From positions 1-47,938 of the IMG/VR virus record IMGVR_UViG_3300027862_000001: 47,938 nucleotides of DNA; one strand, 5' to 3'. Below, one piece after another: positions 1 through 47,938 of this stretch (the first letter of the stretch is position 1; the number at the start of each line of letters is the position of its first letter). Position numbers and translations under genes: made by a program. The notes beneath the pieces are model-generated. The model saw nothing but the letters and a program-made list of their open reading frames with translations. It made no database searches and was not told the origin of the DNA. Source of the DNA: a virus.

Positions 1-99
1 GCGGACGCCACGATCACCGCGCTCACCGCGTGGGCAGCTTACAGCCCCCTGTTGGGCGACCGCCGAACGAATGGAGGGAATGCTTACCAGTGCATCACA
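1..99. repeat. terminal direct repeat, left copy
   Basis: Bases 1-99 are identical to 47840-47938. A single exact repeat at both ends of a contig is what an assembler leaves when it closes a circle, or when the packaged DNA is circularly permuted and terminally redundant. It lies inside the baseplate-J reading frame and keeps that frame across the junction, so it is an assembly overlap and not a biological terminal repeat placed between genes. Unit genome length is therefore about 47,839 bp. Confidence 0.95.
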
Positions 100-1008
100 G
101 CCGGGACCTCCGTCACTGGACCGAGCGGGACCGGCGCCGACATCATCGACGGCGGCACGGCTCATTGGACCTATCTAGGAGTCGGGACCGGCGCGATCGA
201 CGTTGCGATGTCCTCGGCGCTGACGGGTCCCATCATCGCATCAACTCGAACTCTCACCCTGATCCAGACACCGATCGCCGGCTGGTCGAGCGCGATCAAC
301 TTGCTCGACGCGGTGCTAGGCGTGGCGGTTGAGAGTACAGCCGCTTTCCGCCTCCGGCGCGAGGCTGAACTCCACGGATTAGGCCGCGCAGCTGTTCAAG
401 CGATTCAGGCGGCGATCCTCAAGCTGACAGGTGTCACCGCCTGTACGGTCTTTGAGAACACGACCGACGCGGTGAACTCAGACGGAATGCCGCCGCACTC
501 GATCGAGGTCCTAGTTCAGGGCGGCGACTCGACCGCGATCTGCACGGCGATCTTTCAGAATGCGGCGGCCGGAATCAACACGACCGGGAATCAGGCGTCG
601 ATCAACATCACGGATAGCCAGGGGATCGTGCATCCGATCTTTTTCAGTCGCCCCGTACTCGTGAGCATCTACGTGGTCGCGAATGTGATCATGAATTCTG
701 CCCAGATGCCCTCAGGGGGGGTTGCGGCGGTGCAGACCTCGGTCACGAACAACATCCTCGCGTACGCGGCCACGCTGACAGCCGACTTCGACGTTTTCTC
801 GTCCCAGATCGCGGCGGCGATCATCGCGGGGATCCCACTTCCATTGCCTGCCATCCTCGGCGTGCCCGGAATGCTGGACGTCGGGACACCATTTATCGGA
901 TTGGCGCCCGCGCCAGGGACTAGCGCCACGATCTCGATCACCTCGCGCCAGCTCGCGTCGTTCGCGAGTACGCGCATCACAGTCAACGTCTCGCAGGCGG
1001 TCCCCTAA
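1..1008 (+). CDS. baseplate J-like protein, C-terminal part (5' part at 47450-47938)
   Basis: This is the downstream 336 codons of a gene that starts at 47450 and crosses the circular junction in frame, giving a complete product of about 465 aa. The N-terminal part (LSTGFIPK, NVTPQSRFGQIIGI, ALGQDLVNVAAITG) and the order gp25-like, J, DUF2612 match the baseplate wedge protein J / T4 gp6-like family of contractile tails. It is expected to form the ring that holds the baseplate together around the spike. Within this part the sequence is rich in A, T, V and I with beta-type alternation. It is followed one base after its TAA by the tail-spike gene, with no clear Shine-Dalgarno between them. Family assignment rests on the N-terminal half plus synteny. 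Confidence 0.85.
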   Translation, partial: ADATITALTAWAAYSPLLGDRRTNGGNAYQCITAGTSVTGPSGTGADIIDGGTAHWTYLGVGTGAIDVAMSSALTGPIIASTRTLTLIQTPIAGWSSAINLLDAVLGVAVESTAAFRLRREAELHGLGRAAVQAIQAAILKLTGVTACTVFENTTDAVNSDGMPPHSIEVLVQGGDSTAICTAIFQNAAAGINTTGNQASINITDSQGIVHPIFFSRPVLVSIYVVANVIMNSAQMPSGGVAAVQTSVTNNILAYAATLTADFDVFSSQIAAAIIAGIPLPLPAILGVPGMLDVGTPFIGLAPAPGTSATISITSRQLASFASTRITVNVSQAVP

Positions 1009-1009
1009 A

Positions 1010-2683
1010 ATGAGCTTTGTTCACACCCGTGGTCCTCTCCCCCCGACTAAGACAGATGCGAATGTACCAAGCGGCGCAGCTGCAAACCGCGTCGAGGCAT
1101 TAGACTTGAATCGCCTACGTCAGGCAGCACTTGATCTTGCGGCCTACGCCGAAGCGCATATAGGGCTCTCCGTGACCGAATTTGGGGCTGATTCAACCGG
1201 CGCAAGCGACTCGAGCGCAGCCTTTACCTCAGCACTTGCGGCTGGAAAATATGTTGTCGTCCCTTCAGGCACGTATCTGATCAGTTCCACAGTCAACATC
1301 CCGAACTATACGATCCTAAAATTGATGCCCGGCGCGTTTCTCAATCTAAGCGCGACGCTGACGATCAATGGCGATGGCGCGGGGTTGATAGGCGCCGACG
1401 CCTTTGGCTGGCAAGAGTTAAATCTTACGCCACTCGTGCCCATGATCAAATGGATCGGTGCTATCAATTCCACCATGATCCAGGTAGGGACTAACCGGTC
1501 ACCCCTTGGGCCTGGTATCATAGGTGTGACTCTGAGCGGAGGAGGGATCGCCGGGATTACGGGTATCTTGTGCGGCTCGGTAGGTTTCGGTCCTGCCGAC
1601 GCGCTGTTCGAGAAGATCGCGATTTACGAGACCTTTGTCGCCTTTGAGGTACTCACCAATTCACAGCAGAACTACGTGCGCAAACTCACCGCGAACAATA
1701 ACTCGGCGGGAATCAACAATGGTACTGCAAATTCGATCGGCGTAGCGGTCGGAGTGCGTACGACCTCTGGCGGCATCACCAGCTGGAAATTTGAGTCACT
1801 CATCATCCAAGGCTTTGAGACGGGGATTCAATGCGGGAATGGCACGACGGCAGGCACAGGTTGTGGGGCACTCTGCATCTTCGAGGGGAAAAATGTCCTG
1901 GAAGGCTTTCCGACGCAGGGAGTAGGAGTTCGTTGCTTAAGCGGAGGTCCTTACGTCTTCAAAGGGATTCACTATGAAAAGTCTGCAGCGGTGGGCAATT
2001 ACGCAGGTCGCGCTTTCATCATAGGGTCAGTGACACAGGTCCCGAATGGGATCACGATCACTGAATGCGATCTCAATGCGTCAGTCAGCGGGACGGTATA
2101 TCCCGCCAACCCAATCTTTGAGCTTTTTGCTTTCGACGGGCTTGCGATCTATGGGAATCGCCTGGACTACTCAAACTCTTTTAACGCGTGCGTCCTAAAC
2201 ACAGGAGGCGGACCGCGGCAGATCAAAGGATCGTGGTTCGGAAATTATACATTCCCTAACGTATCGACAACTCTCTCTTACGCCGAGTTCGTGAATGACA
2301 ATACGACGGGTTTCGCATTTGTGCAGAAGCTCAACATGTATGCCGACCAATCAACAGGCTTACCATTCCCGGTCACTAAAAATGGAAGCTTTTCAATCGG
2401 ACTAGCGACAAACGCAGTCGCTAAACTTTGCACAGATGAGGTGCGCGGTGAGTGCAAGGTCTTTAATGCAAACAATAACTGGGCATTGTTCATCTTTAGG
2501 GGTACAGGACATTTCGCGGATGGGCCTTTCAATTCGACGGGCGGTGCGGGAATTTGGAGCAACGTTCAGGGGAATGCAGGTACAGTCAATCTTTATTGGA
2601 GTGCTGCAAATTCCAGATATGAGATCGAGAACAAGACGGCAGGATCAGTGACGATCTCGGTCCAACTCCAAAGCCAGATTTAA
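1010..2683 (+). CDS. tail spike / fiber with pectate-lyase-type beta-helix
   Basis: The product is 557 aa. Residues about 1-50 form a helical virion-attachment part. Residues about 55-80 carry the VTEFGADSTGASDSSAAF signature with which pectate-lyase-3 / tail-spike right-handed beta-helices begin. The following 350 residues are repetitive short beta-strands rich in G, N, S, T and I, as expected of parallel beta-helix coils. The last 100 residues are a separate beta-rich cap. In contractile phages such proteins bind, and often cleave, surface polysaccharide. No catalytic residues can be assigned by eye, so depolymerase activity is inference. It sits between baseplate J and the DUF2612 protein, the usual place for the receptor-binding protein. 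Confidence 0.8.
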   Translation: MSFVHTRGPLPPTKTDANVPSGAAANRVEALDLNRLRQAALDLAAYAEAHIGLSVTEFGADSTGASDSSAAFTSALAAGKYVVVPSGTYLISSTVNIPNYTILKLMPGAFLNLSATLTINGDGAGLIGADAFGWQELNLTPLVPMIKWIGAINSTMIQVGTNRSPLGPGIIGVTLSGGGIAGITGILCGSVGFGPADALFEKIAIYETFVAFEVLTNSQQNYVRKLTANNNSAGINNGTANSIGVAVGVRTTSGGITSWKFESLIIQGFETGIQCGNGTTAGTGCGALCIFEGKNVLEGFPTQGVGVRCLSGGPYVFKGIHYEKSAAVGNYAGRAFIIGSVTQVPNGITITECDLNASVSGTVYPANPIFELFAFDGLAIYGNRLDYSNSFNACVLNTGGGPRQIKGSWFGNYTFPNVSTTLSYAEFVNDNTTGFAFVQKLNMYADQSTGLPFPVTKNGSFSIGLATNAVAKLCTDEVRGECKVFNANNNWALFIFRGTGHFADGPFNSTGGAGIWSNVQGNAGTVNLYWSAANSRYEIENKTAGSVTISVQLQSQI

Positions 2684-2686
2684 AAA

Positions 2687-3301
2687 ATGCCCTCCTTGCC
2701 TCAAACTCTAGCCTTTCTGCTCAGCGATTCAGGGCTCCCCGTCCACGACTTCGCGATTGTTATCGAGGCGCAGCAGCGCCTTGTGCAGCAGTACCAGAAA
2801 ACGAAGATTCAGGCGTTAGTCGGTGCACTAGCACTTCCAGCACAGGATCTCGAAGATGCTCTCTACCAGATCTTGACCTTGCGCTGGCTCACGTCAGCTC
2901 AGGGCATCCAGCTCGACGCGCTCGGGCGGATCGTAGGCCAACGTCGGCTTGGTCTCGATGACCCCACTTATCAGCTATTTCTGCAGGCGCGGATCCTGGT
3001 GAACAAGAGTTCGGGAGGTCCCGAGGAGTTGATCTCCGCGCTCAAGATCGTGCTGTCCTCGACCGCGACGCTCGAGCTTCGCTACTTCTTGCCGTGCTCG
3101 TTCACAATGACGATCCACGGTCAGGCTGTGACCAATGTCCTCGCCGCCGTACTCGCTCAGCTCTTGACCTCCGCTCGGGCGGCTGGAGTAGGTGCTCAGC
3201 TGATCTGGAGTACGGTCGCGCCGAGTGCTACCTTTACACTAGATGGAACAGCCACCCAGGCGCTCGACAATGGCGCCCTGGCTGAAGCAGTAGGAGTTTA
3301 A
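2687..3301 (+). CDS. DUF2612-family baseplate/tail protein
   Basis: A 204-aa protein. The central segment (about residues 60-115) reads LTLRWLTSAQGIQLDALGRIVGQ, then RLGLDDPTYQLFLQARILVNKSSG. That is the conserved core of the DUF2612 family of phage tail proteins, functionally comparable to P2 gpI / Mu gp48 next to J. It is thought to link baseplate wedge and fibers. The gene starts three bases after the spike stop codon (TAAAAAATG) and is followed two bases later by the next gene. Whether it contacts the spike or the 199-aa neighbour directly is inference. Confidence 0.8.
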   Translation: MPSLPQTLAFLLSDSGLPVHDFAIVIEAQQRLVQQYQKTKIQALVGALALPAQDLEDALYQILTLRWLTSAQGIQLDALGRIVGQRRLGLDDPTYQLFLQARILVNKSSGGPEELISALKIVLSSTATLELRYFLPCSFTMTIHGQAVTNVLAAVLAQLLTSARAAGVGAQLIWSTVAPSATFTLDGTATQALDNGALAEAVGV

Positions 3302-3303
3302 AA

Positions 3304-3903
3304 ATGCCCGCACCTAAACCGACGACCGTACCTGATTGGGATACCGCACTGCTCAACCTCCTGACACCTCCAAGCGGGCAGATCACGAACGGCTGGACGA
3401 ACGGCCAGATCCCTCCCTCAAACTGGTTTAATTGGTGGATGAACCTCGTAGGTCAGTGGACGGACTATTTGCGAGATTTTGAACTGATCGCGCATACGTG
3501 GACACTTTTGCAGACATTTGCTGCGCGGCTCTCACTGACGGATGCGAATCCTGCAGCAACGGTAGGCTTCACCAATACCTTGCTAGCAAAAAATCTGATC
3601 AAGGCATGGGCACACATCACGACTGACGGAATCGGCGGGATCACTCTCGTTGATGGTTTTAATGTCGCGAGCGTTCAATTGCCTGGTGCGAGTGTCCTCC
3701 AGGTCACATTCGCGAATCCGATGGCGAATACGAATTATGCCGCAGTCGGGATCGCGCAAGCCGACACATGCCCGATCCTCAATTTGATTCAGACAGGTTT
3801 GGTCAGTTTTCTATTTGACAATCTGGGTCCGTCTCCTCTTACGCGCCTCAATCCAGCAACGACAGCGCTTCGTTTCACAATGCTTGTTATCGGTGTCCAG
3901 TGA
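3304..3903 (+). CDS. short tail-fiber-like protein
   Basis: A 199-aa protein. Its first 55 residues contain the pattern PDWDTALLNLLTPPSG, then GWTNGQIPPSNWFNWWMN and WTDYL. This is the aromatic-rich N-terminal module of many phage tail appendage proteins that hook to a baseplate. The remainder is beta-rich with no recognisable enzyme motif. It follows the DUF2612 gene by two bases and its TGA overlaps the GTG of the next gene. It may be a second receptor-binding or fiber-tip protein; the function is inferred from position and N-terminal pattern only. Confidence 0.6.
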   Translation: MPAPKPTTVPDWDTALLNLLTPPSGQITNGWTNGQIPPSNWFNWWMNLVGQWTDYLRDFELIAHTWTLLQTFAARLSLTDANPAATVGFTNTLLAKNLIKAWAHITTDGIGGITLVDGFNVASVQLPGASVLQVTFANPMANTNYAAVGIAQADTCPILNLIQTGLVSFLFDNLGPSPLTRLNPATTALRFTMLVIGVQ

Positions 3904-4247
3904 ATCTGAACTCAACAATCAAACTCCCTCTTGGCATCCTTGGCCCTGTGGTCGCGGCTGCCCTAGCGATCGGAGGATCGCTCATCGCGACCAAGGTTAG
4001 CGCCGCTCGCGGAGAAGAGCGTCTCGCCAATCATGCGGCGCTTCTCCAGGAAACCCGAGATAACGTCAAGACGCTCGAGGGGGCCTTTGAAGCGCAGATG
4101 CTTCACCTCCAACGCCTCGATGATAGCCTGCAACACATCACAGAGACCGTTGATCGCATGGAAGACTATATGCACATGCGTCCACCGACCACGCGCGGTT
4201 GGGAGCGGGATCCGGTAGCGCCAGCCATTCCGACGATTCCTCAGTGA
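3900..4247 (+). CDS. membrane-anchored coiled-coil protein, lysis cassette
   Basis: A 115-aa product read from GTG, overlapping the upstream TGA (GTGA). Residues about 8-30 form one hydrophobic segment (LGILGPVVAAALAIGG...). Residues about 35-92 are a heptad-like helix rich in E, Q, L and D, followed by a Pro-rich tail. One TM plus a coiled coil fits a holin-associated or spanin-like lysis accessory, or XhlA-type protein, and it directly precedes the endolysin. I do not recognise a named family. The next gene starts at a GTGA overlap at its end. Confidence 0.6.
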   Translation: MNLNSTIKLPLGILGPVVAAALAIGGSLIATKVSAARGEERLANHAALLQETRDNVKTLEGAFEAQMLHLQRLDDSLQHITETVDRMEDYMHMRPPTTRGWERDPVAPAIPTIPQ

Positions 4248-4744
4248 CCGACGCTCGGATCCTACTCTCGAAGGTCGACCGGACTCTCGCCTATGATCCG
4301 TTTATAGCGAAGCTCTATCAGGTTCTCGAAGAGACGAGCGCCCGCGGCTATGACTTCTGGGTCACACTGCTCTTCCGAACCTATGCAGAGCAAATGCGCC
4401 TCTACTTTCAGGGCCGTACGCTACCTGGCAAGATCGTCACGAAGGCTCGCGGAGGCGAATCGGCACATTGCTTTGGACTTGCGGCTGATCTGACGCACGA
4501 TTCAGACCTCGGCAAGCCGGGGCTTCAACCCGATTGGGATTCGGGCAACTACGCGATCCTCGGTGAGCTATGCGCGAAGTACGGGCTTGCGTGGGGACGC
4601 TCCTATGGGGACATGCCACATGTGCAGTGGCCCGGGTATGAGACCGCGCTCGAGCTTGCGCCTTTGCGACGCCTAGTCCATGATCCAAGTGATTTCAAAC
4701 TCTGGCTTCCGTACTGCTGGCAATATGTGGAGAACAACGCATGA
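4244..4744 (+). CDS. endolysin, M15-family L,D-type peptidase
   Basis: Zn-dependent peptidoglycan peptidase of the VanY/M15 (L-alanyl-D-glutamate endopeptidase) type, 166 aa from the GTG at 4244. The metal ligands are visible: ESAHCFGLAADL gives H75 and D82, and MPHVQW gives H126, in the classic HxxxxxxD...H arrangement. I prefer 4244 over the upstream TTG at 4199 because it makes the same GTGA overlap with its upstream gene that the neighbouring genes use. There is no signal peptide, so release would depend on a holin. It is followed by the holin candidate (ATGA overlap at 4741) and the spanin-like gene. Confidence 0.88.
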   Translation: MTDARILLSKVDRTLAYDPFIAKLYQVLEETSARGYDFWVTLLFRTYAEQMRLYFQGRTLPGKIVTKARGGESAHCFGLAADLTHDSDLGKPGLQPDWDSGNYAILGELCAKYGLAWGRSYGDMPHVQWPGYETALELAPLRRLVHDPSDFKLWLPYCWQYVENNA

Positions 4745-4980
4745 AAAAGCTGTTTCTCGACATCCTATCTGCTCTTTGGAACGATGACATGGCTGCACGG
4801 CGTTGGCTTCGGGGGGCTTCACACACGCTTGCCCTTGGGGGCCTGGCCTTTGCTGACCAGATTGCCGCACTGATCAACGCTCCGGGCGCCGTCAAGGCGA
4901 TCAAGCTGGCCGCGATCGTCTGCGCTTTCATGGGCGGTGCGATCAGCGTAGGGGAAAAGAATGCCCAACCTACTCCTTAA
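4741..4980 (+). CDS. putative holin
   Basis: A 79-aa protein, coupled to the endolysin by an ATGA overlap. Two hydrophobic stretches (about residues 28-47, TLALGGLAFADQIAALI, and 53-72, IKLAAIVCAFMGGAISV) are separated by a short turn, with a charged N-terminus and a polar tail. Size, two-TM topology and position between endolysin and spanin-like gene are what is expected of a class II-type holin. No family signature is recognised, so the call is topological. Its 3' end overlaps the next gene by 20 bases. Confidence 0.6.
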   Translation: MKKLFLDILSALWNDDMAARRWLRGASHTLALGGLAFADQIAALINAPGAVKAIKLAAIVCAFMGGAISVGEKNAQPTP

Positions 4981-5467
4981 GTACTGGAAGCCTCTAGGGA
5001 TCGCGCTTTCGCTCGCGCTGGCGTTCGGCGCGGGGCGCTTCAGCCGACCCGCTCGAGTAGAGACCACAAAGACTGATCAGACGAAGACCGGAGACAAGAA
5101 GACGGATACCGTCTTCGCGACCGAAGACCAAGGGCTCGACCTACGCCGCGTGAAAACGACCGTTCAGAAAAAAGATGGAACGGTGATCACGCGCGAGGTC
5201 GATACGGCGTCAAAAAAGACTCACGAGGAAATATCTGAAGCCAAGACAGAGATCCATTATGTCGATCGCATCTTGACAGAGACCAAGATTGTGGAAGCGC
5301 AGCGCTCGCGGCTGAAAGTCGGCGCGATGGTGCAGACCTCGCTGACGCACTTCGGGCAGCTCAACTACGGTGGGCAGGTCGAGTATCGTTTGATCGGCCC
5401 CATCTGGATCGGCGGCTATGGTCTGAGCTCAGGGCAGCTCGGCGCAACGCTGGGCTTCGAGTTCTAA
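4961..5467 (+). CDS. spanin-like protein: N-terminal TM, charged helix, C-terminal beta-hairpin ending in Phe
   Basis: A 168-aa protein. Residues about 8-25 are a membrane anchor (WKPLGIALSLALAFGAGRF). Residues 30-110 are very polar and T/K/E-rich, likely an extended or coiled periplasmic stretch. Residues about 118-168 are alternating beta strands (VGAMVQTSLTHFG, YGGQVEYRLIGPIWIGGYG, LGATLGFEF) ending in the terminal Phe typical of outer-membrane beta proteins. It is the last gene of the late unit, after endolysin and holin, where the Rz/Rz1 spanin system normally sits. No embedded Rz1-like lipoprotein was noticed. A single protein reaching from inner membrane to outer membrane would be a unimolecular spanin with unusual architecture; that is inference. 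Confidence 0.6.
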   Translation: MPNLLLKYWKPLGIALSLALAFGAGRFSRPARVETTKTDQTKTGDKKTDTVFATEDQGLDLRRVKTTVQKKDGTVITREVDTASKKTHEEISEAKTEIHYVDRILTETKIVEAQRSRLKVGAMVQTSLTHFGQLNYGGQVEYRLIGPIWIGGYGLSSGQLGATLGFEF

Positions 5468-5490
5468 AAAAGACCTCGTATCGTGAGGTC
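5466..5490 (-). terminator. leftward intrinsic terminator of the early unit
   Basis: GACCTC and GAGGTC (5472-5490) form a perfect 6-bp stem with a 7-nt loop. On the minus strand the stem is followed directly by TTTTTT. It lies in the 61-bp gap between the convergent late (ending 5467) and early (ending 5529) units. The run of T is on the leftward side only, so it mainly stops leftward transcripts. Confidence 0.75.
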
Positions 5491-5528
5491 AACCCGAACC
5501 CTTTTACGTGGGTCAGCTCGCATCGATC

Positions 5529-5789
5529 CTAGATTTCGTGCCCTTGATCCTTCGGGGGGCGCCAATCGCCTCGAAGATCTCGGACCATATCCCAAAAATC
5601 TGTGTCGTCTAGCTGCTTGATCACTGCCTCGAACGTGCTGAGAAAAGATCTACAAGTCAACTCTCCTGATTTCTTTTCAGCGCAAACCCAGATCTCCTCA
5701 GCCTTGGAAGCATCCGGCCACGCTACCGAGTAGTTTTGGGAGTGGGCACAGCCGCAGAGCATCAAAGCAACTAGCAAAAGGCGTTTCAT
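5529..5789 (-). CDS. small lipoprotein
   Basis: An 86-aa protein with a clear lipoprotein signal: MKRLLLVALMLCGCAHS, with lipobox LCGC giving Cys14 as the expected lipidation site. The mature part is about 72 residues, contains a Cys pair (WVCAEKKSGELTC), and has no recognised domain. It is the last gene of the leftward early unit, before the terminator. Small early lipoproteins in lytic phages (for example T5 Llp) block receptors and exclude superinfecting phage; that role here is inference from location and topology. Confidence 0.75.
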   Translation of the reverse strand: MKRLLLVALMLCGCAHSQNYSVAWPDASKAEEIWVCAEKKSGELTCRSFLSTFEAVIKQLDDTDFWDMVRDLRGDWRPPKDQGHEI

Positions 5790-5798
5790 TCTTCCAGT

Positions 5799-7313
5799 CT
5801 ATCCCGCTCTCCACTTACCGTCGATGATCGTGATCAGCGAGCGTTTCCCGTTCGCGTAGATCCCGCAGTGAGTGTTCAGCCAGGAGGAGGGACCCAGATT
5901 GTACGCAAGACGCAGAGGCGTGGACGTGCCGACCTTGTAGTGCCCTTCCTCGATTCCCGGCGCGTGCGAATGGCCAGTGATAACGCGGACACCTAGACGC
6001 GCGAGGTTGTGCATCGTACCGCGAACCCCGTTTGGACCTCGGTGTCCATGCAGCCCACACTCGATCCCTCCGATCAAATGGGAGTCATTCGGACCCAAGA
6101 AAGAGATGTCCCCTCTGGCACCCATCATCTTTGCCCAATATGCGAACGGATCAGCGTATTTGCCCCCGTTCGGCGTATTCTCAGCGCTCCGAAGCATCGC
6201 GAGCGCGGTCTTTAAGTAGAACTCACCATTCCGTGCGCCCAAAAACTTCCAATCGTTTTTGAGGATCCAACGTGCCAGAAAGTCGGGGTGATTCGAGTCA
6301 ACTATAACGGCGCCCCGGCCTTGGGCGCGTGAGTTGATATAGCGTACGCAGTGCGCAATCTCGGCGGCAACGTCTGATCTAATCGCGCGCTGTTTCGCGG
6401 CAGCCAAAAACGGGTTGCCAGCCTCGTGCGGATTGACAGTTTCACAATCGATCACGTCGTGGAAGACCAGCTCCTTCGGTTTCAGCGTCTCGACGATCCC
6501 GCCAGCTCCGAAAGTTGCGCGGTCTACCTTGGGATCGGTGACGCGCGCGTGAGAGTCTCCAAGAACTAACCCGAGAGCGGGCGGGGCTTTCTCGCAACCA
6601 CTCTGTGTGTACCTCCACTCGAGGTCGATGAACGACCCGTCCTTGCGATCAGCGTTGATCTGGCGAAGATGGAATTTCTTTCCCTCAACTTCAACAATCA
6701 CGGCACCCAGAAAATGGTGAAATGCTCCGATCTTTCCGGCCTTGCTGTCCGTATAATTTTTTTGCGTACAGGCGCCTGTAGTGGAAAGGATTTTCGGATA
6801 CCGCCCTTGAGGCACAGGCACGGATACGAACTGCATTTTAGGATGACCAATGATGCAGCTCTCTGCGCCCGTGAGGGACTCGAATCCTGAAAGTGGGCGC
6901 GCGGCGGTAGGTTGAACCTTCACGTCCGCGCAGAGCACTAGGTTCGCGCAGAGCTTCTTTCGGACGTTGAACAGGTAGGGCTCAACCTCCTTCGCCCACC
7001 ATTCTGCATTCTGCTGACTTGCAGTCCACGCGCTTGTCGGGTTCTTGTATCTCAACGGGATCACGACCAGCTCGGCACGCATGATCTTTGCGGCTTTGAG
7101 AAGTACATCAAAAAATTTCGCATCAACGGGGGTCCCGTTCTGCGCCGCCGTGATTAGATACTTCTTGCGCGTGAGTACTCGCGTAAAGCGTTTGGGTTTT
7201 GCCACGTTTCGACAGATCGCGCAGACTGTACGCCGACCGTCTGGCGCCGAGTTGTTGCGCTGAAACGCAGTCAGGACTTGTGACTTCCCGCACTTTGAGC
7301 AGTTCTTTTTCAT
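5799..7313 (-). CDS. T5 A1-like metallophosphoesterase with N-terminal zinc ribbon
   Basis: About 504 aa. Residues 1-40 hold CSKCGKS and CAICRN, a zinc ribbon. The C-terminal half has the calcineurin-like phosphoesterase signature: VLGDSHARV (GDxH), HDVIDCETVNPHE, VDSNHPDF (NH), ECGLHGHRGPNG and VITGHSHAPG (GHxH). These motifs and the tail GTSTPLRLAYNLGPSSW recall the T5 A1 protein and its relatives, linked in T5 to host-DNA degradation and second-step DNA transfer. A nuclease or nucleotide-phosphatase role is likely but not provable here. I place the start at 7313 because that ATG forms an ATGA overlap with the upstream zinc-ribbon gene; ATG 7322 in the same frame is the alternative. Confidence 0.75.
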   Translation of the reverse strand: MKKNCSKCGKSQVLTAFQRNNSAPDGRRTVCAICRNVAKPKRFTRVLTRKKYLITAAQNGTPVDAKFFDVLLKAAKIMRAELVVIPLRYKNPTSAWTASQQNAEWWAKEVEPYLFNVRKKLCANLVLCADVKVQPTAARPLSGFESLTGAESCIIGHPKMQFVSVPVPQGRYPKILSTTGACTQKNYTDSKAGKIGAFHHFLGAVIVEVEGKKFHLRQINADRKDGSFIDLEWRYTQSGCEKAPPALGLVLGDSHARVTDPKVDRATFGAGGIVETLKPKELVFHDVIDCETVNPHEAGNPFLAAAKQRAIRSDVAAEIAHCVRYINSRAQGRGAVIVDSNHPDFLARWILKNDWKFLGARNGEFYLKTALAMLRSAENTPNGGKYADPFAYWAKMMGARGDISFLGPNDSHLIGGIECGLHGHRGPNGVRGTMHNLARLGVRVITGHSHAPGIEEGHYKVGTSTPLRLAYNLGPSSWLNTHCGIYANGKRSLITIIDGKWRAG

Positions 7314-7456
7314 TCTGGCCATTCGGCTAAGAGTTTACCTTTTCCGCAAGGGCATGAGGCGCGCCCGCGGTCAATCCACTTCTTTGTGATCCTCGCAACG
7401 TATCCACATTCAGGACACACGCACTTGATCAGTCTTGTTTTTTGCTTAGCGCCCAT
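7310..7456 (-). CDS. 48-aa zinc-ribbon protein, SprT-tail-like
   Basis: An open frame of 48 codons starting with ATG at 7456 (MGAKQKTRLI) and ending at the TGA that overlaps the next gene's ATG. The core KCVCPECGYVARITKKW...ASCPCGKG has the spacing of the zinc ribbon found at the C-terminus of SprT-like proteins (CPxCGY...CxCG), but without the SprT protease domain. It overlaps the DUF5664 gene end by 28 bases. It may bind DNA/RNA or act as a transcription adaptor; this is inference. Confidence 0.65.
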   Translation of the reverse strand: MGAKQKTRLIKCVCPECGYVARITKKWIDRGRASCPCGKGKLLAEWPE

Positions 7457-8028
7457 CGATCGTCAGTCCCCAGATTTTCTAGTTGGTAAGTCAGCAAGAA
7501 CAGCACGCAGCAGCCTGCGTGACCAAGGTGGCTGAGTCCCGTTTCTGGATCCGTGCTCTCACCATTCGCAAACGCCGTAACGTGCCTCAGCAGCGCGTCG
7601 ATCAACCTACTCCAGTTCATTCCCTCGCGCCACTTGTTCGGCGCGTACTTCTTGGCGCCAAAGTGGAGCACGGCCGCGATCTCCGCGAGTGCTTGGGTGG
7701 CGCCGAGGATCGGGAAGAGCGAAGGCTTCCCCGAGTCCTTTTTCATTGTTTGATCTTTCGGCTTTTGGGCATATAACGTTGTGCTGCAGATCCCGCAAAT
7801 GTACACGCCCGACTTCCAATACCAATTAGCTTCAGGGTGTTTACAGCCTTTAGCGACCTTGGGCTTTTCGAGCGTCTCGAGGTCGCGCGGAGGTGGTAAA
7901 GGCGCGGGCATTGGTTTTCCCAAACAATCATCACAGACGAAGCGATCACCGTTGCTGTAGAACCAACGTTTTAAAGGCTCGGTAGTATTTCCGCATCGAG
8001 TACACTTAAGCACCACACTATCGGCCAT
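7429..8028 (-). CDS. DUF5664 dATP/dGTP diphosphohydrolase-like protein with zinc-ribbon N-terminus
   Basis: 199 aa from ATG 8028, chosen because AGGAGG lies just upstream. Two Cys-pair modules come first (C9xxC12...C32xxC35, then a C/H cluster at 62-81). From about residue 98 the all-helical domain runs KDSGKPSLFPILGATQALAE, FGAKKYAPNKWREG, LIDALLRHVTAF...HLGHAGCCVLFLL. I recognise this as the DUF5664 family, annotated as dATP/dGTP diphosphohydrolase, a MazG-like pool editor best known from 2-aminoadenine phages. It sits immediately downstream of RuvC-like and HD-hydrolase genes. Substrate specificity cannot be read from sequence. The Cys-rich N-terminus is an unusual addition. Confidence 0.75.
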   Translation of the reverse strand: MADSVVLKCTRCGNTTEPLKRWFYSNGDRFVCDDCLGKPMPAPLPPPRDLETLEKPKVAKGCKHPEANWYWKSGVYICGICSTTLYAQKPKDQTMKKDSGKPSLFPILGATQALAEIAAVLHFGAKKYAPNKWREGMNWSRLIDALLRHVTAFANGESTDPETGLSHLGHAGCCVLFLLTYQLENLGTDDRWALSKKQD

Positions 8029-8521
8029 ACATCCTCCTAGGTTGAAATCTTCCCAAGTGATAGAGTCCGATCGCAATCGCATCCCACACATTGTGTTGCC
8101 TTGATCGTGCGTTAGGAAAAGCGATCTCTGAAATCTCCTCGGAGCTCATGCGATCGATCGCGCGTAGGCGCGTTTGTTCTTTGTTCATCGAACCCTTCCA
8201 CATCTGTGGAGAGTAGCGAAAATGTACCGCATCGGGATATAACGCGCAGATCCAGGCATCGACCCCAATCAGATCTTGCAAGATCTTGGTCTTGTACGGC
8301 CGGTCGGCGCGGTACGCCGAGGGTTGCTCAAACGCAACTTGATCGATCTTCACCTGATGCCCGTCGGTCCATTGGCGGACTCGCGAAGCAATCGCCTTCC
8401 AGGCCGCGGGACCTTCAAGATTGCTGTAAGCCACTACATATGCCGCGTGGAACAGCCGCCCATCGAGAAAAAGCGCAACACCGCATGCGCGCTTACCTGG
8501 ATCTATCGAGAGAAGGACCAT
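8018..8521 (-). CDS. RuvC-like Holliday junction resolvase
   Basis: 167 aa starting at ATG 8521. RNase-H-fold catalytic acids are visible: LLSIDPGKRACG (D7, motif I), VAFEQPSAY (E65), and HNVWDAIAIGLYHLG (H143, D147). This matches phage RuvC-family resolvases that debranch replication or recombination DNA before packaging. The longer in-frame extension upstream (to 8632) is entirely inside the HD gene and lacks conserved residues, so I reject it. It overlaps both neighbours by 11-19 bases, implying translational coupling. Confidence 0.85.
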   Translation of the reverse strand: MVLLSIDPGKRACGVALFLDGRLFHAAYVVAYSNLEGPAAWKAIASRVRQWTDGHQVKIDQVAFEQPSAYRADRPYKTKILQDLIGVDAWICALYPDAVHFRYSPQMWKGSMNKEQTRLRAIDRMSSEEISEIAFPNARSRQHNVWDAIAIGLYHLGRFQPRRMYGR

Positions 8522-9120
8522 AGCGCCTCGAATCTTTGCATGAACATCTTTTCTGCCTGGCGGGGCGTCCAGCCCACGATCGTTTGATTCTTGAGCGCCT
8601 TCCCGCGCTTCACGGTCTGCCACTTGTACCATTCCCGATGCACGGGTTTCATGAGGTCTCTAACTTCTGTCCAGAGTAGATCCGTATCTGCTTGCTTGAT
8701 CTCATGAAATAGCGTTTCCGGCAGTTTGAACTTTCGCAAAATTTTTCGGAGCAAGTGATCTTCCGCCGCTCGATATGCTGCGAACGCTTCTTGATGCTTA
8801 ACGGGCGTGGCCACATCTCCGAGATATGCTTCGGCTGCGTCATGGAAGAGTCCTTGCCTCGCGACCCCCATGCACTCTTCGGGATCTCCGCCCTCACTGC
8901 TACAGATCTCCTCGGCGCGCCACGAGACTCGGACACAATGCTCTGCGACCGAATAGAAATTGTTGACGTGCCCAGTGTAGCGGCAAAGGTTGCTCAGCGC
9001 ATGGGCGATATCCACGAGATGGATTGCGCGTGACCTCGGCGCGAATGGATGGAACATGATTGGCTTTCCTCGGACGTTGCCGACCTGGATCCACTTTTTG
9101 TCGAGCTTTGCTTTTCTCAT
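8503..9120 (-). CDS. HD-domain nucleotide phosphohydrolase (YfbR/DatZ-like)
   Basis: 205 aa from ATG 9120, preceded by GGAGG at 8-nt spacing. HD signature residues: H61 (SVAEHCVRVS), H93-D94 (GLFHDAAEAYLGD), and a downstream Asp near 147 (QADTDLLWTEVRDL). The YfbR-type 5'-nucleotidase fold includes DatZ, the dATP triphosphohydrolase that removes dATP in 2-aminoadenine cyanophage S-2L. Here it clusters with DUF5664 and a family A polymerase, so dNTP-pool editing is a reasonable role, but generic phage YfbR homologs are also common. Specificity for dATP is inference. Confidence 0.78.
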   Translation of the reverse strand: MRKAKLDKKWIQVGNVRGKPIMFHPFAPRSRAIHLVDIAHALSNLCRYTGHVNNFYSVAEHCVRVSWRAEEICSSEGGDPEECMGVARQGLFHDAAEAYLGDVATPVKHQEAFAAYRAAEDHLLRKILRKFKLPETLFHEIKQADTDLLWTEVRDLMKPVHREWYKWQTVKRGKALKNQTIVGWTPRQAEKMFMQRFEALWSFSR

Positions 9121-9236
9121 CTGCGCTGCCTCCAAGCTTTGAAAACTCCCCAAGAATCGAGCAATCCTTGAATGAGCCAAAGGGTGCAGACTGCCGCGAA
9201 AGCGAATTCTCCGTATGTCGTGACAAGTTTGATCAT
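9117..9236 (-). CDS. 39-aa single-pass membrane peptide
   Basis: ATG 9236 is preceded by GGAG and the frame ends in an ATGA overlap with the HD gene. The sequence starts MIKLVTTYGEFAF, has a hydrophobic core (AFAAVCTLWLIQGLL) and a basic tail (WRQRR). Good start signal and coupling support it as a real gene. Function unknown. Confidence 0.55.
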   Translation of the reverse strand: MIKLVTTYGEFAFAAVCTLWLIQGLLDSWGVFKAWRQRR

Positions 9237-9241
9237 GGTGT

Positions 9242-9775
9242 TCAAACTCCTACTATTGAGCCGAATTGAGAAAAGACGTGCGCGAAGCTTTCGCGCTGAT
9301 CGAGTAATCCAGGCACATAGACGATCGCGCTCGCATGGGTCGGGCTGCCGCTTGGCTGTCCCGTTACCGGATCATCATAGGCGATACGCCGCGAAGGAAT
9401 GCAAAGAGGAAAATCGGAGAGACAGGGCACGCCTTTATTTTGAGTTGTCTGTAGCTGTTCTAGGGAAAAGGCAATATAGATCGCATGCGTCAAGTGCCCG
9501 AGGTCCTTGAACTGTATCAATTTTGCCCAAAATTGCAGGTAGAGCTTACCTGGAGGATTGATCAGAATAGAACTGTGCCGCTTCGGAGGAAAGAGCCAAA
9601 GCTGTGCGAGTCCGTCATGGACACGATCATAGTAGTGCGTTGCACGTACTCGAAGATTCGCGCGCTCCGATGAGGCAGGATCAAGATCAATCGATTCCAG
9701 CACCGTGCGCGCGGCTTCCACGATTGGAAGCGGTGTCAGCCAAGAATCATTTTTGCTGAGGTGTTGGGCGTTCAT
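9242..9775 (-). CDS. phage DNA N6-adenine methyltransferase (Dam-like)
   Basis: About 177 aa. NDSWLTPLPIVEAARTVL followed by SIDLDPASS is the opening of the phage DNA N-6-adenine methyltransferase family (PF05869 type). The catalytic motif IV appears as ILINPPG, with Gly where most relatives have Tyr/Phe. The later segment IAFSLEQLQ...LCIPSRRIAY matches the subgroup that carries this NPPG form. It probably methylates adenine in phage DNA. The window is strongly enriched in GATC (18 sites in bases 1-1008, about four expected), consistent with GATC as target. I start at ATG 9775; GTG 9790 is the alternative. Confidence 0.78.
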   Translation of the reverse strand: MNAQHLSKNDSWLTPLPIVEAARTVLESIDLDPASSERANLRVRATHYYDRVHDGLAQLWLFPPKRHSSILINPPGKLYLQFWAKLIQFKDLGHLTHAIYIAFSLEQLQTTQNKGVPCLSDFPLCIPSRRIAYDDPVTGQPSGSPTHASAIVYVPGLLDQRESFAHVFSQFGSIVGV

Positions 9776-9780
9776 GGTTC

Positions 9781-11898
9781 TTAGATGCACCGGGCGCGAT
9801 CGCGTTTCATCTGCTCTTGATCATGTGGCCAGTCCCATGTCTCCGGCCACCAAGGAACTATTCGACCGTCTTTCCCGATCACCTTTTCTGCGCTCTTAAA
9901 CCAACGGCGCATGATCGCGGGCTCGGGCTCACAGGGTACATCTGGACACCAGTAACGCGCGGCTTCTGTCATTAGCCGTGCCTGCTCTATAGCCGCCGCA
10001 TGTGACAGATCTTCCGGCATCTCGACGATCAACTCATCATGAACATCCAGGTTTGGACGGCATCCGTAAAGAGGTGAGTCTTCCTCGACATAGCAAGATT
10101 TTGACACTCTCCAGAGTGCGTCTTTCATCATGCGCGCCGCGAGCCCTTGGAAGCGCAGGTTTGCCGCCTGAGAGAAGTAACGTCCCCTGACATATAAGGT
10201 CGGCTCTCCTTCTGGACCCCAGCACTCGATCAGCGCATCATCAGGGGTTTCGGTTTCTGCAGATACGAAGTCGAAGTAGTCTTTCATTTCCGGAATCATG
10301 CGATGCCAGGCATTCCGGAATTCGGCCGCGATTTCAGCACAACGTGTGCAGAGAGGTCTCCCAAGCTTCTTTGCAAAATACTTTTCGATCCCACAACGCT
10401 CTGCGCCATCCACGATGCAAAAACGCACGCCTCCATTGCCAGGTTGGCGAGCATGGATCACGAGCTTCTCGAAGCCCATTCCTCCGCCTAGTCCATAGTT
10501 CACGGGTTTCGCAGCTTGTCTCAGTAGCTTCATTCGAGGATCTTTGGCCTTGTACTTGGCGTAGCCTTCCTCGTACAGGATACCTAGCAGGTTTGAGGCG
10601 AGCATCACGTGAGGATCCTTCTTTGACCGCAAGATCTCGGCTAGTGCGGAATGCCCAAACATCCAAAGATGGTTTTGTGCCAGTGTGACCAGTTCGAGGG
10701 AAGGCTGATCTACCGAGCAAAGAACATGCCCAAGCCGGGCAATGAAGCACTCACGCGAACGCCCGCCGCGGGGGAGGTTTTGAAGGTTCGGGTCATAGGC
10801 GCTTTTGCGGAGCGTCTTCTTGATCAGATCATAATGAACGTTGATCGGGACCCTTGTGCCACGGGCGATCACGCTGAGATAGGTTGAGTGCTCTTTTTTG
10901 TTTGTGCCTGCATCGGCGTATGCCATGAGGAGATCGTCGCCTGACTCTAGAAGCGTATCGCGGTCGGTCGAGACTCTGCCGCCCTCTGTCTGAGGAGGAT
11001 CGCCTTGATAGGTGTCAGATACAAGATGCTGAAGCCACTTGCTATCGCCCGTACCTACGTCACTAGGAAGCCAAGGCTTCCAACATTTCGTGAGATCGAA
11101 CTTATGCGGCTGAGTACCTTCGCACTGCTTCTTTCGTCGGCACCAACCCTCACCCCGATAGATGCCGGCTTCCGTGAACTGCACGACGGCTGCCTCATGC
11201 TCAGTAGTCACTTGGCGCGTCACATCTTCAACCATCAAGGGATCGGTGCGGATACCCCAAGAGCTCATCAATTGAAGGCAGAAGTTTGCGCGGTTTTCGC
11301 GGATCTCCAATTTTAGATTCTCGAGCCCGTAATCCATCGATTGATCATTCGCGGCCTCCATCCACGGATCGCGCGCTTCTTGCCTTACAGCAATGTCATA
11401 AGGAGCTCGCGCGTCTTTTTTCGCGTAGTCACGCTCCTCAGGAGTCCAAAGATCGAACGGCACACCGTCGCGATGAGCATACGTCAGCCGTGGGGTGTTT
11501 TCTTTCGCTAGCTGAAACCCAAGCACTTTTTCATTGACGGTTGATAGGGAATAGGTTTCGAGAGGGGCGCCGTTCGCGGCTACCAGAAAAGATCCTCTCC
11601 CGAGATCTAAGAGTGCCTGTCGTACGAGCACGTCGATGATCTGCCCACGCTCGAGCATACCGAAAACGATCTTGATCAGCTCGGGATACATTGCGCACGC
11701 GACGATCAGATCGAAGGGCGCGTTGGCGAGTGCGATCTTGGTTTCCTTTTCCCACGCATCGAGAAAAAACGCGCGACACTCGGTTGGCGTCAAGAGCCTC
11801 TCACCTCTCGCATCGGCAACCTGGCCGACGACGAGCTTGGGCGCGACCAGACCTGGAATCGTTAGGTAAGTCTCACTGTCGTAACCGAAATCGATCAT
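9781..11898 (-). CDS. family A DNA polymerase with 3'-5' exonuclease
   Basis: 705 aa from ATG 11898, which makes an ATGA overlap with the upstream gene. Exonuclease motifs: DSETY (I, N-terminus), ANAPFD (II, about 58-63), DYAKKDA (III, about 157-163). Polymerase motifs: A is VDQPSLELV (about 396) where Pol I has DYSQIELR; B is RQAAKPVNYG (about 460-469) with Tyr at the T7-like selectivity position; C is VHDELIV (about 619-625). After motif B there is an insert with C-x7-C-x14-C-x2-C (about 494-520), a possible zinc site in the fingers. It should be the replicative polymerase. The altered motif A and Cys insert set it apart from T7-like enzymes. Confidence 0.9.
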   Translation of the reverse strand: MIDFGYDSETYLTIPGLVAPKLVVGQVADARGERLLTPTECRAFFLDAWEKETKIALANAPFDLIVACAMYPELIKIVFGMLERGQIIDVLVRQALLDLGRGSFLVAANGAPLETYSLSTVNEKVLGFQLAKENTPRLTYAHRDGVPFDLWTPEERDYAKKDARAPYDIAVRQEARDPWMEAANDQSMDYGLENLKLEIRENRANFCLQLMSSWGIRTDPLMVEDVTRQVTTEHEAAVVQFTEAGIYRGEGWCRRKKQCEGTQPHKFDLTKCWKPWLPSDVGTGDSKWLQHLVSDTYQGDPPQTEGGRVSTDRDTLLESGDDLLMAYADAGTNKKEHSTYLSVIARGTRVPINVHYDLIKKTLRKSAYDPNLQNLPRGGRSRECFIARLGHVLCSVDQPSLELVTLAQNHLWMFGHSALAEILRSKKDPHVMLASNLLGILYEEGYAKYKAKDPRMKLLRQAAKPVNYGLGGGMGFEKLVIHARQPGNGGVRFCIVDGAERCGIEKYFAKKLGRPLCTRCAEIAAEFRNAWHRMIPEMKDYFDFVSAETETPDDALIECWGPEGEPTLYVRGRYFSQAANLRFQGLAARMMKDALWRVSKSCYVEEDSPLYGCRPNLDVHDELIVEMPEDLSHAAAIEQARLMTEAARYWCPDVPCEPEPAIMRRWFKSAEKVIGKDGRIVPWWPETWDWPHDQEQMKRDRARCI

Positions 11899-11993
11899 GC
11901 GGCGGGGAGTTTCCAAGCGAGGCGGCAGTCCGTACAGATTGGAGGCACGCCTCCAAAGTAACCGCGCTTTTCGCAGATATAGCAGGTTTTCAC
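11895..11993 (-). CDS. 32-aa zinc-finger mini-protein
   Basis: GTG at 11993 is preceded by AGGTG, and the frame ends in an ATGA overlap with the polymerase. The peptide starts MKTCYICEKRGYFGG and continues PPICTDCRLAWK, giving CxxC...CxxC, a minimal zinc ribbon. Coupling to the polymerase start and a compact Cys4 motif support expression. Its role, perhaps as a polymerase accessory, is unknown. Confidence 0.55.
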   Translation of the reverse strand: MKTCYICEKRGYFGGVPPICTDCRLAWKLPAA

Positions 11994-12010
11994 AACGTCA
12001 CCTCTGAAAA

Positions 12011-12094
12011 AGACAATGGTGGGAGTCGAACCCGCGCGCCTTGTAGATAGGCGGCTAGCCTGGACAGCCGTCCTGCGGATGTCCTGCCATTGCC
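12011..12094 (-). tRNA. tRNA-like element, anticodon ambiguous (CAG-Leu class II fold or CTA)
   Basis: On the minus strand an acceptor stem GGCAATG/CATTGTC (one G-U) encloses 69 nt. The 3' side holds a T-arm with a perfect TTCGA loop and 4 of 5 stem pairs, then a T-run; CCA is not encoded. Total length 83 nt fits a class II tRNA. In that fold the anticodon arm GGCTG/TAGCC presents CAG (Leu), with C instead of U at position 33, and GCCT/AGGC is the variable arm. Alternatively CGCCT/AGGCG is a perfect 5-bp anticodon stem whose loop ATCTACA shows T33 and CTA (amber), but that leaves a far too long D region. The D-arm is poor in both. It may be degenerate. Confidence 0.55.
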
Positions 12095-12103
12095 CTAAAA
12101 TCT

Positions 12104-12664
12104 TTACTTCGCTTCATTGATTGCTGCGGCCAGAGGATGATCTGCCGGCGCAGGCAATTGTGTCCACTTGGTCTTCGTGATCTTCTGGGTCTTCTTTTGA
12201 TTATCCCCAAGCCACGCCTCGCACTTGACTTTCAGACCCTTGAGTTGACTCACGGGACCATCGCCGATCTGGATCAGCTTTTCGTACGTGAGCGCTTCCG
12301 GATCTTTCGGATCGCCCGCGGGCTTCACAAGCTCTGCCTGCGTCTCATGCGTGATCGCCGACAGAATCCGCATGAACAGAGTGGTCTTGTACTCATCCAG
12401 CAAGTCGAACGATGTAGATGCCGTCGCGCCGACCTGCTGAGGATACTTACCTTGTTCCTTGTAGAATGCTTCGGGTTGTGTCGATTCGACTTTATCAACC
12501 GAAAATTCCACAATGCCCGTGACTTTTGACTTGTAGCCCTCGAACACTTTCACGTTCTCGACATTGAACACGTAGATCGCGCCAGCCGCGATCCAGTTTC
12601 CAGAATCCCCGAAGGTCTTTGTCTTCTCATTGATCCGCTGTCTCACTGCTTCTCTGATTCCCAT
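12104..12664 (-). CDS. unknown replication-cluster protein, possibly ssDNA-binding
   Basis: A 186-aa soluble protein of unrecognised family. Residues about 20-60 are beta-like (AAGAIYVFNVENVKVFEGY..VTGIVEFSVDKV), the middle is helical (LLDEYKTTLFMRILSAI), and the tail is K/T/A-rich (NQKKTQKITKTKW...). An N-terminal beta-barrel-like half with an acidic/Ala tail, placed between helicase and polymerase genes, would suit an OB-fold single-strand-binding or replication accessory protein, but no signature proves it. It follows the small TM gene and precedes the tRNA-like element by 9 bases. Confidence 0.5.
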   Translation of the reverse strand: MGIREAVRQRINEKTKTFGDSGNWIAAGAIYVFNVENVKVFEGYKSKVTGIVEFSVDKVESTQPEAFYKEQGKYPQQVGATASTSFDLLDEYKTTLFMRILSAITHETQAELVKPAGDPKDPEALTYEKLIQIGDGPVSQLKGLKVKCEAWLGDNQKKTQKITKTKWTQLPAPADHPLAAAINEAK

Positions 12665-12665
12665 T

Positions 12666-12821
12666 TCACTTCACCTCATTGCTGCCATTGACCGCACGCG
12701 AAATGCGTGTGGAACTCACCCATAACCCTGCAACAAAAAACACGCACGCGATCCTTATCAACACGCTCGCCACAATCTCTCGCATATAGCCTTGGATGTT
12801 TGAAAGTCGAAAGCGTTTCAT
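12666..12821 (-). CDS. 51-aa membrane peptide
   Basis: ATG 12821 lies one base after the helicase stop, and the frame runs to TGA 12666, overlapping the next gene start by a few bases. Sequence starts MKRFRLSNIQ, with a hydrophobic helix at about 16-36 (IVASVLIRIACVFFVAGLW) and a polar C-terminus. It is a predicted single-pass membrane protein. No function recognised. Confidence 0.5.
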   Translation of the reverse strand: MKRFRLSNIQGYMREIVASVLIRIACVFFVAGLWVSSTRISRAVNGSNEVK

Positions 12822-12822
12822 C

Positions 12823-14688
12823 TCATCTGGCGAAGGAGTAAGCGGCGTAAGAAAGTTTTTGCGGGTTCGGGGTTGTCTCCCCGACGTATCGCGCCAGCTC
12901 TTCAGCCTTTTCGAAAGCCGTGCGCAGTTCAGGCGTGTGCAGGTACAGCTCGACTTCCACGGTATCCGCTAACTGCCCGCGGCGGTGCGTTCGCCCGAGC
13001 AGCTGTTCCCACATCGCGGCATCAGGCGGCTGCTGGGTCACGAGGTTGCGTGAGAACATCTGGAGGTTCTTGTTTTTGTGGTGTGCCTTCATGGAGGCGA
13101 CAATCGATCTGTACCCTTTTTCCCGAAGAATGAGTACAGATGCCTCAGCACCTCCGCCGTAGCGGGGCACGCCTGCTAGCTCCGCGATCCTGATCCCTAG
13201 CACACGGTTTGAGTACCAGATGATCCCGTTATTTGAGCGCGACCATTGTGCAGCATCTTGCGCAAGCCAGTCATCGATCCATACTCCCTCAACCTCGGGC
13301 TCGACCTGTTTACGGATAGCCCGCCACGCCTCGAAGGTTTGGCTGTGCCACACGGGGCGCTCGGGTGTGCCTGTCTGCCCTAGGGCGGCCCTGATCGCGG
13401 CCCTAGCGGCCAATTTTGGCGAATCGAGATGGAGTTTAGGGTACTGTAAGAGTTCTCTGACCTCCCGATTCCACGCCTGCCGCGCCTTGAACCACTGGTC
13501 GATCAGCTCGGGGAGTTCCCCGCGAGGGTAGATCCACCGGTAGTAGAAGCCCGCGGCTATTTCTTTCAAGCACTTAGAGATCTGCCAAGCTTCAGTGAAC
13601 TCCTCGCCGTCGGGCCGGGTTGCGGTCCGACGCACAGAGGTTAAAACCTTTTGAACCTTCTCGGGCACGTTTAGGGTACGAAGATGCACATTAAGTGCAT
13701 TAGGGATCGCGCTCTCCGACGTGTCGATCATGCCGGGAGTCGCGGCGCGGCGCCGTTTGAAGGCGGCTCGAATGGACTCTCCAGGTCGGCAGAACTTCAC
13801 TAGGGAGCCCATCAAGGCAGGGAGCTTACCGCCATCCTTCGGAGGGTCGATGGCCTGCGCCCAATCTTCGAGCGTCGCCTGATCGTTTGGAAGTGGGGAG
13901 CCCTCACCAAGCGCCAGTGAGCACAAATGCCCATAGTCTTTGAGGGATCGAGTCGTTAATGTACCGCTAAGCGGTATAAAGCGACATTCCGGATGCTCGG
14001 CGCAGTAAGACAAAACGCGGCGCGTTCGGACACTCCCAAGCCCGCAGATCGAGTGCGCCTCGTTCGCGATGATCAGATCGGGTTTCCATTGTTGGAGGGC
14101 CGCCGTGAACTTCTCATGGGAAAGCTCCGAATAGGCGATCACCTTTAAGCGGGGCCGCCCTTTCACGAACACTGACCCTCCTACGAGGTTTGGCTGATGC
14201 CAGTGCTGTCCGTAGTAGTCCCAATCGAGGCGCAGAGACTCGCGCATGTCGGGCGAGATCAGCAGGATCGCAGTCTTGCAATCGCGCATTACGAGAGGAA
14301 GCAGCTCACAGATCAGCTCTTTGCCGTGGCCTACACCGATCGCTCCGACCATTCCGTTTAGGGTTGCCGCTTCGGTCAACGCCTGCGCTTGAATCGGGAG
14401 GAGCGCTTTCGCGCAGGGGCGCCGCATCTCGGAGCATTGACAAGCCTCATTCGCTTTCTGCAAAAAGGAGAAATCGAGTAAGGTGCTTTCCTTCCGTACA
14501 GGAAGCGCAAGGATCCGATCGAGATCAGAGCTCTTGCCCACCGATGGGCGGACATGTCGCGACGGTGGGGTCGCTTGCCCCTCTACCGCAACGTCCGTGT
14601 AGCCCAGGCGTGCCGCGAGGGACGCCCTAACTGGCTTCGGGATCGATGGGCTGATCTGCCGGCGTAGCAGCTCGGAGAGACTCGGCAT
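12823..14688 (-). CDS. SF2/SNF2-like helicase with degenerate ATPase motifs
   Basis: 621 aa. Helicase order is clear: motif I as GAIGVGHGKE (about 115-124), motif Ia region ILLISPDM, motif II as LIIANEAHSI (about 205-214), motif III as PLSGTLTTRS (about 239-248), and motif VI as QLLGRTHRRGQ near residue 570. In motif I the usual Thr/Ser after Lys is Glu, and in motif II the DEAH Asp is Asn. Both positions coordinate Mg-ATP, so ATPase activity may be lost while the fold is kept. Residues 80-95 hold a small Cys cluster (CQC...C). It overlaps the Cys-rich gene upstream by 62 bases and no Shine-Dalgarno is visible, so the start is uncertain. Confidence 0.82.
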   Translation of the reverse strand: MPSLSELLRRQISPSIPKPVRASLAARLGYTDVAVEGQATPPSRHVRPSVGKSSDLDRILALPVRKESTLLDFSFLQKANEACQCSEMRRPCAKALLPIQAQALTEAATLNGMVGAIGVGHGKELICELLPLVMRDCKTAILLISPDMRESLRLDWDYYGQHWHQPNLVGGSVFVKGRPRLKVIAYSELSHEKFTAALQQWKPDLIIANEAHSICGLGSVRTRRVLSYCAEHPECRFIPLSGTLTTRSLKDYGHLCSLALGEGSPLPNDQATLEDWAQAIDPPKDGGKLPALMGSLVKFCRPGESIRAAFKRRRAATPGMIDTSESAIPNALNVHLRTLNVPEKVQKVLTSVRRTATRPDGEEFTEAWQISKCLKEIAAGFYYRWIYPRGELPELIDQWFKARQAWNREVRELLQYPKLHLDSPKLAARAAIRAALGQTGTPERPVWHSQTFEAWRAIRKQVEPEVEGVWIDDWLAQDAAQWSRSNNGIIWYSNRVLGIRIAELAGVPRYGGGAEASVLILREKGYRSIVASMKAHHKNKNLQMFSRNLVTQQPPDAAMWEQLLGRTHRRGQLADTVEVELYLHTPELRTAFEKAEELARYVGETTPNPQKLSYAAYSFAR

Positions 14689-14935
14689 AAGGCTTGGACA
14701 CTTTCAGAATAAGAAGATCAATGATCGCTTTGATAGATGCCTGTAAACGAGGAGTGTTTCGTCCGTTCTTGTACTTCCCGCGCCCAACGCTCGCGTGCTT
14801 CGTCGCATCCCAAAACTCACACTTGAATGCACGAGGGATCAATCGCCAGCACGCGGGGCAGCACAGCTCGTCCACGACCCGCTCGCCTTTACAGCCATAA
14901 ACACATGTCGTCTTTGAAAGGCTAAGATCGTTCAT
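14627..14935 (-). CDS. Cys-rich (zinc-ribbon) small protein
   Basis: A 102-aa protein. Residues 10-30 carry CVYGCKGERVVDELCCPACW, a Cys-x3-Cys...Cys-Cys-x2-Cys cluster expected to bind zinc. Next is a basic segment with RGKYKNGRNTPR, then a helical tail (LQASIKAIIDLLILKVSKPY). Its start overlaps the end of the HNH gene and its end overlaps the helicase start. It is a DNA- or RNA-binding candidate; family unknown. Confidence 0.6.
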   Translation of the reverse strand: MNDLSLSKTTCVYGCKGERVVDELCCPACWRLIPRAFKCEFWDATKHASVGRGKYKNGRNTPRLQASIKAIIDLLILKVSKPYAESLRAATPADQPIDPEAS

Positions 14936-15362
14936 GGTCTCGCCGATAAGTTCTTATCCGATGACAGTTCGCGCAAACAACGTCACACTTTGCGATCTCT
15001 GCCAAGATTTTAGCTTTTGCATAGCTACGCGCATTGCCAACATTGAAAGCCTTTTGCCCCCGCACATGATCAAAATCCATCGCCGAAAAGTGAAAATAGC
15101 CTCCGCAGTCCATACAAGGAAGCGCTTTATGCTCTGCCAAGAGCGCAGCGCCTTTTGCAGCGCGGTCTTGCGCACGTAAGCGGCGTCTCTCGCGGTATTT
15201 TTCTCTAGATGCTAGAGCTCTTATACGTCGCTCTTCTGAACTTTTTGCATAATAGCGGGCACGCGCATGCGCATTTAAACGCTCGCGATTTTTTAACCTA
15301 TAAAGTAGAGTTGCCTCTCGAGTTCGACGCCATGCCCCTTTGACGCTTTTCGTTTCTACCAT
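14922..15362 (-). CDS. HNH endonuclease-like protein
   Basis: A 146-aa protein. The first 70 residues are an Arg-rich helix (NRERLNAHARARYYAKS...) of the kind that precedes phage HNH domains. From residue 82 CMDCGGYFHFSAMDFDHVRG, then CDVVCANCHRIRTYRR, give the zinc CxxC pairs and the HNH core (DFDHV...NCH). Such genes are usually free-standing homing nucleases or, less often, packaging cofactors. It sits inside the replication unit. A second, different HNH gene lies at 30544 in the structural unit. Confidence 0.75.
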   Translation of the reverse strand: MVETKSVKGAWRRTREATLLYRLKNRERLNAHARARYYAKSSEERRIRALASREKYRERRRLRAQDRAAKGAALLAEHKALPCMDCGGYFHFSAMDFDHVRGQKAFNVGNARSYAKAKILAEIAKCDVVCANCHRIRTYRRDHERS

Positions 15363-15383
15363 TCGGAGGGTCTCCCGGGATCG

Positions 15384-15569
15384 TCAGGTTCGGGGTTCGG
15401 TCGATTCGTGCCGGCTTTGGGATCCATGGTATGGGCCTTCCAGGTAAGGGTTAACGCCGCTGCCTTCACAGGCATAGCGCGTGACCCACCAAGGCGGGAT
15501 GGGGCGCGCTTTCATCGGCAGTTCTGCGCGCCGTGCGGCTCTTCTCTGCTTATAAGGTGACTTTTTCAT
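15384..15569 (-). CDS. small basic protein, unknown
   Basis: 61 aa, with the ATG at 15569 overlapping the TGA of the upstream gene (ATGA). Arg/Lys-rich N-terminus (MKKSPYKQRRAARRAE) and a Pro/Gly-rich rest. No motif recognised. Coupling supports it, composition is less convincing. Confidence 0.4.
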   Translation of the reverse strand: MKKSPYKQRRAARRAELPMKARPIPPWWVTRYACEGSGVNPYLEGPYHGSQSRHESTEPRT

Positions 15570-15883
15570 GCCTCAGCCACCTTCTCAGACAGCGCGGTCT
15601 CCTCGGCGATCAGGCGCTCGAGCTGCTCGCGGATTCCGGGATAGCTAACCTCAGCAAAGCTGAGGATGGTGGACAGTACCGCTGCCCAAGACTCAGGGTG
15701 CTCGATCTTCTCGGCAAGCAAGCGCTCGATTGTGAATTGTTGAAAGGGTGCCCCGATCTTCACGGCCTTATGACATAGCGCGAGGATCTGGATCCGGATC
15801 CTGTGGAGGCGTTCGACCTCAGTGATCGGGGTCGGACCTCCACGCGCTTCAATTCGCTTCAGCATGTCGTCGAGTTTGTTCAT
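15566..15883 (-). CDS. helical protein, unknown
   Basis: 105 aa from ATG 15883, which forms an ATGA overlap with the membrane-protein gene before it. Predominantly helical and charged: MNKLDDMLKRIEARGG, LHRIRIQILALCHKAVK, and a C-terminal Glu/Leu helix. No enzyme motif seen. It is likely a small accessory protein of the early unit. Confidence 0.55.
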   Translation of the reverse strand: MNKLDDMLKRIEARGGPTPITEVERLHRIRIQILALCHKAVKIGAPFQQFTIERLLAEKIEHPESWAAVLSTILSFAEVSYPGIREQLERLIAEETALSEKVAEA

Positions 15884-16143
15884 CTCAGCACCAAGAGCAT
15901 CATGACTTCGTAAGTTATCACCAATGCGTATCCCGCCTGAATCCAATCAGTCACCCGGCGCGCCTTGATCGCGTAGAGAATCGCACAGCCAAGCCCCGTC
16001 AGAAAAAGCTTCGCAATCCAGAACCACACCGAACCCAGCAATCCGGCCATGAACGGATTTAACTCCTCGAATCCACGATCGACCAGTAGAATCGTAAGCG
16101 CCCCATCTAAAACACTCATCATGAAAATCAAAAACAACCTCAT
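15880..16143 (-). CDS. DUF5658-like membrane protein
   Basis: 87 aa from ATG 16143, with GGAG six bases upstream. Three hydrophobic helices: about 1-22 (MRLFLIFMMSVLDGALTILL), 32-55 and 65-86. The N-terminal pattern, with LDGALT followed by a short EELNPFMAGLL turn, resembles the DUF5658 family of small membrane proteins. Function unknown. It is tightly coupled on both sides. Confidence 0.6.
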   Translation of the reverse strand: MRLFLIFMMSVLDGALTILLVDRGFEELNPFMAGLLGSVWFWIAKLFLTGLGCAILYAIKARRVTDWIQAGYALVITYEVMMLLVLR

Positions 16144-16316
16144 AAGAGCTCCAAACCGAGCACCCGCATCTTCAGTTTCCAACCGTTCACTTTTCGAGCG
16201 TCTTTCGGAGGCATGTAAACGAGCCGATTTTCATCCACAAAACCTTCCCGATGCTCAGATGTTTTTTGCTTGTTTCTGTCATGCCTCAATCTCACCAGCG
16301 TCTTCGTCAGTTCCAT
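16140..16316 (-). CDS. 58-aa basic protein, unknown
   Basis: Frame from ATG 16316 to a TGA that overlaps the next ATG (16143). Starts MELTKTLVRLRHDRNKQ and ends KLKMRVLGLELL. It contains VDENRLVYMPPKDARKVNGW, which looks like a folded beta segment. It overlaps the transglycosylase end by 10 bases. No family recognised. Confidence 0.5.
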   Translation of the reverse strand: MELTKTLVRLRHDRNKQKTSEHREGFVDENRLVYMPPKDARKVNGWKLKMRVLGLELL

Positions 16317-16687
16317 TGCAGTCTCCGCGTCACAAATTGTTCGTATCTCTCACGGTGCTTCGGGATCGCTGAATTGTACCTAGACCACCATTTCTCCTCA
16401 TGTCCATATCGTCGCTTGAGAATTTTCAAAAGCCTTGCACCCACTTCCAGGTTGTACCGCGAATCGCTAAGCAGGCGGCAGGGAGATAGCTTCCATCGTT
16501 CAATCCACACATCATTGATCTGTGCCAGTCCCCAATCACAGGTTGCGAAGCACGCCTTTTGCCGGTGAACGATCCGGCAGGCTTTGACTGCGCGAAAGCT
16601 ACTCTCTTGCGCGATGATTGCCGTGAAGATCTCGGGCTCGATGCCGTGCTTTAAGGCGATCATTGCGATGAGGACGAGAAGTTTCAT
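16307..16687 (-). CDS. lytic transglycosylase (SLT-like)
   Basis: 126 aa from ATG 16687 (ATGA overlap with the previous gene). HGIEPEIFTAIIAQESSFR supplies the catalytic Glu28 in the ESSF motif. CDWGLAQIND is the GLAQIN motif, and NLEVGARLLKILKRRYG plus RYNSAI complete a soluble-lytic-transglycosylase fold. Unusually it is in the early unit and not with the lysis genes, and its short hydrophobic N-terminus (MKLLVLIAMIAL) could direct export. It might modify the wall or help an early process; a virion role is less likely from position. Cys pairs (CRIVHRQKACFATC) are notable. Confidence 0.8.
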   Translation of the reverse strand: MKLLVLIAMIALKHGIEPEIFTAIIAQESSFRAVKACRIVHRQKACFATCDWGLAQINDVWIERWKLSPCRLLSDSRYNLEVGARLLKILKRRYGHEEKWWSRYNSAIPKHRERYEQFVTRRLQWN

Positions 16688-16851
16688 TTGCGCACGATCC
16701 AGATCGAAACTGCGAAAAACCCCAAGCAGATCGTAAGGCTGAAATAGGTTTTGCCGAAATACGCATCCATTCTCCACTGGCGCGCACTTTCAAAGGTATA
16801 TGCGTGGACTTGCACAGGACCTACTTTTTTACTTACCGCTGTCTTTTTCAT
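16684..16851 (-). CDS. 55-aa membrane protein
   Basis: ATG 16851 overlaps the upstream TGA and the frame ends in an ATGA with the transglycosylase. It starts MKKTAVSKKVGPVQVHAY and has a C-terminal membrane helix (FSLTICLGFFAVSIWIV) ending RK. Being coupled directly to the transglycosylase, it may serve as its membrane partner. No family known. Confidence 0.55.
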   Translation of the reverse strand: MKKTAVSKKVGPVQVHAYTFESARQWRMDAYFGKTYFSLTICLGFFAVSIWIVRK

Positions 16852-17042
16852 TTCAGCAACCCTCGGATTTTCATCTCTCGCGCAAGGTCTTCAAGGTTGA
16901 TCTCTACTGCTTCGCCGTCTGTAGTGATTGCAGAAAACTTGCCGACATGCTTGATCTGCTCTCCGTTCACTTTCACGTCCGCGCCGGCGTTCAGTGCTTT
17001 GTTGATCCTGTTCACATAGCAGATATCGATGTCAACTTTCAT
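16848..17042 (-). CDS. small alpha/beta protein, unknown
   Basis: 64 aa with a strong start: AGGAGG six bases before ATG 17042. Starts MKVDIDICYVNRINKAL, then DVKVNGEQIKHV and TTDGEAVEINLEDL. It looks like a compact folded domain with no active-site motif. Coupled downstream by ATGA. Confidence 0.65.
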   Translation of the reverse strand: MKVDIDICYVNRINKALNAGADVKVNGEQIKHVGKFSAITTDGEAVEINLEDLAREMKIRGLLK

Positions 17043-17053
17043 TGCATGCCTCC

Positions 17054-17260
17054 TTAATCTGGCGACCGCGGAGGTTCTGGATCTCCGGGAAAGCGTCCGA
17101 CCAGCTCGAAGTAAAGTTTAGACATGCTGTTGGCGGCTGCGTCGAATGCGCGCACTTCCCGCGTTGCCCTCAATCTTTTAGGATCTCTCCTGTCTGCCGC
17201 CGCGTTAAGTGTCCGATAAACATGCTCAATGTACATCGCGAATCTCTGATTAGCTGTCAT
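17054..17260 (-). CDS. small helical protein, unknown
   Basis: 68 aa, ATG 17260 overlapping the upstream TGA. Starts MTANQRFAMYIEHVYRTLN. Charged helices and a Pro-rich end (FPGDPEPPRSPD). No motif recognised. Confidence 0.5.
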   Translation of the reverse strand: MTANQRFAMYIEHVYRTLNAAADRRDPKRLRATREVRAFDAAANSMSKLYFELVGRFPGDPEPPRSPD

Positions 17261-17409
17261 GGTTTGTGCCTGCTACCGTCGAGGTTCACGATCTCCGGGA
17301 AAGCGTTTGAGACGGCTCGCTCAAAATGATCTTCTGCTAACAGTGCCTGAAGCGCTTTGAGTAAGGCCTGCGCACGTACCTGTGCAATGTAATTTTTTGG
17401 GCGTTTCAT
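17257..17409 (-). CDS. 50-aa helical protein, unknown
   Basis: Frame from ATG 17409 (overlapping the lipoprotein TGA) to a TGA overlapping the next ATG. Starts MKRPKNYIAQVRAQALLKAL, continues as a Leu/Ala amphipathic helix, and ends HKP. The start/stop coupling on both sides is the main support. Confidence 0.5.
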   Translation of the reverse strand: MKRPKNYIAQVRAQALLKALQALLAEDHFERAVSNAFPEIVNLDGSRHKP

Positions 17410-17594
17410 CCGAGACACCCGTAGGTTTTGACCCATTCTGCATCGGGGCAGAAGGGCTGCCCACCATCAGGATTTTGGATCTTGCCGCACTTGGGAAATT
17501 CGGGGCAAGGTATTGAAGCCTGCTCATCGTCCACATGTCCTCCACATCCACTCAGACTTAACAACACCATCAGTAGCGCTCGTCGATTTTTCAC
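17406..17594 (-). CDS. small Cys-rich lipoprotein
   Basis: 62 aa from GTG 17594 (GTGA overlap upstream). MKNRRALLMVLLSLSGCGG is a lipoprotein signal peptide with lipobox LSGC. The mature part has four more Cys residues (PCPEFPKCGK, PFCPDAEW, YGC). It is the second lipoprotein of the early unit. Receptor masking or superinfection exclusion is a plausible role by analogy, not shown. Confidence 0.7.
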   Translation of the reverse strand: MKNRRALLMVLLSLSGCGGHVDDEQASIPCPEFPKCGKIQNPDGGQPFCPDAEWVKTYGCLG

Positions 17595-17839
17595 GGCACA
17601 TCTCCTTTGCGTAGTTGTAGGTTAAACGAATTTTTCCACTCACGTCTTGCGAGGTCGTGCATGTATTCAAGCCGCGTATGGTAGAGGCAGGGAAAGCACA
17701 CGAGAAGCATCTCACCTTCCGCGCTGAAATCTGCGGGCGCGAAGCCTAGTACGATCTCCCGCTGCGCCCTTTCCTCTTTGCAGCAAAAGCAGCGAAAGAT
17801 CTCGCGCCCGCTGAGTTCAAACTTGATGGAAGGTTTCAC
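17591..17839 (-). CDS. zinc-binding protein, unknown
   Basis: 82 aa from GTG 17839. FRCFCCKEER (Cys-x-Cys-Cys) pairs with LLVCFPCLYH (CxxC) about 30 residues later, a likely zinc site. The C-terminus is basic. No known family. It overlaps the lipoprotein start by GTGA. Confidence 0.6.
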   Translation of the reverse strand: MKPSIKFELSGREIFRCFCCKEERAQREIVLGFAPADFSAEGEMLLVCFPCLYHTRLEYMHDLARREWKNSFNLQLRKGDVP

Positions 17840-17907
17840 GATCGATCTCTATTGCATTCCATGTGCCACGGTAACCCGTTGATCTCTCGATCTCCCACAT
17901 GGGTCAT
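17836..17907 (-). CDS. possible 23-aa peptide
   Basis: ATG 17907 is preceded by GGGA and the frame ends in a GTGA overlap with the following gene. Starts MTHVGDREINGLPWHMEC. Too short to judge; only the coupling argues for translation. Confidence 0.25.
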   Translation of the reverse strand: MTHVGDREINGLPWHMECNRDRS

Positions 17908-17931
17908 TTCCCGTAGCTGGGTCCCAAAAAA

Positions 17932-18177
17932 CTACCCACGTGCTTTGGGGAATCGCGATGGACGCCCTCCGGCCAACTCCTGGATGGATTCCAAGGCCAG
18001 ATCCGATGCGCCCTTTGCGATCATGGAACCCACGAAAGCCTTGGTAGCGATCAAAAGCGCTCCATACCAGTGGGCGATTTCCTCAGGCGAGAGGATATTT
18101 TTTAAGTCGCCTTTGAAGATGTGGATGATCAGGGCCTCAGCCTTGTCTTCCATGCTCTTTCGATAGAGAGCGATCAT
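17932..18177 (-). CDS. helical protein, unknown
   Basis: 81 aa, coupled to the nuclease gene by an ATGA overlap at 18174-18177. Starts MIALYRKSMEDKAEAL. A mostly helical middle (IAHWYGALLIATKAFVGSM) and a short basic end. No motif recognised. Confidence 0.55.
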   Translation of the reverse strand: MIALYRKSMEDKAEALIIHIFKGDLKNILSPEEIAHWYGALLIATKAFVGSMIAKGASDLALESIQELAGGRPSRFPKARG

Positions 18178-19985
18178 CTGACACCTCGCACAGGATAGGC
18201 GACGATCGGCAGTAGTGCATCCACAACGACTTGCAGGGGGGTCCCGAAGCCCGAGGTAAAGGCAACGTAGGTGCCTGGCTTTGGGGGCTCTTCGCGTACG
18301 AGCGCTGCGATCGCACCGGTACCCTGCACGGCGCCGCGGTCTGCCAAACGGAAGTCTGCAGTCTGTAGGGACGTAGCGATCTCGGATGCCACGTGCGCCG
18401 CGTATTCGTCGAGCATCGTGAAGGGTTCGGGTGGGATGCAGTTCACAAAGAGCTTGATCGGTAGTTTGCCTGCGATCGTGTACTGTGCGGTATCTATCGA
18501 GATCTCGGTCACTGAGCCGGGCTGTGTGATCGTGATTTTCTTTCCAGCTTCTAACGCCTCTGCCACTTTCTGAACTTCGAGTGCTCGCGCCTCATCAGCC
18601 TTGAACGCTTCTTTTGTTTTGCGCGCAACCTCAGCCTTCTCGAGGGTCTCCTTGTCTGCGAGTGCCTTCAATGCAGCAAGACGTTGCTTCTCAGCTTTTG
18701 CGGCTACCGCGGCCGCTAGCTTCGCCTCAAGCGCTTCGATCGAATCATCCTCGGAGGGTTTAGTCTCCACAAGCTTCGCCTTCCTCTTACGCCCCTTCTC
18801 CTCAGGAATCGCATTCTTGTCATTCGGCGGAGCATCGGGCGGGACGACGCCTTGCGCTCGCTGCGCTTTCAAAACCTCATCAGGTACCGTGGACTCATCC
18901 ACGATGATCGAGGTCTTTGCGGGCGCCCCTTTGCAGCCTTCGTGCGCGGAAACGCTGTGCCCCGGGGGGCGCTTGCCTATGCTCTCCCCGCACGTCGTAC
19001 ATTTCGTCTCGACCCAACCCGCGCCATCGGTCGGGTGCGCGCCGTTTGTCGGGTTGCTTGTGCCTACCGGGGTCTGTGCCTGCTTGATTCTCGCTAACAA
19101 ACTCATGGTTTGATCCTCTTTCGTTGGTATAGATGCTTGAGGCTGATTTTCGTTTCGCTGGGCTGCCAAGGTGAGTCTTTGCTTTAGCATCGCAGCCGGG
19201 CTCTTGAGGCAAATTGCCGCATAAGGGCAGCCGTGGTACTTGGTGCACATTCCCTTGGCGATGCCCGTCTGTGGGATTCCTTCGTCGGAAGTCGCACCTT
19301 CGAGCTTCAGCAGCCCTTCGCCAAGCCTCTGCGCGCGGTCCCATCCGAGGTCAATCTCGGGACGGGTCAGAGCTGCCCCACGAGGTTCGCACAAGATGGC
19401 ACCCTTGGTTTGCGCGTACAGATGCCGCACATACACGCCAGGAGTGTTGGGCGGTAGCCAAGCAAGAAGCGCTTTCGCGTAAAGAAGCATCGGCAAGCTT
19501 TTCTTGACCTGCTCTTCAGTCATCGACCACTTCTCAATTGAACTTGTGGTCTTGTAATCGTCCACTTGGGGGAAAATAGGATCGAGATATGCGAGATCGA
19601 TGTATCCCTCTAAAGGGACGCCGTGAATCTTGAGCACCGAGTGCGCGTAGTCGTACATGCCGGATGCTCTTGTGCTTTTCGTGCGACCGTCCAGCCCGAG
19701 CTCAGGGTAAACGTGCGGATCAGGGAGCTTCTCAGGCAAGTACTGACGCAAAGATCGCAGGCGGGGCGCAAGGAGATCTTGCCCCTCCAGTGCGAGATGC
19801 TCTAACTGCGCGTGCATCTTGTCACCGAGTTCTTGCGCTTTAAACCTCTCCTTAGGCAACCTGAGGATCTTATCGTAATACGGAATCCTCTCGCAGTCCG
19901 CGAACGCTTGCAGCGTAGAAGGACTGAAATGGTGCCACTTCTGGAGTGCCCGATCATACGACGCAATGAGAGTCTTCTCAGCCAT
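18174..19985 (-). CDS. Cas4/RecB-like PD-(D/E)XK nuclease fused to a zinc-finger/coiled-coil protein
   Basis: 603 aa. The first 265 residues are a RecB/Cas4-type nuclease: FSPSTLQAFADC (C31), GDKMHAQLE (H58), LEGYIDLAYLD (D130), QVDDYKTTS (D143, K145), a QxxxY-like helix (about 159-169), and C247-x5-C253-x5-C259, which with C31 can hold a 4Fe-4S cluster. From residue 294 a different protein begins: MSLLARIKQAQ, a CTTCGES..HEGC zinc finger (about 330-355), a long A/K/E coiled coil (about 415-500) and a beta-rich end. M294 (base 19106) has AGAGGA about 8 nt upstream, so an internal start may make the second half alone. Likely an exonuclease for recombination or host DNA processing. Confidence 0.8.
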   Translation of the reverse strand: MAEKTLIASYDRALQKWHHFSPSTLQAFADCERIPYYDKILRLPKERFKAQELGDKMHAQLEHLALEGQDLLAPRLRSLRQYLPEKLPDPHVYPELGLDGRTKSTRASGMYDYAHSVLKIHGVPLEGYIDLAYLDPIFPQVDDYKTTSSIEKWSMTEEQVKKSLPMLLYAKALLAWLPPNTPGVYVRHLYAQTKGAILCEPRGAALTRPEIDLGWDRAQRLGEGLLKLEGATSDEGIPQTGIAKGMCTKYHGCPYAAICLKSPAAMLKQRLTLAAQRNENQPQASIPTKEDQTMSLLARIKQAQTPVGTSNPTNGAHPTDGAGWVETKCTTCGESIGKRPPGHSVSAHEGCKGAPAKTSIIVDESTVPDEVLKAQRAQGVVPPDAPPNDKNAIPEEKGRKRKAKLVETKPSEDDSIEALEAKLAAAVAAKAEKQRLAALKALADKETLEKAEVARKTKEAFKADEARALEVQKVAEALEAGKKITITQPGSVTEISIDTAQYTIAGKLPIKLFVNCIPPEPFTMLDEYAAHVASEIATSLQTADFRLADRGAVQGTGAIAALVREEPPKPGTYVAFTSGFGTPLQVVVDALLPIVAYPVRGVR

Positions 19986-20244
19986 CGGCGCTCATCAGCT
20001 CATCTGCCCAGATCTCCAGCGCGACGAGCGCGCCTGCCTGAAAGGACTCCTCGCGCGCTGGGCTGTCGATCATCATGTACATTTTGCGATGATCCGCGAT
20101 CCTCTGCCCGAGCGTGAACGCCTGCCCACAGAGTATGTCGCCGATCAGAATGATTCCTGCGAGCTGAAACGCCTCAGCGGATTTTTTCCACTCTTCGTGG
20201 GAGCGCTCAAGCCGCGCGACGTATTGCTTCTCTCGCAGATTCAT
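19978..20244 (-). CDS. helical protein, unknown
   Basis: 88 aa, overlapping the nuclease start and coupled upstream by ATGA. Starts MNLREKQYVARLERSHEEWK. Helical, with a hydrophobic middle (AGIILIGDILCGQAF) and an acidic end. No recognised family. Confidence 0.55.
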   Translation of the reverse strand: MNLREKQYVARLERSHEEWKKSAEAFQLAGIILIGDILCGQAFTLGQRIADHRKMYMMIDSPAREESFQAGALVALEIWADELMSADG

Positions 20245-20489
20245 TTTTCAAACCCCGCGCTCTTTAAGGCTTTGAGGATCAACACCCAGATCGATAAGGA
20301 AAGCCTTGCGTGCCCTGCAACACGCCCGACGCGCTGCACTTTATCCCAAACCCCGCGTCGCATGACTGCGACTTGATAATTCCCACGCTTTGGATCGCTT
20401 GAGGTTCCATCATTTGAAAGGATCATGAGTCCGATCGGCGTCTGCCGTCCCGTTATTGCACTATGCAATTCCACTTTAATCACAATCAT
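20241..20489 (-). CDS. small beta-rich protein, unknown
   Basis: 82 aa from ATG 20489, which overlaps the TGA of the small TM gene upstream. Starts MIVIKVELHSAITGRQ, with strands LIGLMILSND and YQVAVMRRG, and ends in a helix. No motif recognised. The longer frame to 20522 lacks coupling and is less likely. Confidence 0.55.
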   Translation of the reverse strand: MIVIKVELHSAITGRQTPIGLMILSNDGTSSDPKRGNYQVAVMRRGVWDKVQRVGRVAGHARLSLSIWVLILKALKSAGFEK

Positions 20490-20602
20490 GGTTTCTCGTA
20501 CTCTTTCCAGCACCAGACGCACAGCGCAATGTACCCAACCACTACAAGTGTCGCGAAGCCTGCCTTGATAGCGATTATCGGATCCAACTCACTCGCCTCC
20601 AT
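20486..20602 (-). CDS. 38-aa membrane peptide
   Basis: ATG 20602 to TGA 20486, ATGA-coupled to the next gene. Starts MEASELDPIIAIKAG, a TM helix (FATLVVVGYIALCVWCW) follows, then KEYEKP. Single-pass peptide of unknown function. Confidence 0.5.
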   Translation of the reverse strand: MEASELDPIIAIKAGFATLVVVGYIALCVWCWKEYEKP

Positions 20603-20789
20603 AGGTATCACCGATAAGCCCGCGCGCTACTCTGTCAACTCTATCTCGATGCTGCTGGGCCTTGATCGCTTCTTGTCGCGCACGTTGTTTCTGTTCAAGC
20701 AAAACCTCAAGCACCCATTGCCCGATCAGATCTGTACGCTCGTCTGAAGCAAAGCCACGCGCCTTCAAAAACTCTCGTAGAGTTTTCAT
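20589..20789 (-). CDS. small helical protein, unknown
   Basis: 66 aa, ATGA-coupled upstream at 20786-20789. Starts MKTLREFLKARGF. The N-terminal (M)KTLxEFL pattern recurs in 21088-21396 (MTLLEFLDQ) and 21581-22282 (MKKTLTEFLEG), so these three may be diverged duplicates or share a docking helix. The remainder is a Q/R/A coiled coil. Confidence 0.55.
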   Translation of the reverse strand: MKTLREFLKARGFASDERTDLIGQWVLEVLLEQKQRARQEAIKAQQHRDRVDRVARGLIGDTYGGE

Positions 20790-21091
20790 TTCTTATCCTC
20801 TCTCCGCGCTGCGCATCGAAACTTTCGCCCTCTATTTTTTGTCCAAACGATCAGCGCCAGCACGCACCATGCGGTATTCCCAAGAACGAGTGCGAGCCCC
20901 GCTGCGAACGAGAACCACTGGTCGAGTGAGGGATAGTAAAAGCAGTTCCACCACCCCCAGAGTGCGAAGAAGACCCAAGCCGGCCAGTAGACACCCTTAA
21001 TCTCCCGATCCTTCCAAAGCCTGTGGGCATTTTTCCACGTGAGGATCGCGCCGCCTGCCTCAAACACTGCATTGATCAGATCCGTTTTCAT
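20786..21091 (-). CDS. multi-pass membrane protein, unknown
   Basis: 101 aa from ATG 21091, which makes an ATGA overlap with the upstream stop. MKTDLINAVFEAGGAILTW leads into three hydrophobic helices (about 35-52 WPAWVFFALWGWWNCF, 58-75, 78-92) and a basic cytoplasmic tail. The N-terminal helix pattern is seen in uncharacterised phage membrane proteins. No function known. Confidence 0.6.
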   Translation of the reverse strand: MKTDLINAVFEAGGAILTWKNAHRLWKDREIKGVYWPAWVFFALWGWWNCFYYPSLDQWFSFAAGLALVLGNTAWCVLALIVWTKNRGRKFRCAARREDKK

Positions 21092-21396
21092 TTTCTGTTT
21101 CTCAATCGCCATTTCGAGACAATCGTAAGCTCTGCCTTGACCGCTTCGAGTTCCTTCTTGAGTTCTCGAATCTGATCAGAGTGCTCAGAGATGCCCTCTA
21201 CACAGTTAGAGATCCTTTTGTCGTGATAGTTCATCCACTCATTCACCAACGCTAGTGTGTGCTGCTCGGCTGTATCGAAGCTTTGCTCGATCCAGTCCCC
21301 GATCGCCCCGACCATCGTGCGCAGTTCGCGCGGAGGGAACGTTAGAACTCGCGGCGGGGAGCCAGCCTTTTGGTCTAAGAACTCAAGGAGAGTCAT
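21088..21396 (-). CDS. coiled-coil protein, unknown
   Basis: 102 aa from ATG 21396 (ATGA overlap). MTLLEFLDQKAG at the start, then a folded segment (RELRTMVGAIGDWIEQSF), and a C-terminal coiled coil (HSDQIRELKKELEAVKAEL). Related in style to 21581-22282. Confidence 0.55.
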   Translation of the reverse strand: MTLLEFLDQKAGSPPRVLTFPPRELRTMVGAIGDWIEQSFDTAEQHTLALVNEWMNYHDKRISNCVEGISEHSDQIRELKKELEAVKAELTIVSKWRLRNRK

Positions 21397-21581
21397 GGAA
21401 CTTCCCCCTCGTAGGTCGCGCGGAAGCCCGCGCCGCTCTCCCACTCTGCGCGGTAGTTCTGCTTTGATTTCGTCTCGATCTTCAGGTCCGTTAAAACCAG
21501 CGGCGCGTTTACACGCTCCCTGATGTACTCGATAACTAGCACCTTGAGCACCGCCTCATCTACCTCGACCTTGATCTTCAT
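21393..21581 (-). CDS. small protein, unknown
   Basis: 62 aa from ATG 21581, which shares its A with the TAA of the upstream gene. Starts MKIKVEVDEAVLKVLVIEY. Beta-rich C-terminus (YRAEWESGAGFRATYEG). The longer frame to 21698 lies inside the upstream gene and is rejected. Confidence 0.55.
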   Translation of the reverse strand: MKIKVEVDEAVLKVLVIEYIRERVNAPLVLTDLKIETKSKQNYRAEWESGAGFRATYEGEVP

Positions 21582-22282
21582 TATCGTACCTTTCTCTCGT
21601 GGTAGTAAGCTCGCATCTTGTTCGCGACCTCGAGGGCTGCTTTGATCTGATCGTCGCCCGCTGTGTTCTTGCTGAGCATCATCCTCCAGTGTGCCCACGC
21701 CTCGATCCCGCAGGCTGCGGCTATGTCCCTCCCAAGTAGCACAAAGGCAGGTTCACCGGGTTCACGTTTTTCCAGGCACGACCCGTGTACGAGGTCATCC
21801 AGCTTGGGTGGCGCGCGCTCACTCTCGCGCAGATCCTCTAACTCTGCTGCGACTTTCGCCGTCTCGCGCGCATTGAGGGTGTCAGAGCGGAATTTTTTCT
21901 CCAACTCTTTCAGGCGCTTCCTTAAGTCTGAAATGTCATCGACCGTACTGTCGACGCGCTTGTACAGGACGTTGCGTCTCACATCATGATTGAGCAGCTC
22001 GACCTTAACCTCATCGACTGCCTCCTTGAGCGCATCAACGCGGCGGAGGATCGAGGTGATAGGCGCATCCAGTGTGGCGCCAGAGAATTTTTTCTCCAGA
22101 CTGTCTACTTTAGACTTTAAATCGCGCTCCACGGCTGCGATCATCCTGTCACAGTGCTGGAGGTCCGCGCCGCGGGTCAAATCCAAGTAGTCGCTGACCG
22201 CGTAGACCAGCTTCTTGGTCGGATTCCCAAACCACTGGATGATCCCGAGTCCCTCTAAAAATTCTGTGAGTGTCTTTTTCAT
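21581..22282 (-). CDS. long coiled-coil protein, unknown
   Basis: 233 aa. MKKTLTEFLEGLGI opens it. Residues about 45-150 are heptad-rich coiled coil (VERDLKSKVDSLEKKF, VDALKEAVDEVKVEL, ISDLRKRLKELEKKF). The last 60 residues form a globular helical part (FVLLGRDIAAACGIEAWAHW, LEVANKMRAYYHE). No enzyme motif. It probably oligomerises. Coupled on both sides by ATGA/TAATG overlaps. Confidence 0.6.
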   Translation of the reverse strand: MKKTLTEFLEGLGIIQWFGNPTKKLVYAVSDYLDLTRGADLQHCDRMIAAVERDLKSKVDSLEKKFSGATLDAPITSILRRVDALKEAVDEVKVELLNHDVRRNVLYKRVDSTVDDISDLRKRLKELEKKFRSDTLNARETAKVAAELEDLRESERAPPKLDDLVHGSCLEKREPGEPAFVLLGRDIAAACGIEAWAHWRMMLSKNTAGDDQIKAALEVANKMRAYYHERKVR

Positions 22283-22521
22283 TTCAGGTTCAACCTCCGT
22301 TTGAGTTTCAAGAGTTCCAGTGGTGTGAAGTCTCCACTCTTCATTGTCTTGAGCTTCCCGATGCGTCCTTCCACCGGCTTTGCCAGTTCATCCGCCAACG
22401 CTTTGCGCAGCCGCTCGTAATACTCAGGGCGCTGCGTCTTGAAGCGGATCGGCTTGCGCCGCTTCTCTGGCTTCTTCGCGTAGAAGGGCTCGCGTGGGGG
22501 CTGATCAAAGTTATCTTCCAT
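22279..22521 (-). CDS. small basic protein, unknown
   Basis: 80 aa, coupled downstream by ATGA. Starts MEDNFDQPPREPFYAKKPEK, rich in K, R and P, with a C-terminal helix (LLKLKRRLNLK). It could bind nucleic acid. No family known. Confidence 0.55.
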   Translation of the reverse strand: MEDNFDQPPREPFYAKKPEKRRKPIRFKTQRPEYYERLRKALADELAKPVEGRIGKLKTMKSGDFTPLELLKLKRRLNLK

Positions 22522-22768
22522 GGATGACCCTAAGATTTTCCAAACTCTCGTGAATGATGGTCACAGCGTGCCCTGCAATGGCAAAGCGAAGCCAGCGAGT
22601 CTCCGGTGAGAGTGGGGCTCCGCTTGAATCGCCGACGCCCGCGGCAAGGAGCGCGTGGAACTCATCGTTGGCGAAGACGATCGTGAACTCGTGCGGGAGC
22701 TGCGCGCCTGCCTCCAAGCATCGCACCAGCTCGTCTTCGATCGCGTTGAAGATGGGATTAGGACTCAT
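22511..22768 (-). CDS. small acidic protein, unknown
   Basis: 85 aa. Starts MSPNPIFNAIEDELVRCLE. Mixed alpha/beta (HEFTIVFANDEFHALLAAG; LRFAIAGHAVTIIHES). It overlaps the next gene by 11 bases. No motif recognised. Confidence 0.55.
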   Translation of the reverse strand: MSPNPIFNAIEDELVRCLEAGAQLPHEFTIVFANDEFHALLAAGVGDSSGAPLSPETRWLRFAIAGHAVTIIHESLENLRVIHGR

Positions 22769-22782
22769 GGGGGTTGGATGCG

Positions 22783-23034
22783 CTAGATACCTAAACGTTT
22801 CACTTCCTCTTTACCGAACCAAGGGGATAGTCTATTTTGCCAAGTCTTTACGGTGAATAGCACATGGCCAAACTCCTTGAAAGAAACAGGCGCCGCCCCT
22901 TCTACAAAAGCAGCAAGCCACAGACAATAACCTCTATAAACCTGCTCAGCTCGTTTGAACTTCCAATCGCTGCCTTTTCTAAACTCTTCCATGAAATTTT
23001 CCATAAAAAGATCGTATAGATTTAGATGGTTCAT
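22783..23034 (-). CDS. small protein, unknown
   Basis: 83 aa, coupled to the primase gene by ATGA at 23031-23034. Starts MNHLNLYDLFMENF, aromatic-rich with helical pattern (YRGYCLWLAAFVEG). Being the first gene after the primase-helicase it may act with it, but no signature shows this. Confidence 0.55.
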   Translation of the reverse strand: MNHLNLYDLFMENFMEEFRKGSDWKFKRAEQVYRGYCLWLAAFVEGAAPVSFKEFGHVLFTVKTWQNRLSPWFGKEEVKRLGI

Positions 23035-25379
23035 GGCAGGTCCTTATTGATCATCGTTTCGATCGATTCCCAATCGCCTAAACCGTTAAGGTTGATCCAT
23101 GCGCGCACGAGATCGAGTTTGATTTCATAGAACCACTGCCCGCCTTGCCCATCTCTGAAATGTCTATTGGATAGGTGGTCCCGAAGAGATTCCCCTATTC
23201 TCTTGGGCGAGGCTTTATATTCGTCCCCTACGAAATCCTTCCAACGCTGTGTCGCCTCCAGAATAAACCCGGCGCGTACCAAAAGCTTACCGTTTCCAGG
23301 TCTAATGCCATCTCTGAGCCTAAGGTCTGGGGTTTTTTCTTGGAGTTTCTCTAGAGAGCGCACAATAAACTGCATTACTGCGCCAGCGTAGCCTGAGAGC
23401 GTAAGCTGCAAGTGGGTCTCCGTCGATGGGGCTTGTATGAGCCAACGCTTGCTGCGATCCACCTCGCGATTGTCCCGAAGCCATAAAGCGTGCTCTGCAA
23501 TCTTAGTGCCTTCGTGACCCCACTGCGCCGTGCATTCCATACCAAGGGTTTCAAGAAAGGGCTTTGATTTTGGAGAAACCTCCGCAATCAAAAAACGAGA
23601 TGTCAAGGCATCTACTGCCTGACTCGTTAGCTCTTCCTTGACCTTGCCTAGCAGATTCGAGTCATTCGCTGCGATCAACAGACGCGGGCTTCCTTTAACC
23701 GTAACAACAGGAAAAAATTTGCGTTCCATTTGAAAGTGACCCTTGCTGAGGTCTGAGCAGATGCGTGCCAACAGACCTTCTACTTTAGGCAGCTTCTCGT
23801 CTGCAAAAAGCAAGGGGCAATTTGAAATCCCACTATTGAAACGCGCTGCAAAAAAATTTTCGGCCCCTGCCGGAGCGTCACTCCACAGGCGCGAAAGCCC
23901 TTGCGCGAGTAATGATTTGCCGCAGCCCGTTTCCCCGTGCAGGTAAAGCGCTGGCGTTATCCGACCTAGCTCCGTGATCGTAGCAATCCAGTCTAGAAGC
24001 AATTCAGTGTATAAAGGTGAGACTAAAAGCAGGCGAAGCCACTCTTCTACATCTTTGTGATGCGTCGGAGTTAAATCTCGCAGTGGGCAAAATGCTTCTA
24101 CAAAAGTATCTGTAACCAAGCGGCTCCGCGCTGCCTCTAAACTACCTATAACTCTGCCCGGCGTAGTACCGTATTCAAAGCGCAAGGTTTCAAGGCGCTT
24201 CGGCTTTCGAATGCCTGTCTCTGGATTCTCAAACCAGAGCTCGACAGGGGCGCTGTTCAGTAGGGCATGCGCGCGATGTATGACATCAGAGTCATGTGCA
24301 GGATCTTTATAGACGCCATTGCAAAAAATCCAATGAGCGCTTTTAAACGTGATGATCCAGCGCCGCTTGAACTCTTCGAGAGTACAGCCTTGTTCCAAGG
24401 CCCAGCGTTCTAAATCTTCTTGCTTGTACTTCCCGTTTTCATCGAGGTTCGTATGCATGTTCTCGCTAAGAGCGTGCTGAAGCGACCTCCGCATGCGATC
24501 AAACTCGGCTGATCGCTGTGCACGCAGATCTTCCCACCAAGGAAGGGCGGAAGCCAAAAGGCGCGCGAGGTCTTCGTAGGCGTCCCAGTCTTCCTGATCA
24601 GTGTTGGCAATGGAATTCGCGAACAGCTCTTCCACTGCCTCTTGATCCGTGCCTGTGGGAATGTAGCGCGCGATCGCGTTCACGCATTGCATCAAGTTAG
24701 CATTGCGCTCGCCTGGTTCGCCGATTGGATCTCCGGCATTGAGTTTTCGACCCCAATCGCAGGCACCGATGCGCTCGCGGAGATCTTCGAGATTGATGGG
24801 CTCGGCGTTTACTTGTCTGTCTTTGACAATAGGTTTGAGAGTGTCTGATTTTAAAGGTATACCTATGAGCTCAAGATCTACACCTTCAATGATCTCGAAT
24901 ACTCGATCAGAATCCGCGTTTGGAGATGATGGCACGAAGTAGAAGCGTGATAAGTCTTTCACGTTCGGATCGATCAGGTCTGCAATGTTTCTCGTACTCA
25001 GGAAACTCTCGCGCGCGCTGCGCCACTCAGAGGGCTGCACGGGCTTTGCGAGAGGCAAGATCACGCGCATGCAGTTTGAATCCTCTGCCGGGTTGTGCGA
25101 GTGCGTCGTGTGAATAATTGCCTTTAGGCCTTTGATCCGGGTGAGCAACTCTCCGCATTCCTCTTCTGTTTTGCCATCGACATCGAGCACCAAGAAGCTC
25201 ATCGATTTCACGTTCGCATCGCGGCGCGGGCCTTCGATCAAGTACGGACCCCAACCGGGCGCCGCTTCTTTGTTCTCTCCGGTGTACCAACGCGAGATCC
25301 GCTCGCAGAATTCCTCAAACGAAATGTCCGCGTGCTCCGGGCTCGTATCCGTGAGGCGCTTATAGAAAGTGACGTGCAA
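23031..25379 (-). CDS. bifunctional primase-polymerase / SF3 helicase
   Basis: About 782 aa. The N-terminal domain resembles archaeo-eukaryotic primases: FLVLDVDG (acids near 66-68), THSHNP (near 92-97), and RFYFVPSS. The middle (about 220-300) is a helical linker. The C-terminal half is a D5/DUF5906-type SF3 helicase: Walker A HGETGCGKS (about 481-489), Walker B PLLFADE, and a sensor-like RLLIAANDSN. It should prime and unwind at the origin lying just upstream. TTG 25379 has AGGA nine bases before it; TTG 25388 in the same frame is the alternative. It is the first gene of the leftward unit, so its weak start codon may limit expression. Confidence 0.85.
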   Translation of the reverse strand: MHVTFYKRLTDTSPEHADISFEEFCERISRWYTGENKEAAPGWGPYLIEGPRRDANVKSMSFLVLDVDGKTEEECGELLTRIKGLKAIIHTTHSHNPAEDSNCMRVILPLAKPVQPSEWRSARESFLSTRNIADLIDPNVKDLSRFYFVPSSPNADSDRVFEIIEGVDLELIGIPLKSDTLKPIVKDRQVNAEPINLEDLRERIGACDWGRKLNAGDPIGEPGERNANLMQCVNAIARYIPTGTDQEAVEELFANSIANTDQEDWDAYEDLARLLASALPWWEDLRAQRSAEFDRMRRSLQHALSENMHTNLDENGKYKQEDLERWALEQGCTLEEFKRRWIITFKSAHWIFCNGVYKDPAHDSDVIHRAHALLNSAPVELWFENPETGIRKPKRLETLRFEYGTTPGRVIGSLEAARSRLVTDTFVEAFCPLRDLTPTHHKDVEEWLRLLLVSPLYTELLLDWIATITELGRITPALYLHGETGCGKSLLAQGLSRLWSDAPAGAENFFAARFNSGISNCPLLFADEKLPKVEGLLARICSDLSKGHFQMERKFFPVVTVKGSPRLLIAANDSNLLGKVKEELTSQAVDALTSRFLIAEVSPKSKPFLETLGMECTAQWGHEGTKIAEHALWLRDNREVDRSKRWLIQAPSTETHLQLTLSGYAGAVMQFIVRSLEKLQEKTPDLRLRDGIRPGNGKLLVRAGFILEATQRWKDFVGDEYKASPKRIGESLRDHLSNRHFRDGQGGQWFYEIKLDLVRAWINLNGLGDWESIETMINKDLP

Positions 25380-25512
25380 GGTGAGCAATCCTAGCGCGCG
25401 AGGTTGATCAAAGCAACGGTCGGTTTCTTCATGGGAGGCACGTGACTTTGGATGCGGGAAGGTGAAAAGGGTTTCAAAGCACCTCCCATCGGGTTTTGGA
25501 TTTCAAATTCCA

Positions 25513-25573
25513 GGAAGCGGCGCTCGCATGCCTCGCGAGGCTTGCGGGTCGGAGGGAGCGAGCGCCTGCTTCC
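25513..25573. repeat. long stem-loop with nested 12-bp palindrome
   Basis: The arms 25513-25527 and 25558-25573 pair over 15 bp with one bulged base (GGAAGC-GGCGCTCGC against GCGAGCGCCTGCTTCC). Inside the loop, 25530-25541 is the perfect palindrome GCCTCGCGAGGC. Such a GC-rich cruciform next to iterons is typical of initiation sites or of strong leader structures. Confidence 0.7.
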
Positions 25574-25638
25574 GTGGAGTATGGAATCTAGCCGTGAAAA
25601 ACTTCGGGCGCAAGACCCTTTCGTAAGCAGCGTACAAG

Positions 25639-25671
25639 CAGGGTAGAAACAGGGTTTAAACTGGGTAAAAA
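25639..25671. repeat. three 11-bp iterons
   Basis: CAGGGTA (25639), CAGGGTT (25650) and CTGGGTA (25661) recur exactly every 11 bp, each followed by an A-rich GAAA/TAAA/AAAA spacer. Further copies: CAGGGTA at 25691, inverted CCCTGTT at 25769, TACCCTG at 25839 and TACCCTA at 25851. The one-turn spacing suggests a protein binding the same helix face. Confidence 0.7.
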
Positions 25672-25928
25672 GTTTGTAATAACAACAATACAGGGTATAT
25701 CTCTATATATTGTGAGAAGTAATAGAATATGGTGAGTAGATATTATATAGGAGTAATGTTGGAAATATCCCTGTTTACCTTGTTTGCCAAAATTAATTTA
25801 ATAAAATCGAATAGTTAAATGCAGTTTTTCCCATTTAGTACCCTGATTGGTACCCTACAGGGGGGCATATCGCGACATTTTTGTCATACCTTGCACCAAG
25901 GAAAAGCAAGACGTATGTTCAGTAGCCT

Positions 25929-26384
25929 ATGACTTGGAAGCCTGGACAGAGCGGAAACCCCCTCGGAAAGTCGAAAAATCCCTTTGTGGCCGAGCGAATC
26001 ATGGAATTGACCCATGACGGCCGCGATCTCGTCGCGATCGAAGTGAGCATCGCCAAGGGCGAACCTCAGTATATTCCTCAGCAAGTACGGCTACCTGATG
26101 GATCGTATGCCGAATTGGAAAGCGATTCACCGCGAGTTTTAATTCCTGATCTCGGCGACCGCGAGCGCGCGCGAGTGCGCCTCATGGATCGCGTGTACGG
26201 CAAGACGCCTGAGCGAGTCGAGCACACGGATGGCGAGGGTCAACCTCTATTCGATCCTCGCAGCATGCCGGTTGAGGCCCTCGAGGCCTACTCAATTGCC
26301 CTCAAAACACTGATCGACCGGGCGCAAGAGGTTGATGCGGTTGTCGTAGAATCGCCTAGGCTGCCCTCAGGCAAGCCAAAATGA
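25929..26384 (+). CDS. DUF5681-type protein, putative small terminase subunit
   Basis: A 151-aa protein. WKPGQSGNPLGKSKNP at the N-terminus is the DUF5681 signature, often found directly before phage large terminases. The middle is helical/charged (GDRERARVRLMDRVYGKTPERVEH) and the C-terminus is amphipathic. Its TGA overlaps the TerL start (ATGA). Family and position suggest the DNA-recognition subunit. No helix-turn-helix is obvious. No clear Shine-Dalgarno; it is the first gene of the rightward unit. Confidence 0.65.
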   Translation: MTWKPGQSGNPLGKSKNPFVAERIMELTHDGRDLVAIEVSIAKGEPQYIPQQVRLPDGSYAELESDSPRVLIPDLGDRERARVRLMDRVYGKTPERVEHTDGEGQPLFDPRSMPVEALEAYSIALKTLIDRAQEVDAVVVESPRLPSGKPK

Positions 26385-27946
26385 TCGACGCCCAACTTCC
26401 CCTGCCTTCGGGGCTCGAACACGCGCTGAAGCTCAATGCGGTTGTTAAGGCCGAGCTTTTGAGGCGTTCCTTTCGGAAATTCATCCGATGGGCCTGGCCA
26501 ATCGTTGAGCCAGCAACTCCGCTGCGCGAAAACTGGCATATCGACGCGATCGCAGATCACTTGCAGGCGGTGAGTGAGGGACAGATTCAAAAGCTCGTGA
26601 TCAACATTCCGCCAGGACATTTGAAATCCCTCGAGGCATGTGTTTTCTGGCCAGCATGGATCTGGACGTGGCGCCCTTCTTACCGTGGGCTGTTCTGCTC
26701 ATACTCAGGCGACCTCGCGCTCAGGGACAGCGTGCGTTGCCGCTTGATCGTCGAATCGCCCAACTACCGAGCGCTTTTCGGCACGGATCACAAAACGGGG
26801 CAGCCACTTTGGCAGCTCGATTCAGATCAAAACACGAAAGGCTATTTCAAGAACTCGAAGACGGGTGAGCGTATGGCTTTGAGCGTCGGAGGCAAAGGCA
26901 CGGGCTTTCGTGGGAACCTAGTGCTCGTGGACGACCCAATCAATGCGACGGAAGCGCCCTCAAAGATTGTGCGAGACGCTGCGATCCAGTGGTGGGACAT
27001 CTCGATGTCGAACAGGATCAACGATCCTGCAAAAGACGCATTCGTGATCATCCAACAGCGTTTGCACGAAGATGATTTAGCGGGACACGCGCTCGCGCAG
27101 GGAGGCTATGAGCATCTGATGCTGCCCAGCGAGTACGATCCCAAACGCGCAACCGTCACTTCGCTCGGCACTCCTGATCCACGTAAAGAATCGGGAGAGC
27201 TTTTGTTCCCCACGATGTTCACTGAGGAGGTTCTCAAGGAAGCTAAGATCCGACTCGGATCTGACGGATACGCCGGCCAGCACGATCAACTACCTACACC
27301 GCCCGGCGGAGGCATGTTCAAAAAGAAGTGGTGGCGTTTCTGGCGATGGAGGGAAGATGCACCGTTTGGAGGCGAGCGGCCAAAGGGTTGCAATGAGTAT
27401 CCGACCAAGCTGATTCAAAAACTCGCATGGAAGTGGGACAGCGTCGTGATGAGCGTGGACTGCACGTTTAAGAGCGTTGAGGCGAGCAAGGGCAAGGATC
27501 CCGATTATGTCGTGATCACAGTATGGGGTTGCAAAGACGCGGATCGTTTTCTGCTCTACCGTTTCCGCAAGCGCGCAGGGTTTGGCGCTACGTGTGACGC
27601 GATCCGCGAGGCAGTGCGCGAGTTTCCGAATGCATACCGTAAGCTCGTAGAAGACAAAGCAAATGGTTCAGCCGTGATCGAGACCTTGCAAGGTGAGATC
27701 AGTGGGATCATCGCGGTCGATCCCGAGGGTGGCAAAGAAGCGCGGGCGAATGCGGTTGCCCCTCAAGTCGAATCAGGCAACGTCTATCTGCCTGAAAGCG
27801 CTCCTTGGCTAGACGAATGGGTTGGAGAGTTCGCGAGCTTCCCGCGGGGCAAGCACGACGATCAAGTGGACTCTATGACGCAGGCGCTGATCGATCGCAT
27901 GCAGGGCAAGGCGAATCGGCTCAAGATGCTAGTGCGGGGAATGTGA
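26381..27946 (+). CDS. terL: terminase large subunit
   Basis: 521 aa. ATPase domain: Walker A NIPPGHLKS (about 75-83), Walker B GNLVLVDDP (about 181-189). Nuclease domain with metal-binding acids: VMSVDCTFKS (about 357-366), LVEDKANGSA (about 425-434), and HDDQVDSM (about 493-500). This is the packaging motor that translocates and cuts DNA into the prohead. The gene is coupled to the DUF5681 gene. The ends of the contig give no cos site, so headful packaging is likely but inferred. Confidence 0.95.
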   Translation: MIDAQLPLPSGLEHALKLNAVVKAELLRRSFRKFIRWAWPIVEPATPLRENWHIDAIADHLQAVSEGQIQKLVINIPPGHLKSLEACVFWPAWIWTWRPSYRGLFCSYSGDLALRDSVRCRLIVESPNYRALFGTDHKTGQPLWQLDSDQNTKGYFKNSKTGERMALSVGGKGTGFRGNLVLVDDPINATEAPSKIVRDAAIQWWDISMSNRINDPAKDAFVIIQQRLHEDDLAGHALAQGGYEHLMLPSEYDPKRATVTSLGTPDPRKESGELLFPTMFTEEVLKEAKIRLGSDGYAGQHDQLPTPPGGGMFKKKWWRFWRWREDAPFGGERPKGCNEYPTKLIQKLAWKWDSVVMSVDCTFKSVEASKGKDPDYVVITVWGCKDADRFLLYRFRKRAGFGATCDAIREAVREFPNAYRKLVEDKANGSAVIETLQGEISGIIAVDPEGGKEARANAVAPQVESGNVYLPESAPWLDEWVGEFASFPRGKHDDQVDSMTQALIDRMQGKANRLKMLVRGM

Positions 27947-27983
27947 CGTGCAACCTTTCAGGCGATGGAGCATCTAAAAGAGC

Positions 27984-28184
27984 ATGGAGCCCCGTAAAAC
28001 CGCGATTCACTATGTTGATCACTGTGATGATGCGAGCTGCGGCCTAGGCTACGCGATTTATATCTGCGCTTGGTGCCTGATGAAGGTGCAGGATTATGGC
28101 CATCTCTGGTGGAATCGCTACGAGCGCGCAGAGGTCTTCAAGTGTGAAGAGTGCATGCAACCGCTAATCCGAGATGGATACTAA
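27984..28184 (+). CDS. Cys-rich zinc-ribbon protein
   Basis: 66 aa. CDDASCGLGYAIYICAWC and VFKCEECMQPL give Cys pairs expected to bind zinc, with several aromatic residues between. Starts MEPRKTAIHYVDH. It lies 37 bases after TerL. Unknown function; it could be a regulator or an HNH-like packaging cofactor remnant. Confidence 0.6.
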   Translation: MEPRKTAIHYVDHCDDASCGLGYAIYICAWCLMKVQDYGHLWWNRYERAEVFKCEECMQPLIRDGY

Positions 28185-28266
28185 TCAAAATGTTGGTGAG
28201 GGGAATGCAATAGGGGTCATATCCGCGATAACCTTCGGGTTTGATGTTGTTGTGCTCACATCCTGA
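28174..28266 (+). CDS. possible 30-aa peptide
   Basis: Short frame overlapping the previous gene end: MDTNQNVGEGNAIGVIS and a hydrophobic end. No Shine-Dalgarno. Weak support. The rest of 28185-28319 shows nothing else. Confidence 0.25.
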   Translation: MDTNQNVGEGNAIGVISAITFGFDVVVLTS

Positions 28267-28319
28267 AACGTTTTTCGCGCTCGCGCATCTAATTTTCAAT
28301 TTAACGTCGGAGGTTCTCC

Positions 28320-28457
28320 ATGTGGCGATTTTTTCTCGCGTTAGCTCTGTTCATCATCCTGACAATAGCCGCCGCGTCCGCGCTCAGCGCGGCGGCACTT
28401 GCAGAGAATAAACGAATGCGCTTTGCGATCGATCACGGATTGCCGTATACGCCATGA
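28320..28457 (+). CDS. 45-aa membrane/exported peptide
   Basis: Starts with ATG 28320 preceded by CGGAGG, the clearest Shine-Dalgarno of this stretch. MWRFFLALALFIILTIAAAS is a membrane helix or signal, and the rest is short and basic (NKRMRFAIDHGLPYTP). It ends in an ATGA overlap with the next gene. Unknown function. Confidence 0.55.
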   Translation: MWRFFLALALFIILTIAAASALSAAALAENKRMRFAIDHGLPYTP

Positions 28458-28633
28458 GCGTTGAAGTTTTTTACTTTCCCGATCTGCGACCAGTTAGACG
28501 AGTGCGCGAAGCGCATTGTTTTTTGACGGGAGGGCTCGCGAGGCAGAGGCTAACGCTCGAATGCGGACACGCTGCCGTCAAGAGGGAATTTCTAAACTCT
28601 TGGCAATGCCAAAAGTGCCCAAGATCATGCTGA
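28454..28633 (+). CDS. 59-aa Cys-rich zinc-ribbon-like protein
   Basis: ATGA-coupled to the preceding gene. Starts MSVEVFYFPDLRPVRR. LTLECGHAA and WQCQKCPRSC at the C-terminus form a Cys/His cluster. The Arg-rich N-terminal half suggests nucleic-acid contact. No family recognised. Confidence 0.5.
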   Translation: MSVEVFYFPDLRPVRRVREAHCFLTGGLARQRLTLECGHAAVKREFLNSWQCQKCPRSC

Positions 28634-28857
28634 GATTAACCCAGCTCACGGTCGCAGCGCTTTGCTTCTTTGGATCGATCCGTTTGGCGCCTCCCGCACC
28701 GCCGAAAGTCGAAACGATCGCCCAAGAAACTGATGAATTCTTGGATTGCGTGACCGAATGCACGCGGCGCTTCCCGCGCGAGTGGGGTTGCGGTACGTTC
28801 TGCCTCTTGATAGTTCGCCCTCCTGGCTGCCCCGCCCTGTTTTGGCCTTGCGAATGA
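28627..28857 (+). CDS. small exported Cys-rich protein
   Basis: 76 aa from ATG 28627, overlapping the previous stop. MLRLTQLTVAALCFFGSIRLA is a signal or anchor. After a Pro-rich linker comes FLDCVTECTRRFPREWGCGTFC, six Cys in all with the tail, suggesting a disulfide-bonded periplasmic domain. ATG 28606 in frame is an alternative start. It ends 14 bases before the portal gene. Confidence 0.5.
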   Translation: MLRLTQLTVAALCFFGSIRLAPPAPPKVETIAQETDEFLDCVTECTRRFPREWGCGTFCLLIVRPPGCPALFWPCE

Positions 28858-28859
28858 GT

Positions 28860-28865
28860 TAGACT
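28860..28865 (+). promoter_or_regulatory. -10-like box (TAGACT) 6 nt before portal ATG
   Basis: TAGACT, then six bases, then the portal ATG at 28872; no Shine-Dalgarno. The geometry matches leaderless promoters and repeats at 30532, 37344 and 43177. No good -35 is seen. Confidence 0.4.
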
Positions 28866-28871
28866 GATTCA

Positions 28872-30536
28872 ATGCGAAGACGTCAAGACGGTACGGTGCC
28901 CGTAGGCAGGTCCGAAGATTGGGTTTACGGCGCGCGGGTCAAGATCCCACACACGGACAAGATCCGCGGGCAAGAGCTGATCGAATCCGCTGCAGGCATG
29001 ATCAACGCCTCGCGGGCGCGCACGGATGGTTGGCTGAACGCCTTGACCGGCGTAGGCGATCCGTTAGCTGACAAGATGCACGTGTGGAACTCCACGATTG
29101 TGCTCGATCAACTCTCGCAGATGGACGAGGAGATCATCTGGCGCGCCGACGACATGGCTGCGAAGATGGTCGAGAAGGTCCCGGAGGAGATGACCCGGCA
29201 AGGTTGGAAGCTCAAGATTGAAGATGATCCAGAGCACGAGCAAGCTGAGGCGATGGAGAAGTGGGCGAAAGACCTCGACCTGATCGGCAAGGCAAAGGAA
29301 GCCCTCGAATACTCGCGCGCGTACGGCGGCGGCGGGATCTTCTTGGGCGCGGATGATGGTCAGAAAGATCTGACCAAGCCCCTTGACCTCAAACGTGTGA
29401 AATCTTTTCAGTGGATGAACGTGCTCACACCTCTCGAACTGTTCCCTAGAATCTGGTACGGCGATCCACATGCGCCCAAGTACGGCGAGCCGATGATCTA
29501 CCGGATCCAGCGCTTCGTCTTCGGCGGCGCGGTTGAAACGGGTTTCAGCGAGAAGATCTTCGAGATGCCGCTCGTGCACGAATCTAGAATCATCCGGATC
29601 GACGGTATCCGCGTATCGAGACGCCATCTGAGGCAACGCAACGGATGGGGTGACTCGGTGTTGATGCGTACGCTTCAGCACATCTCAAACTTTCAGCAGA
29701 GCTTTCACGGCGTAGCGATTCTAGTCTCCGACTTCGCGCAGGCAGTTCTGAAGATCAACAACCTCGCAGAACTCGTGTCGTCGCAGAATAAAGACGACAT
29801 TACGGCGCGCGCGCAGCTCATCGATATGGCGAGGAGCATCGCCCGCGCGGTGATTATCGACAAAGATGAGGAATTCGAGCGCAAGGCGACCCCTGTCGCA
29901 GGGCTCGACAAACTCCTTGAGCAGCTCACCTTGCGACTTGCGGCGGCAATCGACATGCCGGTGTCCCTCCTGATGGGGCAAGGCGTCGGAGGGCTTGCGG
30001 CAGACGGCGCAGGGAAGACAGATGTTCGTTGGTTCTATGATCGGATCAAGGCGCTTCAAGAGCGCAAGCTTGAGCCCGCGCTGCGCCGCATGTTGCAGGT
30101 CGGCTTCAACTCCAAGACCGGACCAACCGGAGGCATCGAGCCCAAGAACTGGTCGATCGAGTTCAATCCACTTTGGCAGCTCTCGGGCGATGAAGAAGCC
30201 AAGCGGCGCCTCGCGATCGCTCAGGCAGATCAGATCTATGTCACGACGCAGGTTGTGACGCCTATGGAGGTCGCTGCGAGTAGGTTTGGAGGCGACCAGT
30301 ACGACGGAGAGGGTTTGACGATCGACCTCGAATCGCGCCAGACGATCCAAACGCTCGACCCACTGAAGCCCCTCCCGGGACCTGTGGATGGTACCGTGAG
30401 ACCTCCTCAACCCGAGGTCCCGACCGGTGAGAAGGGCGTCAGGGAGCCCAACGAAAACGCGCCCGCAGGAAGCGGAGCTCTCGGATTTAAAGAAAATCCA
30501 GTAGGGGTCGGGACAACTAATGGGGAACCTGTATAA
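28872..30536 (+). CDS. portal protein (DUF1073 family)
   Basis: 554 aa. Recognised from the DUF1073-type pattern: an N-terminal WNSTIVLDQLSQMD, then DDMAAKMVEKVPEEMTRQGW, YSRAYGGGGIFLG, and IRIDGIRVSRRHLRQRNGWGDSV, with a C-terminal helix-rich crown and Pro-rich tail. It forms the dodecameric channel through which DNA enters and leaves the head and anchors TerL and the neck. Position after terminase supports it. An HNH gene follows, which separates it from the MuF-like gene that normally comes next. Confidence 0.88.
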   Translation: MRRRQDGTVPVGRSEDWVYGARVKIPHTDKIRGQELIESAAGMINASRARTDGWLNALTGVGDPLADKMHVWNSTIVLDQLSQMDEEIIWRADDMAAKMVEKVPEEMTRQGWKLKIEDDPEHEQAEAMEKWAKDLDLIGKAKEALEYSRAYGGGGIFLGADDGQKDLTKPLDLKRVKSFQWMNVLTPLELFPRIWYGDPHAPKYGEPMIYRIQRFVFGGAVETGFSEKIFEMPLVHESRIIRIDGIRVSRRHLRQRNGWGDSVLMRTLQHISNFQQSFHGVAILVSDFAQAVLKINNLAELVSSQNKDDITARAQLIDMARSIARAVIIDKDEEFERKATPVAGLDKLLEQLTLRLAAAIDMPVSLLMGQGVGGLAADGAGKTDVRWFYDRIKALQERKLEPALRRMLQVGFNSKTGPTGGIEPKNWSIEFNPLWQLSGDEEAKRRLAIAQADQIYVTTQVVTPMEVAASRFGGDQYDGEGLTIDLESRQTIQTLDPLKPLPGPVDGTVRPPQPEVPTGEKGVREPNENAPAGSGALGFKENPVGVGTTNGEPV

Positions 30537-30537
30537 T
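30532..30537 (+). promoter_or_regulatory. -10 box TATAAT 6 nt before HNH ATG
   Basis: A consensus TATAAT followed by six bases and ATG 30544; no Shine-Dalgarno. It lies on the last codons of the portal gene. Likely gives a leaderless mRNA for the HNH gene. No consensus -35. Confidence 0.5.
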
Positions 30538-30543
30538 GGTTAA

Positions 30544-31005
30544 ATGCCTTACAAAGATCCGATTAAAGATGCGAAATACAAAGCACAGTGGCGCGATACG
30601 CATCGTGCAGAGATAAACGCAAAGGCGCTTGCGTATTATCGCAAGAATGCAGAAGAGGTACGTGAGCAAAAACGTCGCTGGTACCAAAAGAACAAACGAA
30701 AACAACGGGCGCGTTCAAAAGCTTGGCGACTCGCGCATCCAGGATATCGCAAAGAACAGCACCGCGCTGAGAAAATGAAACGCTGCGGTACTACGCTTGA
30801 AGGATGGAATGCTGCTTTAATTGCGCAATGTGCGCGCTGTGCCGTCTGCGGGGAAATAATGAAAAATCCTCACGGAGATCATGATCACAAAACAGGCAAA
30901 TTTCGTGGACTTCTTTGTGAGTTTTGTAATCACGGTCTAGGTAACTTTCGGGATTCCCCCGCGTTCCTTCGCGCTGCAGCGAACTACTTGGAGGCACATA
31001 TATGA
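30544..31005 (+). CDS. HNH / endonuclease VII-like recombination nuclease
   Basis: A 153-aa protein. The first 80 residues are a basic helix (KARWRDTHRAEINAK..., KNKRKQRARSKAW). From about residue 94 come CARCAVCGEIM (CxxC), HGDHDHKTGKFRGLLC (catalytic DHDH) and CEFCNHGLGNFRDSP, the pattern of recombination endonuclease VII / HNH proteins. It splits the portal and MuF-like genes and brings its own TATAAT box, so it is probably a free-standing homing nuclease acquired by transfer. A resolvase role is the alternative. Confidence 0.85.
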   Translation: MPYKDPIKDAKYKAQWRDTHRAEINAKALAYYRKNAEEVREQKRRWYQKNKRKQRARSKAWRLAHPGYRKEQHRAEKMKRCGTTLEGWNAALIAQCARCAVCGEIMKNPHGDHDHKTGKFRGLLCEFCNHGLGNFRDSPAFLRAAANYLEAHI

Positions 31006-31100
31006 TCGTGATCACCATGCTCACTGCATTAGGCGGAGGTTTCGTGGCCGGTTTTGTCGTTGGTTGGGTTCGTGGCCAAGCGTATCTTAGGCCTTGGTGA
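31002..31100 (+). CDS. 32-aa membrane peptide
   Basis: ATG 31002 is preceded by GGAGG at good spacing and overlaps the HNH stop. MIVITMLTALGGGFVAG leads into FVVGWVRGQAY: one Gly-rich TM helix. Unknown function. Confidence 0.5.
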   Translation: MIVITMLTALGGGFVAGFVVGWVRGQAYLRPW

Positions 31101-31185
31101 GTCGCGCACGCGACCCGCGCCCTTATTCGTTGGTTAAAGAAAATGCATTACGTAGAATATAGCGTCCATCCGTAGGGGAATTACA

Positions 31186-31269
31186 TGGGTCATTTTTTCT
31201 GACCCAGCCGCGGAAATTGACTCACTCCCTAGTGTTTAAACGCTTGGTTTTTGGCCACAGTTTTGTGGC
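31186..31269 (+). promoter_or_regulatory. two hairpins in a 240-bp gene-poor gap
   Basis: TGGGTCA/TGACCCA (31186-31206) is a perfect 7-bp stem with a T-rich loop. GCCACA/TGTGGC (31254-31269) is a 6-bp stem with a 4-nt loop. Neither is followed by a T-run, so they look regulatory and not terminating. In 31101-31340 I see no gene larger than a 14-codon frame (MKNFKVTIEYVGLN, 31294-31338). Confidence 0.4.
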
Positions 31270-31340
31270 ATGCTCCCTGCAATAGCTAGGGGTATGAAAA
31301 ACTTCAAAGTCACAATCGAGTACGTGGGTCTGAACTGACT

Positions 31341-31448
31341 GTGGCGAAGGTCTACGTACGCGAATTCAAAGATCCTCGTTATGGAACTCGCTTAGTCGTC
31401 TGTTTGAAAGCAAAACCTCGAACGCGGCGGCGGGTGCGAAAATCATGA
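31341..31448 (+). CDS. 35-aa basic peptide
   Basis: GTG 31341 to a TGA overlapping the next ATG (ATGA). MAKVYVREFKDPRYGTRLV then a strongly basic end (KAKPRTRRRVRKS). Coupling and a beta-like N-terminus give moderate support. Confidence 0.4.
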   Translation: MAKVYVREFKDPRYGTRLVVCLKAKPRTRRRVRKS

Positions 31449-31828
31449 GCTTTCCATTCAAAGACTACGCAGACGCAACGCGCGGCCATCTGAACGCTAT
31501 GCTTCAGGAACTTGACCCCGCAGGCGCCAGCGCAGGGATCGATGAGCGATTCGAGGCGCTGCTGAATACTCTTGAGCGAATGACGGACGGTGCCGCGGCA
31601 GTGAAATTCGGTGAAAGGATCAAGCAAAAATTCGAAACTCATCTACTCTGCGAATGGGCGAAAGGCAAGATCGAGGGAAAGCTCACGGTTGAAGCGTGCG
31701 AGCGAAAGGCGCGCGCGGCGCGAGGATTGGCGGATATGCTCGCAGAGAAGGGCAACGCGGAGGGCGCGGGAAAGCAGATTGCCCGCGCGGTCTATTATGA
31801 GGAGAAGGCAGAGGAGCTGAAGCAATGA
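31445..31828 (+). CDS. helical protein, unknown, head region
   Basis: 127 aa. MSFPFKDYADATRGHLNAML then long charged helices (FEALLNTLERMTDGAA, VEACERKARAARGLADML). Coupled on both sides by ATGA. Located between portal and MuF-like genes. No family recognised. Confidence 0.6.
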   Translation: MSFPFKDYADATRGHLNAMLQELDPAGASAGIDERFEALLNTLERMTDGAAAVKFGERIKQKFETHLLCEWAKGKIEGKLTVEACERKARAARGLADMLAEKGNAEGAGKQIARAVYYEEKAEELKQ

Positions 31829-32025
31829 GCTACGGTTACGGATCTTGGTCTGAGTCTCGCGCCAAGCGCCACGCGCGATGGGCAGAAGTATGGCCTAGCG
31901 CCGCAGAAATTCAGGAGCAGATGCAGATTGACCAGACGCGCTACAAGTCTGCGCCGAAAACCTATCGCGAGCTGACAGCCGCCGGGGAAGCATTCCTCAT
32001 GACTTGGTACAAGAAGACGCACTGA
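31825..32025 (+). CDS. small aromatic/basic protein, unknown
   Basis: 66 aa. MSYGYGSWSESRAKRHARW at the start, Tyr/Trp/Arg-rich, helical middle. Its TGA overlaps the ATG of the MuF-like gene (TGATG). No function recognised. Confidence 0.5.
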   Translation: MSYGYGSWSESRAKRHARWAEVWPSAAEIQEQMQIDQTRYKSAPKTYRELTAAGEAFLMTWYKKTH

Positions 32026-32915
32026 TGACCAAACGCTCAAATATGATCGCGATGATCCGTGGGCTCCGTGACGTTCAAACGGCCGTCTTCGGAGAGCGCC
32101 CGCGGCGTCGCGCCATTCCAGCACCGATCGAGCCCTCTGCGATCAAGGTCGAGTATTTTAAGGGGCTTCAAAAGATCATCCTGCATCCGATGAAGGAGGC
32201 GACCCTTCGCGCGCTACTGCAACCCCTTCCTGGCATCGTTGAGGAGGCAGATCGAGAGCGCAGGGATAGCGTGCACGTGATCAAGCTTGACAGCTCCACG
32301 AGTCGCCTGCGCGGGATTCTCGACAAGCTCTCAGAGCAGTTCACGGAAAATCTCAGCGTGGCACAGCTCGACGCCTTGGCCGCGCGCATAGGCAAGCGAA
32401 CGTCCGACTTTCAGCGAGAGACCCTGCGCAGGCAGCTCCGCGCCGCGCTAGGTGTGGATCCCCTCCTGAGCGAACCCGCGTCACTCACGGCACGCGCCGA
32501 GCAATTCACCGCCGAGAACGTGCGCTTGATCAAGACCGTGCCTTCGCGTTTCTTTGGGGAGCTCGAACAAAGGCTGATCGCGGGCATACGCAGCGGCACG
32601 CGAGCATCCGACCTGACTCAGGAGATTTCCGATCGCTACGATGTGAGCGAGACCAACGCGGCGCGGATCGCGAATGATCAAGTGGGAAAATTCTTTGGCG
32701 AACTGAACAAGGTGCGTCAGACCAACCTCGGGATCACGACGTACACGTGGCGTACGGTCGGCGATAATCGAGTTCGCGAGGATCACGATGATCGCGAAGG
32801 TGAACAGTTCGATTGGAGCGATCCTCCCGAGGATGGGCACCCGGGCGAGGCCGTCAATTGTCGCTGCTGGCCGGAGCCCGATCTCTCGGACATCATCGAG
32901 GAGATGGAAGCATGA
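32025..32915 (+). CDS. MuF-like head morphogenesis protein
   Basis: 296 aa from ATG 32025. The C-terminal 90 residues hold the MuF / SPP1 gp7 domain: a helical ARIANDQVGKFFGELNKVRQ, then YTWRTVGDNRVREDHDDREG, and PGEAVNCRCWPEPDL. These proteins bind the portal and are co-packaged in the capsid. The N-terminal 180 residues are helical and probably act inside the prohead. The gene is coupled to its neighbours by overlaps. Confidence 0.85.
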   Translation: MTKRSNMIAMIRGLRDVQTAVFGERPRRRAIPAPIEPSAIKVEYFKGLQKIILHPMKEATLRALLQPLPGIVEEADRERRDSVHVIKLDSSTSRLRGILDKLSEQFTENLSVAQLDALAARIGKRTSDFQRETLRRQLRAALGVDPLLSEPASLTARAEQFTAENVRLIKTVPSRFFGELEQRLIAGIRSGTRASDLTQEISDRYDVSETNAARIANDQVGKFFGELNKVRQTNLGITTYTWRTVGDNRVREDHDDREGEQFDWSDPPEDGHPGEAVNCRCWPEPDLSDIIEEMEA

Positions 32916-33097
32916 AAGCGGATGGATCTGTTCATTTTGACCGTCTGCGGCGGCATGATCTACGCGGCTTTGTGGCTCTGTTCGTACCTATAGACGGAGA
33001 TGGGTGCGCTAGTCCCCCTTTTCAGTATATCTTGGAGGAATGCGGAAGCTTGAGCGAGATTTCATCTCGAAGACATCATCCGGGAAGTTTCAGGTAA
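32912..33097 (+). CDS. possible small protein in 124-bp gap
   Basis: ATG 32912 overlaps the MuF-like stop (ATGA) and opens 61 codons (MKADGSVHFDRLRRHDLRG...), overlapping the next gene by 58 bases. An alternative start at 32922 in another frame gives a 23-aa TM peptide (MDLFILTVCGGMIYAALWL). Either or neither may be real. Confidence 0.25.
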   Translation: MKADGSVHFDRLRRHDLRGFVALFVPIDGDGCASPPFQYILEECGSLSEISSRRHHPGSFR

Positions 33098-34233
33098 AGA
33101 GTCATTCGGGGAAGGTTTTAGGCACGCATCCAACGCGCGCCGCGGCGCTGAAGCAGCTCCGCGCCGTCGAATACTCCAAAGCACACGATGAGATGTCCGC
33201 GAGGATCGGCGACGATCCCGCGCGCATGGGTGCCTTAGAACTGCCGGGCGCTACCGAGGAAATGTACCTCGGGCGAAATCCTCTGGATTCCTTCTCGCCT
33301 AAAGAGTCGAATGTAGAGAATCAGATCCAGCCGCATGAATTGCCGGCAACCCTCTACAATCAGAACAAGGGCGAGCCGAAAATCACAGAGGGTGATCGCT
33401 ACCTTAAAGTCGAAGAGCCTGCGGGAGGTCCCGCAATTGACGCTCTCGATGCCTTCTCCCCAAAAGAGTCGAACGTTGAGAACGTGATCCAGCCGCATGA
33501 GCTTCCTGAGCGGCAGAGCAACCCGCACCATGCCGCAGACCCTCTGCAATACGGTCCGGATAACACGCTGGCGGAAGGCGAGCGCTACCTCAGAGCCGAA
33601 GAGCCCGCGGGCGGTCCTGCGGTTGATTCAGAAGATGATGAGGAAGAGGAAGATGCCTACGACGTCTCACCCGAGACGCTCAAGTGGCGAGAGAAACAAG
33701 AACCCGGGAGCATCATGCACCCGGCAACGTTTAAAGCGATCAAGAAAGCGGCAAAGGCCGCGGGCGCGAAAGACCCGGAGGCAGTAGCAGGCGCGGCGTA
33801 TTGGGCAACGGTCAAAGCGAAGCACAAGAAAGCAAAAGGTGAGGCGGACGAAGAGTCCTTAGTCCCTCACGAGGAATTGAAAGCCCCTTTTGAGCCCGGG
33901 GGCAACGGTGATCCGTCCCCCAACCCAAGCGCAAGACAGACGATTGGCTCCACGAAAAGCGTGACGATCGCGGGCGGCGCGAACATTTCGCAACCCGAGG
34001 AGTACCGCACGATCGATGAGGGAGATCCTAATCAGTACGAGATGCTTTCTACCGCTCGCAAGGCACCCGATCTCAATGAGGCGACAGAACCCGACTATTT
34101 CGAGTATGTGCCTCCGAGCTCAGGTCCTGATGATCGGAAACAGCGCTGGCAAGATCCTGCGGGCGATGATGACTGGCTACGCTCCATAGGCGTGATCGGC
34201 GCACACCCGAATATGGGTGGATCCAAGCTGTGA
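33040..34233 (+). CDS. head-region protein with internal duplicated repeat
   Basis: 397 aa. Residues 10-45 (SGKFQVKSHSGKVLGTH, then AAALKQLRAVEYSK) match a short domain frequent in phage head-processing proteins. Residues about 80-195 are two copies of a 54-61-aa unit, FSPKESNVENxIQPHELP...EGxRYLxxEEPAGGPAxD. The C-terminal part is acidic with KKAAKAAGAKDPEAVAGAAYWATVKAK helices. It is low in hydrophobics, hence largely disordered and perhaps scaffold- or decoration-like. GGAGG lies one base before ATG 33040, close for a ribosome site. Confidence 0.65.
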   Translation: MRKLERDFISKTSSGKFQVKSHSGKVLGTHPTRAAALKQLRAVEYSKAHDEMSARIGDDPARMGALELPGATEEMYLGRNPLDSFSPKESNVENQIQPHELPATLYNQNKGEPKITEGDRYLKVEEPAGGPAIDALDAFSPKESNVENVIQPHELPERQSNPHHAADPLQYGPDNTLAEGERYLRAEEPAGGPAVDSEDDEEEEDAYDVSPETLKWREKQEPGSIMHPATFKAIKKAAKAAGAKDPEAVAGAAYWATVKAKHKKAKGEADEESLVPHEELKAPFEPGGNGDPSPNPSARQTIGSTKSVTIAGGANISQPEEYRTIDEGDPNQYEMLSTARKAPDLNEATEPDYFEYVPPSSGPDDRKQRWQDPAGDDDWLRSIGVIGAHPNMGGSKL

Positions 34234-34439
34234 TCGAGCCGACGTATCCGCCTGATCACTTGCCCGCTATGAATGTCCCGAGGGGCGGTAGCTCGTGCTC
34301 GAACTGTCGTTTCTTGCGACCGGGAGGCACTTACGGGTTTTGCATTGAGCCAAACTTCAATCGATGGAACGGCTCGCCCGCTATCCCGCTACCTGCCGAT
34401 GAGTTCTGCTCAGACTGGTGGCGTGGTAGGTTGATGTAA
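34230..34439 (+). CDS. small Cys4 protein of head module
   Basis: 69 aa from GTG 34230 (GTGA overlap). SSCSNCRFLRPGGTYGFC and DEFCSDWW carry four Cys in the order CxxC...C...C, a pattern of small phage zinc or Fe-S-like proteins that precede the DUF2213 protease. Ends with TAATG into the protease. Role unknown. Confidence 0.65.
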   Translation: MIEPTYPPDHLPAMNVPRGGSSCSNCRFLRPGGTYGFCIEPNFNRWNGSPAIPLPADEFCSDWWRGRLM

Positions 34440-35647
34440 TGTCTCAGCCGAAGATCATTCCGGGTGTGCGGCGCTTTGATGCGCCCGAACCTATGGCGAA
34501 GCCCGAGCATCTCGAGAACGGATGGCTTCGGTGCGACGCGGTACTCACAAAGACCGGGGTGTTTAAATACTTGAATGCGGACGGTACCGAGCGGCGCGAG
34601 CTGCGACTCCCTGCTCAAGTATTCGACAAGGCCTCTATGAGCACGTTTCACCTCGTGCCCGTGACCGATGATCATCCGGAATGCGGCTGGCTAGATGCTA
34701 CGAATACGCAGACCTATCAGCGCGGCTCTGTCGATATGCCGAAGCAGGATGGTGACAAGATGAGAGCGAAACTCTTGATCACTGACGCCGCGTTGGCAGC
34801 CAAAATTCTCAACCGTGAAAAAACTCAGGTCAGCAACGGGTACTTCGCAGACCTCGAACTGCGCTCGGGCGAATATGAGGGCGAAAGCTTCGATGCAGTG
34901 CAGACCAACATCCGTGGAAACCACGTGGCGATCGTCGATGAAGCGCGCGCGGGACCTGATGCAAGAATCAAGCTAGACGGCGCGGATGCCGTCATGGTAG
35001 GTATTTATAGACCCGGTGCGAAACCGGATGGAGTCAAAAAGATGGCCGTTCAAAAGATCAGAATTGACAAGATCGACTTTGAAGACGTTCCTGTTGCTGC
35101 AGCTCAGGCGATGGAAGCCCGCTTCAAGAAGCTTGAGGAAAAGCTCGACGAGAAGCGCGCGAAGATCGAGGAATTGACCGCAGACAACGCGCGGCTGTCC
35201 GGTCGCGGTGACGCGATCGTGGCTGAGTTGAAAAAGACTCAAGATGCTTTGAAGGTTGCCCGCGACCCCAAGACGCTTTCTGGTCTCGTGAATTCGCGCG
35301 TCAAACTGGTCTCTCAAGCGAAAGAGTTGATCGGCGATGAGTTCAACACCGATGCTCTGAGCGAGCGTGAGATCAAAGCCGCTGTCGTGGCGAAACTTTC
35401 TCCCTCCCTCAAGCTCGACGGGAAATCCGACGAGTATGTGAACGCCTCTTTCGACGCGCTGGTTGCCAGAAGCGAGGAAGGCGGCGGGATCGAGGGCGTG
35501 CGAACGGTGATCCATGCGGACACGTTCGACAAGAGTGCTGATAACAAGAGCGCGAAGAAAGATCCTCGCGACGCTTTCATCGAAGATTCCCAGAGTGCCT
35601 GGAAGCGTCCGCTTCCTTCTACCGCCAAGCGTAACGGCAAGGCGTAA
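34439..35647 (+). CDS. DUF2213 prohead protease with C-terminal scaffold
   Basis: 402 aa. Residues 1-180 are the DUF2213 protease: VTDDHPECGWLD (catalytic His) and TQVSNGYFADLEL (catalytic Ser). From about 200 a helical scaffold follows: EARFKKLEEKLDEKRAKIEEL, a coiled coil, and a C-terminal region ending RNGKA. An internal ATG at 35042 (MAVQKIRIDKID) has GGAG eight bases upstream, so the scaffold half may also be made alone, as with lambda C/Nu3. It matures the head by cleaving scaffold and capsid parts. Confidence 0.85.
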   Translation: MSQPKIIPGVRRFDAPEPMAKPEHLENGWLRCDAVLTKTGVFKYLNADGTERRELRLPAQVFDKASMSTFHLVPVTDDHPECGWLDATNTQTYQRGSVDMPKQDGDKMRAKLLITDAALAAKILNREKTQVSNGYFADLELRSGEYEGESFDAVQTNIRGNHVAIVDEARAGPDARIKLDGADAVMVGIYRPGAKPDGVKKMAVQKIRIDKIDFEDVPVAAAQAMEARFKKLEEKLDEKRAKIEELTADNARLSGRGDAIVAELKKTQDALKVARDPKTLSGLVNSRVKLVSQAKELIGDEFNTDALSEREIKAAVVAKLSPSLKLDGKSDEYVNASFDALVARSEEGGGIEGVRTVIHADTFDKSADNKSAKKDPRDAFIEDSQSAWKRPLPSTAKRNGKA

Positions 35648-35659
35648 GAGGTCCTACCA

Positions 35660-36268
35660 ATGAGTCAAACTGCCTACGGTCTGCAGCAAACCCCCCAACC
35701 GGGCGTCCTTTTTGACATCTCGGAAGTGCAGGATCCTGTCACTTTCGTGAATCAAGACGGTACATGGAACATTCCTTTTGGCGTTATGGTCGCGCGGCAA
35801 GGTTCCCAGCAGAATCAATGCAAACTTCCGAGCAGCTCGACGGATGAAATGCTCGGGTTATCCATGCTGGCGCACGTGTACGATCCAAGTCCGAACGGGA
35901 CGTTGAATCAGGTTAACTCGATAGGCGTGGCCCCCGGGCCTGGCGTGAAGCAAGCGCAGGGCCTTTCGATCCTTCGGCGCGGTCGCATCTGGGTCTTCGT
36001 TGAGACCGATGTGGCGATCGTGGCTGGTGCAAAGGCTTTCGTTCGCGTGACGCAGAATGGTGCGGGCAAGCTTCAGCTCGGCGCACTCCGCGCGGATGCG
36101 GATACGGCCAACGCAGTCGCGATCAAGGGTCGATTCTTTACAGCCTCGACGCTCATTCCAGCAACGGTCTTCCCCGGTCAATCCGCTGGCGCGCAATCTC
36201 CGAACTTCCCCGCAGTCGGTATTCCGGTGAACGCGGCAGTTCTCGAGTTCGACGCGGCCATCTTCTAA
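35660..36268 (+). CDS. capsid cement / decoration protein
   Basis: A 202-aa beta-rich protein without Cys except one. PGVLFDISEVQDPVTFVNQDG, GRIWVFVETDVAIVAGAKAFVRV and VGIPVNAAVLEFD are typical of phage structural cement proteins that sit between protease/scaffold and DUF2184 capsid genes. Function is inferred from composition and position; it is probably abundant in virions. Confidence 0.7.
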   Translation: MSQTAYGLQQTPQPGVLFDISEVQDPVTFVNQDGTWNIPFGVMVARQGSQQNQCKLPSSSTDEMLGLSMLAHVYDPSPNGTLNQVNSIGVAPGPGVKQAQGLSILRRGRIWVFVETDVAIVAGAKAFVRVTQNGAGKLQLGALRADADTANAVAIKGRFFTASTLIPATVFPGQSAGAQSPNFPAVGIPVNAAVLEFDAAIF

Positions 36269-36279
36269 GAGGTAAGACA

Positions 36280-37266
36280 ATGCAAAAGGCAATGCTTCAG
36301 AAAGTGCACCTCGACGCCAAAGGGTTAGCAGAGGTCATCATGCGGTCTGGGATCATCCACGACGCGGGTGAATCTGCATTTTTCTCCCGTCAGCTCGAGG
36401 AGATCCGCGGGCGCACGTACGATCTCAAGCTGATCGAGTTGAAGGCGCGCATGCTGATACCTGTCGACAACTCTGTTCCCCCGGGAGCCGACGCGGTCAC
36501 TTACCGTCAGTACACCTCCTCAGGTTTGGCGAAGATCATCGCGTCTTATGCGGCGGATTTCCCCCGTGCAGACATCTACGGGAAAGAGTTCAGCGTCAAG
36601 CCGAAGGGCATCGGTGCCTCATACGGATACAATGTTCAGGAGATCCGTGCAGCCCAGATGACCGGTCTTCCTCTTGAGCAACGTCGAGCCAATGCGGCAC
36701 GGCGCGCGGTTGAGGAAAAGATTGACTCAATAGCTCAAAAAGGCGATTCTGATTACGGTTTGACCGGTCTTCTGAATCAAGCTGCGGCTCTAGTCTTCAC
36801 GGTGCCTGCGGGCATTTCCGGCTTCACCGATTGGGCGCGCAAGACTCCCTCTGAGATCCTCGCGGACATGAACGGTGCGACCAACAACGTCGTGATCCAG
36901 ACCAAGGAAGTCGAGCATCCGGATACGATGCTGCTTCCCATTTCACAGTACACGCTGGTCGCGACGACCCCATGGTCTCCGACCAACGCCTCGAACGTGA
37001 CGATCCTTGAGATGTTCCTTAAAAACACCCCTTGGATCAGCGAAGTCGAGCCTTGGTACGCTTTGACCGGCTCTGGCGTAGGACCTTCCGATCGCGGCAT
37101 GGTCTACAAGCGGGATCCGGATCACCTTATGCTCGTGATTCCTCAAGAGTTTGAGCAGTTCCCTCCGCAACCTGAGGGGCTTGAGTTCAAGGTTCCTTGC
37201 CACGCGCGATGCGGCGGGGTGCAAGTGTTCTATCCTCTTTCGATCTGTTATTTCGACACGATTTAA
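36280..37266 (+). CDS. major capsid protein (DUF2184 family)
   Basis: 328 aa with an AGAGG start site. The order FFSRQLEEIRGRTYDLKL, IPVDNSVPPGADAVTYRQY, YGYNVQEIRAAQMTG and LTGLLNQ, then WARKTPSEILADMNG and a C-terminal CHARCGGVQVFYPLSICYFD, fits the DUF2184 HK97-fold capsid proteins. It should be the most abundant virion protein. A 33-bp repeat starts at its stop codon and an intrinsic terminator follows 40 bases later. Confidence 0.88.
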   Translation: MQKAMLQKVHLDAKGLAEVIMRSGIIHDAGESAFFSRQLEEIRGRTYDLKLIELKARMLIPVDNSVPPGADAVTYRQYTSSGLAKIIASYAADFPRADIYGKEFSVKPKGIGASYGYNVQEIRAAQMTGLPLEQRRANAARRAVEEKIDSIAQKGDSDYGLTGLLNQAAALVFTVPAGISGFTDWARKTPSEILADMNGATNNVVIQTKEVEHPDTMLLPISQYTLVATTPWSPTNASNVTILEMFLKNTPWISEVEPWYALTGSGVGPSDRGMVYKRDPDHLMLVIPQEFEQFPPQPEGLEFKVPCHARCGGVQVFYPLSICYFDTI

Positions 37267-37298
37267 ACATTGAGTCGCGTTGGCTGCTGGCGGGAACT
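37266..37298 (+). repeat. 33-bp exact direct repeat, copy 1 (intergenic)
   Basis: Identical to 38476-38508, which is coding inside the DUF4054 gene (frame NIESRWLLAGT). Copy 1 begins on the last base of the capsid stop codon. It looks like a relic of the DUF4054 gene left by recombination. Confidence 0.9.
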
Positions 37299-37306
37299 GA
37301 CGCTTG

Positions 37307-37338
37307 AAAGCCCTCGGTTGAAACGCCGAGGGCTTTTG
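37307..37338 (+). terminator. intrinsic terminator after capsid gene
   Basis: AAAGCCCTCGG and CCGAGGGCTTT form an 11-bp stem with the 8-nt loop TTGAAACG and run into TTTT. It separates the capsid gene from the secreted-protein gene, which then needs its own promoter (TACAGT box at 37344). Confidence 0.85.
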
Positions 37339-37340
37339 CG
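37319..37340 (+). repeat. 22-bp near-perfect repeat, copy A
   Basis: Right half of the terminator; 21 of 22 bases match 37689-37710. The two copies are exactly 370 bp apart and bracket the secreted-protein gene. Confidence 0.85.
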
Positions 37341-37343
37341 TGG

Positions 37344-37349
37344 TACAGT
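37344..37349 (+). promoter_or_regulatory. -10 box TACAGT (extended TGG) 6 nt before ATG
   Basis: TGG-TACAGT, six bases, ATG 37356; no Shine-Dalgarno. Same geometry as the portal, HNH and tape-measure genes. It lies just after a terminator, so a promoter is needed here. Confidence 0.5.
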
Positions 37350-37355
37350 GATGAT

Positions 37356-37691
37356 ATGAGAAAATTCCTCCTTGTCCTTGCACTCCTGATACCCTGCGCC
37401 GCACTCGCTCAGACTCCGACCCTCACGACCGAGATCCTGGTAACGACCGGGACCGCAGTCTCCTTCCCTCGCGATAGTAAGGCATTTTCGGTCGAGATCT
37501 ACAATCACGGTCCTAATGCAATCTGGTGCGCTCTGGTGAGCCAATCGGCCGCCATCTCTGGTAAGTCGAGGAAGATTGCGGCTGAAGGTACATGGGCGAT
37601 GCCTGTCTCTCCGGTCGCTGCGATCTGGTGCATAGCGGATACGGCGAACCAAGTGACGGGCGCCGCGACCATCTTCACGCAGTTTCGATGA
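37356..37691 (+). CDS. secreted small beta protein, moron-like
   Basis: 111 aa. MRKFLLVLALLIPCAALAQ is a Sec signal peptide (cleavage about after AQ). The mature 92 residues are beta-rich (VSFPRDSKAFSVEIYNHG, NAIWCALVSQ, AIWCIADTANQVTGA) with one Cys pair, probably a small beta-sandwich. A signal peptide inside a capsid module is odd. With a terminator before it, its own -10 box, and repeats on both sides, it behaves as an inserted moron. It might alter the host surface or periplasm; unknown. Confidence 0.65.
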   Translation: MRKFLLVLALLIPCAALAQTPTLTTEILVTTGTAVSFPRDSKAFSVEIYNHGPNAIWCALVSQSAAISGKSRKIAAEGTWAMPVSPVAAIWCIADTANQVTGAATIFTQFR

Positions 37692-37710
37692 AACGCCTAG
37701 GGCTTTTGCG
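37689..37710 (+). repeat. 22-bp near-perfect repeat, copy B
   Basis: Starts at the stop codon of the secreted-protein gene and repeats the right half of the upstream terminator with one mismatch, but lacks the left stem, so it should not terminate. Probably an insertion or duplication scar. Confidence 0.85.
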
Positions 37711-37749
37711 CATCTAAGCTAGTAGACTTGAAAAAGAAAGGCAGTAAAC

Positions 37750-38133
37750 ATGATCGTTGAAAACCGCACGCAGTTTGTGATCGTTTCCCCAATCGCCGAT
37801 ATCGAAGTCGATGGCAAGAAAAACTACCGGCGTCACTTCCGCTTCATGCCGGGCAACAATGAGATTGCTACTCAAGATTGGGAACAGGTTCGAGAGATCC
37901 TTTCAATTCAGTATTATCTCGAAGCCGGTGATTTCAAAGAGCTCGGAGGTAACTCCCTCGCGAAGCGCTCTGATAAAGAGGCGCTCGCGCTCGTATCCAA
38001 TACGTACGATGTGGAATTGCTTAACAAATGGCGAGAGGATGATCTGCGCGATGGTGTGAAAAAGGCGATCATTAAACAGATCGCAAAGATCACGCTTACG
38101 CCCGAGGAAATTAAGAAGGCAAAAGGGGAGTAA
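37750..38133 (+). CDS. unknown head-region protein
   Basis: 127 aa with AAAGG before ATG 37750. MIVENRTQFVIVSPIADIEV and RHFRFMPGNNEIATQDWEQV, then charged helices and a K/E tail. It occupies the slot between capsid and neck genes where small head-fiber or adaptor proteins occur. No family recognised. Its stop is followed immediately by the DUF4054 ATG. Confidence 0.6.
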   Translation: MIVENRTQFVIVSPIADIEVDGKKNYRRHFRFMPGNNEIATQDWEQVREILSIQYYLEAGDFKELGGNSLAKRSDKEALALVSNTYDVELLNKWREDDLRDGVKKAIIKQIAKITLTPEEIKKAKGE

Positions 38134-38559
38134 ATGGCGATCACGTGGGCAAATGTTAAGGAGATCGCTCCGGGTGACGGTGCGATCCAGGCATTCGCGG
38201 ATCCAGCGAGTGCGCTGGTCACGCTGGCTTATGCGCAACTCAACGCCAAGATGTGGACGCGAAACAATCCCACGGATACGGCTCTACTCGACTTGGGTGC
38301 GCGCTACCTCGCTGCACACATGTTCACGGTGGGCAATAAGAGCGGAGGCAGTGGTGGCCCTACGTCAACCGAGAAAGTCGGAGATGTGACCCGCGTTATG
38401 AACGTCATGCAAGAGGATCCCGCTTGGGATTCGACTCCCTATGGACGCTCGTTTAAACAGCTATTCCGTACTCTGAACATTGAGTCGCGTTGGCTGCTGG
38501 CGGGAACTCCGAACCTCTCGACCCCTCTACCGTTTGGCGGGCGCCGTTTCATTCCGTGA
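38134..38559 (+). CDS. DUF4054 head-tail adaptor
   Basis: 141 aa. ITWANVKEIAPGDGAIQAF, LAYAQLNAKMWTRNNP, TALLDLGARYLAAHMF and TPYGRSFKQLFR follow the DUF4054 pattern of gp6-like head-completion adaptors that sit below the portal. The C-terminal segment contains the second copy of the 33-bp repeat (NIESRWLLAGT). GTGA overlap with the next gene. Confidence 0.78.
   Translation: MAITWANVKEIAPGDGAIQAFADPASALVTLAYAQLNAKMWTRNNPTDTALLDLGARYLAAHMFTVGNKSGGSGGPTSTEKVGDVTRVMNVMQEDPAWDSTPYGRSFKQLFRTLNIESRWLLAGTPNLSTPLPFGGRRFIP
38476..38508 (+). repeat. 33-bp exact direct repeat, copy 2 (coding)
   Basis: Identical to 37266-37298; here it is the in-frame 3' part of the DUF4054 gene, hence the presumed parent copy. 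Confidence 0.9.
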
Positions 38560-39056
38560 AAACCTCGGTCACGGTTGTCGATCGCGGATGGAAAACGCTG
38601 CTTCAAACCGCAAAGCAACTTTCCAAGCGATCTCCTTACGTCAAAGTCGGGGTGCTCGGGGGTCCTAAGAATCGTCGCCCGGGCGAGAATCTCACGAACG
38701 TGGAACTGGCGATTATCCATGAGTTCGGTGCTCCGCGCGCGAACATTCCTGAACGTAGTTTCATCCGCGCGCCTTGGCACGTGAAGCGCAAAGAGTACGT
38801 AGATCTTCTGCGCCTATTCTTGCAGGCGACCCTTACGCGAGGCGCGATGACCGTGCACAAGGCACTCTCATTGGTGGGAGAGCGAATCGCGGCAGATTTT
38901 AAGCAGAGCGCTCCCGGCACACCTCCGCCAAACGCACCGTCTACGCTCGCACGCAAACTCTCGAAGACACGCCCGGGTTCGGAGGGATCTCCGAAAACCC
39001 TCATGGACACAGGGCGCCTTATCGGAAGCATCTCGTATGAGGTTATCGATGCCTAA
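38556..39056 (+). CDS. HK97 gp10-like / virion morphogenesis tail-completion protein
   Basis: 166 aa from GTG 38556 (overlapping the upstream TGA). YVKVGVLGGPKNRRPGE, NVELAIIHEFGAPRANIPERSFIR, and a C-terminal TLMDTGRLIGSISYEVI are the classic blocks of phage tail-completion (gp10/virion morphogenesis) proteins, which cap the tail tube or join it to the neck. The longer frame upstream lies within the DUF4054 gene and is rejected. Confidence 0.85.
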   Translation: MKTSVTVVDRGWKTLLQTAKQLSKRSPYVKVGVLGGPKNRRPGENLTNVELAIIHEFGAPRANIPERSFIRAPWHVKRKEYVDLLRLFLQATLTRGAMTVHKALSLVGERIAADFKQSAPGTPPPNAPSTLARKLSKTRPGSEGSPKTLMDTGRLIGSISYEVIDA

Positions 39057-39093
39057 GGTCTGGTACACTATCTAGCTGAAGCTGAGAGACAAA

Positions 39094-39252
39094 ATGAAGT
39101 CATCGACTCGTAAGCCTGGCTTTTTTGCTATGTGCCTATACTGCAAAAAGATCGAGCGCAAAAAGAAAATGCAAGAAAAGCACTGGATTTGCGACGAGTG
39201 CGCGGCGGCTCGAACGCCTAAGAAAAAAGAGGTGATGCCGTGGCCGGTGTGA
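39094..39252 (+). CDS. 52-aa zinc-ribbon protein
   Basis: ATG 39094 to a TGA overlapping the next ATG. MKSSTRKPGFFAMCLYCKK and HWICDECAAARTPKKK form CxxC...CxxC in a very basic context. TGGTACACT at 39061 is an extended -10-like box about 25 bases upstream. It is a probable regulator or nucleic-acid-binding mini-protein inserted among neck genes. Confidence 0.6.
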   Translation: MKSSTRKPGFFAMCLYCKKIERKKKMQEKHWICDECAAARTPKKKEVMPWPV

Positions 39253-39617
39253 TGGACTTGAGCTCAGTGATCTCCGATCTCGCTTCGGGGACGACCTACG
39301 CGGTCACGCGCAGGGCACCGGCTACTTATGATGCAGATGGGCGCCTCGTGCCCGGGAGCACGACCGCTCTCGTGATCACCGCGAGCATCCAACCTCTCGA
39401 GGGTAGAGACCTCCTGCGCTTGCCCGAAGGTCTTCGCACCAAGGAGCTGCTGAAGATCTATTCTTCCACTCAGCTGTTCGTCCAGGGCGCTGGCCAGGAC
39501 CCGGACACGGTCATTTATCAGGGGTTCCCCTACCAGGTCGAGACGGCCGAGCAGTGGGGAGAAAACGGTAACTTCTGGAAAATGATCGTACGCAAGGCGG
39601 ATCGCTTGGCGCCCTAA
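39252..39617 (+). CDS. head-tail joining / head-closure-like protein
   Basis: 121 aa from ATG 39252 (TGATG overlap); GTG 39240 is the other option. VTRRAPATYDADGRLVPGS, ITASIQPLEGRDLLRLPEG, VIYQGFPYQVETAEQW and KMIVRKAD give the beta-barrel pattern of head-closure / SPP1 gp16-like joining proteins. Position between tail-completion and neck-terminator genes supports it. Confidence 0.7.
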   Translation: MDLSSVISDLASGTTYAVTRRAPATYDADGRLVPGSTTALVITASIQPLEGRDLLRLPEGLRTKELLKIYSSTQLFVQGAGQDPDTVIYQGFPYQVETAEQWGENGNFWKMIVRKADRLAP

Positions 39618-39649
39618 TTTAGGGTATTCTATTATCGAGGAGCAACACA

Positions 39650-40039
39650 ATGAAGAAACTCAGCCTTTTAGCCGTTCTTTTCTCGTCTCTCGCATTCGGT
39701 CAGGGACTCACGTCAATCGATGAGTTCACTAATGCCGCACGCTTCCCTCAGCTTTCAGTCAAGAATGGGTTGAAATTGCTAGGCGGTGGATTGAAAGTTC
39801 CAACGACTGGACCAGCGGCACTCGCAGGCACCGCGACCCTAGTCGCCGGGACCGTGACCGTCTCGACGACCGCCGTGGCTGCTGGCTCTCTGATCTTGGT
39901 TTCTTACAATACGACTGCCGGTACGACCGGCGCTGTGCGCGCCCCTCAAGCATCAATCGTCGCCGGCACATCTTTCGTGATCAGCTCAACATCGGGCACG
40001 GATACTTCGACGGTAAACTGGTTTATCGCGAGTCAGTAA
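39650..40039 (+). CDS. secreted beta-repeat protein, moron-like
   Basis: 129 aa. MKKLSLLAVLFSSLAFGQ is a Sec signal peptide. The mature half TLVAGTVTVSTTAVAAGSLI...GTSFVISSTSGTDTSTVNWFIA is a beta-sandwich repeat frequent at the tips of phage fibers and on environmental phage surface proteins. It has GGAG before its ATG and a TATTCT box upstream (39625). It is the second signal-peptide protein in the head-neck region. Export of a fiber-tip-like domain suggests surface display or receptor masking; inference. Confidence 0.6.
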   Translation: MKKLSLLAVLFSSLAFGQGLTSIDEFTNAARFPQLSVKNGLKLLGGGLKVPTTGPAALAGTATLVAGTVTVSTTAVAAGSLILVSYNTTAGTTGAVRAPQASIVAGTSFVISSTSGTDTSTVNWFIASQ

Positions 40040-40048
40040 GAGGCGGCG

Positions 40049-40666
40049 ATGCAGTTCGCCCCGATTGAAAATGCGATCCGTGCGTGGGTGAAAACCGCGA
40101 CAGGGTTCGCCGACGCCCTCATATACTTCGACGACCAGAGCGGGCCACAGCCCGTATCTAACCCGTTCATCACGATCAAGATCGGCGGCGGGATCCGGTC
40201 TCTCGGCGCATATGACGAGTTTACGACCTCGACGAACCTCGCGAACCCTCCTGGGACCGAGATCACCCAGCTCATTTCTGGCCAGCGTGACTTGCTCGTG
40301 ACTGTCACGATCTGGGGTGAAAATACGGTAACCTATGCACCCTCGGCACCGGGCTCGCTCCCTGGCACTGGAGGTTTAACGGCCGTTGAGGTCGCGACGA
40401 AGATTCAGACCGCGCTAGGTCTCGAGAGCGTGCGCGCAGCTTTAAACGCCGCGAACCTGTCGCCGTACGACATCGGAGAAGTGAGACGGATCGACGGGAT
40501 CATTGAGACGTACTTCGAAGGGCGCGCGATCCTCGAGGTCCGCATGTACTCGGTTGACCAGCAGTCTGAAGCGAACGCCTACTTTAAAGAGGTTCAGGGA
40601 ACAGGTACGCTGGTCGAGGATGGGCAGCCCAATCGCACCGCGCCCTTTGACATCATCGGGACATGA
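40049..40666 (+). CDS. phage neck terminator protein
   Basis: 205 aa. FAPIENAIRAWVKTATGF and IYFDDQSGPQPVSNPFITIKIGG, then RDLLVTVTIWGENTV and ILEVRMYSVDQQSEANAYF, are typical of the neck/tail terminator proteins that precede the DUF3383 sheath in simple myoviruses. It should finish the top of the tail tube. Followed 40 bases later by the sheath gene. Confidence 0.75.
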   Translation: MQFAPIENAIRAWVKTATGFADALIYFDDQSGPQPVSNPFITIKIGGGIRSLGAYDEFTTSTNLANPPGTEITQLISGQRDLLVTVTIWGENTVTYAPSAPGSLPGTGGLTAVEVATKIQTALGLESVRAALNAANLSPYDIGEVRRIDGIIETYFEGRAILEVRMYSVDQQSEANAYFKEVQGTGTLVEDGQPNRTAPFDIIGT

Positions 40667-40706
40667 TGTGTCTCTCGTGATAGGTACATAGCAAGGAGCA
40701 CGGAGC

Positions 40707-42083
40707 ATGGCGCAATCGGCCTCAGACCTAATTTCGATCACGGTATCGCAGCAGGTTGCCTCGCTGCTTCTTCCCGGCTTTGGGATCCCACTGATCCTTT
40801 CCGCTCATACCTTCTTCGCTGACCGCGTTCGCTACTACACCGCGAACCCCGCGGGTCTGGCGCAGATGGTGACCGACGGATTCCCGGTGACCGACCCTGC
40901 GTACCTCGCCGCCTCAGCGATCTCCGCGCAAAGCCCGGCGCCCTCTCTGTTCGGGATCGGTAAGCTCCTGAATAAACCCGTCCAGCAGTTCACGGTCACG
41001 CCCGGCGCGATCCTGAACAACACTCTCTATCAGTTCAAATTTGACGGCAACACCGTCGCCTTCACCTCTGGCGGTGCGAATACTCTGGCGCTGACTCTCG
41101 CGGGTCTGAAGACCGCCTTTGACGCGTTCGCGATGCCCGTGACCAGCGTCAATACCGGGGCAGTGCTAACGCTGACCGCGAACGTGGCCGGCACGTTCCA
41201 TACGATCCAATCGCTCGACCCGACCGGTCAGCCGACCTCGACGGCACGCGCGAACTTGGGGATCACGCAGACGCAAGCGGACCCGGGCACTGCCGCAGAC
41301 ATGGCCGCGATCATGGCATTCGACAACGCATGGTATCACGTGATCAACCCATGGGACTCGTTGGCGATCGCTACCTCCCTCGCCTCATGGGTCGAGTCGA
41401 ACAAGAAACTTTACATAGTGAACTCGGTCGATGATACCTGCCTAGGCGCCTCCGCGACGGACATCATGTCGGTCGTAAAGAATGCCGCTTATACGCGAAC
41501 GGCTGTCCTCTACAAATCCGAGAACGGATCCTTTGCGCAGGCCGCATGGGCCGGGCGCGTCCTCCCGCTAGTCGCTGGCTCTGAGAACTGGGCTTACAAG
41601 ACTCTGGCTGGTATCCCAGCCGATCAACTCTCTGAGGCCGAGATCAACAATGCCTGCGGCATTCCCACAGCGGGCACGACCGGCAAGCGCGGGTCGGTCT
41701 ACATCACTGTATACGGAACGAACGTGACCGAGTTCGGGCAAGTGGGCTCTGGCTCCTGGCTCGACATCACTCGCGGTGTGGACGCTCTGATTGTAGACAT
41801 GGGCGCCAGGATCTTCACGGATCTCTCGGGAGCAAACAAGATCCCATATTCCGACAAAGGTATCACGGTGATCGAGAAGGATGTCCGCGCCTCGCTGACC
41901 TTCTTTCAATCCCCTCCGCAGAACTTCCTCGCGGAGCAGCCCCCATTCACCGTGACCGTGCCGAAGGCCGCGAACTTGACCCCAGCTCAGCGCAGCGCGC
42001 GTCTGCTCCCCAATGTACTATTCCAAGCGAACCTGGCCGGCGCACTGAACTCCGTGACAGTCCAAGGGACCGTGATCCCTTAA
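40707..42083 (+). CDS. tail sheath protein (DUF3383 family)
   Basis: 458 aa with AAGGAG upstream. MAQSASDLISITVSQQVAS at the start and GFGIPLILSAHTFFADRVRYYT are the DUF3383 opening. The centre holds an inserted beta domain (VTPGAILNNTLYQFKFDG...), and the C-terminus LTFFQSPPQNFLAEQPPFTVTV is the sheath-handshake part. Contraction of this sheath drives the tube into the cell. It defines the phage as a myovirus. Confidence 0.9.
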   Translation: MAQSASDLISITVSQQVASLLLPGFGIPLILSAHTFFADRVRYYTANPAGLAQMVTDGFPVTDPAYLAASAISAQSPAPSLFGIGKLLNKPVQQFTVTPGAILNNTLYQFKFDGNTVAFTSGGANTLALTLAGLKTAFDAFAMPVTSVNTGAVLTLTANVAGTFHTIQSLDPTGQPTSTARANLGITQTQADPGTAADMAAIMAFDNAWYHVINPWDSLAIATSLASWVESNKKLYIVNSVDDTCLGASATDIMSVVKNAAYTRTAVLYKSENGSFAQAAWAGRVLPLVAGSENWAYKTLAGIPADQLSEAEINNACGIPTAGTTGKRGSVYITVYGTNVTEFGQVGSGSWLDITRGVDALIVDMGARIFTDLSGANKIPYSDKGITVIEKDVRASLTFFQSPPQNFLAEQPPFTVTVPKAANLTPAQRSARLLPNVLFQANLAGALNSVTVQGTVIP

Positions 42084-42096
42084 TCGAGGTGTGTGA

Positions 42097-42531
42097 ATGT
42101 CGACGAAACTGTATGACCCGTTCCAGCTAATCGTGACCTGGGGTCCGAACCTAATCTCCGGCTTCGCCGAGGGAACATTCCTCGAGGTGACCCGCGACGA
42201 GCAGGCTTTCCTCAAAAAGGTTGGCGCTGATGGTGAAGTCGCCAGGGCGCGAAATAAGAATAGATCCGGTCAAATCAAAATCACACTGCTCCAGACCAGC
42301 CAGTCGAACGACGTATTCGCTGCGGCGCAAAATGCGGACGAGCAGACGGGACTCGGAATCTTTCCTTTCTTGGTTAAAGACTTCTTAGGGACGACTGTAC
42401 TTGCCGCAGGTAACGCTTGGGTCCAGAAGCAGGCGGATGCCACATTCGGCAAGGAGATCTCCGACCGCGAGTGGATTCTAGACTGCGACCGCCTCTCCGG
42501 TGTCGTGGGCGGTGCGTTCCCAGGCCCGTAA
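42097..42531 (+). CDS. tail tube protein (DUF3277 family)
   Basis: 144 aa with GAGGT before ATG. KLYDPFQLIVTWGPNLISGFAEG, then TFLEVTRDEQAFLKKVGADGEVAR and SGQIKITLLQTSQSNDVFAA are characteristic of DUF3277 tube proteins. It stacks in hexameric rings inside the sheath. Follows the sheath gene by 13 bases, as usual. Confidence 0.88.
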   Translation: MSTKLYDPFQLIVTWGPNLISGFAEGTFLEVTRDEQAFLKKVGADGEVARARNKNRSGQIKITLLQTSQSNDVFAAAQNADEQTGLGIFPFLVKDFLGTTVLAAGNAWVQKQADATFGKEISDREWILDCDRLSGVVGGAFPGP

Positions 42532-42582
42532 GCGCAACCTTTTGCAACCTCGCGCATCTGACCTTGAGAAGGAGTTGTGCGC

Positions 42583-43050
42583 ATGAGAGAGCCTCAAGAT
42601 AAAGAGATCGATGGTACGGTCTATACGATCCGTCCCCTCGCTGGGATGAAGTCGGTCACGTTCTTGCCGCGTTTAAACAAGATCTTGGGACCCGCGATCG
42701 CATCCCTGATCGACGCAAAGGGCGTCACCGGAGAGAATCTCAAGCAAGCGCTGACTGCGCTCGGTGACCGCCTCGACGAGAAGGAGATGGAGGTCATCAC
42801 GAAGACTCTGCTTGGCGACTGCACGTACCAACCGGGAGACGGGAATAAGGGTGGACTCCTCCTCCCAGTATTCGATCTCGTGTTCCAGGGGCAACCCGAG
42901 ACGGCCTTCAAGCTGCTCGCGTTCGCCCTGGAGGTTAACTATTCCGGTTTTTTTCCCGTACTGGGTCAGCTCGCCGCGTACAGCGCGGTAAAGGCGTCAG
43001 CCTTAACCTCCCCGACGAACTCGCCGAAGAGTGGTACTGCTGGCGCCTGA
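42583..43050 (+). CDS. tail assembly chaperone, 0-frame product
   Basis: 155 aa from ATG 42583 (GGAG upstream). EIDGTVYTIRPLAGMKSVTFLPRL and DEKEMEVITKTLLGD...PVFDLVFQGQPETAFKLLAFALEVNYSGFFPVLG match phage tail-assembly chaperones, which coat the tape measure before tube growth. A slippery TTTTTTT at 42948 lets some ribosomes move to the -1 frame (see next entry), as in lambda G/GT. The unshifted C-terminus (SALTSPTNSPKSGTAGA) looks random, as is common for the short form. Confidence 0.82.
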   Translation: MREPQDKEIDGTVYTIRPLAGMKSVTFLPRLNKILGPAIASLIDAKGVTGENLKQALTALGDRLDEKEMEVITKTLLGDCTYQPGDGNKGGLLLPVFDLVFQGQPETAFKLLAFALEVNYSGFFPVLGQLAAYSAVKASALTSPTNSPKSGTAGA

Positions 43051-43181
43051 TCTCCGAGCAGTGGGCGACGCTCGAGGAGCTCGAGACGCATTGGAGCCTC
43101 GATGATGTGATGCGGGCTAATCTGACGCTGGACGCGATCCTGGACGCTCAGCGGCGCACCTCAGAGCCCAAAGGGGTATAA
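42583..43181 (+). CDS. tail assembly chaperone, -1 frameshift product
   Basis: Read in frame to the TTTTTTT at 42948-42954 (codons GGT TTT TTT), then continued in the -1 frame for 75 codons without a stop to TAA 43179. It gives about 199 aa. The second part contains LPDEL, EEWYCWRLISEQW and a helical tail, a real-looking domain that has no start codon of its own. This is the G-T type fusion that links chaperone to tape measure. The frame relation and heptamer are seen directly; frameshifting efficiency is inferred. Confidence 0.78.
42948..42954 (+). promoter_or_regulatory. programmed -1 frameshift site TTTTTTT
   Basis: T-TTT-TTT in exact X-XXY-YYZ phase with the chaperone frame, upstream of a 75-codon -1 open frame. 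No stable downstream hairpin was sought in detail. Confidence 0.75.
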
Positions 43182-43182
43182 T
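43177..43182 (+). promoter_or_regulatory. -10 box TATAAT 6 nt before tape-measure ATG
   Basis: Consensus TATAAT, six bases, ATG 43189; no Shine-Dalgarno. The box overlaps the stop codon of the frameshift product. Same geometry as three other rightward genes. Confidence 0.5.
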
Positions 43183-43188
43183 TTCGGC

Positions 43189-44565
43189 ATGCCGAACATC
43201 ATTGAAGAGTTAGCAGTAAAGCTCGGGATCGATGCCGACTTTGGGGCGTTCGAGCGCGCAGAAAAGCACATCAATGGGCTTCGCATCGGACTTGGCGCGA
43301 TCGCTGCAATAGGCGCTGCGGTCGGGACAGCCCTGGCCGCCGTCGTTGAGACCACGGCGCGCACGGCGGTTGAGGCGTTCAGGACATCCCAGAAGATCGG
43401 GACCACGGCTGAGGCATATCAAGAGCTTAAATACGCGGGCGATCTTGTCGGGGTGTCGTCTGAGGAGATCACCACGTCATTAGGCCGGCTTGCGCGGTCA
43501 GCCTTCGAGGCGGCACACGGCGGAGGGCAAGCGGCTTTCGCCTATCGCCAACTTGGGGTGGGCGTCTACAAGGCCGAGGGAGGGCTGAAGACTTCGGATG
43601 AACTTCTCGAAGATGTCGCCTCGCGCTTTGCGACGATGCCGGACGGGATCCGCAAGACGGCGCTCGCTCAGCAGCTTTTCGGGCGTGGCGGAAAGGCGCT
43701 GATCCCTCTGCTCAACAAAGGGCGCGATGGGATCGACGAGCTACGACAAGAAGCGCACAAGTACGGGGTAGTGCTTGATCAAGAAACGATCGAGGCGTCG
43801 CTGCGCTGGGAGGAGCAACAAAAGCATCTCAAAGCGGCCGTTCTTGGGCTTAAGAATGCACTAGGATCAGCGTTTATCAAGCGCATTACGGACGTAACCG
43901 ACAAGATCGCTAATTGGATCGCCTCGAATCGCGAGCTGATCAGCTCGGGGATCATGCGCTTTCTAGACGGTGTCGTGGCTCTACTGAAACCGATCGCCAT
44001 CGCCTTCGATGAGCTGTTCATTAAGACGGGTGCTTGGCTCGCGATGCTGGCCACGGTCGGCGCGTTCTTTGTCGCCGCGAATCTCTGGCTCGTATTCCTC
44101 GGCGCAGTTCTCTTCGCGATCGAGGACATCTATGGATTCATGCAAGGCAAGGACTCACTGATTGGTCGAATGTTTCCGCCAGACGCGCTCGAGAAGGTTC
44201 GCTCGTTTCTGAACAAGGCCAGCGAGGTAGTTCATTTTCTATTCGGCGGTGGTATGGGTGAAGCGATCGCTGGTGGACTCGAGAAGATCCGAGGTGCTGA
44301 GGCGCTCCAGGCAGCGGGTGTCCCGACAATCGTCCAGAAGGCGGCGGTCGAGCCTCAGGGATTCATGCAGAAAGCTTTCGGTGTGCCCGCGTACCAGCAG
44401 AGCGAGAACTACATGTCGCAAGGCGGATCGACTATCAACGCGCCGATCACGATCAACGCGGCCGTGGGCATGGATCCGAAGCAGATCGCTGACCGCACGA
44501 TCGAGGCACTCGAGGAGTACGATCAGCGCAAGCAGCGCGAAGCTTATGGGGCGGTCGCCAGATGA
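43189..44565 (+). CDS. tape measure protein
   Basis: 458 aa. IIEELAVKLGIDADFGAFERAEKHI opening, two hydrophobic helices (about 36-55 GLGAIAAIGAAVGTALAAVV; about 281-315 WLAMLATVGAFFVAANLWLVFLGAVLFAI), long helical middle, and a C-terminal GGSTINAPITINAAVG beta segment. These are features of small myovirus tape measures that set tail length and are ejected first. It follows the frameshifted chaperone as expected. Short length implies a short tail. Confidence 0.85.
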   Translation: MPNIIEELAVKLGIDADFGAFERAEKHINGLRIGLGAIAAIGAAVGTALAAVVETTARTAVEAFRTSQKIGTTAEAYQELKYAGDLVGVSSEEITTSLGRLARSAFEAAHGGGQAAFAYRQLGVGVYKAEGGLKTSDELLEDVASRFATMPDGIRKTALAQQLFGRGGKALIPLLNKGRDGIDELRQEAHKYGVVLDQETIEASLRWEEQQKHLKAAVLGLKNALGSAFIKRITDVTDKIANWIASNRELISSGIMRFLDGVVALLKPIAIAFDELFIKTGAWLAMLATVGAFFVAANLWLVFLGAVLFAIEDIYGFMQGKDSLIGRMFPPDALEKVRSFLNKASEVVHFLFGGGMGEAIAGGLEKIRGAEALQAAGVPTIVQKAAVEPQGFMQKAFGVPAYQQSENYMSQGGSTINAPITINAAVGMDPKQIADRTIEALEEYDQRKQREAYGAVAR

Positions 44566-45158
44566 ACGTCACGATCAAAGACCAGGATACGGGGACGCTG
44601 ATCCTCACGCTCGACGCCTCGCTGAGCGAGACGCACGCGCAAGAGGCTGAGGCTACCGACCACCCGGTTGAATCGGGCTCGAACATAACGGATCACGTAC
44701 GACCTAAGCCACAGATGCTCACGCTCGAGGGACTGATTTCGAACACACCGATCATCAATCCGTTCACGGGCTCGTTCGCGCAGGGTCCATTCTTGCCCGA
44801 CCAGCCAGGCGCGGCTGAGGCGGCGCACTTCGCGCTTAAGCAGAGGCTGCAGGCAGGCGCGACCCACACCATACAGACAAAGCTCGACACCTATTCGAAC
44901 ATGCTGCTGATCTCCAAGAACGAGCCTAGGAACGCTCAGATTGGCGACGCGCTGCAGTTCACGCTGATTTTTAAAGAGATCAGGATCGTCTTTAACCAGA
45001 CGGTTACGGTCAAGACGGCTGGACCTCAGCATAAGCCGGGTACCGACAAGGGAAAGAGGGTCGCGACGCCTGCGACCGCGACCGCGACTCAGAAGACGCA
45101 AGCCGCCGCAATGTGGGATGCTGCCAAGGCGAAGGTCGCTCCAGTCTTCGGATTCTGA
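44562..45158 (+). CDS. Dit-like / baseplate tail-tube junction protein
   Basis: 198 aa, ATGA-coupled to the tape measure. TLDASLSETHAQEAEATDHPVE, then GSNITDHVRPKPQMLTLEGLIS, and NMLLISKNEPRNAQIGDALQFTLIFKEI are the Dit-like N-terminal domain found in simple myovirus baseplates. The C-terminus is a T/A/K-rich linker with a small helix. It probably joins tube, hub and wedge. Confidence 0.75.
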   Translation: MNVTIKDQDTGTLILTLDASLSETHAQEAEATDHPVESGSNITDHVRPKPQMLTLEGLISNTPIINPFTGSFAQGPFLPDQPGAAEAAHFALKQRLQAGATHTIQTKLDTYSNMLLISKNEPRNAQIGDALQFTLIFKEIRIVFNQTVTVKTAGPQHKPGTDKGKRVATPATATATQKTQAAAMWDAAKAKVAPVFGF

Positions 45159-45161
45159 TCA

Positions 45162-45509
45162 ATGCCCCTCATCCTTCCGCTCTTGACGGACCTAGGCGTG
45201 ACGCCGCGCTACCGCTTTCAGTGCGAGCTGGAGGGTGCGACGTACACCTTCGAGCTGATCTACAACGATCGCGACGATGTCTGGTATATCCAGATCGGGG
45301 ACGGTCAGGCCAACTTCCTCGCGGGCTCGCAGCGCGTGGTCCTCGGGACCTCGCTCTTCGGACGGTACAAGAACACTGCAGGCATGCCCCCGGGAATGTT
45401 CGTGTGCGTCGACACCTCCAGTCAATCCTCCGACGCGGGGTTGGCTGACCTAGGATCACGCGTGCAGATCTGGTACTACACGGCGGCGGAAGTCGCGGTC
45501 TTTGTCTGA
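45162..45509 (+). CDS. baseplate plug-like protein (Pam3 gp18 type)
   Basis: 115 aa, beta-rich throughout: YRFQCELEGATYTFELIYNDRDDVWYIQI, then GSQRVVLGTSLFGRYK. This fold and the gene slot between Dit-like and hub proteins match the plug protein described in cyanophage Pam3-like baseplates. Its TGA overlaps the hub ATG (TGATG). Confidence 0.7.
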   Translation: MPLILPLLTDLGVTPRYRFQCELEGATYTFELIYNDRDDVWYIQIGDGQANFLAGSQRVVLGTSLFGRYKNTAGMPPGMFVCVDTSSQSSDAGLADLGSRVQIWYYTAAEVAVFV

Positions 45510-46375
45510 TGCCTGCGCTGTTCCAGAGGCGTTGTTCCCTGATCATGGTACCGCCGATCGCGGGGTCGCTCAAGCGTTCAAATGCCTCGACGGGAATTTT
45601 GGCTCAAGAGCTTCGAGTCAACTTCAAGATAGAGAAGACGGTCACGAAGGAACCAAACCGCGCGTTGATCCAGATTTTCAATCTCGCGTCATCTACGCGA
45701 GCGAAGCTACAGGCGCGTGGGACTCGAGTCTTACTCTCGGCCGGTTACGGTGAAGACCTCTCGCTGCTCTTCGACGGGGACTCAAGGACGATTGACCACG
45801 TGCGCGATGGTGCCGACTGGGTCACGAAGATCCAATCAGGGGACGGGGAAAGGCATCAGCGTTATGCGGTGTTTTCCGGCTCTTTTCGTCCAGGTGCCAA
45901 AATCAAGGATATCGTGCTACAGCTCGTGAACGCTCTGCAGCTGGATCCGGGCAACGCTGCGGCGCAGCTGACCAATGTCGTCGATCAGTTCGTCTCCGGT
46001 TACGCCTCTCATGGCAAGGCGAGCACTGAGCTCGACTCGATTCTCTCCGGGCTCGGGATCGAGTGGTCGATCCAGGACGGGCAGATCCAGCTCCTCGCTC
46101 CTGGCGAGGTCACAAAGGACAGCGCCGTCTTAGTAAACCAGCAATCGGGAATGGTCGGATCTCCCGAGCACGGTACGCCTGAGGTGCTCGGTGGGCCTGG
46201 CATCCTCCGCGTGAAGTCGCTGCTCAACCCGTTGATTAAGCCCGGGCGTCGGATCAAGGTCGAGTCCGTCTCGACAAACGGATTCTTCCGAGTCGAGAAA
46301 GTCTCGCATAGCGGCGATACGCATAAGGGCGACTGGTACTCTACGGTCGAAGCTCGAGCACTGGGAGTCCTCTAA
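45509..46375 (+). CDS. baseplate hub protein (gp27-like)
   Basis: 288 aa. LRVNFKIEKTVTKEPNRALIQIFNL, LSAGYGEDLSLLFDGDSRTIDHV, FSGSFRPGAKIKDIVLQLVNAL, and VESVSTNGFFRVEKVSHSGDTH give the tandem beta-barrel/late-control-type hub found under the tail tube. It carries the spike encoded by the next gene, to which it is linked by a TAATG overlap. Confidence 0.8.
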   Translation: MPALFQRRCSLIMVPPIAGSLKRSNASTGILAQELRVNFKIEKTVTKEPNRALIQIFNLASSTRAKLQARGTRVLLSAGYGEDLSLLFDGDSRTIDHVRDGADWVTKIQSGDGERHQRYAVFSGSFRPGAKIKDIVLQLVNALQLDPGNAAAQLTNVVDQFVSGYASHGKASTELDSILSGLGIEWSIQDGQIQLLAPGEVTKDSAVLVNQQSGMVGSPEHGTPEVLGGPGILRVKSLLNPLIKPGRRIKVESVSTNGFFRVEKVSHSGDTHKGDWYSTVEARALGVL

Positions 46376-47064
46376 TGAGCCAGCAGCAGCGGTCACCGTC
46401 ATACGGTCAGGTCCTAGACAAGGTGCGCGAGGTCACGATGAGGCAGATTAAGGTAGCCTTCCCGTGCTCAGTCCAGGCATATGACCCGCTGACTCAGACC
46501 GTCGACCTCTTGCCCTTGATTGACCCTCAGGTCGAGCAAGAGGATGGAACCTTCGTCGCGCTTCCTCTCCCTGTGCTTCCCCACGTACCGGTCGCGTTCC
46601 CTGCGGCCGGGGGATTCCGCATCACATTCCCGCTGAAGATAGGGGACACCGGGCAGGTGATTGTATCCGACCTGTCAATGGACCTCTGGCAACAGCAGGG
46701 TGGGCACGTCTCGCCGAAGGACCAGAGGAGTCATCATCACGCTGATGCAGTGTTTTATCCCGGGCTCCATCCTGATAATGCCTCGTGGACGGGGGCAGGC
46801 GGTAACGGCATGACGATTGGGCCTGACAACGGTCCCCAGATCGTCCTGCGCCAGAATCAAGTCGAGTTAGGTGGGAACGACGGGACCCCTCCAACCGACG
46901 CGGTTGCACTGGCCTCGCTTGTCCTGACCCAATTGCAGGCGATTAAGACGGCATTTGATGCGCACCTTCACCCAGTCACGACAGCCCCGGGCACTACAGG
47001 CCAGCCGACCACCCCGATGGGCAGCCCGACATCCCCAGCGAGCGCTATCCTCAAGGCGAAGTGA
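46375..47064 (+). CDS. central spike protein (Gp138 N-terminal OB-type)
   Basis: 229 aa. VAFPCSVQAYDPLTQTVDLLPLI and ITFPLKIGDTGQVIVSDLSMDLW are the Gp138-type OB domain of membrane-piercing spikes. HHHADAVFYPGLHPD and a C-terminal beta/Pro-Thr tip (HLHPVTTAPGTTGQ) follow; the His residues could bind a metal at the tip. It punctures the outer membrane upon contraction. Confidence 0.8.
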   Translation: MSQQQRSPSYGQVLDKVREVTMRQIKVAFPCSVQAYDPLTQTVDLLPLIDPQVEQEDGTFVALPLPVLPHVPVAFPAAGGFRITFPLKIGDTGQVIVSDLSMDLWQQQGGHVSPKDQRSHHHADAVFYPGLHPDNASWTGAGGNGMTIGPDNGPQIVLRQNQVELGGNDGTPPTDAVALASLVLTQLQAIKTAFDAHLHPVTTAPGTTGQPTTPMGSPTSPASAILKAK

Positions 47065-47078
47065 TAGTTTAGACAGAC

Positions 47079-47450
47079 ATGGGCATACCTAAAGACTTAG
47101 CACTAGATGCGACATACGATCTCCAACTCCAGGGTCAAGATATCGCCCCGTTGGTAGCGGACACCGCGGCGATCATCTCGGATGTTACGGCTACCCTCCA
47201 GTTCATGCTAGGCGAGTGGTTCCTAGACCAGAGTCAGGGGATCTCCTGGTTCAGCGTGCTGGGTCAGAAGAAGGTCAATCTGCAAGAACTCCGCTCCGTT
47301 CTGTTCGCGGCGATCGCTGCGCGCCAGGGGATCACGCAGGTTCAGTTCGTAAACGTGACGCAGGACACGACGCGGCGTAGCCTTACGGTCAAGTGGGCTG
47401 CGTTCTCGAACAAGACGCAGCTAGGTGGAACTGTACAGGTGAGTCCATAA
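47079..47450 (+). CDS. gp25-like baseplate wedge protein
   Basis: 123 aa. PLVADTAAIISDVTATLQFMLGEWFLDQSQG and TQVQFVNVTQDTTRRSLTVKW match gp25/DUF2634-type wedge proteins that seed sheath assembly. It sits directly before baseplate J, with which it shares a TAATG overlap. A TAGTTT box lies eight bases before the ATG. Confidence 0.78.
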   Translation: MGIPKDLALDATYDLQLQGQDIAPLVADTAAIISDVTATLQFMLGEWFLDQSQGISWFSVLGQKKVNLQELRSVLFAAIAARQGITQVQFVNVTQDTTRRSLTVKWAAFSNKTQLGGTVQVSP

Positions 47451-47938
47451 TGAGCTTAGGCACACAATTCGGACTGCTGTCGACGGGTTTCATCCCGAAG
47501 GCGATCACGGACATAACCGCCGACCTCCAGGCCGCGATGAAGTCAGCCTTCGGGGCCTCGATTAATGTCACTCCTCAGAGCCGCTTCGGTCAGATCATAG
47601 GGATCATAGCTGAGCGCTACCTTGAGTTATGGAACCTCGCGGGAGCAGTCCACGCAGCATTCAACCCTGACAATGCGCTGGGTCAAGACCTGGTGAACGT
47701 CGCGGCGATCACCGGGACGCTCCCTGTCATCCCCACGAGTTCGACCGTGACGGAGACGCTAACCGGCACGCCAAACACTCTCTGTCCAGCCGGGCGTCAG
47801 GTCGCGGTCCAGGGCACGCTCTCCGTGTTCAACACTCTGGCGGACGCCACGATCACCGCGCTCACCGCGTGGGCAGCTTACAGCCCCCTGTTGGGCGACC
47901 GCCGAACGAATGGAGGGAATGCTTACCAGTGCATCACA
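47450..47938 (+). CDS. baseplate J-like protein, N-terminal part (continues at 1-1008)
   Basis: Starts at ATG 47450 overlapping the gp25-like stop. LLSTGFIPKAITDITADLQ, ASINVTPQSRFGQIIGIIAERYLELW and ALGQDLVNVAAITG are the standard beginning of baseplate J proteins. The frame continues unbroken over the terminal repeat into base 1. The last 99 bases duplicate 1-99, so unique coding here is 47450-47839 (130 codons). Confidence 0.9.
   Translation, partial: MSLGTQFGLLSTGFIPKAITDITADLQAAMKSAFGASINVTPQSRFGQIIGIIAERYLELWNLAGAVHAAFNPDNALGQDLVNVAAITGTLPVIPTSSTVTETLTGTPNTLCPAGRQVAVQGTLSVFNTLADATITALTAWAAYSPLLGDRRTNGGNAYQCIT
47840..47938. repeat. terminal direct repeat, right copy
   Basis: Identical to 1-99; see the left copy. 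When the genome is circularised one copy must be removed. Confidence 0.95.

Follow-up and report, generated by a model that had tools for sequence, protein, structure and literature searches.

The question raised by this locus is whether a phage that encodes, in one short stretch, a DUF5664 protein resembling dATP/dGTP diphosphohydrolases, an HD-domain protein and a family A DNA polymerase should be read as a 2-aminoadenine phage, or whether these genes serve a more ordinary nucleotide metabolism. The window, by which we mean the entire 47,938-base virus record, looks complete, since the 99 bases at its start recur at its end as a terminal repeat. Terminase, portal, major head protein and tail sheath genes lie on the plus strand, and these head and tail genes, including the sheath, suggest a contractile-tailed phage; the replication genes are on the minus strand. 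A second record (L005) carries the same cluster with these genes unchanged, and no nucleotide-level relatives of the cluster were found among phage records. Amber recoding, considered for a tRNA-like element, was ruled out because TAG is the stop codon in 9 of 68 genes.

The original prediction had named three genes here, and all three were found, each on the minus strand: the DUF5664 gene (7429-8028), the HD gene (8503-9120) and the polymerase gene (9781-11898). Between them lie two minus-strand genes that had gone unmentioned. One (8018-8521) encodes a RuvC-like, Holliday-junction resolvase-like protein with weak matches to phrog_159 and phrog_1770, and RuvC-like genes also occur repeatedly beside the polymerase in relatives. 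The other (9242-9790) encodes a phage N6-adenine-methyltransferase-like protein (phrog_111, 56.7 bits) of putative activity, with NPPG at the catalytic motif and a PF05869 score, 19.3 bits, that is below the cut-off of that profile. Next after the DUF5664 gene, also on the minus strand, is a T5 A1 homolog (5799-7322; phrog_1745, 478.6 bits, 5e-143), the product of which aligns by blastp with T5 A1 over most of its length. T5 A1 acts in DNA transfer and host DNA degradation. On the other side of the polymerase gene, 12104-12664 (minus strand) encodes a conserved protein that matched no family; 20 relatives have a protein of about this size in the interval from SNF2 to Pol, and from position only we would place it as a single-strand-binding protein. 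It is followed by a minus-strand gene for an SNF2-like helicase (12823-14688; phrog_62), part of a conserved core, homologs of which adjoin Pol in 26 loci.

PurZ, MazZ and the DUF5664 protein

A six-frame search of the window with the PurZ profile (PF00709) returned no candidate, and the same search detected PurZ in all five positive controls (phiVC8, SH-Ab 15497, S-2L, Wayne and Ghobes). This agrees with the earlier failure to see PurZ by inspection, and PurZ was absent from all relatives searched by six-frame profile. The MazZ/DUF550 domain (PF04447) is nowhere in the window; that profile found the domain in SH-Ab 15497 and S-2L.

The DUF5664 reading frame is open from 8091, with a likely start at the ATG at 8028, preceded by AGGAGG. 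Residues 113-212 of the 7429-8091 frame match PF18909 (“dATP/dGTP diphosphohydrolase, N-terminal”) at 104.7 bits, against a curated cut-off of 27 bits, and cover the domain at full length (positions 2-99 of 99), which places the protein in DUF5664; phrog_801 scores 133.9 bits, and the N-terminal part is Cys-rich, with two zinc-ribbon-like regions. The closer matches are in phages without PurZ: identity is 49-52% with Khlen (KP34-like), Roseobacter phage CRP-823 and EBPR siphovirus 2, and 47-52% when 2 Manatee Spring phages are added, versus 34% with the DUF5664 proteins of the Z-phages Wayne and SH-Ab 15497. Moreover, since DUF5664 is present in 981 of 50,697 phage records and a PurZ/PurA match of any kind in at most about 207, DUF5664 cannot serve as a marker of Z-DNA. 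The domain is also carried by Arthrobacter phages with canonical genomes, and the stand-alone DUF5664 protein of phage Wayne converts dATP, dGTP and dUTP to dNMPs in vitro (PMC12884076). The notion that DUF5664 is inactive without DUF550 was dropped on account of that Wayne activity (PMC12884076).

The HD protein and the polymerase

The HD reading frame is open from 9180, and its likely true start is 9120. Its earlier assignment to a “YfbR/DatZ type” stands in its first half, the 8503-9180 frame matching the YfbR-like profile PF12917 at 31.2 bits (cut-off 25.9), and fails in its second. The protein scores 169.7 bits (2.2e-49) against phrog_318, deoxyribonucleoside 5′-monophosphate phosphatase, versus 32 bits against phrog_7076, the dATP triphosphohydrolase DatZ, and the pattern is reversed in the three known DatZ proteins, which reach 79-252 bits with phrog_7076 and no more than about 31 with phrog_318. 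Identity to E. coli YfdR is 34% (E 1.7e-25), and forcing the HD protein into one clade with DatZ is rejected at an AU p of 0.018, in a tree with long branches. The metal ligands H81, H113, D114 and D165 (DatZ H34, H66, D67 and D119) and the phosphate-binding residues (DatZ R19, K81 and K116) are all kept; since these are common to YfdR-type proteins too, they are not diagnostic of DatZ. More telling are W20 and I22, which in DatZ select deoxyribose and adenine (PMC8065100) and are here Tyr and Gly. In the AlphaFold model (pLDDT 89), the best PDB match is Agrobacterium Atu1052 (Z 21.7); DatZ (13.3), YfbR (13.0) and OxsA (12.1) are mutually close and far below it. DatZ is thus ruled out by profile scores, tree, the W20/I22 residues and fold ranking, and by profile and fold the HD protein is a YfdR-type (phrog_318) protein, that is, 5′-deoxynucleotidase-like. 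YfdR and Atu1052 stand in a different gene context, and the window protein is known from its sequence and model. Its role as a dNMP phosphatase is likely but not certain, since YfdR itself shows a weak affinity for nucleotides and is a DnaA-binding protein (PMC4776307); by analogy, the HD protein may have a job other than dNMP disposal. Homology to the T5 5′-deoxynucleotidase Dmp was considered and rejected, with no similarity by blastp (E>3); Dmp has a DLDGTI motif and, in our reading, looks HAD-type.

The polymerase frame is open from a TTG at 11916, with 11898 the likely true start. The 9781-11916 frame matches DNA_pol_A at 73 bits, PHROG profiles agree on the family, and the 3′-5′ exonuclease motifs are intact, as are D403, E408, K470 and H626-D627. 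Motif B reads RQAAKPVNYGLGGGMG, in which Gly478 replaces Tyr766 of E. coli Pol I; the stretch is NYGLGGG in the window and NFGxPGG in relatives. Both DpoZ clades have Phe in place of this Tyr of helix O (F459 in phiVC8), which is described as otherwise strictly conserved (PMC8599892). In our comparison, the window clade has Gly at this position, the two DpoZ clades have Phe, and nearly all other polymerases keep Tyr. A phylogeny against DpoZ, one of the checks originally suggested, speaks the same way: joining the polymerase to the phiVC8-like or the Wayne-like DpoZ clade is rejected (AU p 3.9e-11 and 1.9e-13), and it falls instead in a 100/100 clade with Caudoviricetes ctsHD2 (MW202816) and uncultivated phages. 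Tree and motif B together rule out DpoZ. The model (pLDDT 77.5) has an ordinary Klenow/apPol fold (Z about 30); that DpoZ entries are not among its best 50 PDB matches is uninformative by itself. A scan of genome contigs gave no prophage relatives of the polymerase.

Gly-type polymerase loci and known systems

The pattern KVANFGxPGG occurs in 38 IMG/VR contigs, every match lying inside a polymerase of this Gly-type family, and the clade, of about 40 contigs, is almost wholly uncultivated. None of the Gly-type polymerase records has PurZ, and 9 have DUF5664. The core shared by the clade consists of Cas4-like, SNF2, SSB-position, Pol, RuvC-like and exonuclease genes, to which HD and DUF5664 are accessory, being mostly absent from relatives with the same SNF2-Pol core. 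When genes within 5 kb of Pol were counted in 41 de-duplicated loci, nine loci had DUF5664, six had an NDT-like DUF7768 protein and three had HD. At least one of the three lies that close in 16 of the 41 Gly-type loci versus 0 of 10 other-PolA loci (Fisher p 0.02, with a control set that is small and query-biased and with kinship uncorrected), an association between Gly-type polymerases and nucleotide hydrolases that is suggestive only. About 25 of the 41 relatives show none of these enzymes near Pol, many of those contigs being partial. No recurrent gene resembling a base-synthesis enzyme was seen near Pol in the 41 loci.

The closest annotated relative is ctsHD2, with the gene order SNF2, Pol, MTase, [enzyme], RuvC, DUF5664. 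Like the window, it has a Gly-type polymerase with a Cys4 insertion at the tip of the fingers; unlike the window, it encodes an NDT-like DUF7768 protein where the HD gene would stand, and the 2 polymerases are 33% identical. That NDT-like protein is another enzyme type that could consume dNMP. Among PurZ0 phages, Arthrobacter phage Wayne resembles the window in its stand-alone DUF5664 protein, located in a replication region with PolA, but there the gene sits beside PurZ and DmtZ-DutZ, and the window differs in lacking PurZ, in its polymerase clade and in the low DUF5664 identity noted above; neither Dut nor an NDT-like DmtZ was seen in the window. With SH-Ab 15497, phiVC8 and S-2L, which represent the DatZ, MazZ/DUF550, DpoZ and PurZ system, the window shares an HD-fold phosphohydrolase, DUF5664 (SH-Ab 15497 only) and PolA (not S-2L), and it departs from them in its YfdR-type HD protein with Gly at the I22 position, its motif-B Gly rather than Phe, and its lack of DUF550 and PurZ. 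T5, finally, pairs A1 with Dmp among its pre-early genes, much as the window has an A1 homolog near a presumed deoxynucleotidase, but the gene order differs, and since Dmp and the HD protein share no detectable homology, T5 is at most a functional parallel.

Proposed pool trimming and the competing explanations

None of the 3 enzymes falls in a 2-aminoadenine lineage, which makes nucleotide housekeeping look likelier than a changed genetic alphabet. The original prediction left 3 options, of which mere trimming of dNTP pools has the best support. We put at roughly 60% the probability that the cluster serves dNTP-pool trimming and dNMP disposal, within an ordinary replication operon that has a T5-A1 homolog as its neighbor. 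The gene identities, order and families, the metal ligands and the absence of PurZ and DUF550 form its basis; from these we infer the substrates and the coupling of 2 steps. The DUF5664 protein, like its stand-alone counterpart in Wayne, would convert dATP, dGTP and dUTP to dNMP and pyrophosphate. The YfdR-type HD protein would then take the last phosphate off dNMPs to give nucleosides, the dNMPs coming both from the DUF5664 reaction and from host DNA degraded with help from the adjacent T5-A1-like protein. Acting as a pair, the 2 enzymes would keep the pools of purine dNTPs and dUTP small and block salvaged dNMPs from becoming dNTPs, and the family A polymerase would copy the genome with standard dNTPs; the virion DNA would most likely carry ordinary bases. 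The NDT-like protein of MW202816 could stand in for the HD protein at the second step, by base release. Against this reading count the roughly 25 loci with none of these enzymes near Pol, the YfdR precedent given above and the puzzle of a phage that would break down purine dNTPs during its own replication.

The strongest competitor, itself unlikely, is that these genes are unrelated passengers in a mosaic phage operon, with no joint pathway. The patchy distribution of HD and DUF5664 over the SNF2-Pol core is what such a view would predict, but it does not sit well with the recurrence of 3 different dNTP/dNMP enzyme types right beside the Gly-type polymerase. Less probable still is a role in host takeover, in which the HD protein would bind DnaA as YfdR does and so block initiation on the host chromosome, while the DUF5664 protein would independently lower host dNTPs. 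The 34% identity to a DnaA binder (PMC4776307) gives this some footing; DnaA binding is, however, known for one protein only, and the metal site of the HD protein is fully conserved, which points to catalysis.

A different base scheme is kept in view because the position altered in DpoZ is the one where the polymerase clade has Gly, and yet we regard it as quite improbable. Here the Gly-type polymerase would take or demand altered substrates of some other kind, and DUF5664, DUF7768 and HD proteins would clear the competing standard nucleotide. The 100/100 support for the clade and the 16 of 41 loci with a hydrolase near Pol are consistent with such a scheme, but more than half of the loci have no hydrolase, no recurrent base-synthesis enzyme accompanies Pol, and the comparison with 10 other-PolA loci carries the limits of size and kinship given above. 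It is similarly a long shot that Gly-type polymerase phages form a second, PurZ-independent group, in which an altered active site and destroyers of standard dNTPs and dNMPs would together serve selectivity or a base-modification scheme. A genuine 2-aminoadenine phage, in which the HD protein would be DatZ, the DUF5664 protein MazZ and the polymerase DpoZ, and in which host PurA or an unrecognized enzyme would make dZMP, agrees with the window in its broad families (HD/YfbR, DUF5664 and PolA) and can be dismissed as next to impossible, given an apparently complete genome with neither PurZ nor the MazZ domain, no PurZ in any of the relatives that were searched, a polymerase that rejects both DpoZ clades and their common Phe, and an HD protein outside the DatZ clade with both selective residues changed.

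The proposed likeness to a 2-aminoadenine toolkit therefore does not hold: the HD protein falls outside DatZ and the polymerase outside DpoZ, the window lacks the catalytic MazZ/DUF550 domain, and a DUF5664 gene has no diagnostic value. The combination of DUF5664 and a YfdR-type HD protein itself recurs without PurZ in L007, L017 and EBPR siphovirus 2. The 2-aminoadenine likeness is superficial, and what is new is the Gly-type clade with its exchangeable nucleotide hydrolases. PurZ, DpoZ and true DatZ are diagnostic of 2-aminoadenine genomes, while DUF5664 and YfdR-type HD proteins are look-alikes common in ordinary phages, and keeping the 2 sets apart guards against false Z-genome calls. For its part, the Gly-type clade offers a testable lead on the joint evolution of polymerase selectivity and dNTP pools.

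A glycine-type family A polymerase clade

The motif-B tyrosine of family A polymerases (Tyr766 in E. coli Pol I), otherwise conserved, is replaced by glycine in the clade to which the window polymerase (9781-11898, minus strand) belongs. Besides the window, this clade takes in the relatives' records L001, L020, L041-L045 and L064-L101, and its members come almost exclusively from uncultivated phages. At the tip of the fingers, about residues 498-528 in the window polymerase, lies a zinc-ribbon-like insertion with four cysteines, which is limited to this enzyme and that of MW202816 (Caudoviricetes ctsHD2, L001) and has low pLDDT in the structure model of the window protein.

Genes neighboring the polymerase

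In MW202816, the position held in the window by the HD gene (8503-9120) is filled by a DUF7768 gene (L001 15343-15888). DUF7768 proteins, which resemble nucleoside 2-deoxyribosyltransferases, also adjoin the glycine-type polymerase in L070, L074, L075, L085 and L094. The window DUF5664 protein (7429-8028) is a fusion in which two Cys-rich, zinc-ribbon-like segments precede the DUF5664 domain; in MW202816 a separate zinc-ribbon gene adjoins DUF5664. The domain is matched by PHROGs phrog_2252 and phrog_5033, both labelled “endolysin; inhibits RNA polymerase”, an annotation that appears to be mistaken where DUF5664 proteins are concerned. The phage N6A-methyltransferase-like protein (9242-9790) carries NPPG as its catalytic motif rather than the usual NPPY/F/W, and may be inactive or a variant.

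Divergence from a near-identical record

Divergence from L005, a near-identical phage record with the same replication cluster, is almost confined to the tail region (about 415-4000). There are 123 differences, nearly all within 2700-4000, and identity over 415-1012 is 88%.

A tRNA-like element upstream of the polymerase

Directly upstream of the polymerase lies a tRNA-like cloverleaf (12011-12094, minus strand), with a 9-bp closing stem, a 7-nt loop (AUCUACA) in which CUA occupies the anticodon place, and a GGGTTCGACTCCC arm followed by TTTTT. ARAGORN made no call for this element, and Rfam gave no match at gathering scores. Since tRNA-Leu-like sequences lie upstream of the polymerase in the relatives L042 and L043, it is probably a decayed tRNA.
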